From Promethearchaeota archaeon (GTDB taxonomy: Archaea; Asgardarchaeota; Lokiarchaeia; Sigyniarchaeales; SOKP01), in assembly GCA_019894955.1 (NCBI GenBank), contig JAGXNQ010000009.1:1974-37009 (forward strand): a DNA stretch of 35,036 bases, in the 5' to 3' direction. Both the position numbers and the translations under genes were made by a program. The notes below the pieces were generated by a model. It saw only the letters and a list, made by a program, of their open reading frames with translations. It searched no databases and was not told the DNA's origin. Positions 1 to 35,036 of this stretch are shown in pieces; positions within the stretch are counted from its first letter, which is position 1; every line of letters starts with the position of its first letter.

Positions 1-233
1 CCACGTAATTGCACTCTTAGCATTCCAGCTAAAATTCCTCCAAATAATTGAAGCTTTAATGAACTATTAATGCCATTATATGTCCAAATTCTTTTAGTAT
101 CATGATCCACTATTAAGTAGGCTTTATGACTATTTAGATCATTGACTATATCACGAACAACTTCTCCATCTGATACATCAACAGTCAGAAAATATGGATA
201 TTCTCTTATCTCAAGTACTTCGAAAATTTGCAT
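1..233 (-). CDS. 5' part of a protein of unknown function, truncated by the window edge
   Basis: An open frame reads leftward from an ATG at 233 and is still open at base 1, so only about 77 N-terminal residues are visible. They begin MQIFEVLEIREYPYF and contain a segment, KAYLIVDHDTKRIWTYNG, in which a short strand is followed by a Trp-containing turn. This loosely recalls gelsolin-like modules (strand, D, W-x-W/Y-x-G), but the match is weak and the rest of the protein is missing. The region upstream on the minus strand is AT-rich with a TATA-like tract near 262-275, and it is shared divergently with eS6. I do not assign a function. Confidence 0.6.
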   Translation of the reverse strand, partial: MQIFEVLEIREYPYFLTVDVSDGEVVRDIVNDLNSHKAYLIVDHDTKRIWTYNGINSSLKLQLFGGILAGMLRVQLR

Positions 234-409
234 TTGAAAAGATCCTAAATAAGTGTTTTAATTGTAATATGAAATATATGCTAAAATAAATATTAGTTTT
301 TTTGTGAGAATATGAAAATGAAGAAAGTGAAAAAGAACTCCATATCAATAAAATTTTTATATTTTGGGTCATTTTTCTTAGTAATTTTCCTTACACTAAT
401 TTGATCAAG

Positions 410-817
410 ATGAGTTCAGAGAAAAAAGTATATAAGCTTAACATATCTGGCGGAAATGATGGACCTGGTAAAGGTTTATCAAAAATAATCGAAATCGATG
501 AGAAGAGATTTCGGTTTGAGGGAATGGCAATAGGCGATGTAATTAAAGGCGGATTAGTCGGTTTCCCTAATTATGAATTTGAAATCAGAGGAGGATCTGA
601 TGCCAGCGGATTTCCGATGAGAAAAGATGTTCATGGTCCTGTAAAAAAGAAAATATTCGTTTCAAAACGCGGAAGTGGATATAAACCTGTAAGAAAAGGG
701 CAAAAAAAGCGAAAAACCGTGAGAGGAAATGAAATCACACATGATATGACCTTGATCAATTTAAAGGTTATTAAATATGGTGAAACTGAACTTTTCAAGG
801 TAACGCAAGAAGAATAA
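410..817 (+). CDS. rps6e: Small ribosomal subunit protein eS6
   Basis: This is a structural protein of the archaeal/eukaryotic 30S/40S subunit. The 135-residue product has the family hallmark GGSDASGFPMRKDVHGP, followed by a basic stretch (KPVRKGQKKRKTVRGNEI) that binds rRNA, and it has the length usual for archaeal eS6. An in-frame TTG lies at 401, but the ATG at 410 is preferred because MSSEKKVYKLNISGG matches the usual N-terminus. No clear ribosome binding site precedes it. A TATA-like tract (about 355-365) is close enough for a very short leader. The eL24 gene follows after a gap of about 30 bases on the same strand, so the two are probably co-transcribed. The family assignment is secure. 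Confidence 0.97.
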   Translation: MSSEKKVYKLNISGGNDGPGKGLSKIIEIDEKRFRFEGMAIGDVIKGGLVGFPNYEFEIRGGSDASGFPMRKDVHGPVKKKIFVSKRGSGYKPVRKGQKKRKTVRGNEITHDMTLINLKVIKYGETELFKVTQEE

Positions 818-846
818 CAATTTTTAGGTGAAAAATTATCGTCAAA

Positions 847-1020
847 GTGAAGAAATGCTCCTTCTGCCAAGAGAATATATCTATTGGCCGGGGACACATG
901 TATGTTAAGCGTGATGGAACTGTCTTGAATTTTTGCACGCAGAAATGTAGAAAGGCAATGATATTATACAAGAAAAATCCACGGAAGACAAGATGGACTT
1001 CCGTTTATGGAAAAGAATAA
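847..1020 (+). CDS. rpl24e: Large ribosomal subunit protein eL24
   Basis: A short zinc-binding protein of the large subunit. The product reads KKCSFCQENISIGRGHMYVKRDGT and then FCTQKCRKAM. The two Cys pairs (CSFC and CTQKC) form the treble-clef zinc site of eL24, and the length of about 57 residues is normal. The GTG at 847 is the only conventional start, but it lies 15 bases after the likely ribosome binding site AGGTGA (826-831). An in-frame ATC at 838 would give better spacing (6 bases) and the N-terminus MVKVKKCSFC. An in-frame TGA at 829-831 closes the frame upstream. In many archaea eL24 follows eL8-eS28; here it sits behind eS6 instead, with rpo10 between it and eL8-eS28. Confidence 0.93.
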   Translation: MKKCSFCQENISIGRGHMYVKRDGTVLNFCTQKCRKAMILYKKNPRKTRWTSVYGKE

Positions 1021-1120
1021 AATTCTCATTTTCTATTAAAAATAATTTCTAAATTTTCTATTATGTATAGAAAATCATTTCTTCTTTTGAAGAAGATTAA
1101 ATATATTTGAAATAAGTTAG

Positions 1121-1190
1121 TTATTGTAAGCGTGGAAATTTCAGGAGATCATCTATCAAATCTGCATACGAAACATAAGTTTACATAAAT
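1121..1190 (-). pseudogene. Decayed duplicate of the 3' end of the RNA polymerase subunit Rpo10 gene
   Basis: Read on the minus strand, 1171-1121 encodes SYADLIDDLLKFPRLQ followed by TAA. The C-terminus of the intact rpo10 gene at 1479-1679 is SHADLIDDLLKFPRLQ followed by TAG. Over the 16 aligned codons and stop region, about 41 of 48 bases agree, and nearly all differences are silent. Similarity fades upstream: a trace of the CCKRM region is recognisable to about 1190 but is out of frame. No start codon or zinc-binding N-terminus remains, so this cannot make a functional subunit. It is a remnant of a tandem or partial duplication. Confidence 0.8.
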
Positions 1191-1294
1191 AAATTATATC
1201 CAAATTTTTGGTTGAATATTCCATTTCGCTTTTAAATTTTGATAAACCTTTTTTCTCTTCACATTTAAAAGTAAAAACTATATCCTATTCATTA

Positions 1295-1465
1295 ATGATC
1301 CAGAAGAAAAATACCTTCATAAAAGATACTTCTAGTTTAGCGGGTTTTAAAACAATAAGATTAATAGAAGATCTTCGTTTAGAAATTGCAAAGCTTTTAC
1401 TTGGATTCTACCGGGAAGTAGAATTTGACGAAAAATTCAAAGTAATTTTAGAGGAACTTTCTTAA
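1295..1465 (+). CDS. Doubtful small ORF of unknown function
   Basis: A 56-codon frame from ATG 1295 (or 85 codons from TTG 1208) lies between the rpo10 remnant and intact rpo10 and runs convergently with rpo10. The C-terminal part (KTIRLIEDLRLEIAKLLLGFYREVEFDEKF) looks like an amphipathic helix with a plausible protein-like composition. There is no ribosome binding site before either start, and I recognise no family. It may be a real small gene inserted between the two rpo10 tails, or chance coding in AT-rich DNA. Confidence 0.3.
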   Translation: MIQKKNTFIKDTSSLAGFKTIRLIEDLRLEIAKLLLGFYREVEFDEKFKVILEELS

Positions 1466-1478
1466 GAATATCTATTTT

Positions 1479-1679
1479 CTATTGTAATCTTGGAAATTTC
1501 AAGAGATCATCTATTAAGTCTGCATGACTGACAATCATCCTTTTACAACAAAAGCGCTTGATTCCTAATTCATTAAAAGCGTTCGTAGAACTTTCTCCTT
1601 TTTCTAAAGCCTCTAAATAAGGTTTATATGCATGTGCGATGAGCTTACCACATGAAAAGCAGCGGATCGGTATAATCAT
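1479..1679 (-). CDS. rpo10: DNA-directed RNA polymerase subunit Rpo10 (RpoN/RPB10)
   Basis: A small zinc-binding assembly subunit of archaeal RNA polymerase, homologous to eukaryotic RPB10, which sits with Rpo3/Rpo11 on the back of the enzyme. The 66-residue product starts MIIPIRCFSCGKLIA (the CxxC half of the zinc site) and has the invariant CCKRM motif followed by SHADLIDDLL. Length and motifs are standard. The ATG is at 1679, diverging from the eL8 gene across a promoter region of about 180 bases. The 3' end is duplicated at 1121-1190. In many archaea rpo10 is found with uL13-uS9; here it stands between ribosomal protein genes on the opposite strand. Confidence 0.96.
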   Translation of the reverse strand: MIIPIRCFSCGKLIAHAYKPYLEALEKGESSTNAFNELGIKRFCCKRMIVSHADLIDDLLKFPRLQ

Positions 1680-1847
1680 ATTTTATCACTTCTTTAATTA
1701 AAAATAGTTTGTTAATCGTAATAGGATCAATTTTTCATAAAAAAAAAACTTTCCGAATAAATCAAAAATTTTATTTTCTATCTTTTATTAATTTCTTCTA
1801 TAATTCGATGAATTATGAAAATATATTGAAATTTTGAAATATATTCG

Positions 1848-1853
1848 AAGGAG
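1848..1853 (+). promoter_or_regulatory. Strong Shine-Dalgarno sequence before eL8
   Basis: AAGGAG followed by eight A residues precedes the ATG at 1862. It is the clearest purine-rich ribosome binding site in the window; most others here are of the GGTG type. The A-rich spacer is probably unstructured, consistent with strong translation of a ribosomal protein operon. Confidence 0.75.
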
Positions 1854-1861
1854 AAAAAAAA

Positions 1862-2233
1862 ATGAGTTATGTAAAATATATAATTCCCGACGACTTAAAA
1901 AAGGATTTAAAAAACGCTTTGAACACTATAGCTGAATCTCGAGATTCAAAGATACGAAAAGGAATGAATGAAGTTACGAAAGCAATTGAAAGGAACTTAG
2001 CTAAACTTGTTGTCATGGCCGAAGATGTAAGTCCTCCAGAAATACTTTTTCATGTTCCCCTATTATGTGATGAAAAAAAGATACCATTTGCTTACTTATC
2101 AACTAAAAAAGAGTTAGGTGGGGCAGTCCGAATAAACGTTTCATCTTCTGCCATAGCAGTTGAAAATGTTGGTACTGGAAATGATAATGTTTTAGGGAAC
2201 ATTATTAAGAAATTAGAAGCGTTAAGAACTTAA
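1862..2233 (+). CDS. rpl7ae: Large ribosomal subunit protein eL8 (L7Ae)
   Basis: An RNA-binding protein of the L7Ae/eL30/eS12 fold. In archaea it binds kink-turns in 23S rRNA and is also a core protein of C/D and H/ACA guide RNPs and of RNase P. The 123-residue product shows the family core: [26 protein letters not shown], then the hydrophobic [16 protein letters not shown] and the terminal [21 protein letters not shown] strong ribosome binding site precedes the start. eS28 follows after 14 bases, the usual archaeal pair, so the two are co-transcribed. The length is normal and nothing is missing. Confidence 0.97.
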
Positions 2234-2247
2234 AGTGGTGTATTTTT

Positions 2248-2499
2248 TTGGTAAAAATTGAAAAAACTAAAGGAGACAAGAGGCAATATCGAGATTTTTC
2301 TATCCCTGCGGAAGTTCTCCAAATTGTTGGTCGTACTGGTCTTACCGGAGAAATAAGCCAAATTAAAGTACGCATACTGGAAGGTCCAGACAAAAATCGT
2401 ATCTTGACCAGAAATGTAAAGGGTCCCATACGTGTTAGTGACGTAGTAGTTTTGAGAGAAGTTGAAAGGGAAGCAAGAAAGATAAGAAGAAACCGATAA
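2248..2499 (+). CDS. rps28e: Small ribosomal subunit protein eS28
   Basis: A small beta-barrel protein of the 30S subunit near the mRNA exit. The product has the hallmark [24 protein letters not shown], then [22 protein letters not shown] and a basic tail. The start is TTG at 2248, seven bases after GGTG (2237-2240); there is no ATG in the right place, and the spacing matches other starts in the window. It follows eL8 by 14 bases in a two-gene operon. An N-terminus of about ten extra residues before the core is common in archaeal homologues. Confidence 0.95.
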
Positions 2500-2535
2500 G
2501 TAATTTGGTGATTATTTATATCTTCAAAAATCTAA

Positions 2536-2553
2536 TTTTTATAAAATTTTTTT
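2536..2553. terminator. T-rich/A-rich stretch between two convergent genes
   Basis: Runs of five and seven T residues (2536-2540 and 2547-2553) follow the eS28 stop, and an A-run between them serves the opposite strand. Archaeal transcription commonly ends at such oligo-T tracts without a hairpin. The site lies between eS28 (plus) and the ribbon-helix-helix gene (minus). Confidence 0.5.
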
Positions 2554-2559
2554 AAATCA

Positions 2560-2763
2560 TCATTTCTTTTTAAAAAATCCTAAAAGTCCCAGATTTTCAT
2601 TATATTCTTCCTGTAGATATTCTTTTAAGGCAACTCTAATTGCCTCAGAACGACTTGGGAAAATTTTCATATCCATTAATTTATGAATATTCTCATCATA
2701 AAGATGAGGGATATTGATGGTAATATTTACCATTCTCGGTTTCTTCTTATTTGTTTCAGTCAA
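2560..2763 (-). CDS. Ribbon-helix-helix (CopG/Arc type) DNA-binding protein
   Basis: A likely dimeric transcription regulator. The product has a short basic N-terminus, then a beta-strand (MVNITINIP), a first helix (LYDENIHKLMDMKIF) and the characteristic turn and second helix PSRSEAIRVALKEYL, in which SRSEAIR is typical of the family. The acidic/basic tail ends in GLLGFFKKK. The frame opens with TTG at 2763; an ATG at 2733 would remove ten basic residues but keep the DNA-contacting strand, so the start is uncertain. It stands alone, convergent with eS28. Target genes cannot be deduced; such proteins often repress their own promoter. Confidence 0.85.
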   Translation of the reverse strand: MTETNKKKPRMVNITINIPHLYDENIHKLMDMKIFPSRSEAIRVALKEYLQEEYNENLGLLGFFKKK

Positions 2764-2923
2764 TATATGAAACTCTATTTTAGTTAATTATGAAATTATT
2801 GATATGAAGGATGAAATCTGGAATGTTAAAAGCAGATAAATATTCTTAACGTCTAACAATACCAAATTTTCAGTAATAAATTAAAAGATGACCTTGTATA
2901 TAAAATTATGTGTCCGTATTGAA

Positions 2924-2940
2924 GGTATTTAAAGAATACC
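2924..2940. repeat. Small perfect hairpin in an intergenic region
   Basis: GGTATT, a five-base loop and AATACC form a six-base-pair hairpin about 85 bases beyond the end of bud32 (minus strand) and 160 bases upstream of the ribbon-helix-helix gene. It could be a 3'-UTR structure of the kae1-bud32 transcript or an operator for the regulator; a short AT-rich stem such as this also arises by chance. Confidence 0.35.
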
Positions 2941-3026
2941 ATATCAGATGTAAAATATTTTGTTAAATTAATTAATTTATTGACAGTTTTTCATCTATTA
3001 TTTTAGCTTAGTTGAAAAATTTTTAT

Positions 3027-3704
3027 TTATTTTCTTTCTACTTGTTTTACGTACCTTCCACGGCTTTCTATCGAATTGATGTTTCTTACAATATATTTAC
3101 CTTCATTTGAGCAATTTAATTCATAACTTGAGAGATATCCCTCTATAAATGCTTTAAAACATATATTAAAATCTGATCCATGCGAAGAAATTAATACTCG
3201 TTTAAACAAGTGTAGATCAACGCTTTTGTCTTCTATAGAATCAGAGTATTCATGTAATCCAAAATCAATGAGAAAAATATCCTCATTAGGTGTAATGAGT
3301 ATGTTACTTGTGGTAATATCTCCATGAATATGACCATTTTGGTGTAATATGGCTATAAATCTACCAATTTCATTAAAAATTTCATACTTTTTCTGATTAT
3401 CAAATACAGAAATTGAATCTTTTAATTTTTCCCCTTCGATATACTTCATAATAATAGTTGATGTATTAACATCTATCTCAAATACTTGAGGGACATTCAG
3501 CCCGTAATTCTTAACTTTTATTAGCGCTCGAGCTTCATTAAGAGTCCTTGATACCCTAATTTTTTTATCAATTGGTTCTATCCTATATTTTTTTGGATAT
3601 CTTTTTTTAAAAATAACTTCTTTACCAAACCAAAAACCATGGATAAGGGAAGCTTCGGCCCCTCTATGAATGATATCCCCTTCTATTATGGTATTATTTT
3701 CCAT
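3027..3704 (-). CDS. bud32: KEOPS complex kinase/ATPase Bud32
   Basis: An atypical RIO-like kinase of the KEOPS complex. It works with Kae1, Cgi121 and Pcc1 to transfer threonylcarbamoyl to A37 of ANN-decoding tRNAs and acts mainly as an ATPase. The product contains the diagnostic GAEASL start, the lysine-containing strand EVIFKKRYPKKYR, the gate region IMKYIEGEKL, the catalytic loop HGDITTSNILI and the metal-binding IDFGL. Length is normal. ATG 3704 is preferred over GTG 3713 because AGGTGA ends six bases before it; the GTG overlaps that site. The Kae1 stop is immediately upstream, so the two genes are translationally coupled. In some archaea Bud32 is fused to Kae1; here they are separate but adjacent. 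Confidence 0.96.
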   Translation of the reverse strand: MENNTIIEGDIIHRGAEASLIHGFWFGKEVIFKKRYPKKYRIEPIDKKIRVSRTLNEARALIKVKNYGLNVPQVFEIDVNTSTIIMKYIEGEKLKDSISVFDNQKKYEIFNEIGRFIAILHQNGHIHGDITTSNILITPNEDIFLIDFGLHEYSDSIEDKSVDLHLFKRVLISSHGSDFNICFKAFIEGYLSSYELNCSNEGKYIVRNINSIESRGRYVKQVERK

Positions 3705-3713
3705 AAAATTCAC

Positions 3714-4727
3714 CTATTTTCTCCAAGGAATTGAGATATTGTCCATTCGTTCTTTTGGATTAATATTTGTTTGAGAAAGATCAAAACCTCCCTCGGATTT
3801 AAATCGTAAGATTCCTGTCCAAGCGATCATTGCTCCATTATCTCCTGCTAATTTAAGAGGTACTACTTCATATCTTGCACCATGATCCTCACAAATACTC
3901 TTGATCATTTCTTGTAATCGCTTATTTGCTGCCACGCCACCTGTTAGAAGTACTTCCGTTTTTTTTGTATGAGCTAAAGCACGTTCAGTTATTTCAGTAA
4001 GCATTGAGAATGAAGTTTCTTGTAATGAATGTGCAACATCCTCTAATACATAATTTATTCCATACTCGTCTGATTCAATTAATTTTCGCGCTGCTGTATA
4101 AAGACCTGAAAATGTCAAATCCATTCCTTTTACGATATATGGTAATGAGATATAATTATTAGATTTTTCCGCTAATTTCTCAATTTTTGGTCCTCCTGGG
4201 TGTGCTAATCCCGCATCCCGAGCTACCATATCAATCATATTACCTATGGAAATATCAAGTGTTTCACCAAAAATTTGATATCTAGCAGATTCATAAGCAC
4301 TGATAATTGTATTTCCTCCTGAAACATATAGAGTTAATGGATCTTCTATATTACACATTAGACGTCCAATTTCAATATGTGCTACGCAATGGTTTACTCC
4401 AACTATTGGAATCCCTCGAAGTTGACTCAGTAATCGCGCTACTAGTGACCCAATTCTAAGAATTGGTCCTAAACCAGGGCTTTGACTGAAAGCAATTAGA
4501 GATATATCTTTCAAGGAGCATTTGGCTTCTTGTAATGCTTTCAAGACCGTATCTTTAAAATTTGATAAATGATGCTCTCTAACTAATGCGGGATGAAGCC
4601 CTCCTTCCTCAGGGATATACGTGTTATTAACCAAACCATATACTTCCCCACTGAAATCAACTATGCCTACACTCCAAGTATGTGCTGTAGATTCAATTCC
4701 AAGACATAATCCTTCTTCATTTTCCAC
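3714..4727 (-). CDS. kae1: tRNA N6-threonylcarbamoyladenosine transferase Kae1
   Basis: The catalytic KEOPS subunit, of the ASKHA fold, transfers the threonylcarbamoyl group from TC-AMP to tRNA A37. Visible motifs: the phosphate loop LGIESTAHTWSVGIVD, the metal-binding HCVAHIEIGR with its two histidines, YVSGGNT, the glycine-rich LLTGGVAANKRL and the C-terminal GDNGAMIAW. Length is typical for archaeal Kae1 (about 335-340). The frame opens at GTG 4736, but the GTG at 4727 lies five bases after GGTGA, the same arrangement as the bud32 start, so 4727 is preferred. The gene follows eS31 in the conserved Rpo7-to-KEOPS cluster, linking tRNA modification to ribosomal protein synthesis. Confidence 0.96.
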   Translation of the reverse strand: MENEEGLCLGIESTAHTWSVGIVDFSGEVYGLVNNTYIPEEGGLHPALVREHHLSNFKDTVLKALQEAKCSLKDISLIAFSQSPGLGPILRIGSLVARLLSQLRGIPIVGVNHCVAHIEIGRLMCNIEDPLTLYVSGGNTIISAYESARYQIFGETLDISIGNMIDMVARDAGLAHPGGPKIEKLAEKSNNYISLPYIVKGMDLTFSGLYTAARKLIESDEYGINYVLEDVAHSLQETSFSMLTEITERALAHTKKTEVLLTGGVAANKRLQEMIKSICEDHGARYEVVPLKLAGDNGAMIAWTGILRFKSEGGFDLSQTNINPKERMDNISIPWRK

Positions 4728-4809
4728 GGAATTCACCCTTCTTATTGAAATATATATTCAAATACTATGTAATAGAATGTATTAATAAAGAATTTTTCAA
4801 AAAATTTAT

Positions 4810-5037
4810 TTATTGTTGACTTCTAACTCGTCTTCGAGGAGATCTTCCTTTCCCAGTACCCTTAGTTCTTGCTGGTGCATTGCCTTTTCTTTTAAAAATC
4901 GTATAATGGCATTTTCCGCATACATATCGATCATAATGTTCGCCTAGATAATAACCAACGCCACATTTAGGGCATGTTCGATGAGTTCGATCTATTGTGT
5001 CTCCCTCAATTTTATAAAATTTTGATTGACTTGTCAT
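4810..5037 (-). CDS. rps27ae: Small ribosomal subunit protein eS31 (S27ae)
   Basis: A zinc-ribbon protein of the small subunit; in eukaryotes its homologue is made as a ubiquitin fusion, but here it stands alone, as in other archaea. The 75-residue product has CPKCGVGYYLGEHYDRYVCGKCHYTIF, giving the four zinc cysteines, then a very basic Arg/Lys/Gly tail. The N-terminus before the ribbon (about 20 residues) and the tail (about 25 residues) are somewhat extended compared with short archaeal forms. It lies 25 bases downstream of eS24 on the same strand, the standard archaeal order. Confidence 0.95.
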   Translation of the reverse strand: MTSQSKFYKIEGDTIDRTHRTCPKCGVGYYLGEHYDRYVCGKCHYTIFKRKGNAPARTKGTGKGRSPRRRVRSQQ

Positions 5038-5062
5038 TCATTTATCATCTATTTTAATATAT

Positions 5063-5422
5063 TTATTCTGTATAACCAAATAAGTGTTTGTATGGTTCTT
5101 TCTTGGCTTTTGCTTGGTATATTTCGTTTCTTTTTTCCAAAGGCAAATTTCGGACCTGAATATGAAACGGTTCGAAAAATTGGAGCTCCTTAATATTGTC
5201 ATATATATATACCACACCAATATCATGAGTAGATCCATAGTGGGTTTGAATCTTATGTACAATAGTCAGTAGTTCATTAGCATTCTTTAATGCTGCAATT
5301 TTCTTCTTGATTTCCAATCGATTAGGAGTTCCGGAACCAAAATGCTCAATTCTGAATTTAACTTCAGTTCTCTCGATTAAAAGGTTTTTCTTTTCTTCTA
5401 CTATTTCAATTTCAAATGACAT
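5063..5422 (-). CDS. rps24e: Small ribosomal subunit protein eS24
   Basis: A ribosomal protein of the small subunit. The product begins MSFEIEIVEEKKNLLIERTEVKFRI and has the conserved core TPNRLEIKKKIAALKNANELLTIVHKIQTHYGSTHDIGVVYIYDN, ending in the typical KAKKEPYKHLFGY segment. The length of 119 residues is normal. The ATG at 5422 faces a divergent small membrane-protein gene across about 120 bases. It leads the eS24-eS31-kae1-bud32 transcription unit. Two other frames overlap it but have no family features. Confidence 0.96.
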   Translation of the reverse strand: MSFEIEIVEEKKNLLIERTEVKFRIEHFGSGTPNRLEIKKKIAALKNANELLTIVHKIQTHYGSTHDIGVVYIYDNIKELQFFEPFHIQVRNLPLEKRNEIYQAKAKKEPYKHLFGYTE

Positions 5423-5510
5423 CTTGAACCATTTATATTATTTATTTCACAATTTGCTGAATTAATCAATTATATTAAAGATTAATTTATGATATTGATG
5501 ATTAAAGCAG

Positions 5511-5517
5511 TATAAAA
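5511..5517 (+). promoter_or_regulatory. TATA-box-like element for the small membrane-protein gene
   Basis: TATAAAAAAT stands about 30 bases before the ATG at 5545. An archaeal TATA box is normally centred 25-30 bases before the transcription start, so the transcript would be nearly leaderless, which fits the absence of a ribosome binding site. Confidence 0.5.
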
Positions 5518-5544
5518 AATAAAATTTTGGTTTTTTGTGTAATT

Positions 5545-5748
5545 ATGGTAAATTTCAAGAATGAAAAGAAGTCCATTAGATTATTATTAATCATTGAATT
5601 AATTTTATTATTTATAATTAGCTTCGTCATACTTTGGTTAAAGAATGTTATAATAGGTTTTTATTATTTTATAATAATCTTTACAATAATATCATGGTTA
5701 ATATTATTCCTATTGACTATTAGGCTATATAATAAACATGATAGATAA
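5545..5748 (+). CDS. Small two-helix membrane protein of unknown function
   Basis: From ATG 5545 the product has 67 residues: a short basic start (MVNFKNEKKSIR), two long hydrophobic helices (about residues 12-33 and 36-59, separated by KN), and a basic/polar end (RLYNKHDR). It is probably a small integral membrane protein with both ends in the cytoplasm by the positive-inside rule. A TTG at 5527 would extend it by six residues but is not needed. It is the only plus-strand gene within the otherwise minus-strand Rpo7-to-KEOPS cluster, so it is probably a later insertion between the dephospho-CoA kinase and eS24. No family recognised. Confidence 0.6.
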   Translation: MVNFKNEKKSIRLLLIIELILLFIISFVILWLKNVIIGFYYFIIIFTIISWLILFLLTIRLYNKHDR

Positions 5749-5763
5749 TTCTAGCAGGTTTCA

Positions 5764-6342
5764 CTATTTATTTTGCATTATAGTAATTAGATGATCAACC
5801 AATTTTTTAACGTGACGATTTAATTCCACCATTACAATACCTTCAGGAAAGGATGGCTTCCGGTCTGTAATTGGAGGTTGACCATAAAAAATATACCTTT
5901 TCTTTGTTTTTGATAGTGGAAGAACAAGAGTTAGGGGTAATACTAATAGATCTTCTTCACCACGAGTTATTTTTAAAAGAGTCCTTTTTTCATTTTCTGC
6001 AATTTTTTTTAAGAGATCAAAACTCTCAGGATTTATAGTACCCTCCGGGTTTTCAAATTCAATAATCTCCTCAAATAAATCTTCATAATCTGCATTGACA
6101 GATTCTCTCTTAGTTTTTTCGTCAATAATTGCAATTTGAACCCTTTCTTTCAAGAATTGATTATTTAAAAAATCTTGAGTAACTATATCCCCCACTAAGT
6201 AGATCTGAATATCAGAGTCAACCTTTTTAAGGATTTCAATTACTTTAGGAATCGTCTCAAGACGTGATCCAGAGATCAAATCACCTAATGGTTGAGAGTA
6301 TTTATGACGCTGGTCTGATTTAATTTTCAATTCATCACTCAT
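5764..6342 (-). CDS. GTP-dependent dephospho-CoA kinase (DUF359 family)
   Basis: Catalyses the last step of archaeal coenzyme A synthesis, GTP-dependent phosphorylation of dephospho-CoA, replacing bacterial ATP-dependent CoaE. The 192-residue product shows the family features: an early PLGDLISG, the conserved VGDIVTQDFL strand-turn, IIDEKTKRE, NPEGTI, RGEEDLLVLPLTLVLPL and the C-terminal YGQPP. Length matches the family. It lies downstream of spt4 and rpo7 in an order conserved in many archaea (rpo7-spt4-DUF359-eS24-eS31). It is convergent with the small membrane-protein gene, with 15 bases between stops. The start ATG is clear. Confidence 0.93.
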   Translation of the reverse strand: MSDELKIKSDQRHKYSQPLGDLISGSRLETIPKVIEILKKVDSDIQIYLVGDIVTQDFLNNQFLKERVQIAIIDEKTKRESVNADYEDLFEEIIEFENPEGTINPESFDLLKKIAENEKRTLLKITRGEEDLLVLPLTLVLPLSKTKKRYIFYGQPPITDRKPSFPEGIVMVELNRHVKKLVDHLITIMQNK

Positions 6343-6402
6343 GATATAAACACATGGATTTTTATATATGATCTCAAAAAGAGGTAAAACACAGTGATAA
6401 AA

Positions 6403-6591
6403 TTACCTTACTCTTAAAGCATATTTTCCAGGATAATGAATCTTTAAATATTCGGCGAATTTAGACTCATTAGGTTTAATGATTATTACTTCTCCAGTAT
6501 AGTCGTCACTTAATGTATGTGTCTTACACTTCGGACATATACTATCATTTTTGGTTATTAAATGACAATTTTTACAAGCTCTTTCTTTCAT
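6403..6591 (-). CDS. spt4: Transcription elongation factor Spt4 (RpoE'')
   Basis: A small zinc protein that pairs with Spt5/NusG and keeps RNA polymerase processive. The 62-residue product has ACKNCHLITKNDSICPKC, the four cysteines of its zinc site, then DDYTGEVIIIKPNESKFAEYL and the terminal PGKYALRVR, all typical of archaeal Spt4. It begins 25 bases after the end of rpo7, with which it is normally co-transcribed. The length and motifs are standard. Confidence 0.95.
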   Translation of the reverse strand: MKERACKNCHLITKNDSICPKCKTHTLSDDYTGEVIIIKPNESKFAEYLKIHYPGKYALRVR

Positions 6592-6616
6592 ATTATTACA
6601 TCACCACGAAAAAAAT

Positions 6617-7201
6617 TCAGACTTCACCATCATCTTCGGGGGCGTGTGGTGTTGCGTACTCATCTTCAATATCAGTTTCAATCCATTCAGGTTTGCCCAA
6701 AAATTTCTGCCGCATCGTTAATCCTAATTTGCCACTTCGTCCAGTACCCATCGAAACAGCAATAATTTTAGCTCTTACTGGATCATTGACCTCAAGAATC
6801 TTTCCGGTTTCCTTACCAATAAATCTATTTCCTACCTGTTCATAAGAGATATAATCATCACATATTTGAGATACGTGAACTAATCCGTCTAAAGGACCGA
6901 GTCGAATGAATGCTCCAAAGTCTACAATTTCAACCACTTCTCCTTCAACCACTTCTGAAATCATAGGTTTAAAGGTAAGGACTGAAAATTCAACCTCATG
7001 AAACGTGTTTGCATTACCAGGGATGATTCTACCTGGACCTACATTAAGCACGTCTACAATTGCTATAATAAATCCATAATCACGCGTGATAATTCCTTCA
7101 TAATCTTCAGAAAGAATTATACGAGCACTTACTTCTTTTGGTTGATCAAATAAGAATGGGGGAATTTCACATTTTGATGATAGATGATAAAGTGTAAAAA
7201 T
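6617..7201 (-). CDS. rpo7: DNA-directed RNA polymerase subunit Rpo7 (RpoE'), probable AUU start
   Basis: The stalk subunit that pairs with Rpo4, binds emerging RNA and aids promoter opening (homologue of RPB7). The first conventional start is GTG 7051, which would remove about 50 residues of the RPB7-like tip domain. The same frame is open and clearly homologous further upstream (CEIPPFLFD, then YEGIITRDYGFIIAIVDV, then GPGRIIPG) until a stop at 7240-7238. Taking the ATT at 7201-7199 gives MFTLYHLSSKCEIPP, the expected distance from the start to the IPP motif, with GGTG seven bases before it. The S1-like RNA-binding domain is EVVEIVDFGAFIRLGPLDGLVHVSQI. The product is 194 residues, within the family range. 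spt4 follows. A sequencing error at the start is the alternative explanation. Confidence 0.9.
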   Translation of the reverse strand: MFTLYHLSSKCEIPPFLFDQPKEVSARIILSEDYEGIITRDYGFIIAIVDVLNVGPGRIIPGNANTFHEVEFSVLTFKPMISEVVEGEVVEIVDFGAFIRLGPLDGLVHVSQICDDYISYEQVGNRFIGKETGKILEVNDPVRAKIIAVSMGTGRSGKLGLTMRQKFLGKPEWIETDIEDEYATPHAPEDDGEV

Positions 7202-7512
7202 AGCTGCACACCCGTAAAGTAGATGTTTATTAATGACCTATCAAATGAACGATAGAATTAATAATTTGTGATTTTTACTTTTGTAGGTTATGGCTAACCT
7301 AATAAAAAACATCTTAATATCAAGAGAAAATTCCACTAAATTAATAAAAACCTTTATACAGATATTACAAAATTTAATAAACATGTAATAAACTATATTT
7401 TTATAACATAGCTTAGACAAATGAAAACAAATAAATATTTAGAAACTACATTTAATTATTAGTATATACTTTCTAATTTATCTAATAATTTGAAATTAAA
7501 TTAAACACGCGA
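7202..7512. other. Divergent promoter region between rpo7 and a Roadblock gene
   Basis: About 310 bases, very AT-rich, separate the divergent starts of rpo7 (minus) and the Roadblock gene (plus). It contains the hairpin at 7284-7301 and several TATA-like tracts, the best for the plus strand being AGTATATA at about 7460-7467. I found no reading frame with a protein-like composition and no RNA gene. Confidence 0.5.
7284..7301. promoter_or_regulatory. Inverted repeat in the rpo7/Roadblock intergenic region
   Basis: TAGGTTA, four bases (TGGC) and TAACCTA form a perfect seven-base inverted repeat about 80 bases from the rpo7 start and 210 bases before the Roadblock gene. It could be an operator for a dimeric regulator or a short RNA hairpin. 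No matching copy was noticed elsewhere in the window. Confidence 0.4.
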
Positions 7513-7890
7513 ATGAATATGGATCCGAATACTCCCGAAACATTAGATGACCTTCTAAAAAAACTACTGGGTGCCATTCCAGAAGTAAAAGCTGCAGCAA
7601 TCGTATCAGCTGAAGGATTGCCAATAGCATCAGCACTACCTCAAGGGGTAGATGAGACAAGAATCGCCGCAATGACGGCCGCTCTTCTATCATTGTCCGA
7701 GAGAGCCATTATCGAAATGGCGAAGGGTGACTTCGATCAATTATATGTAAAAGGAAGCGCGGGATATCTCCTCATCCTGCAAGCCGGTCCAAACGCAGTC
7801 CTCACAGTTTCGACGTCCCCTGAAGTACGTCTTGGACTTATCTTATTGGATTGTCGAAGAACGTGTGAGAAAATCTCAAAGTTAATTTAA
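7513..7890 (+). CDS. Roadblock/LC7 domain protein
   Basis: A single-domain Roadblock/LC7 protein of the kind that regulates small GTPases in bacteria (MglB), archaea and eukaryotes (dynein light chains, Ragulator). The 125-residue product starts with a helix (TLDDLLKKLLGAIP), then the strand AAAIVSAEGLPIASALP, a long helix (ETRIAAMTAALLSLSERAIIEM), the strands QLYVKGSAGYLLILQAGPNAVLTVST and a final helix. It is unusually GC-rich for this genome (about 50% around 7741-7800) with C/G-ending codons, which suggests selection for high expression or recent transfer. Its partner could be a small GTPase such as the one at 12266-12820, but this is inference. The TATA-like element near 7460 suggests a short leader. 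Confidence 0.92.
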   Translation: MNMDPNTPETLDDLLKKLLGAIPEVKAAAIVSAEGLPIASALPQGVDETRIAAMTAALLSLSERAIIEMAKGDFDQLYVKGSAGYLLILQAGPNAVLTVSTSPEVRLGLILLDCRRTCEKISKLI

Positions 7891-7903
7891 ATCTGAGTGA
7901 GTC

Positions 7904-7909
7904 TTTTTT
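7904..7909 (+). terminator. Oligo-T tract after the Roadblock gene
   Basis: Six T residues lie 14 bases after the stop codon, in the gap before a convergent gene. This fits the usual oligo-T signal for ending archaeal transcription. Confidence 0.45.
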
Positions 7910-7960
7910 CAATATATCGACCATATCTCCTTCTATTTCATATAAAAACTAACGTGATTT

Positions 7961-9553
7961 TCATCTAAAATATTTAGTAATTAGCTCAGTCGTGGTTTCA
8001 AAAGGGTTAATTTTACCTTTAAAATGAATTAGTTCTTGCTCATATTTTTTTTCAAAAGCTTTCGTAAACAATTCCAATTTTTTGGAAAGAATTGGTAAAT
8101 TCTTGGTTGATACTAGAGCGATAATTACATGTTTACCATATGCAAAATAAATTTTTACACCTTCTTTATCAATAATGCGTAAATTTTTTTGTTCGTTTGT
8201 GATTTCAGAGAGCAAGCTTAATATACCGGAAAATCCTCCTGTGATTAAATCTTCATTTGGCAAATTAACATTTTCTGATCCGGAAGTAAAATTTTGAGTG
8301 AATAAACACACTGCACTGTTAAACGCATATAGGTTTCTTAATGTATTTTTCCAATCTGCTTCTCTTGCAGTCAATATCTCTGGTAAAGGTATTATCCATA
8401 CCAAGATAACAATTAAGATAAAGGGACTAAGTCCATCTAGGAAAGATGGGATCCAATAGAAGAAAACGGGATTTTTAATGTGAGTTTGGGTGAGTAAGAA
8501 ATTAAATAAAATCCCTAAAACAAAACCACCAATGAAGATGAATAAGAAGCTACATACCATTCTTCCTCTGAATCTAATTGTATTTCTCTCAGTAGAAAAA
8601 TCACCAGCAAAGGTAAAGATAATCATAAAGGAAATTGGAACAGAAACTCCAAAAAATATTGAAGCAAATATTCCCTCAGTAGTTTTATCTCCCGAAAAAA
8701 GGATAATGGATGAGATAAACAAAATTCCAGCTGCAAATGTCCATTTTCGCCCTAAATTATCTAATAAGACTCCGATTATTAAAAATGAACTCATAAAAAA
8801 AAAAATGAAAATTGGAGTGATTACATTAAATCCATATTCAATTGGAAAAGAATTTCCTAATACTAATGCCAACGCAAATAAGGCAATCATATAACCAGAG
8901 ATATGCAGGGATCCCATTAAGATTTCTATAAATTTCTTTTCAGACTTCAATCTTTCTTTGGTTTCTTTATAAGAATAATTTCTAGATATCCAAATTAAAC
9001 TTAATGTCAACAAAATCTCTATGATTTGGATTATGAGAATAAAATTAAAACTTAGAGATACAATTAAATGTGAGATAATAAATGATAAGAAAAAAAAATA
9101 TCCAAATAGTCTCCCGCGGTTAAGAATATTTGATTCATGGAAAATAATGGTAATTAAATTAATTAAAAATATGCCAGTAAAAAATGTTATCAATATAAAA
9201 CCAATAGTACTTAAGATGTTATCCAAAAATACAAAAAAAATACAAAAAACAACGGATCCCGCAGAAATTAGCAAAAGTTTCACTCTATCTTTAAAAAAAT
9301 CAACGATTATCCCCCCAATTATGATAGTTACAATAACCGTGAGGATGATAGTTGAACTAATTATATCAGATAAAATATCTTCTGGGTTGAAATTAATTAT
9401 ATAGGTTACTAAAAAGTTTATTGAGATTGAGGAAAAAATGAACGAAAATAAAAAGTATACAAATCTAAATCGAGAAATTGCAATATCTCTCAAAAATAGT
9501 TGTTTGAAAGTCATCATCTTCGAATAGCGAGCAAAAATTTCATTTAATTCCAC
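7961..9553 (-). CDS. MFS-like multi-pass membrane protein with a C-terminal longin/roadblock-like domain
   Basis: Residues 1-395 are strongly hydrophobic, with about twelve predicted membrane helices. A loop DNLGRKWTF (265-273), after a helix and before the next, resembles the MFS signature (D-x-x-G-R-R/K), and GIIVDFFKDRVK near 81-92 is the equivalent in the first half. The tail (about 405-510) is soluble: the strand LYAFNSAVCLFTQNF, a helix LITGGFSGILSLLSEIT, then strands LRIIDKEGVKIYFAYGKHVIIALVS and a long amphipathic helix. This order and the 'G-hydrophobic-x-L-F' pattern resemble the longin/roadblock-like sensory modules common in Asgard genomes. The start is GTG 9553, after GAGGGA. It is convergent with the Roadblock gene. 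The transport substrate is unknown; the tail may tie the transporter to small-GTPase signalling. Confidence 0.75.
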   Translation of the reverse strand: MELNEIFARYSKMMTFKQLFLRDIAISRFRFVYFLFSFIFSSISINFLVTYIINFNPEDILSDIISSTIILTVIVTIIIGGIIVDFFKDRVKLLLISAGSVVFCIFFVFLDNILSTIGFILITFFTGIFLINLITIIFHESNILNRGRLFGYFFFLSFIISHLIVSLSFNFILIIQIIEILLTLSLIWISRNYSYKETKERLKSEKKFIEILMGSLHISGYMIALFALALVLGNSFPIEYGFNVITPIFIFFFMSSFLIIGVLLDNLGRKWTFAAGILFISSIILFSGDKTTEGIFASIFFGVSVPISFMIIFTFAGDFSTERNTIRFRGRMVCSFLFIFIGGFVLGILFNFLLTQTHIKNPVFFYWIPSFLDGLSPFILIVILVWIIPLPEILTAREADWKNTLRNLYAFNSAVCLFTQNFTSGSENVNLPNEDLITGGFSGILSLLSEITNEQKNLRIIDKEGVKIYFAYGKHVIIALVSTKNLPILSKKLELFTKAFEKKYEQELIHFKGKINPFETTTELITKYFR

Positions 9554-9741
9554 ATTATTCCCTCATTATCTTACGATTTTTACTGGATAGTAATATGTTC
9601 TGTATCTTTATTTTACATTTTTTGGTTTCTTTTCATTTATTACTTATCAAAGTAATATCATAATTAATTAAATAAGAGGAAATCTAAGAATAATTAATTG
9701 ATGTTATATTTTTAGAATAATTACACCTATTCTTTAAAATC

Positions 9742-10878
9742 ATGGATTACTGGGATATCGTAGCGGAACTGTATAATACGACTCTATCGTTTTCTTTCAT
9801 CATCTTAGGATTTTTAATGTTTTATATTGCCACAAAAGGTTTGAGAGCAAAAAATCACTATGGAGCTATTTCTACGACTGTGTGTGGTGTTTGTTTCATA
9901 ATATTTGGCTATTATAATTCAGTTGCTTTATTTTTTCCTTTTCCTTATAACGGTTACATGGTATGGTGGATAGGAGTGGTCCTAATTTTAAATATATTGT
10001 TCGCAATTATTAGTAAACGTTTTATTAAAGGAATGGCAAACGATCTAGGATTGGAAGAAGAGCAAGGTACATCACATCTAAGGAGATACATAATTAGAAT
10101 GACTCAACATGATCCTTACGAAGAAGAAATTTCAATTAGAATGGAAGTAATAAGGAAATCATTCCACTTATCAGGTTTTTTAATTTGGGTGGCATTTTAT
10201 GGATTTTTATTTATTCCTCCAATCACTCAAATTATAAATGACAGTATAATCGTGATGATAAATCAAATCGGTCCTGCTTATACCATTCTGTGGGGTCCTA
10301 TATCAATGTATCCATATCCAGTCGGAGCTCCTCAAGCTATAGCTGGTTTGACCATGATGGCATTAATTGGTTCTCTCGTATTTGCAATCATTTCTGATAT
10401 ATTTCGCATACTGTGGGGTCCAGAATACTCCGTATTTAACTTTATAACACATTCAATGTTAAGAGATAAGGAAAGAAATGCTGCAGGACCCCACATTTAT
10501 ATCATGGTGGGATTCATTTTATCTTTCATGTTATACATGATGGAATTACTTGATATCTCTGCTTATTTTGCTGGGATACTTATAGCTTGTTTGTCTGATG
10601 CCGCCGCTGCTTTAATAGGACGAATTTTCGGGAAGCATAAAGTAAAAGTAAGAAGTAAAGAAACAAAATCGATTGAAGGATTTATAGCAGGAGTAGTAGT
10701 TGCATATGTTATAGGATTGATTATTGTAGGTCCCATCTATGCAATAATTGGAGCTACTATATTTCTCATAACAGATTATTATCCTAAGTATACTGCTGAC
10801 AACATTTTAAATCCGATACTAATTCCTATTGGTATTCAATTCTTTATTGTTATTTTACAATTGCCAGTGGGATGGTAA
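9742..10878 (+). CDS. Polytopic CTP-dependent lipid kinase of the dolichol kinase / diacylglycerol kinase Dgk1 type
   Basis: An integral membrane protein of 378 residues with about nine hydrophobic helices. The C-terminal two thirds carries the hallmarks of the SEC59/DGK1/VTE5 family: RKSFHLSGFLIW (138-149), SDAAAALIGRIFGKHKV (285-301), KSIEGFIAG (309-317) and TADNILNPILIP (351-362), which form the CTP and lipid-binding site. It probably phosphorylates a membrane lipid alcohol (polyprenol, isoprenoid alcohol or a diacylglycerol-like lipid) using CTP. The extra helices before residue 130 are not part of the core. A HAD-family phosphatase follows after 41 bases on the same strand. The exact substrate cannot be told from sequence. 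Confidence 0.8.
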   Translation: MDYWDIVAELYNTTLSFSFIILGFLMFYIATKGLRAKNHYGAISTTVCGVCFIIFGYYNSVALFFPFPYNGYMVWWIGVVLILNILFAIISKRFIKGMANDLGLEEEQGTSHLRRYIIRMTQHDPYEEEISIRMEVIRKSFHLSGFLIWVAFYGFLFIPPITQIINDSIIVMINQIGPAYTILWGPISMYPYPVGAPQAIAGLTMMALIGSLVFAIISDIFRILWGPEYSVFNFITHSMLRDKERNAAGPHIYIMVGFILSFMLYMMELLDISAYFAGILIACLSDAAAALIGRIFGKHKVKVRSKETKSIEGFIAGVVVAYVIGLIIVGPIYAIIGATIFLITDYYPKYTADNILNPILIPIGIQFFIVILQLPVGW

Positions 10879-10919
10879 AACTAATTATTTCAAATGATGA
10901 ATAGAGTAGATTTTAACTG

Positions 10920-11750
10920 ATGTCAGAATTAATTAAAGAATTACAAGGGACGAAAATTGCTATTTTTGATTTAGATGGAGTTATTTATAGGGGAACAGAT
11001 TTAATCCCTAATGTAGATAAAATAATTCAACGCTTAACAGACCTATCAATAAAGATCGCTTACAATTCAAACAACTCAACTAAAACTCGGCAGATGTATG
11101 CTGATCATTTAAAAACATTTAATATTTCAAGTAAGTCTTCTGATTTTTACACGAGTGCGTCAATAACGTCAGAAGAAATTACGCGTATCAAACCAAATTC
11201 AAATATCTTTGTAATTGGTGAAATAGGGTTACGTGAAGAACTAAAAGCTAAGGGGCACAAAATTATCAGCTCAGAATCTGATTATTCAGAGGTTGATTTT
11301 GTAATTGTTGGATTAGATAGAAATTTTAACTACAACGATTTAGCCATAGCTCAAAGATGCATCTTGGAAGGGAAGGCTCTTTTTTACGCCACGAATGATG
11401 ATGCCACATTACCCGTAAAAAATCGATTTTTGCCGGGAGCAGGTGTAATGGTAAAAGCATTAGAAGTATGCACGGGAAAAAAACCTATAGCTACATTTGG
11501 AAAACCTCAGCCTTCAGGTATAGAACTAATTTTACGGGAAAATAATATCTCACCAAAACATGCTTTAATGTTTGGCGATCGTTTGAATACGGATATAATT
11601 GCTGGAAATCGAGCAGGAGTGACGACTCTCCTTGTTTTAACGGGAGTAACATCCTCTAAGGATGTCGAAGATGTTAAAAAAGATCCTACCAATGATAGAA
11701 ATCTTCTACCAAATATGATTATAGATAATTTAGATGCAATTTTTGAATAG
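10920..11750 (+). CDS. HAD-superfamily (subfamily IIA, NagD-like) phosphatase
   Basis: A cytosolic hydrolase related to phosphoglycolate, p-nitrophenyl-phosphate and NMP phosphatases. Motif I is IFDLDGVIYRG (nucleophile D17, D19), motif II YNSNNSTKTR, motif III GKPQPSG and motif IV FGDRLNTDIIAGNRAG. The C2-type cap lies between motifs II and III, as in NagD. The length of 276 residues is normal. It starts 41 bases after the lipid-kinase gene and is probably co-transcribed, so a role on a phosphorylated lipid precursor is possible, but family members act on many small phosphates. Confidence 0.9.
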   Translation: MSELIKELQGTKIAIFDLDGVIYRGTDLIPNVDKIIQRLTDLSIKIAYNSNNSTKTRQMYADHLKTFNISSKSSDFYTSASITSEEITRIKPNSNIFVIGEIGLREELKAKGHKIISSESDYSEVDFVIVGLDRNFNYNDLAIAQRCILEGKALFYATNDDATLPVKNRFLPGAGVMVKALEVCTGKKPIATFGKPQPSGIELILRENNISPKHALMFGDRLNTDIIAGNRAGVTTLLVLTGVTSSKDVEDVKKDPTNDRNLLPNMIIDNLDAIFE

Positions 11751-11773
11751 AAGAACTGATTTTCACTGTGGCA

Positions 11774-11779
11774 TTTTTT
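11774..11779 (+). terminator. Oligo-T tract after the HAD phosphatase gene
   Basis: Six T residues 23 bases after the stop codon, before the next plus-strand gene, are a plausible archaeal transcription end for the lipid-kinase/phosphatase pair. Confidence 0.35.
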
Positions 11780-11887
11780 GTATTATTGATTATCACGGAA
11801 TTATTAGTTTTTACATTTTTTTATAATTCATGAGTTTATCATTTAACTATGATTAATAATTACTAGTACTTAGGAGTATGTTTTGAG

Positions 11888-12217
11888 ATGGAAAAATCTA
11901 AATTAAAAAATATTGACAATTTTGGCTGTATTGGAGAAATCGAACTTTTAATTGGAGAAAAGAATGAAACTTTTGCTAATGATCTTGCTTCTGAAGTCAT
12001 AACAGCACAATCCCTAAATAAACGTGTTGAATATTTATCAGAAAGAATAATAATTTATTCCAGCAAATATACTCTTGATGAAAATCAAGACCTCCTCATT
12101 TTTGAATTAGTTAATAGAAAATCAAAGAATGAAGAAAGAGAGTACTATTATATTGCAAATAAAAATTTGCACGCTTCTTACTTGCTCAATTTAATAAGTA
12201 AGGGAGAAATGAAATAG
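11888..12217 (+). CDS. Small soluble protein of unknown function
   Basis: A 109-residue acidic-to-neutral product with no membrane segment or cysteine motif (single Cys). Predicted order: short strands around GCIGEIELLIGEKN, a helix (NETFANDLASEVITAQSLNKRVEYLSERI), a strand (IIIYSSKYTL), further strands (QDLLIFELVNRK and EREYYYIANK) and a final helix (HASYLLNLISKG). The alternation suggests a small alpha/beta fold. It lies between the HAD phosphatase (same strand, 137 bases upstream) and the convergent small GTPase gene (48 bases between ends). No ribosome binding site of the GGTG type is seen. I recognise no family. Confidence 0.7.
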   Translation: MEKSKLKNIDNFGCIGEIELLIGEKNETFANDLASEVITAQSLNKRVEYLSERIIIYSSKYTLDENQDLLIFELVNRKSKNEEREYYYIANKNLHASYLLNLISKGEMK

Positions 12218-12265
12218 AGAATACTATAAGCTTCTTTTTTAATCCTAATAATGTTTAGCGGGAAT

Positions 12266-12820
12266 TTAGATGATTTCTGCCCGTTGCATCATTAATTTTG
12301 CCAATGCATAAAAGATATCTTCGATATTTTTACCATCTTTAGAAGAACATTCAACAAATCCATAAAGATTATGGTTTTTAGCGATATCAAAAGCATCTTT
12401 AGAAGAAACGGCTCTTTTAAACCGAAGATCCAATTTTCCCCCGACCATAATAACGGGTAATTGATTTTCATCTCCCCTAAAACCTCGTTTGAAAATCTCA
12501 ATCCAATCCTCAAAATTTTTCATGCTAGAATATCTTGTAATATCATACATGAATATCCCCCCAGACGCGCCAAGTACATAGCTTTGTAACAGAAACCTAA
12601 ATCTTTCTTCACCTGCAAAATCCCAGATTTGTAAGGTTACAGAATAATCTTCTACTTGAATTTTCTTAATATGAAACTCTACTCCAATGGTAATAGAGCT
12701 ATCAGTTTTAAAGACACCCGTGAGATAGCGATTCACTAGTGTAGTTTTTCCAACCCCTCCATCCCCAAAAAGACATATTTTGAACATTAGATCACTTTTT
12801 TCATCGCTTCTCGCTTGCAT
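12266..12820 (-). CDS. Ras/Rab-like small GTPase
   Basis: A eukaryote-like small GTPase, a class greatly expanded in Asgard archaea. In numbering from the longer GTG start at 12832: the G1 loop is GDGGVGKT (23-30), switch I SSITIGVEF with the conserved Thr, G3 WDFAGEERF (70-78), G4 GGKLDL (131-136) and G5 ECSSKDG (161-167). The usual catalytic Gln of DxxGQ is Glu here, and the usual Asn of NKxD is Gly, so hydrolysis and nucleotide specificity may be altered. There is no C-terminal prenylation cysteine. ATG 12820 is preferred over GTG 12832. Likely partners are Roadblock/longin proteins; two Roadblock genes lie within 5 kb, but none is adjacent. Confidence 0.95.
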   Translation of the reverse strand: MQARSDEKSDLMFKICLFGDGGVGKTTLVNRYLTGVFKTDSSITIGVEFHIKKIQVEDYSVTLQIWDFAGEERFRFLLQSYVLGASGGIFMYDITRYSSMKNFEDWIEIFKRGFRGDENQLPVIMVGGKLDLRFKRAVSSKDAFDIAKNHNLYGFVECSSKDGKNIEDIFYALAKLMMQRAEII

Positions 12821-13042
12821 TTTAAGTATCACTTCTCAATAGCATTAATGTATTTATCGATCTATCTACTAATATTTTCTTAATTTTCAAGATTTATTAA
12901 TTTACTATACATAATATAAAAATAGCTTTTTAAAAATCATTCGGAAACGAAAATTACTTTTTTTTTTATTTCTAAAAATCAATTATATAACTATCAGATA
13001 TGTAATTATTATAAAAATAAAGGGGTATTTTATGTGATATAA

Positions 13043-14206
13043 ATGTCCACGAAAATAAGCATTGTTCATGTAAAAGATCATAATAATCTCCAAGAAGCAA
13101 TTATTAAAGGAATTGAACTCATTGAAGACGATTTTAAATTCAACCTTTCTGAATTAAGTTATATCTTATTAAAACCGAATTTATTAAGAGCAACTGAAGA
13201 TGCTTGCACTCAACCGTCTTTTGTAGATGGTGTCTTATCATACCTCACGAAAAAAGGTATAGATATGAAAAATGTGAGCATTGGAGACTCACCGGGTCAA
13301 ATTAAAACTTCTGCATCTAATATTGCAAAAAAGATAGGACTTTATGAGGTAGCAGAGAAGAAAGGGGTAAAATTCGTTGATTTTGAGAAAGAAATCCCTA
13401 TTCATGAAACAATTGATGGTGCAATTTATTTAACAGACTATTATGTTTCTAAACCGGTTAAGGATTGCGATTTACTAATTAATTTACCTAAATTAAAAAC
13501 TCATGGAGAAGCAACTATAACAGGTGCTATCAAGAATTATTGGGGGATCATTCCTGGAGGTCTAAAAGCTAAATTTCACCTCTTAGGAAAAACTCCTGCT
13601 CAATTTGGGGATACATTAGCAGATAATTATGCTTGGGTAATTCAAAATAAACCAAATCGATTAACAATTTACGATTTAGAGAAGGTAATGTATGGATCTA
13701 TGGGTCCGGTTTCAGGTCCAATGAAAGAATGGAATTTAATTTTAGTTGGAACTGATGAATTAGCTTTAGATGTAGTTGCACTGGCTATTGGGAAATTTAA
13801 AGGATTAAATTTTGTTCCACATTTAAAATCTGCATATAATAGAAATCTAGGTGTTGGAAATCTTGAGAATATTGAAATTGTAGGTATTTCACTAGAAGAA
13901 GCTAAAAAAATAGCTCCAAAATTTAAAATGCCTAGAAAATCAATGACTCGATTTGCAAGTTTGATAACGGGTGGGTTTGTTTACAAGGTAACAAAAAAAA
14001 TCCCTATTATGACGAAGAAGAAGTGTAAAAAATGCGGAATGTGTTCAGAAATATGTCCTGCACATGCTATTCATTTTGTAAATAATGAATATCCTGTATT
14101 TAATAAAAAAACCTGTATATCATGTTTATGTTGTTTAGAGGTTTGCCCTCATCAAGCTATAGATACTAAAGCAAGAGGTTTTAAGGGACTTTTTACTTCC
14201 TATTAA
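13043..14206 (+). CDS. DUF362 protein with a C-terminal dicluster ferredoxin domain
   Basis: Residues 1-290 form a DUF362 domain (LLKPNLLRA; a GDSPGQ-like glycine turn; LINLPKLKTH; GAIKNYWGIIPG), a family of uncertain role often found in anaerobes. The tail has two four-cysteine clusters, CKKCGMCSEICP and CISCLCCLEVCP, that should bind two 4Fe-4S centres, as in bacterial-type ferredoxins. This suggests electron transfer or an Fe-S-dependent reaction in the anaerobic cytoplasm. The 387-residue length is usual for the fused form. A TATA-like tract (about 13006-13015) places the transcription start close to the ATG. Its 3' end overlaps the convergent M20 gene by 14 bases. Confidence 0.9.
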   Translation: MSTKISIVHVKDHNNLQEAIIKGIELIEDDFKFNLSELSYILLKPNLLRATEDACTQPSFVDGVLSYLTKKGIDMKNVSIGDSPGQIKTSASNIAKKIGLYEVAEKKGVKFVDFEKEIPIHETIDGAIYLTDYYVSKPVKDCDLLINLPKLKTHGEATITGAIKNYWGIIPGGLKAKFHLLGKTPAQFGDTLADNYAWVIQNKPNRLTIYDLEKVMYGSMGPVSGPMKEWNLILVGTDELALDVVALAIGKFKGLNFVPHLKSAYNRNLGVGNLENIEIVGISLEEAKKIAPKFKMPRKSMTRFASLITGGFVYKVTKKIPIMTKKKCKKCGMCSEICPAHAIHFVNNEYPVFNKKTCISCLCCLEVCPHQAIDTKARGFKGLFTSY

Positions 14207-15608
14207 ACTCTTCTTTTTTATTAAGTTTAGCATAGAAGTGCAAGAAGTAATAAATGAATCGACGTGCATCTAATATTGATTCAACTTGAATAAATTCGTT
14301 GGGCGCATGGGCATTCCCTCCAATTCCTAGTCCTCCAACAATGAAATTTAAACCCAATTCATTCTTTATACTGCTAAGAGGAGCAGCAGCAGCGCTCAAA
14401 GGCCACTCTTCATATTTAATATCTAAGAATTCGAAACTTTTGTGAATGCTTAAAATTAAATTTGTATCTCTTTTAACACGAGAGCCTTCATAACCAATAT
14501 TCTTTATCAAATCTATGTGAGAACGAGATTTTTTGTTATAATTATCCACGATCTTTTTAATCTCTTGGTAAATTGTATCGATTTTTATGTCATGAGCATA
14601 CCTAATGTCAATATTACACTCTGCATAATTGGGAACCACATTTTTGATTCCCCCATCAATATATCCTGATTTTATTGTAGAGATATTAAAACTTGGGTGG
14701 AATAAATAATTATAAAATGATTTTTCATCATTTGTTACGAGTGATTGGTTTATACCTCTTTTTTTCTTGACGGTAATAAAAGATGTTTTTGTACTTAGAT
14801 TATTCATTAAATCTCGTTCTTCTTGGTTAATTTTATAAGTTTGCTTAAGGGAATCAATTTTAAAATTACCATCAAAGTGAATTGAGTTGAGAACGGATAT
14901 TAAATCATTTACAGGATTTGGAATCATTGAACCAAATGAAGAATGAACTTCATTATTTTCCGTACTTGCTATTATGGTTAATGAAAGGATTCCTTTATAT
15001 CCTAACTTTAAAATAGCTGTTCTATTTAGTTCCTGTTTCATAGCGGGATAATAAGCATCGACGCAATCATGGAAAAGTTCTTTTTTTGTGTGAAGTAGTT
15101 TTAATAATGTGGGAGATCCCTGTTCCTCCTCACTATCAAAAACTAACAAGAGAGACATTGGTAACATATCTCTTTCTTTCATGATTCTTAATATATTTAA
15201 AAAACATAATAATGGAGTCTTAGAATTATAAGCTCCTCTTGAGATTAAGCAATCTCCTAAAGTATCCAAAGGGCTCTTTAAGATTGAAAATTCTCCGCTA
15301 AATGGTTCAACTATCCACATATCGTGATTATTGACGGGTTGAGTATCATACATCATATAAATTAATAAAATAGCCTTGCTTTGACCTTTAATCCATGAAA
15401 AAGTGAGTGGATTAATGACTCCAGGTATATCAATTGATTTTTCAACCATATTAGAAATATAAGACTTCAAGAAGTCTCTTGCTTTCGAAACTCCTTCTGG
15501 ATTTAATGTAGTACTGGGAATTTTTAAAAAAGGAATCAATTCTTCCTTAATAAAGTGGTTATTTGAGTCATTTATTATTCGATCTATTTCCAAGTCATGC
15601 AATTTCAT
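14193..15608 (-). CDS. M20-family metallohydrolase with altered metal-site motifs
   Basis: A 471-residue protein with the two-domain layout of M20 peptidases/deacylases (carboxypeptidase G2, DapE, ArgE). Landmarks: LLIYMMYDTQPV (82-92) where typical members have GHYDVQP, SRGAYNSKTPL (123-133) where they have GRGA-D-D-KG, FDSEEEQGSPTL (157-168) with the acidic pair, an inserted dimerisation-type domain (about 200-360), and GNAHAPNEF near the C-terminus with the last metal histidine. The first His ligand is Met and the bridging Asp is Asn. I have an impression that MMYDTQP is shared by a wider M20 subgroup, so this may be a distinct chemistry rather than decay. Substrate unknown. It diverges from a Roadblock gene with 59 bases between starts. 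Confidence 0.85.
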   Translation of the reverse strand: MKLHDLEIDRIINDSNNHFIKEELIPFLKIPSTTLNPEGVSKARDFLKSYISNMVEKSIDIPGVINPLTFSWIKGQSKAILLIYMMYDTQPVNNHDMWIVEPFSGEFSILKSPLDTLGDCLISRGAYNSKTPLLCFLNILRIMKERDMLPMSLLLVFDSEEEQGSPTLLKLLHTKKELFHDCVDAYYPAMKQELNRTAILKLGYKGILSLTIIASTENNEVHSSFGSMIPNPVNDLISVLNSIHFDGNFKIDSLKQTYKINQEERDLMNNLSTKTSFITVKKKRGINQSLVTNDEKSFYNYLFHPSFNISTIKSGYIDGGIKNVVPNYAECNIDIRYAHDIKIDTIYQEIKKIVDNYNKKSRSHIDLIKNIGYEGSRVKRDTNLILSIHKSFEFLDIKYEEWPLSAAAAPLSSIKNELGLNFIVGGLGIGGNAHAPNEFIQVESILDARRFIYYFLHFYAKLNKKEEFNRK

Positions 15609-15667
15609 ATGTATTAAAAATTTATAATCGGATTAATTAAACTATTTATCAGTGATAAAAGATTAAA

Positions 15668-16063
15668 ATGTCAAAAGAGTCTTCAGAACAGCCAGTAGTC
15701 AAGAATGTTAGACTAATATTAGATGAAATAAAAAAGAAAGGAAATTTAAATGGGGTCCTCTTTTCTTATAAAGAAGGAAGTTTAATTGCTGATAATATAG
15801 AAGCTCAATTAGACAAGTCCGTTTTTTCATCAATGTGTGCTTCAGTTTTAGAAAGTGCTTCTAGTTTAGGTAAATCATCTGGTGGTTTAAAGCTTAAAAA
15901 AATAATAACTGAATTAGAATCTCAAATAATCATTATACTTGAGTGCAGCGATGATACTTTTTTAACCTTACTTCTAAACCAGAATTCAGAAACGGGCAAG
16001 ATACTAAGTAATATTAATTATTACATAAGGAAGATTATATTACTTTACGAACAGAGAAAATGA
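15668..16063 (+). CDS. Roadblock/LC7-like protein (second copy)
   Basis: A 131-residue single-domain protein with the Roadblock pattern: helix (VRLILDEIKKKGNLN), strand GVLFSYKEGSLIADNI, a long helix (KSVFSSMCASVLESASSLGKSS), strands (KKIITELESQIIIILECSDDTFLTLLLNQ) and a final helix (GKILSNINYYIRKIILLYE). It is clearly divergent from the copy at 7513-7890 and has ordinary AT-rich codon use. Such proteins regulate or scaffold small GTPases. It is divergent from the M20 gene and convergent with the M28 peptidase gene (about 20 bases between ends), so the neighbours give no functional link. Confidence 0.85.
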   Translation: MSKESSEQPVVKNVRLILDEIKKKGNLNGVLFSYKEGSLIADNIEAQLDKSVFSSMCASVLESASSLGKSSGGLKLKKIITELESQIIIILECSDDTFLTLLLNQNSETGKILSNINYYIRKIILLYEQRK

Positions 16064-16083
16064 AAGAAAAAAATAATTTTTAT

Positions 16084-17349
16084 TTATTCTTTATCAAGTT
16101 TCATTAAATATTTCAAGCAAATTTCAGCCATTTGTCCCAGAGCTTCTTTCTCAATAACATCAGGAGTATCATAACGAGTATGATAAAATGGTGCTAATTC
16201 TTTTCCAAGATCTAAACCCCCAAGTGAAGCTGCAGGTATGCTTTTTTTACTAAAAGCAGCAGCATCTGTTGCTCCAAATGAAAGCGAGGCGATTTTCGCT
16301 TTAGAATTAATTTCGTGTGCGATTTCATAAATTGGCTCATAAATCATTGGATCGTGTTTTGTTCCAATTCCCGGTTCTTTATCGAGTATTACCAGAGTAT
16401 CCTTTTTAGCGATTCCGTCCATATTTACAACAATCGTCCCATTATTCTTTAATTCTTCGTAATGCATCTTTACATAACGTTTTGCGCCTCTTAACCCAGA
16501 TTCTTCTCCTGCAAAAGAAATTAATAATACTCTAGTGTGTTTAGGATAGAAATTATCATCATTTTTATGATCAAACAAGAATTTCCCTATTCCTAATACA
16601 ATACTAACTCCAGAAAGGTTATCAAATGCTCCCAAAACGGGTTTATAACTGTGGAATAAAACGTATACTGCAACTATGGGTGTAAAGCAAATGAAAATAA
16701 CTCCAAAGATGAGAAATAGGAGAGAAAGTTCAATTCTTAGTAGAAATAAGATAAATTTCAATAATATTCCTATTAGAGTAATTCCAACTGCAATGTATCC
16801 TACATTGATAATAATCTGTCCAAAACGCTTTAAATAATAGAATGTGTTGAACTCAAATGCTGAATCATGATGAGCTGAGAAAATTATTGTATGTTTAACT
16901 TCTCCTTTAGGCTCTATTGATCCAACAATATTTCTTGAAGTTCTTTTTGGAAATAAGAAATCATAAGTTTCATAGTACTTCATAACCTCAAGGATAAAAT
17001 AGCTTATAGTAATTATAATCAATATTATTGAAATTAGTAAGAATAATCCGCTATAATCATTAGAGAGGGGAATTACATTTAAATCGACTAACAAACTCAT
17101 CCAGTACAAGATTATTGATACACACACTATCAATGCACCATAACGAATTCCTCCTAAAAAAGCATGAGGACTACTTACATATTCTTCTTGATGGGTTTCA
17201 TCACAAAATTGTGTAAACTCTTGTTCTATAATATCTCCTGCTTCTAATTCTTGTACTGTACCTGATTCTCTTGGTCCAACATCCTTACATATTTTTTCTA
17301 TAAAATCTTGCATGTAATTGCTAAATTTTTCATCTATCAATTCTATCAC
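16084..17349 (-). CDS. Membrane-anchored M28-family zinc peptidase
   Basis: The M28 (aminopeptidase S / glutamate carboxypeptidase-like) zinc motifs are all present: SAHHDS (158-163; H161, D162), AFDNLSG (241-247; bridging D243), AGEESG (280-285; base E282 and metal E283), NMDG (309-312; D311) and FYHTRYD (388-394; H390). Four hydrophobic helices are predicted at about 70-90, 102-122, 180-200 and 207-232; the second pair falls between the first two zinc motifs, inside the catalytic fold. The active site is probably held at the membrane. The frame opens with GTG 17349, and alternative starts exist. The peptide substrate is unknown. The gene is followed by the convergent Roadblock gene. Confidence 0.9.
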   Translation of the reverse strand: MIELIDEKFSNYMQDFIEKICKDVGPRESGTVQELEAGDIIEQEFTQFCDETHQEEYVSSPHAFLGGIRYGALIVCVSIILYWMSLLVDLNVIPLSNDYSGLFLLISIILIIITISYFILEVMKYYETYDFLFPKRTSRNIVGSIEPKGEVKHTIIFSAHHDSAFEFNTFYYLKRFGQIIINVGYIAVGITLIGILLKFILFLLRIELSLLFLIFGVIFICFTPIVAVYVLFHSYKPVLGAFDNLSGVSIVLGIGKFLFDHKNDDNFYPKHTRVLLISFAGEESGLRGAKRYVKMHYEELKNNGTIVVNMDGIAKKDTLVILDKEPGIGTKHDPMIYEPIYEIAHEINSKAKIASLSFGATDAAAFSKKSIPAASLGGLDLGKELAPFYHTRYDTPDVIEKEALGQMAEICLKYLMKLDKE

Positions 17350-17453
17350 TTCATAATTTAAAATATCCCTTAATGAAATTTAATGAAGCAATCAGTAATA
17401 AAGTTAGGTTGATTTCATGTGAAGAATTAATTCTTAAAGGTTAAGGATTATAA

Positions 17454-18884
17454 CTATAATAAACTCATCCATTTGGGTTCTATCCTTTCTAAAGCTTTTT
17501 CGATTTCCTTTCTTACCTCAAAATCGTCATCTCCTAAAGATTGAATCAATGGATTTATAGATTTTTCATCACAAATTTTTCCTAGCGCTTTAGCAACAGA
17601 GATTCTAATCCGAGAGTCTTTACTATGAAGCAATTCATGAAAAATTTCCAATGAATCTTCATCTTTTAGTTTTCCTAAAGCATTAATAGCCCAACTTCTA
17701 ACATAAATATCATTATCTTCTAAACATTTAACAAGAGATTTAACAGCACTAGCATTCCCGATATTTTTAAGTAAATCCACAACCGCTCTCCGAATTCTCC
17801 AATCCTCACTTTCTATTTGTGATTCTGAGATTTCAATGATAATATCTGAATTAAATTTTGATAGTGAATTAGTAATTGACCTCCTAACAGACGATTTTGA
17901 ATCATTCAAACGACTCACGAGAAGATCTATAGACTCTTCATCTACTAATTCTCCCAAAATTTTGGCACTGTATTTTCTTACTTGCCAAATACTGGCATTT
18001 ATTCCTTCACGGATAAGATTTATTTGGGATTTATCTTGTTTCAAAGTTTTTAGGATTGCTGAATAAGCTAATCTTCTTATTTTTCCATCTTTACTGTTTA
18101 GTAGTTTCATTAAAAATTTAATTGATTCAGGTTTTTTTAGTAGACCCAGAATCTTTACTGCTTCTCTCCGTGCAATTGGATTTCTTTTATTTATGATATT
18201 ATTTACGAGTTTTAAATCTCCTTCTCGTTTTATAATGGTATAAAGGGCTCTAACAGTGCTTTTCCTTATCAACTCATCCTCGTATTTTAGGAAATTGATT
18301 AAAGGTTTAATTGCTTTTTTTACACCAACATGACCTAAAAAAAGAATGGCTTGATTTATCACATGCAAATCCTCGTCATTTAGCATAAGAATTATCTGAT
18401 CTAAATCTTCTTCATCTGAGATTTTTTCTAAAGCTTTTATCGCATTTTTTCTAACAACCGCATTTTTATCATGTAGAAGATCAATAAGATATGTTTTAGT
18501 TGTTTTATTTGAAAATTCGCCCAAAATAAGAGGGATTGATTTTCTTATATTTAAATTATCAATATCCATGAAAAGCGGAAGTACTTCCTTTAAATCACAT
18601 TTCTTTATTATTTTGACAATAGTGGAGATTAAATTCTCATGAATTTCTAATCTATGTTGAGTTAATTCAATTAATGGTAAAAGCGATTCTGAATCACTAA
18701 TTTCACCTAAAAATTTTATTGCTAATGCTTTATTATCAATGTCAGGATCTTTTAATGCTTCTATATATAGAGGTAATTTAATCGATTTATCTTTAACATT
18801 GCCATTTTCAAGTATCTTTTTTCTAGCCTTTCCATTTTTCTCACGTTGATATTTAATCAATAAAATATTCTCATTTAAACTCAA
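17454..18884 (-). CDS. HEAT-repeat (PBS-lyase type) scaffold protein
   Basis: The 476-residue product consists almost wholly of about fourteen 30-32-residue helical repeats of the form 'D-x-x-(V/I)-R-x-x-A-(I/V)-x-A-L-x-x-(I/L)-x-(D/E)-x-x-x-(I/L)-x-x-L-(I/L)-x-x-L-x-D'. Examples are DIYVRSWAINALGKLKDEDS and DSRIRISVAKALGKICDEKS. Such arrays form curved solenoids that bind other proteins. No catalytic residues, signal peptide or membrane segment are seen. The start is TTG 18884, with a GTGA sequence seven bases earlier. It is the nearest upstream gene on the minus strand to the M28 peptidase (104 bases) and diverges from the GH2 gene. A partner cannot be inferred. Confidence 0.9.
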   Translation of the reverse strand: MSLNENILLIKYQREKNGKARKKILENGNVKDKSIKLPLYIEALKDPDIDNKALAIKFLGEISDSESLLPLIELTQHRLEIHENLISTIVKIIKKCDLKEVLPLFMDIDNLNIRKSIPLILGEFSNKTTKTYLIDLLHDKNAVVRKNAIKALEKISDEEDLDQIILMLNDEDLHVINQAILFLGHVGVKKAIKPLINFLKYEDELIRKSTVRALYTIIKREGDLKLVNNIINKRNPIARREAVKILGLLKKPESIKFLMKLLNSKDGKIRRLAYSAILKTLKQDKSQINLIREGINASIWQVRKYSAKILGELVDEESIDLLVSRLNDSKSSVRRSITNSLSKFNSDIIIEISESQIESEDWRIRRAVVDLLKNIGNASAVKSLVKCLEDNDIYVRSWAINALGKLKDEDSLEIFHELLHSKDSRIRISVAKALGKICDEKSINPLIQSLGDDDFEVRKEIEKALERIEPKWMSLL

Positions 18885-19036
18885 ATTAAGTCACTTAACC
18901 TTTTCTGCACGAAAAATACAACTATGGATATTTATGTTTAGTGATTTCATAAATTGCTCTTTATAATATCTAAAACTAATCAAAAAATTACTTAAATAAC
19001 ATTCATTTTAATTAGCTGCTCTAAGGTGTTGAAAAT

Positions 19037-21067
19037 ATGGAAGGTAATCTATTTACTGATAGAAAATGGATGTTTATTAAAAAAAATGTGCAAGGCGCTT
19101 TTAAAAATGAGTTTAAAGATGACGATTGGGAAAAAATAACTATACCTCATACTTGGAATTCTCTTGATGTTCAAAATGGAGGGGGAAAGAAACGGGGAAT
19201 TATTGGACATAATAATCCAGGATATTATAGGGGAATTGGATGGTATAGATTAAATTTTAAAGTTCCTGAAGAATATCATGATAATAGAGTCTTTATTCGT
19301 TTTGAAGCGGCAGGAAGTATAGCAGAAGTTTTCTTAAATGAAGTTTCTATTGGAAAACATTTGGGAGCTTTTTCCGCTTTTTGTTATGAATTAACAGATC
19401 ATGTCATATTCACAGAAAATAATATTTTAGCCGTAAAAGTAGATAATTCATGGAGAGATGATTTACCCCCATTAGGTGGCGATTTTCCCGTGATGGGGGG
19501 TATATATCGACCAGTTCAATTAATTTTTAAAGAAAAAACATGTATTTCACCTTTGGATCATGCATCATCAGGAGTATACATTATCCAAAATAAAGTATCT
19601 GATAATAAAGCAGAATTAGAGCTATTAGTCAATATCTCAAGTAAGGATGAAAATGATAAGGTGATTATGAAAAGTACTATTATTAGAGAAGATGGGACTG
19701 TAGAACAAGAATTAAGTAAAGATATAAAAATCTTACCCGGAGAAAAAAAACAAGTTTTAAAAATTGAAATATCAAACCCACATTTATGGAATGGTCTTAC
19801 TGATCCTTATCTATATCAGGTAAAAGTAGAGCTTATTCAAAATAACCATATAGTTGATCAAGTTATTCAACCCTTAGGAATTAGATATTATCACATTGAT
19901 CCAGAAAATGGTTTCTTTCTTAATGGAAAAGAATATCCTATTTCTGGAGTTAACAGGCATCAAGATCGCTTAAATAAAGGATGGGCATTATCTAAAGAAG
20001 ATCAAAATGAGGATTTAAAATTGATGCTTGAAATGGGTGTAACAGCTGTTAGATTAGCTCATTATCAACATTCAGAATATTTTTATAGCCAATGCGATAA
20101 AAAAGGGATTTTAGTTTGGGCAGAGCTTGCAATTGTTAACAAGGTTAATTTTTCCAAACGATTTTTTAACAATAGCAAGGAAATGTTAATTGAACTGATT
20201 AGACAAAATTATAACCATCCTTCAATATTTACTTGGAGCCTCGCAAATGAAATTGGAATGTTTCAATTACGGAGTCCAGTAAAAATCATGAAAAAACTTA
20301 ATAAAATTGCTCATGAAGAAGACCCGAATAGACCAACCATTCTTGCTGCAATTTCACTCGCATTTTTTAGAAAAAAACTCCATAGAGTTACTGATTTGAT
20401 CGGTTGGAATAATTATCCCGGTTGGTATTATTTTAAAGCTAATAAAATGGGATCTCACCTAAAAAAATTCAATAAAGTTGGAAATTTAAGAGGATTATGC
20501 GTGAGTGAATATGGTGCGGGTGCGAGCATTTACCATCATAAGCATGATATCACTCATGAGGATAAAGTTAAAGCGATGGGGAAGTTTCATCCTGAAGAGA
20601 AACAAAACATTGTTCATGAAGAGACATACCGACAAATGAAGAGTTTAGCATTTGTATGGGGTACTTTTCTGTGGAACATGTTTGATTTTGCAGTTTCTTA
20701 TCGTAATGAAGGTGATGCTCCAGGTAGAAATGATAAAGGTTTGGTTACCTACGATCGTAAAGTAAAAAAAGATACATACTACTTCTACAAAGCAAATTGG
20801 ACAAAAGAGCCATCAGTATATATAACGAGTCGTAGAGCTATTGAAAGAATGGATAAAATTACAGATATCAAGGTTTATTCAAATTGCGATGAAGTAGAAT
20901 TGAAAATTAATGGTGAATTAATTGGTTTGATGATGAAAGAAGATTTGTGTATTTTTAGGTCTGAAAATTGTACTTTAAATGAAGGACAAAACGAAATAAA
21001 AATCACAGGATTCAATAGAGACGAAAAAATTATAGACTCTTGCATATGGAATTTTTCCAAAGAATAA
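19037..21067 (+). CDS. Glycoside hydrolase family 2 (beta-galactosidase/glucuronidase type)
   Basis: A 676-residue retaining glycosidase. The N-terminal jelly-roll (DDDWEKITIPHTWN, then GWYRLNFKVPEEYHDNRVFIRFEAAGSIAEVFLN), immunoglobulin-like middle domain (about 185-290) and TIM barrel (about 295-600) are in the GH2 order. The acid/base is E405 in SLANEIG and the nucleophile E491 in CVSEYGAG; GVNRHQDRLNKGWALS and VRLAHYQHSEYFY are the usual substrate-pocket strands. There is no signal peptide, so it acts in the cytoplasm. GGTG precedes ATG 19037. Its neighbours, a sulfatase and an MFS transporter, suggest an imported sulfated oligosaccharide. The sugar specificity (galactoside, glucuronide or mannoside) cannot be fixed from sequence alone. 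It is convergent with the beta-helix gene (16 bases). Confidence 0.95.
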   Translation: MEGNLFTDRKWMFIKKNVQGAFKNEFKDDDWEKITIPHTWNSLDVQNGGGKKRGIIGHNNPGYYRGIGWYRLNFKVPEEYHDNRVFIRFEAAGSIAEVFLNEVSIGKHLGAFSAFCYELTDHVIFTENNILAVKVDNSWRDDLPPLGGDFPVMGGIYRPVQLIFKEKTCISPLDHASSGVYIIQNKVSDNKAELELLVNISSKDENDKVIMKSTIIREDGTVEQELSKDIKILPGEKKQVLKIEISNPHLWNGLTDPYLYQVKVELIQNNHIVDQVIQPLGIRYYHIDPENGFFLNGKEYPISGVNRHQDRLNKGWALSKEDQNEDLKLMLEMGVTAVRLAHYQHSEYFYSQCDKKGILVWAELAIVNKVNFSKRFFNNSKEMLIELIRQNYNHPSIFTWSLANEIGMFQLRSPVKIMKKLNKIAHEEDPNRPTILAAISLAFFRKKLHRVTDLIGWNNYPGWYYFKANKMGSHLKKFNKVGNLRGLCVSEYGAGASIYHHKHDITHEDKVKAMGKFHPEEKQNIVHEETYRQMKSLAFVWGTFLWNMFDFAVSYRNEGDAPGRNDKGLVTYDRKVKKDTYYFYKANWTKEPSVYITSRRAIERMDKITDIKVYSNCDEVELKINGELIGLMMKEDLCIFRSENCTLNEGQNEIKITGFNRDEKIIDSCIWNFSKE

Positions 21068-21083
21068 AGATAGCTTAATTTTG

Positions 21084-22766
21084 TTATCGTGATTTTACAG
21101 GCTGACCGCATTGAACACAATAACTCGCATCATCAGGATTGTTAAGACCACAATATTGGCAGATTAAATTACCAATTGGAATAATTTTGATTTTTTCTGT
21201 AATATCCACTTTTTTGGTTTCCACTTCTTTAACCACTACCTTCTCTGTGATTTCTATTTCTTTAGGTATAAAGACTTCTTTTTCAGTTGGTTCTTCAGAA
21301 GCTAAACCTATCACTTCTATGATCTGTTTCTTATCTGCTCTATCTTCTATTTCTGGTACTTCCTCTACTTCTCTGAATTCTTCCTCTATAGGTAATTCTT
21401 CAGGATATTTTACACTAATTTCTATTATCTCTTCTTCTTGTGATATTTCCTCCAAAGCAATAACTTCCACTTCTTCTAACTTATCTTGTTTTATGGGATA
21501 CTGCTCTTGAACAACAATCTCCTTCTCTTGTAAAGTAGCTAATTCTAAAGGCTTTTCTTCTAAAGTGATCTTACGTTTAGATGATCTTTTTCTTCTTGAA
21601 ATGATGATCCCCATGATCGCTGCTATTGAGATCCCTACGATTAAACTTATTTCTAGAATAGGAACTCCTTCCAGGCAGATACCTTGATGGTCTTGGATAT
21701 CTTCACCATTTCCATTAAATTCGTTATTTGAAACTTCATTACATGTAGAATCTCCATCTAGATTTATTCCAATTCCATTGTTATTAATTACATTTGATGA
21801 GATTCTATTTCCATAACTACTTAATACATTTACTCCGTAAGAGTTACTAATTATAGTGTTATTCGTAATGATATTATCATCGCTATCTTCCAAAATTATA
21901 CCATTATTCGAGTTTTCTGTTATCGTGTTATTTGAAATTTTGTTATTATTACTTCCTGCTATATTTATTCCATTATAATTACTTTTTGCCGTGTTGTTAA
22001 AAATGGAGGTATTGTTACTACTCCATAAATAAATTCCATTATTATTGCTTACCGTATTGTCAACAATGATATTGTAGTCACTTAAGTATAAGATTATCGC
22101 GTGCGCTTTATTATCTGAAATATTGCTATAATCCCCAAAAAAAACAAAAATTTCCCAATAACCATTATAATTTACGGTATTTCCCGAAATCGTGTTGTAA
22201 GCTCCAACAGAATATATCCCACCATTCGTATTATATTCTACAATGTTTCCTGAAATCATATTGTTAGTACTTTGTTCTAATCTTATTCCATTATCATTGT
22301 TATTATTAGCACTATTATTCAGAATGACGTTATCACTTCCATGATATAAATATATCCCATTTTGATTGAGTGAACAGTTATTATTGATTAAATGTCCATT
22401 CTCAACATTATTAAAATAGATTCCCGCATAAAGATTACCTCCCGAATTATATACAGTACAATTTTCAATTTTAAAGTACATATTGGAATTTTCAATTTCG
22501 ATGCAATTTCCAATATCCCCACCATCTATTATTAAATCTTGAATTATATATGGATCGGAAGGAGTACCGCTTCCAGTACACTCTCCAGCATTTTTTAATA
22601 GTATCCAATCAGTATTGCCATCAACATGAATTCTTCCTGAGACTTTGGAAGTTTTTAAATCAGCAGCATTTCCATATTCACTATTTGAAATACAAAAATT
22701 GTTAATTGAAATAAAGATAATTATCGAAATTAAAATCCAATATGATTTTTTCAGATTGGTTATCAT
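21084..22766 (-). CDS. Surface beta-helix (NosD/CASH-like) protein with a transmembrane helix and cytoplasmic zinc ribbon
   Basis: A 560-residue, clearly modular protein. Residues 1-27 are a signal peptide or N-terminal anchor (basic start, then ILISIIIFISI). Residues 60-100 hold the entry motif GSGTPSDPYIIQDLIIDG of NosD-like proteins. Residues 105-355 are about ten 22-24-residue right-handed beta-helix repeats (N-x-I-x-x-N-x-x-x-x-N-x-x-G-I-x-L), very rich in Asn and with many N-x-S/T glycosylation sequons. Residues 369-390 are a transmembrane helix followed by RRKRSSKRK, so the rest is inside: a long Glu-rich linker (400-530) and a CxxC-CxxC zinc ribbon (CQYCGLNNPDDASYCVQC). The outer part should bind a polysaccharide; the inner ribbon may recruit a partner. 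It is convergent with GH2 and lies downstream of the sulfatase. Confidence 0.88.
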   Translation of the reverse strand: MITNLKKSYWILISIIIFISINNFCISNSEYGNAADLKTSKVSGRIHVDGNTDWILLKNAGECTGSGTPSDPYIIQDLIIDGGDIGNCIEIENSNMYFKIENCTVYNSGGNLYAGIYFNNVENGHLINNNCSLNQNGIYLYHGSDNVILNNSANNNNDNGIRLEQSTNNMISGNIVEYNTNGGIYSVGAYNTISGNTVNYNGYWEIFVFFGDYSNISDNKAHAIILYLSDYNIIVDNTVSNNNGIYLWSSNNTSIFNNTAKSNYNGINIAGSNNNKISNNTITENSNNGIILEDSDDNIITNNTIISNSYGVNVLSSYGNRISSNVINNNGIGINLDGDSTCNEVSNNEFNGNGEDIQDHQGICLEGVPILEISLIVGISIAAIMGIIISRRKRSSKRKITLEEKPLELATLQEKEIVVQEQYPIKQDKLEEVEVIALEEISQEEEIIEISVKYPEELPIEEEFREVEEVPEIEDRADKKQIIEVIGLASEEPTEKEVFIPKEIEITEKVVVKEVETKKVDITEKIKIIPIGNLICQYCGLNNPDDASYCVQCGQPVKSR

Positions 22767-22875
22767 TAAATCATCACAAAATAATGTAGATCTGATTGTT
22801 TATAAAACTTATACAAAAAAGTACCAGCATTTCATGTAAATTTACCATCAAAAAAGAAAAGCATAGATTGAATTT

Positions 22876-24654
22876 CTATCGTGCTTTTTGTTTAACCATT
22901 AAGATAATTCTTTCCATATAATTTTTATAAATTGGAGGAATGAGTTTTCTTACGAACTCGACTAGGTAATCTTCATCAACTTCTTTCTTGTTTTCATTTT
23001 TAATTTTATTCTCTAACGATTTTATGAAACTGGAGTGCGTAGATCGAGGAAACACTCCTAAAAATAAGGAATACATGCTCTTACCCTTGTTTTTCCATGC
23101 TATTTCGGTGTTACCAATAAATTCTTTTATCCCCTCACGTTTTTCTTGAGTTCTCAGATGTTCTTCTCTCACATCACCATCTAAAGGAATTCCTAATCGT
23201 TCATATTGTTCCAAAGGGGCATCACTTTCTTTCATTAATTTTACTAATAATTTGATCATCTTCATTTCTAAAGTAGGATCTTCAATTGGAAGTTCTTGGT
23301 TAGGATCATTTTTTAGATCGAATAAGAGACTACCAAAAATCGTAGAAATGCTTGAGACTATATCTGGTTCTTCTATCTTCATTGTCTTACAACCTTTAGT
23401 AAAAGAAAATGGATCTGCTATTTCAGGTGTTTTTAAACTGTTGAGAGAGAAAAATCCTTTCATGTGCGTTGGCATGACGGTATATTCAAAGAGCGGTTTG
23501 TTTGAAATATCATATGAGCCTCTCATATATACGTATTCACCATTCGTGATATTAACATGGCCTCCATGAACACCAAATAGTGCAGCTTCTCTAATTTCTT
23601 TATCGATTTCAATTGTTTCTTTCAGTGATATTCCCTGCATTGTTTTAGGTCGTTTTATTTTAAAAAATTCGAGGATAGTAGGGGCAATATCAATTGCTTG
23701 CACAAGTGCTTTTCTTTTCTGGTTACAAATATTAATACGAGGATCCCAAATAAATAAAGGAATATGGGCAATTTCGTTATAAACAGGAGGTACCATTTTA
23801 CCCCAATATCCTTTTTCACCTAAAAGAAAGCCATGATCGGTAGTTATTATTAGCATTGTATCATTCCAAAGACCCATTTCATCCATCATATCCAACAATT
23901 TCCCCAATGAATTATCACACATGCTAATTGAAGCAGCATATTGCTTTCGAATGTGGTCTACTTGCTTTGGGGTTTCTACAACTGTAGCATAATCTGGCCA
24001 ATCAAAATGTGGTCCTTCATAGGTATCATCATAAAGTTCTTTATATTTCTGAGGTACAAAAAAAGGTTCATGAGGATCAAAAGTCTCAATTTGAAGAAAC
24101 CAATCATCTTCTTCCCAATTTTTTTCAATAAACTCCAAACCAAGTTTAAATGTTTTTGATTGGGGCATATCCTCTTCTTTTTGCATGTATTTACGGTTTA
24201 TCCAGTCATGGCGCCAATTCTGAGTTCCCATTTTTGCTGATGTTACGTGTTGGGGGATTTCTGGGTTTTTTATTTCCCCTTTCCATAAATCTCCTTCATG
24301 TCCTCTTACGAGTTCATAGCTATTATATCGATTGTGATATGTAGCACCTCCATCTTCCCAATAATGGTAATGATCACTCACCAGATGCGTGTATATGCCT
24401 TTTTTACTTAATAGGGATGGTAAAGATTCATCAAAGGGTTCTAAAGGACCCCAACTTCTATGTAAGAAATTATATCTGCCCGTGTGATGTTCTCTTCTTG
24501 CGGGCATGCACGGTAAACTCCCAGAATAGCAGTTATCAAAAATCACGGTTTTATTTGCTAATCGTTTAAAATTAGGAGCGTGCACCCATTCACAACCATA
24601 GGGAGGTAAAAAACGTCTATTTAATGTATCAAACAATACCATTATTACTTTCAT
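22876..24654 (-). CDS. Formylglycine-type sulfatase
   Basis: An alkaline-phosphatase-fold sulfatase that should remove sulfate esters from carbohydrates. The metal motif is VLFDTLNRRFLPPYG (D9), the active-site sequence GSLPCMPARRE contains C-x-P-x-R (C49 to be oxidised to formylglycine, R53), with HTGR following. Further ligands are DPHEPFF and TTDHGFLLGEKGYWGK. The length of 592 residues is normal for a carbohydrate sulfatase. There is no signal peptide, so it acts inside the cell, unlike many bacterial ones. No formylglycine-generating enzyme or anaerobic sulfatase maturase lies in this window; it must be elsewhere if the enzyme is active. It is divergent from the MFS transporter across 138 bases, which probably share a control region. 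Confidence 0.93.
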   Translation of the reverse strand: MKVIMVLFDTLNRRFLPPYGCEWVHAPNFKRLANKTVIFDNCYSGSLPCMPARREHHTGRYNFLHRSWGPLEPFDESLPSLLSKKGIYTHLVSDHYHYWEDGGATYHNRYNSYELVRGHEGDLWKGEIKNPEIPQHVTSAKMGTQNWRHDWINRKYMQKEEDMPQSKTFKLGLEFIEKNWEEDDWFLQIETFDPHEPFFVPQKYKELYDDTYEGPHFDWPDYATVVETPKQVDHIRKQYAASISMCDNSLGKLLDMMDEMGLWNDTMLIITTDHGFLLGEKGYWGKMVPPVYNEIAHIPLFIWDPRINICNQKRKALVQAIDIAPTILEFFKIKRPKTMQGISLKETIEIDKEIREAALFGVHGGHVNITNGEYVYMRGSYDISNKPLFEYTVMPTHMKGFFSLNSLKTPEIADPFSFTKGCKTMKIEEPDIVSSISTIFGSLLFDLKNDPNQELPIEDPTLEMKMIKLLVKLMKESDAPLEQYERLGIPLDGDVREEHLRTQEKREGIKEFIGNTEIAWKNKGKSMYSLFLGVFPRSTHSSFIKSLENKIKNENKKEVDEDYLVEFVRKLIPPIYKNYMERIILMVKQKAR

Positions 24655-24668
24655 ATCAAAACCTAATC

Positions 24669-24734
24669 TTCTATAGTTATATTAAATTACACAAAATAAT
24701 ATGAATAATTACTATATTAATTATATCTATAGAA
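24669..24734. promoter_or_regulatory. Inverted repeat in the sulfatase/MFS divergent promoter region
   Basis: TTCTATAG (24669-24676) and CTATAGAA (24727-24734) form an eight-base inverted repeat with half-sites about 58 bases apart, centred between the two divergent starts. Paired half-sites here could serve one regulator controlling both genes. The region is very AT-rich, so a chance match is possible. Confidence 0.3.
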
Positions 24735-24792
24735 ATAATTCTCAGAACACATTAAAACTATAATTATAATTTTACAATTTGAATAAACTATC

Positions 24793-26199
24793 ATGTTAAA
24801 ATCAGATATCATCAAATCCGAAAAATCATATAATAAGCTTATATGGCCATTATATTTTGTAAATGGATTTAATTCCATCGCATTTGGCGGATTAATTATC
24901 ATAATCGTACCTTTATCCTCGCTTTTTTGGCCAGCTGAAGATTATCATGCATTAGAAATGGGTATTTTGGTAACAACGCTTTTTTGGGCTTCCTCAATTA
25001 CTGGCATTGTCTTTGGATGGATAATCGATAGATACTCTCGCATAAAAACCCTATTTATCATTTCACTTATTAGAGGTATAAGCATGATAATGCTTGGTTT
25101 TGCAACGGTTGGTCAAGGATTAGCAACATGGTGGTACTTTTTTATATTTGTTTTAATATTTGCCTTTTCCTCAGGGGGAAGTTATCCAGCTATGATATCA
25201 TTATCGAATGATATTGTTCCACAAAAAGACCGTTCTAAATTTTTTGGATATCTATCAATATTTGGGTCCATATTCATGATGTCAGGCTTTTTATTATCTG
25301 GAGGTTTGGTGGAATATGGATATTGGCGTTTTTATTTCATAGTTATTGGATTAGCGGTCTTATGTGCAGGATTGCTGTTTTTCTTTTATGTAAAAGAACC
25401 CAAGAGAGGAATTCAGAGTAAAGAATTACAATCTGTCTTGACTGATGATAATATTGAATATGATTTCAAGCTTAATAGAGAAATGATCCGAAAAACAATG
25501 CTAAGTAAAACAAATATTACTGCTCTTGTTGAGGGTATTTTTACTAATGTCTTTATGGGAAGTTTAGATATGATTATTTTGCCATATCTTCAATCTGTCC
25601 ATAATATTTCTCCATTAGTCACTGGATTATTTATCATTATCTTTGGAGGAACAGGTAGAGTTTTTGGTCAAATTCTACTCGCTCGATTTTCTGACAAGGC
25701 TGCTTTAAAGAATAGCATTAAACGCATTCATTTCATAATAATAGCATTAGTGGGAGGATCTGTAACATTTCTTCTAATGTTTTTCATTCCATTACCATTC
25801 TTCTCTGAAGAAGAGGGAGCAAATATATTTATCTTCTTTTCTTATCCAGCAGCAATTTTAATGGGGATCTTAATATTTTTTAGTGATGGTATTTCTTCAC
25901 TTTACATGATTAATCAACCACCCATAATTCAAGAAATAAATTTACCCGAAGCACAAGCCCAAATTACCTCTTGGAATCAGTTTTTAGAACATATCGGATA
26001 TGGGTTGGGTCCTTTGATTGCAGGTATCGCTATCACCTTATTCGGCCAAGATTATCAAATTAGCGCGACATTAATCGCACTTTTTAATATTCCTGGTGTT
26101 ATTTTTTGGATATTGTCAACAAAATGGTATCCTAAAGATAAGCAGGAAATCTCTGAAATACTTAAAGATAGAGCGGTTATTTTGAATTCTCGAAAATGA
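24793..26199 (+). CDS. Major facilitator superfamily transporter
   Basis: A 468-residue secondary transporter with twelve predicted membrane helices. The MFS A-motif lies between helices 2 and 3 (GWIIDRYSRIKTLFI), and a related element in the second half (ARFSDKAALKNS) marks the internal repeat. The central cytoplasmic loop (about 200-235) is hydrophilic, as expected. The gene is divergent from the sulfatase with 138 bases between starts and lies in a locus with GH2 and a beta-helix protein, so uptake of an oligosaccharide or its breakdown product is likely. The actual substrate is unknown. No ribosome binding site is visible; the transcript may be leaderless. Confidence 0.9.
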   Translation: MLKSDIIKSEKSYNKLIWPLYFVNGFNSIAFGGLIIIIVPLSSLFWPAEDYHALEMGILVTTLFWASSITGIVFGWIIDRYSRIKTLFIISLIRGISMIMLGFATVGQGLATWWYFFIFVLIFAFSSGGSYPAMISLSNDIVPQKDRSKFFGYLSIFGSIFMMSGFLLSGGLVEYGYWRFYFIVIGLAVLCAGLLFFFYVKEPKRGIQSKELQSVLTDDNIEYDFKLNREMIRKTMLSKTNITALVEGIFTNVFMGSLDMIILPYLQSVHNISPLVTGLFIIIFGGTGRVFGQILLARFSDKAALKNSIKRIHFIIIALVGGSVTFLLMFFIPLPFFSEEEGANIFIFFSYPAAILMGILIFFSDGISSLYMINQPPIIQEINLPEAQAQITSWNQFLEHIGYGLGPLIAGIAITLFGQDYQISATLIALFNIPGVIFWILSTKWYPKDKQEISEILKDRAVILNSRK

Positions 26200-26254
26200 T
26201 AAATTATATACAAAGAAGCGGAAAATAAATAAGATTTTTTTTTTTCCTAATCAT

Positions 26255-26710
26255 ATGAATAATGGAGAATCAAATTCTGATTTTATCAAACAAATAAACG
26301 CTAAAATTGAATATTATGAAGACCGAATTAATTCGGGCATATTTTTAAATGTTAATAATGAACGTGATATATCAGAAATATTTGGTGTCTTAGATTACCT
26401 AAAAGAGAAATTCAAAAGATGGAACAACCGAAATATATTTAATTATTCAGGAGACTTATTCAAAGATGAATCAATTCTCGTGATTGGAGCCGCAGATGAA
26501 GAGGAAGCTAAAATAATTATAATCACTGTATACTTAAAGATATTAATTAAAGAACAGAAAATACAATTTACATCCAAATATAAATCGATTACTGAATTAG
26601 AATTATTTTTACAGGGAGAAATAACTAAAAACCTCAAAAATGGTTATCCCGATGATCGATTGTTCGAAAAAGAATTACGTGATCATTTAAATAAAATCAT
26701 TGAGGAATAA
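26255..26710 (+). CDS. Soluble alpha-helical/alpha-beta protein of unknown function
   Basis: A 151-residue acidic product. An N-terminal helix (IKQINAKIEYYEDRINSG), a second helix (VLDYLKEKFKRWNN), a strand (ESILVIGAADEEEAKIIIITVYLKILIK) and a C-terminal helix (FEKELRDHLNKIIEE) are suggested. No signal peptide, membrane segment or metal motif is seen. The segment SILVIGAADEEEAKIIII is hydrophobic enough to form a central strand-helix. It follows the MFS transporter by 55 bases on the same strand and could share its transcript, but I recognise no family. Confidence 0.7.
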   Translation: MNNGESNSDFIKQINAKIEYYEDRINSGIFLNVNNERDISEIFGVLDYLKEKFKRWNNRNIFNYSGDLFKDESILVIGAADEEEAKIIIITVYLKILIKEQKIQFTSKYKSITELELFLQGEITKNLKNGYPDDRLFEKELRDHLNKIIEE

Positions 26711-26824
26711 CGTTTATTTAAAATTATAAGCAGTTAAAGAATTAAGAATATAAGCTTGTCTGATTATTCGAGTTTACTAAATACTATCTGTTGATTTTAA
26801 ATAGTTATTCCATGATAATAGTTC

Positions 26825-27115
26825 ATGAGCACTCAAATTGAATTAATAGATAAAAAGTATGATAATTTTTCTGAAATTTTACCTATATTGGATATGGGAC
26901 ATAAGTATCGAATTAGAAATGAAATGAAGGATACCATATATATTGAACCAGCTCTTATTGATAACCATTATCATATTACCATAATTAAACATTCTGCTTT
27001 AGCAAAACGATTATCAAAACCAGTTTCAAAAGAATACATGCAAAGGATAATTTACTATTTAGGTTTTAAATTTAATAGTTGTACATGTGATATTTCTATT
27101 TCTTCTAGGCGCTAA
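26825..27115 (+). CDS. Small protein of unknown function
   Basis: A 96-residue product with mixed composition: a helix (DNFSEILPILDMG), then strands (IYIEPALIDNHYHITIIKHS) and a helix containing KRLSKPVSKEYMQRIIYYLGF, ending in NSCTCDISISSRR with two cysteines. The strand-turn-strand around YIEPALIDNHYHITII suggests a small beta-rich domain. No membrane helix or signal peptide. It stands between two other short plus-strand genes; the gap to the GYD gene is about 50 bases. No family recognised. Confidence 0.65.
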   Translation: MSTQIELIDKKYDNFSEILPILDMGHKYRIRNEMKDTIYIEPALIDNHYHITIIKHSALAKRLSKPVSKEYMQRIIYYLGFKFNSCTCDISISSRR

Positions 27116-27168
27116 AACTTTGGTGAAACTGGACAAAAATATATATTTTCGAGAATCATCACTTGCAT

Positions 27169-27462
27169 ATGCCAATATACATGCTTGCAACAAAATTGCA
27201 AAATCCTGAATTAGTGGAGAAAAGGAAGGAAACTGGTGAAAAGTGGTTAAAAATAGTAAAAGAAAAACTACCAGACATCAAGTGGATAGCACACTATGCA
27301 ATTCTTGGACCCTACGATTTTATAGATATTTTTGAAGCGAAAAATGAAAAAGAAGCGGCGAAGGTTTCACTATTGTCACGAGCACGAGGAGCTGTTTTTG
27401 CAGAAAGTTGGACAGCTATTCCTTACAAAGATTTCCTTGATTTGATAAAAGAACTAGATTAA
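27169..27462 (+). CDS. GYD-domain protein
   Basis: A small single-domain protein of the GYD family (dimeric alpha/beta ferredoxin-like fold), common in archaea and bacteria, whose biochemical role is not settled. The product reads MPIYMLATKLQNPELVEKRKE, then LPDIKWIAHYAILGPYDFIDIFEAKNEKEAAKVSLLSRARG, where GPYDFIDIFEA is the eponymous G-x-Y-D motif. ATG 27169 is preferred; TTG 27163 would add two residues. It ends five bases from the end of the convergent 2H phosphoesterase gene. Confidence 0.9.
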   Translation: MPIYMLATKLQNPELVEKRKETGEKWLKIVKEKLPDIKWIAHYAILGPYDFIDIFEAKNEKEAAKVSLLSRARGAVFAESWTAIPYKDFLDLIKELD

Positions 27463-27467
27463 CTTTT

Positions 27468-28010
27468 TTACTGCCCAGTAAATTTAAATTTATGCTTTAA
27501 TTGCCCTATAGACCCTGTAGGTTCATAGATTAGTGTTAAATTATCAATTTCGATTTCCCAATTAAAATTTCTGAAAGCCAAGAATTTCATAATGGCGCCT
27601 ATATTGTTTTCAGTAACATCGGTATAAGCTAATGAAATATGAGGCACCCAAACATTAGGATGATAATATGGAACAATGCCCTTAGAAACAGGTTCAATCG
27701 TATTGAATATAGTTTCATGGTGGTTTATCAAATCCAAATCCTTTGTTACCGCAATGAAGATGATAAGTGATTTTCCTGAAAAGATGCCAAGACGTGAAGT
27801 TCTAATAATAAAGGGTGAAATATTTTCGGAAATTTCTTTCATTTTTTCTGCTATAATATCCCAATCATAATCTTCAACCACTTGCCATGAGAAATGTGGA
27901 AACGGAGTCACTTTTATACCTGTTAATCCGAACTTAGTCTCAAGTTCACGCCATATATCCTCAACCATTTTATAGTGGCTATCATCTAATAACGAAACAA
28001 GACCATGCAT
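27468..28010 (-). CDS. 2H phosphoesterase (2'-5' RNA ligase / LigT-like)
   Basis: The two catalytic H-x-S/T motifs of the 2H superfamily are present: PHFSW (H39, S41) and PHISLAY (H124, S126), in the proper spacing for the two-fold symmetric LigT fold. The product is 180 residues, typical for the family. Members hydrolyse or join 2'-5' or cyclic phosphodiester bonds in RNA or nucleotides; which reaction occurs here is unknown. The ATG at 28010 faces an intergenic region with a strong inverted repeat (28073-28097). It converges with the GYD gene. Confidence 0.85.
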   Translation of the reverse strand: MHGLVSLLDDSHYKMVEDIWRELETKFGLTGIKVTPFPHFSWQVVEDYDWDIIAEKMKEISENISPFIIRTSRLGIFSGKSLIIFIAVTKDLDLINHHETIFNTIEPVSKGIVPYYHPNVWVPHISLAYTDVTENNIGAIMKFLAFRNFNWEIEIDNLTLIYEPTGSIGQLKHKFKFTGQ

Positions 28011-28072
28011 AATGATAATGATAGCATTTTTTAATTTAAAAATTTTAAAAGATTTATTCTCCCAAATTAAAA

Positions 28073-28097
28073 TTGTCGTTAGCTACCCTAACGACAA
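28073..28097. promoter_or_regulatory. Perfect ten-base-pair inverted repeat
   Basis: TTGTCGTTAG, a five-base loop CTACC and CTAACGACAA form the strongest palindrome in the window. It is unusual in having G/C bases in an otherwise very AT-rich intergenic stretch. It lies 63 bases upstream of the 2H phosphoesterase start (minus strand) and about 195 bases upstream of the gene at 28293. It could be an operator of a dimeric regulator or encode an RNA hairpin. On the minus strand the stem is followed only by AATTTTAATTTG, so a rho-type bacterial terminator is not indicated. Confidence 0.6.
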
Positions 28098-28292
28098 AAA
28101 TATTTACACTATAAAAAGGGGGATAATAGGTTCAAAATTCTGGTTTTCAATCCATCTCACTATTTATTATTTGTTTATTCATGAAAAAGACTAAGAAAAA
28201 GTGTAAAATCAATCCATAAATCTTTCAATTATAAAGAGAACTAATTTTATACATGTTTCTTATCATAAATATGCATAAATTAGAGGTTAAAA

Positions 28293-28502
28293 ATGAAAGT
28301 AAAAAGAAAAATCAAAGAAGAGTTTGAGAATCAGATGGGGTTGAAGGAATGCGATCTCGAAGATCCAAAATACTTAAACCAATCGCGAGAATCTATTGAT
28401 GGTAAGTGTAAAAATTTCTATGAAGATGAATTTAATTGCAAATTAACAATAGATTCCAAAAATGATAGAATAGTCAAATCTGAATGCGAAAAAGAGAATT
28501 GA
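28293..28502 (+). CDS. Small charged, cysteine-containing protein of unknown function
   Basis: A 69-residue hydrophilic product, rich in Glu, Lys and Asp, with four cysteines (near residues 19, 33, 43 and 65). It starts MKVKRKIKEEFENQMGLKECDLEDP. The start is supported by GAGGT (28283-28287), five bases before the ATG. The cysteine spacing does not form a CxxC pair, so a metal site would need folding; a disulfide is another possibility. It precedes the long helical protein gene by 61 bases on the same strand and may be co-transcribed. No family recognised. Confidence 0.65.
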   Translation: MKVKRKIKEEFENQMGLKECDLEDPKYLNQSRESIDGKCKNFYEDEFNCKLTIDSKNDRIVKSECEKEN

Positions 28503-28563
28503 ATAATGGACAATTTAATTGAAAAATTGAAAAAGAAGTGTTAATAATATTTATTGAAGTTAT

Positions 28564-30009
28564 ATGAGTAGTTCATCAAAACAAAAAACCATTGATGCCT
28601 TAAGAAAGGGATATACCCCCGTAGAGCTTAGTCCAAAAGCAAACCTAACAAATTCTTACAAAAATCTGTTTAAACCTCTAGTTAACAGAAAAGATTTTAA
28701 TACGTTTTTTGAGCTGTTTGAAACGGATGATGTAATCTTGAGAGCTTGGAGTTTTTTAGGCATACATCATGTGTTAGAGGAAAATTCTGTTTATCAAGAA
28801 GATAGAATAGAGAAAATACAAGATATTATTTTAAAGGTTTTAAAGGATGAGAGAGATATTACATATTATGGTGGCTCAGCTGAACTTCGAACCACGTTAC
28901 GTGAACACCACGTTAGACGAGTTTGCGAATTAGATCCAAAATTAAATCTTAAACCAGCATTAGAGTATTGCTCAAGGTTTGAGAAAATGAATGATAGTGT
29001 AGTTTCAGATCTTATTGAAAATATTATCTCTAAATCTGCTGATGAAAACATTGAATCCTTAATTTTAAGAATAGCTAGTAACACGAGTGTAAGAGATTTT
29101 CATCTCAAAAATCAAATGGTTAAATCATTTGAAAACTTGTCTGATAAGAGAGAAGTTAAAAATTTAAGTGAAATCACTACTCTCTTCAAGACATACCTGA
29201 AACAAATAAAAGAAAATAAAATTACGGATCAAGATTTCCTAAAAAGCGTAAAATCATTGCAAGAAACAATTTTCAGGGTTGGTGCGATATTGGGTTTAGC
29301 AATTGAAGAGGAAACGCTAGAATTTATAAATTCGTTGAAGTATCCATACAGTTCGTTAGATCTCGTAGCAAAAAGATACGAAAACAATGAAAAATTCGTA
29401 TCTACAATTTTAACAAAATTAAAAGAAACTAAAAATCCTAACTTCATTGCAGAAATCCTAAAAGCAATCTTGGTTTTAAAAGATAAAATTGATAATTGGA
29501 AGGAGATAATAATCGAAAATGTAAAAGAATTTCACATTGTTGATGGTTTTCTCATCGAAGATATGCAAGAATCAAATCTTATCAACCCAAAGTTGATTTT
29601 AGATATGTTTAATGAAGGGGGACAATGGTCATTGGAATTCATAAGAGAGTTTTTTGATGAAAATTCTAATTTACTCGAAGAGTGGTCAGAAGTAAAGCGC
29701 GAATTCGTAAAAATCTTGGAGATGCCTGTAGAAGAGACGAATAAGATGCTTCTAGATAAGAAAGAGATGATTTTCAAACTCATTATAGATCTGCAAGAAA
29801 AGAATTTGATAAATTATTGTTTAAACAATTTCAAGTCGTTTAAAGACAATAAATTAAAAAAGCTCGCTGTTTTTCCTATTCTTAAGTTCGGAGAAGATAA
29901 AATTTTAAAAGAACTGAAAGAAGAAATGAAAAAGGATGCTGATATGGCTAAGTTCGTCCTAAATTTTATTGATAGCCTAAATAGAAATGAATGGAAATTC
30001 TTTTATTGA
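28564..30009 (+). CDS. Alpha-helical HEAT/ARM-like solenoid protein of unknown function
   Basis: A 481-residue soluble, almost wholly helical protein. Irregular helical pairs are visible: FKPLVNRKDFNTFFELFETDD then RAWSFLGIHHVLEENSVYQ; IQDIILKVLKDERD then ELRTTLREHHVRRVCELDP; VSDLIENIISKSADEN and so on, ending with DNKLKKLAVFPILKFGEDKI. This resembles degenerate HEAT repeats, less regular than in the protein at 17454-18884. There is no catalytic motif, signal peptide or membrane segment. It probably serves as a protein scaffold. It follows a small charged protein gene by 61 bases and is convergent with the ABC transporter gene (about 40 bases). Confidence 0.75.
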   Translation: MSSSSKQKTIDALRKGYTPVELSPKANLTNSYKNLFKPLVNRKDFNTFFELFETDDVILRAWSFLGIHHVLEENSVYQEDRIEKIQDIILKVLKDERDITYYGGSAELRTTLREHHVRRVCELDPKLNLKPALEYCSRFEKMNDSVVSDLIENIISKSADENIESLILRIASNTSVRDFHLKNQMVKSFENLSDKREVKNLSEITTLFKTYLKQIKENKITDQDFLKSVKSLQETIFRVGAILGLAIEEETLEFINSLKYPYSSLDLVAKRYENNEKFVSTILTKLKETKNPNFIAEILKAILVLKDKIDNWKEIIIENVKEFHIVDGFLIEDMQESNLINPKLILDMFNEGGQWSLEFIREFFDENSNLLEEWSEVKREFVKILEMPVEETNKMLLDKKEMIFKLIIDLQEKNLINYCLNNFKSFKDNKLKKLAVFPILKFGEDKILKELKEEMKKDADMAKFVLNFIDSLNRNEWKFFY

Positions 30010-30050
30010 AAAATTAGAATAAATTTATAGTAAAATTTGGTTTTACAAAA

Positions 30051-31871
30051 TCAATCAATATCTTGAGAAACTTGAGTTGGTTGCCAATCAAGACTTTGAT
30101 GCTCAAAATACTGTTTATATAAATTAGCATATTTTCCTTTTTGGGAGAGTAAAGAACGATGAGTCCCCTCTTCGACAATTTTCCCGTTATCCATCACAAT
30201 TATTCGATCAGCATTTACGATAGTTGAAAGCCTATGTGCAATAATAATCGAGGTGCGATTTTCCATTAGAACTTCAAGAGCTTCTTGGATAATTGCTTCT
30301 GTGTATGCGTCAACACTTGAAGTAGCTTCATCAAGGATAAGAATTTTAGGATCAGTTAATATTGCACGAGCAAAACTAACTAATTGTTTTTGACCTGCTG
30401 ACAAACCTTTTCCCCTTTCACCGATCTGAGTTTGTAGCCCTTCGGGTAAATATTCTATTAGTTCTTCGAGGTTTACTGTTTTAATCACATTCCATAGATC
30501 TTCTTCTGATGCTTCTTGTCTACCATATCGAATATTATCTTCTATACTCCCTGAAAACAAGAAAACATCTTGCTGTACATTACCTAAATTTCGTCTATAG
30601 GTGTTTAAAGTCATATCCCTGATGTCAATTCCATCAATTTCAATTGATCCTCCTTGAAACTCATAAAATCGAGTTAAAAGTGATATCAATGAAGTTTTCC
30701 CAGCCCCTGTGTGACCCACTATAGCGATTTTTTCTCCCTTTTTAATGTGTAGATTTAATCCTTTGAAAACCCATTCATCTCCTCTATAGCAGAAGTCGAT
30801 ATCTTTAAAAATTATTTCACCTTCTAAAGAGCCAATATCATTTGCGTTTGGATTTTGTTTTACATTCGGTTTAGAATCAAGAACATCTAATATTCGCTCA
30901 TATGCTGCCATTCCTGCACTAAGGTGAGGGAAAAATGTTGAGAGAACCATTATTGGGCGGAAAAATTTCTGAATATAAAGAATAAACATAAAAATTGTTC
31001 CGGGATTTGTTATACCTTGAAAGACAAATTGACCTCCAAAATAAATGATGACTATGAGTGTAATAGCAGCAATCGTCTCCAGCACGGGACTCCACATATG
31101 AGTTGCAGCTGTTATTTTAAATCCGGCTCTAAAATATTGTTTGTTAGTTTCTTGAAACTGTCTTGAAACCGTAGCTTCTTGTCCATAACTCTTACTTACA
31201 TGTATTCCTTCAATTGATTCGACCATTGCATCATTTACACTACCAATAGCTTTTCTGTAAGCTCTACTAACAATTTTCACTAACCGTCTTAGAGAAAAAA
31301 CAAGCAAAAATATGAAAGGAATAGCAATCAAAGTCAAGAGGGCTAACGTTAGATTTAACCATAAAAGCATTCCAAAAGTCAGTACACTTATAAGAAGGTT
31401 GCCGAGAGTATCTGCTAATAAGAGCGTAGTCTCCCCAAAATCTAATGCATCATTAGATACTCTAGTATTTAATTTGCCACTTAAATGCTTATCAAAAAAA
31501 CTCATATCTTGCTCTTGTAATTTATCAAATATCTTCATTCTAAGTTTTTCCAAATAAAATGGAACAAATTTTCCTATTTCTTTGCGTCGTAAGAAGAAGA
31601 GTATCCAGATTAGAATAGAAAGCACTAAGTAGAGCCCACCTACTCCAAATATAATTAGAAAATTACTATTGATATTCGATAATTCGTCAATTGCTATTCC
31701 AATTAAAAGTGGATTTATGGTTTCCGCGATCGCATTAAAGAAGATAAAAAGTGAGATTAGAAGTATACTTTTTTTGAATGGTAAAATACTCTTGATATAT
31801 CTAGCAAATAATTCGCGATCTGAATATTCTCGTTTTTGTTCCTCATTCAGCATTCCTGCATATAGTCCCAT
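30051..31871 (-). CDS. ABC exporter subunit with intact Walker B but degenerate signature motif
   Basis: A 606-residue half-transporter: six membrane helices (about 30-320), then a nucleotide-binding domain. Walker A is GHTGAGKTS (386-394), the Q-loop QQDVF, the signature LSAGQ (490-494, where LSGGQ is normal), Walker B LILDE (511-515) with the catalytic Glu, and the switch His in IIAHRLST. Its partner gene is 12 bases upstream on the same strand and has the opposite pattern. Together they form a heterodimeric type-IV exporter like TM287/288 or BmrCD, with one degenerate ATP site. The substrate (drug, lipid or peptide) is unknown. The ATG at 31871 follows the partner's stop closely, suggesting coupled translation. 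Confidence 0.93.
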   Translation of the reverse strand: MGLYAGMLNEEQKREYSDRELFARYIKSILPFKKSILLISLFIFFNAIAETINPLLIGIAIDELSNINSNFLIIFGVGGLYLVLSILIWILFFLRRKEIGKFVPFYLEKLRMKIFDKLQEQDMSFFDKHLSGKLNTRVSNDALDFGETTLLLADTLGNLLISVLTFGMLLWLNLTLALLTLIAIPFIFLLVFSLRRLVKIVSRAYRKAIGSVNDAMVESIEGIHVSKSYGQEATVSRQFQETNKQYFRAGFKITAATHMWSPVLETIAAITLIVIIYFGGQFVFQGITNPGTIFMFILYIQKFFRPIMVLSTFFPHLSAGMAAYERILDVLDSKPNVKQNPNANDIGSLEGEIIFKDIDFCYRGDEWVFKGLNLHIKKGEKIAIVGHTGAGKTSLISLLTRFYEFQGGSIEIDGIDIRDMTLNTYRRNLGNVQQDVFLFSGSIEDNIRYGRQEASEEDLWNVIKTVNLEELIEYLPEGLQTQIGERGKGLSAGQKQLVSFARAILTDPKILILDEATSSVDAYTEAIIQEALEVLMENRTSIIIAHRLSTIVNADRIIVMDNGKIVEEGTHRSLLSQKGKYANLYKQYFEHQSLDWQPTQVSQDID

Positions 31872-31883
31872 AATATTATCACG

Positions 31884-33662
31884 TTAAGTGTTATTTATTT
31901 TATAATCTGATAATGAGACTCGTTTCCCAAAAATTCTCCTGTAATCTTCAGATGATTGGAATAATTCTGGATGAGTTCCTTCAGCTACAATTCTTCCGTG
32001 CTTGAGAACTAAAATTTTATCTGATGTCCGTATGGCATGAAGGCGATGAGTAATTATTAGGGTGGTTCTGTTCCTTATTATATTTTCCATCGCTCTCCCT
32101 ATCTTCTCCTCCGTTTCACTATCAATTGCAGAAACAGAATCATCCAGTATTAGCATGGCGGGATTAGTTAAAAAAGCTCGAGCAATAGCCACCCGCTGTT
32201 TCTCTCCTCCCGATAGCCGCGTACCTCTCTCTCCTACAACAGTATTATATCCATCTGAAAAATTTTTTACAAAATCATCAACTTGAGCAAGTTTTGCTAT
32301 GTTAATTATTTCATCGTGTTTAGCATTTTGGTTTCCAAAAGCAATATTCTCAAGTATAGTTTGCGAGAACAGGTAGATATCTTGCTCTATATAACCAATT
32401 TTTCTTCTTAGTTCTTCAAGGGGATAATTTTGGATGTTTTTTCCATCTAAGAAAATATTACCACTTTGGGGTTTATAAAGGAGGAGCAGTAATTTTGCAA
32501 TCGTTGTTTTACCACACCCTGTAGGTCCGACCAGAGCGACCTTCTGATTCGGTTCGATGGTGAAATTGAGGTTTTTAAGCACGGGGGATCGATTTCTTTC
32601 TCCATTTTCATATGCAAAAGTGACATCTCTAAATTCAATTTTCCCTTTGAACTCTTTTGGCCATTGTTGATCCTTAGTTTGTTCATCCTCGTCATTATCG
32701 TTGGATAGTTCCGTGAATAAACGCGAACATGCCGCAAATCCACTCATCATATCGTTAGTGGCCCACCAAATAAGATTTGTTGGATTTACAAGAGTCAGTA
32801 ATAGAAGATTCGTTGCTACTAAGTTTCCAATGGTTAATGAATTCTGAAATACAAATACAATGCAAAAAATAAGTGAAACCCCGATGGTCAGATACAGAGC
32901 TAACAAGGGAAAATATTTTGCTTGTACTTTATATTCGCCGATAGAGTTATCTCTAAAAGCGTTTACAGCTTTCTGAAACTTTTTACGTTCTAAACCCTCC
33001 GCAGTAAAAGATTTGATTACAGAAGCTCCGGTTATACTATCTTGTAATACAACTGCTAAATTTGAATGTTTTCTTAACCTTTTAGCGGCATATGGTGCTA
33101 TTTTTCTGCGATAATGCAAAATAAAGTAAACGTAAAAAAATACAAAAGGAATATTTGCTAGAGCTAATCTTAAATCAAGTGTTGTAATAAGGAGGAGGAA
33201 AGTTATTGCCACTTGAAAAAAGGGATAGAAAAAAAAACTTCCGTGGGCAATCATCGTATTGATTATACGTACATCATTGGTTGCTAGGGCTTGTAAATCC
33301 CCAGCTTTAGCGTTGTCGTGATATCGTAAAGGTTTATGTTGGATACTTTCATAAAACTCTTGCCTCATATTTTGCTCGGTTTTCAAACCAAGATAGTGAC
33401 CACACATCATTGTTAAATAATCCATTGCATTACGGATGAGATAAACTACTAATCCCATAATAAGGAGCATTATGAATTTGTTGTAATCAAGTGCAATTAG
33501 GGCGTCATCAACTATCTCGCCAATTATTATAGGTATGAAAGTTCTTGTAAAAGTAACAATTATTATGCCTAATATAACAAAAGCTATCAAGGATTTATTT
33601 TTGTAAAGATGGTGTAGGAACCAACTTTGATAACTTTTATACTTTTTTTTCTCTAAATTCAT
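31884..33662 (-). CDS. ABC exporter subunit with Asp in place of the catalytic Glu
   Basis: A 592-residue half-transporter: six membrane helices (about 22-300), then a nucleotide-binding domain with Walker A GPTGCGKTT (379-387), Q-loop Gln427, a canonical signature LSGGE (483-487), Walker B LILDD (504-508) and switch His in IITHRLHA. The catalytic Glu after Walker B is Asp508, as in the degenerate subunit TM287 of heterodimeric exporters. The canonical signature of this chain completes the active site with the partner's Walker B Glu (gene at 30051-31871), so the pair should have one consensus and one degenerate ATP site. A four-helix membrane protein gene lies 21 bases upstream on the same strand. 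Confidence 0.93.
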   Translation of the reverse strand: MNLEKKKYKSYQSWFLHHLYKNKSLIAFVILGIIIVTFTRTFIPIIIGEIVDDALIALDYNKFIMLLIMGLVVYLIRNAMDYLTMMCGHYLGLKTEQNMRQEFYESIQHKPLRYHDNAKAGDLQALATNDVRIINTMIAHGSFFFYPFFQVAITFLLLITTLDLRLALANIPFVFFYVYFILHYRRKIAPYAAKRLRKHSNLAVVLQDSITGASVIKSFTAEGLERKKFQKAVNAFRDNSIGEYKVQAKYFPLLALYLTIGVSLIFCIVFVFQNSLTIGNLVATNLLLLTLVNPTNLIWWATNDMMSGFAACSRLFTELSNDNDEDEQTKDQQWPKEFKGKIEFRDVTFAYENGERNRSPVLKNLNFTIEPNQKVALVGPTGCGKTTIAKLLLLLYKPQSGNIFLDGKNIQNYPLEELRRKIGYIEQDIYLFSQTILENIAFGNQNAKHDEIINIAKLAQVDDFVKNFSDGYNTVVGERGTRLSGGEKQRVAIARAFLTNPAMLILDDSVSAIDSETEEKIGRAMENIIRNRTTLIITHRLHAIRTSDKILVLKHGRIVAEGTHPELFQSSEDYRRIFGKRVSLSDYKINNT

Positions 33663-33683
33663 AAATGTTATCCTCTACCAGTT

Positions 33684-34100
33684 TTATTTTTCTAAATTCT
33701 CGCTTTGTCTATACACTAGCAAACTTAAGATGTAAGCTGCAGCGAACAGAGGAATGATTACACTAAATTGAAAGATCAGCAGATTAGTCATAAATAATGG
33801 ATCCACCAAGATTTCTGTAATTATTAAACCTAAAACTACAGGAATTATTGTAAATAACAATACACTTCTCCTTTCTATTGGTTTTAATGCACCCCACAAT
33901 AATAATAAAGTCCATCCTAACATTAGAGCAGCCCCCCATCCCATTGCAAATCGAAAGCTCGATGCTGTGCTGGTATATGGTATGGCGACCGCAGAAGGCA
34001 TAAACGTAGAAAGAATCATGTCTATACTTGTCAAACCATCCAATAAGAATCCGATAAGATATACACTTTTGATAAACCTGAGTTTAATTTTAATATCCAT
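33684..34100 (-). CDS. Four-helix membrane protein of unknown function
   Basis: A 138-residue product with four predicted membrane helices (about residues 11-32, 48-70, 80-100 and 105-128), a short basic start (MDIKIKLRFIK) and a charged end (YRQSENLEK). Length and helix number resemble small membrane proteins found near transporters, but I do not recognise a specific family. It starts immediately upstream of the heterodimeric ABC exporter (21 bases before its first gene) on the same strand, so it may be an accessory or regulatory partner of the exporter, or simply co-transcribed. Confidence 0.75.
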   Translation of the reverse strand: MDIKIKLRFIKSVYLIGFLLDGLTSIDMILSTFMPSAVAIPYTSTASSFRFAMGWGAALMLGWTLLLLWGALKPIERRSVLLFTIIPVVLGLIITEILVDPLFMTNLLIFQFSVIIPLFAAAYILSLLVYRQSENLEK

Positions 34101-34184
34101 TTAATTTTACCTCTATATTATTGTTTTTGCATAGATTGAGTAATTTTTCTTATTAGAAAAAATTATAGAATATATAAAATTAAT

Positions 34185-35018
34185 TTAATTAGGAGGACCT
34201 TGCTTGACTCTTTCTAACACCTTAGTAAGATCAGGAGTAACCCAATCAGATTCAATCCACCAAGTTGCACCTGCTTCTGCAAAAGGAGTAACAATTGATT
34301 TAGTTGCTACGGAATTATCTCCAGGAGTCATTCCTTCAATAATTATATCAAAAGTGGAAATTGAAGAGCGATGTTCATTCACATAAGCGCATATTTCTCT
34401 TACATGATCGGGAGTAATTTTTTCAAACTCTCCTTGCTTATTTTTTATTGTGGGGATTATTCCATCATATTTCATAGTTCTTTCCATCGATTTTCTCGCA
34501 GGCCATGCTCCAACAACCCAAATTGGAACCCTTGGACGCTGTATTAATTTTGGAGGTGGATGGCGCGTAAAAAATTCACACTCTTTTAGATTTTTAATTT
34601 TATAATGTTTACCTTCATAATTTGATAAATCCCAATTCCACAAACCAATCATTATATCTAATCCTTCATCCAATAACTCCGCTCGCGTTTTTCTATCAGT
34701 TTCTTCTCCTAGCTCTTCAAATCCCGTGTCAATTGCCCCTAGACCGACGCAAAGAGTGACCCTTCCATTTGATAATATGTCAAGTGTAAGTACATCACTA
34801 GCAATTTTCCATGGACGCATTCTCGATATGGGGCTCAGTAAAGTTCCTAATCGTATCTTCTTTGTTTCTCTAGCTATAGCTGCCAATGTAACCCACGCAT
34901 CGATTCCATAAGTTGGTTCCCAGAAAAAAAAAGCATCCCATCCCGCATCCTCAGCTACTTTAGCAAATTCTATTGCTTTATAGGCATCTGCTCGTGGAAA
35001 GACAAATCCATATTTCAT
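34185..35018 (-). CDS. LLM-class (luciferase-like) flavin/F420-dependent oxidoreductase
   Basis: A TIM-barrel oxidoreductase of the bacterial luciferase / F420-dependent family. Visible features: MKYGFVFPRADAYKAIEFAKVAEDAGWDAFFFWEP (first strand and helix), IRLGTLLSPISRMRPWKIASDVLTLDILSNGRVTLCVGLG, and AELLDEGLDIMIGLW. The 277-residue length is near the short end of the family, as in archaeal F420-type enzymes. In an archaeon the cofactor is more likely F420 than FMN, but this cannot be confirmed from sequence. It is the upstream-most gene of the minus-strand block with the four-helix membrane protein and ABC exporter (84 bases to the next gene). The ATG at 35018 is clear. Confidence 0.9.
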   Translation of the reverse strand: MKYGFVFPRADAYKAIEFAKVAEDAGWDAFFFWEPTYGIDAWVTLAAIARETKKIRLGTLLSPISRMRPWKIASDVLTLDILSNGRVTLCVGLGAIDTGFEELGEETDRKTRAELLDEGLDIMIGLWNWDLSNYEGKHYKIKNLKECEFFTRHPPPKLIQRPRVPIWVVGAWPARKSMERTMKYDGIIPTIKNKQGEFEKITPDHVREICAYVNEHRSSISTFDIIIEGMTPGDNSVATKSIVTPFAEAGATWWIESDWVTPDLTKVLERVKQGPPN

Positions 35019-35036
35019 TTTACAATTCCCTTATTA

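Follow-up and report, generated by a model that had tools for sequence, protein, structure and literature searches.

A lokiarchaeal gene raises the question of whether a membrane transporter can carry, as its own tail, a domain that reports to or is controlled by a small GTPase. The gene lies within a window of 35,036 nucleotides (the whole stretch of DNA analysed here) from a genome of 2.77 Mb in 244 contigs (G000), and it encodes a protein of 530 amino acids from a GTG start. An initial annotation, made from the letters of the DNA, had placed it at positions 7961..9553, which hold, the frame lying on the minus strand, and had read its product as a 12-helix MFS-like region continuing into a longin/roadblock-like domain. 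Here, we confirm the fusion of these two parts and find it to be wider than first noted; the reading of the fold was right, and the proposed GTPase mechanism is one that we infer.

The fusion gene and its relatives

An artefact of assembly or of the reading frame might have merged two genes into one, and no point in favor of this explanation was found. An intact stop-to-stop frame of 519-592 amino acids, containing both the MFS and the longin part, is present in 32 of the 34 named loci related to the fusion gene, and in the remaining two (L081 and L082) the match to the query is partial and the frame is cut by the end of the contig. All 34 loci are titled Lokiarchaeota or Lokiarchaeia, and the best named relative, from a Candidatus Lokiarchaeota MAG, is 84% identical to the fusion protein. 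Additionally, when the whole protein was searched against 195 genomes of the phylum, 160 gave a match (E<=0.001), in many cases confined to the tail; by a hand count of the matches listed, at least 44 matches in at least 33 of these genomes cover at least query residues 100-500, and they fall in families f1, f2, f3 and f7. Because the intact frame is kept across the lokiarchaeal loci, a frame error peculiar to one assembly, against which the initial annotation had cautioned, is ruled out as the source of the fusion, and we hold any such artefact to be extremely improbable. The whole protein had no match among plasmids.

The proposed search of other Asgard genomes recovered MFS-longin proteins repeatedly, with more distant examples in seven genomes (G183, G086, G093, G002, G161, G064 and G177). 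Seven distant proteins were scanned with Pfam and all seven match MFS_1 at E<=0.01; five of them pass the curated cut-off (two in L169 and one each in L193, L196 and L197), and those of L194 and L195 do not. The G064 protein (L198), which the scan left out, is 51% identical to the G183 protein in its MFS part. A blastp comparison of 20 MFS-longin proteins, with the best three matches per protein listed, suggests about four groups. Among the matches listed, the longin parts match between groups at E 1e-11 or better, and the MFS parts match within groups and weakly between them (4e-7 or worse). This sequence pattern would fit a single ancient fusion whose transporter part changed faster, as well as fusion on more than one occasion.

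The membrane region and its longin tail

In an AlphaFold2 model of the full-length protein, built from 34 sequences (those of the window and the named loci; mean pLDDT 79.6, pTM 0.70), twelve long helices span residues 28-387. Among the best 50 Foldseek matches listed for this model, the top solved structures are MelB, VMAT1 and VMAT2, and the TM score to MelB and the vesicular monoamine transporters reaches 0.73 by target length. The model and these matches bear out the 12-helix MFS-like region assigned to residues 1-395 (8369..9553, minus strand). Membership in the MFS is supported by twelve helices on an MFS fold. The Pfam MFS_1 match (E 2.9e-6), at 26.9 bits, lies below the curated cut-off of 33.4; MFS_1 is found at E<=0.1 in 27 of the 34 aligned sequences, including that of the window. 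A sequence search with the whole protein against solved structures gave none at E<=0.01.

The distribution of charge and conservation distinguishes the two faces of this region. Thirteen lysines and arginines occur in the 69 residues of the assigned cytosolic loops and N-terminus and none in the 35 residues of the outer loops, which places both termini in the cytosol. Conservation averages 0.73 in the cytosolic thirds of the helices vs 0.57 in the outer thirds, and 0.76 in the cytosolic vs 0.45 in the outer loops; together with a value of 0.69 for the longin domain, this fits a common inner partner and variable ligands. Three conserved segments stand out in the 34-sequence alignment: an invariant NRGR (residues 145-148; 9110..9121, minus strand) in the loop between helices 4 and 5, assigned to the cytosolic side from the model and the charge; GVLLDNLGRK (residues 261-270; 8744..8773, minus strand) in the loop between helices 8 and 9, with G261, D265, N266, G268, R269 and K270 invariant, which we take to resemble MFS motif A; and DFSTERNTIRFRGR (residues 318-331; 8561..8602, minus strand) around the loop between helices 10 and 11, with D318, R323 and R329 invariant. 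By our reading, just three D, E, K, R, H, N, Q, Y or W residues in the central third of a helix have a conservation above 0.6: E179 (0.62), H217 (0.73) and Y221 (1.00).

The cytosolic tail comprises about 130 residues (396-530; 7964..8368, minus strand) rather than the 105 or so first estimated. Folded alone by AlphaFold2 from an alignment with 47 relatives, it gives a model of higher confidence (pLDDT 89.5, pTM 0.86) with the order of elements typical of a longin: two strands (tail positions 10-17 and 20-26), a helix (39-57), three strands (65-68, 71-77 and 82-87) and C-terminal helices (92-108, 110-114 and 121-134). Foldseek returned 42 matches to this model at E<=0.001. Among the best 50 listed, TRAPPC1 has the highest TM score by query length (2j3t_C, 0.67), and Trs23 and Bet5 score 0.65 (3cue_A and 3cue_C); MON1, the VAMP7 longin, AP-1 and AP-2 sigma chains, LAMTOR and MglB are also matched, and a chain of a COPI leaf-GOLPH3 structure is first by E-value (TM 0.54). 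A profile of the tail matches Trs23 at E 2.2e-5 and TRAPPC1 at E 3.6e-4. When 18 tails were compared with Pfam at E<=10, Sybindin was matched by ten (best 7.6e-4) and Fuz_longin_1 by five (best 5.9e-6), in a table that also holds chance-like single matches such as TPPII at 0.001. The window's own tail, searched alone, matched no Pfam longin model and gave a weak Spore_YhaL match (E 0.22), so its longin kinship rests on profiles, relatives and fold. As a control, the tail profile had no match at E<1 among 1433 reversed frames, taken from regions fetched for longin matches, vs 66 matches forwards at E<1e-3. From its predicted fold and its profile matches, the tail is assigned as a longin domain of the TRAPPC1/TRAPPC4 type.

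Of the two folds originally suggested for the tail, longin or Roadblock, structure prediction thus favors the first, and the tail is not of an unrelated fold. A Roadblock identity was rejected, as the tail has no Roadblock leading helix and no Robl_LC7 match; Pfam found no Robl_LC7 in any of the 18 tails at E<=10, and the tail profile aligned with the neighbouring Roadblock protein, represented by a single sequence, at 0.2% probability. Roadblock/LC7 proteins such as MglB and LAMTOR have a related core fold (Foldseek TM about 0.44-0.56), but they start with a helix, according to the available part of one paper (PMC10933270), that the tail here does not have. In the full-length model the pLDDT falls below 50 in the linker (residues 393-399), and the longin is predicted with less certainty than in the model of the tail by itself; a contact between the MFS and longin parts is therefore not predicted with confidence.

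The tail domain in other membrane proteins

A profile of the 18 tails, searched within the genomes of the phylum, matches 188 of 190 (E<=1e-5). In the window's genome the profile has 16 matches (E<=10), and 12 of these reach E<=0.002. Among them are two MFS-longin proteins and five other polytopic ones, in which 5-7 predicted helices are followed by the longin, along with a longin-GTPase fusion (C42), a protein (C98, whose match has one stop flagged) in which the longin precedes four predicted helices, longins joined to additional soluble regions, and short longins that stand alone.

A census of two single-contig genomes, G162 and G177, in which membrane helices were assigned approximately by a hydropathy script, identified 48 longin frames, and in 18 of these the domain lies behind the last predicted membrane helix. 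The longin-tailed membrane proteins are MFS, other polytopic and single-pass proteins. In G162, frames at E<1e-3 were obtained for 23 of 25 profile matches, and the other two were left out. Five of these proteins are polytopic and six more have one or two predicted helices, and in each of them the longin follows the last helix; one frame has the longin before its helices, and 11 are soluble, one of them with a GTPase. The 24 matches in G177 led to 25 frames, one extra having passed in the local search: four polytopic proteins (two MFS), three with one or two helices, and 18 soluble proteins (one with a GTPase). The longin begins 6-48 residues past the last helix in 16 of the 18 membrane proteins, with gaps of 129 and 184 in the other two. 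Where a member of the single-pass group has two predicted helices, the first, near the N-terminus, may be a signal peptide. Of nine single-pass proteins, seven were scanned with Pfam: that of L174 matches Laminin_G_3 (E 2.4e-19, with DUF2341), that of L147 has a sub-threshold Big_1 match (E 1e-5), and five have no match at E<=0.01.

Comparisons between profiles connect these tails. Those of 14 other membrane proteins (seven single-pass and seven polytopic) align with the MFS tails at 99.9% probability, and six soluble longins, including a GTPase fusion, do so at 99.2%, both sets having originally been found with the MFS-tail profile. Twelve of the 14 membrane proteins were scanned with Pfam and showed no MFS match; the protein of L036 and the second of L145 were outside that scan. 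On its own, the membrane-tail profile reaches Trs23 (E 0.0021) and the soluble-longin profile reaches MON1 (E 0.0011), and among the 14 single membrane tails two match Sybindin and one Fuz_longin_1 at E<=0.1. These sequence comparisons support the view that the tails of MFS proteins, other membrane proteins and soluble longin proteins are one domain family. Asgard genomes are rich in small GTPases and longins, and the position of the longin behind a membrane helix in 18 of 48 frames suggests a concrete and testable membrane job for the module.

Several longin frames met in this survey have further features. A frame of 2042 residues in G177 (L174:2671-8796) combines the lectin-like Laminin_G_3 region with a predicted membrane helix and then the longin, a receptor-like architecture. 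Another in the same genome (L167:6500-9133) joins a HerA-type ATPase (DUF87, E 1.5e-19) to a longin, with no membrane helix predicted. In G183, where 22 of 193 first-look candidates from the longin profile were scored, L187 and L188 hold many longin-matching frames of about 1110-1155 residues, and those of L187 have the longin at the C-terminus and sub-threshold TPR_12 and MIT matches.

A possible role with small GTPases

We give an even chance to the reading in which the 12-helix part, whether an MFS transporter or a sensor that arose from one, offers through its longin a platform for a GTPase. The cytosolic longin would most likely pair with a second longin or with a Roadblock domain, and the pair would form a membrane-fixed platform for a Ras-like small GTPase. 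The conformational state of the twelve helices could then alter recruitment of the GTPase or its nucleotide exchange at the membrane; alternatively, the GTPase could govern how active the transporter is. That the protein might be controlled by a small GTPase, or report to one, is plausible, as had been proposed. Both domains, their topology and conservation, and the occurrence of the same tail on other membrane proteins are computed results; that the longin dimerises and binds a GTPase, and which way the signal would run, we infer. Several findings count toward a GTPase link. The closest solved relatives of the tail are TRAPP GEF subunits, and a longin fused to a Ras-like GTPase is encoded in the window's own genome (C42, L042:1096-1998), which has 52 Ras-like GTPase matches, as well as in both single-contig genomes. 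In the available parts of two papers, longin and Roadblock dimers are described as serving as small-GTPase platforms (PMC10933270), and the longin of Asgard multidomain proteins points, in the authors' view, to GTPase activation (PMC10936438).

The window contains a candidate for each partner, encoded by two genes that the initial annotation had pointed out. A true Roadblock/LC7 gene, the possible second half of the dimer, lies 70 bases away in convergent orientation (7513..7890, plus strand; Robl_LC7 E 4.5e-19), and a Ras-family small GTPase, a candidate for the platform's client, is encoded at 12266..12832 on the minus strand (Pfam Ras E 6.7e-44). Nine of the ten close loci (L049-L058) have at least 0.6 kb downstream; L051, with 40 bases, was left out. 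The Roadblock gene adjoins the fusion gene in five of the nine (L049, L050, L052, L053 and L055) and lies 3.7 kb from it in L057; it was not seen in L054, L056 (which holds only 661 bases downstream) or L058. Relatives of the GTPase, 58-74% identical, are upstream of the fusion gene in L050, L052, L053 and L055. The Roadblock adjacency is weak evidence, as the relatives also keep the rest of the gene order there, including kae1 and bud32.

In neither single-contig genome do longin genes lie near GTPase genes significantly more often than expected. G162 leans that way at 10 kb, with 12 of 24 longin genes at this distance or less from a GTPase gene vs 7.9 expected, a number reached by 6.6% of rotations, and within 5 kb the rotations show no enrichment (5 of 24 vs 4.5 expected). 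Nor is there enrichment in G177 by the same approach (2 of 23 vs 2.6 within 5 kb, and 4 of 23 vs 4.8 within 10 kb). The 34 named loci hold 8 GTPases vs 7.4 expected, two numbers that rest on different models. In the window's genome, 7 of 14 longin genes are within 5 kb of a GTPase gene vs at most about 2.6 expected by an approximate estimate, one of the seven being the longin-GTPase fusion itself and two being neighbours that share one GTPase. Gene order is a poor test of the link, because small GTPase genes of MK-D1 are generally outside operons with longin genes, according to the available part of PMC10933270.

Two other explanations were weighed against a GTPase platform. In eukaryotes, the longins of SNAREs and adaptor subunits act in dimerisation or sorting, and the longin here might likewise be a targeting, assembly or lid domain that dimerises or sorts the transporter in the membrane independently of any GTPase, a possibility that we regard as real but doubtful. 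The VAMP7 longin and the AP-1 and AP-2 sigma chains among the Foldseek matches are in keeping with it, as are the matches of other longin profiles of the phylum to AP-4 sigma (E 0.028) and to AP-2 mu (E 0.0056), the lack of a significant GTPase neighbourhood in the two single-contig genomes, and the presence of the domain on very different membrane proteins, as expected of a general sorting or dimerisation tag. Some longins, such as those of SNAREs, are credited with roles outside GTPase regulation (PMC10933270). However, the top sequence matches of the tail are GEF subunits, of TRAPP and MON1, and longin-GTPase fusions are found in the same genome.

The other explanation concerns the membrane part, which may have lost transport and may act purely as a receptor that signals through the longin. 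The clustering of conservation on the cytosolic face and the few conserved polar or aromatic residues in mid-helix (E179, H217 and Y221) would suit such a receptor, and the tail is also carried by 5-7-helix proteins and by single-pass proteins with large N-terminal parts. Against this, charged residues of the cytosolic loops (D85, D265, R269, K270, D318 and R329) are invariant, a feature of the gate in working MFS carriers, and carriers differ in their substrate pockets anyway; we consider a pure receptor unlikely. For the preferred reading, of a transporter or transporter-derived sensor whose longin serves a GTPase, the nearest functional parallel known to us is SLC38A9. The two differ in transporter family and in the cytosolic tail, which in SLC38A9 is no longin, and there is no evidence of common descent. 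The likeness lies in its working as a transporter that reports to a small GTPase: it is an arginine transceptor of the lysosome that acts, together with Ragulator, on RagA/B (PMC9515494).

In eukaryotes, the TRAPP subunits belong to a soluble core complex. Two of them from the Sybindin family, TRAPPC1/Bet5 and TRAPPC4/Trs23, share the longin topology of the tail and are its best profile matches, whereas the domain here ends a 12-helix membrane protein. The longin and longin-GTPase proteins described from Asgard archaea (PMC10933270, PMC4917890; available parts) are of the same domain family and lineage, and their GTPase-fusion form is also present in this genome. Combinations of longin with GTPase and with TRAPPC3 (PMC10933270) and with Vps28-C, TPR, Ig-like and HTH/PCI domains (PMC10936438) are reported, as are, citing other work, 41 longin-like domains in Lokiarchaeum, five of them fused to Arf-like GTPases (PMC4917890); longin domains appear in lists or general terms in the available parts of PMC7997004, PMC9834061, PMC11291895 and PMC6141808. 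Unlike the proteins described here, no longin fusion to a transporter or polytopic membrane protein is mentioned in the available parts of PMC10933270, PMC4917890 and PMC10936438. Likewise, among the titles and abstract openings listed in literature searches that covered few subscription papers, none dealt with a longin joined to a transporter or to a receptor-like membrane protein, although such a fusion may be recorded elsewhere. The arrangement, which had been proposed as new, is not singular, as the tail is widespread in the phylum. The available part of PMC10933270 also states that no internal membrane compartments have been shown in the two cultured Lokiarchaea. We tentatively suggest, as a conjecture that may well prove wrong, that in Asgard archaea a juxtamembrane TRAPP-type longin is the common output of transporters, 7-helix-like proteins and single-pass receptors, some of them lectin-like, and switches small GTPases at the plasma membrane; if so, the longin-GTPase machinery of eukaryotic endomembranes would derive from surface signalling rather than from vesicle traffic.

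Other genes of the window were also noted. A second MFS gene at 24793-26199 (MFS_1 E 4e-39) encodes a protein with no longin match in the tail-profile search of its own genome. Pfam gave nothing at E<=1 for a 109-residue frame at 11888-12217 (plus strand), between the genes for a HAD phosphatase and the GTPase. A membrane-type CTP_transf_1-like gene (9742-10878, plus strand; E 1e-6) runs divergently from the fusion gene and is kept beside it in several relatives. Finally, a HEAT-repeat protein of 476 amino acids (HEAT_2 E 6.9e-66) is encoded from a TTG start at 17454-18884 on the minus strand.
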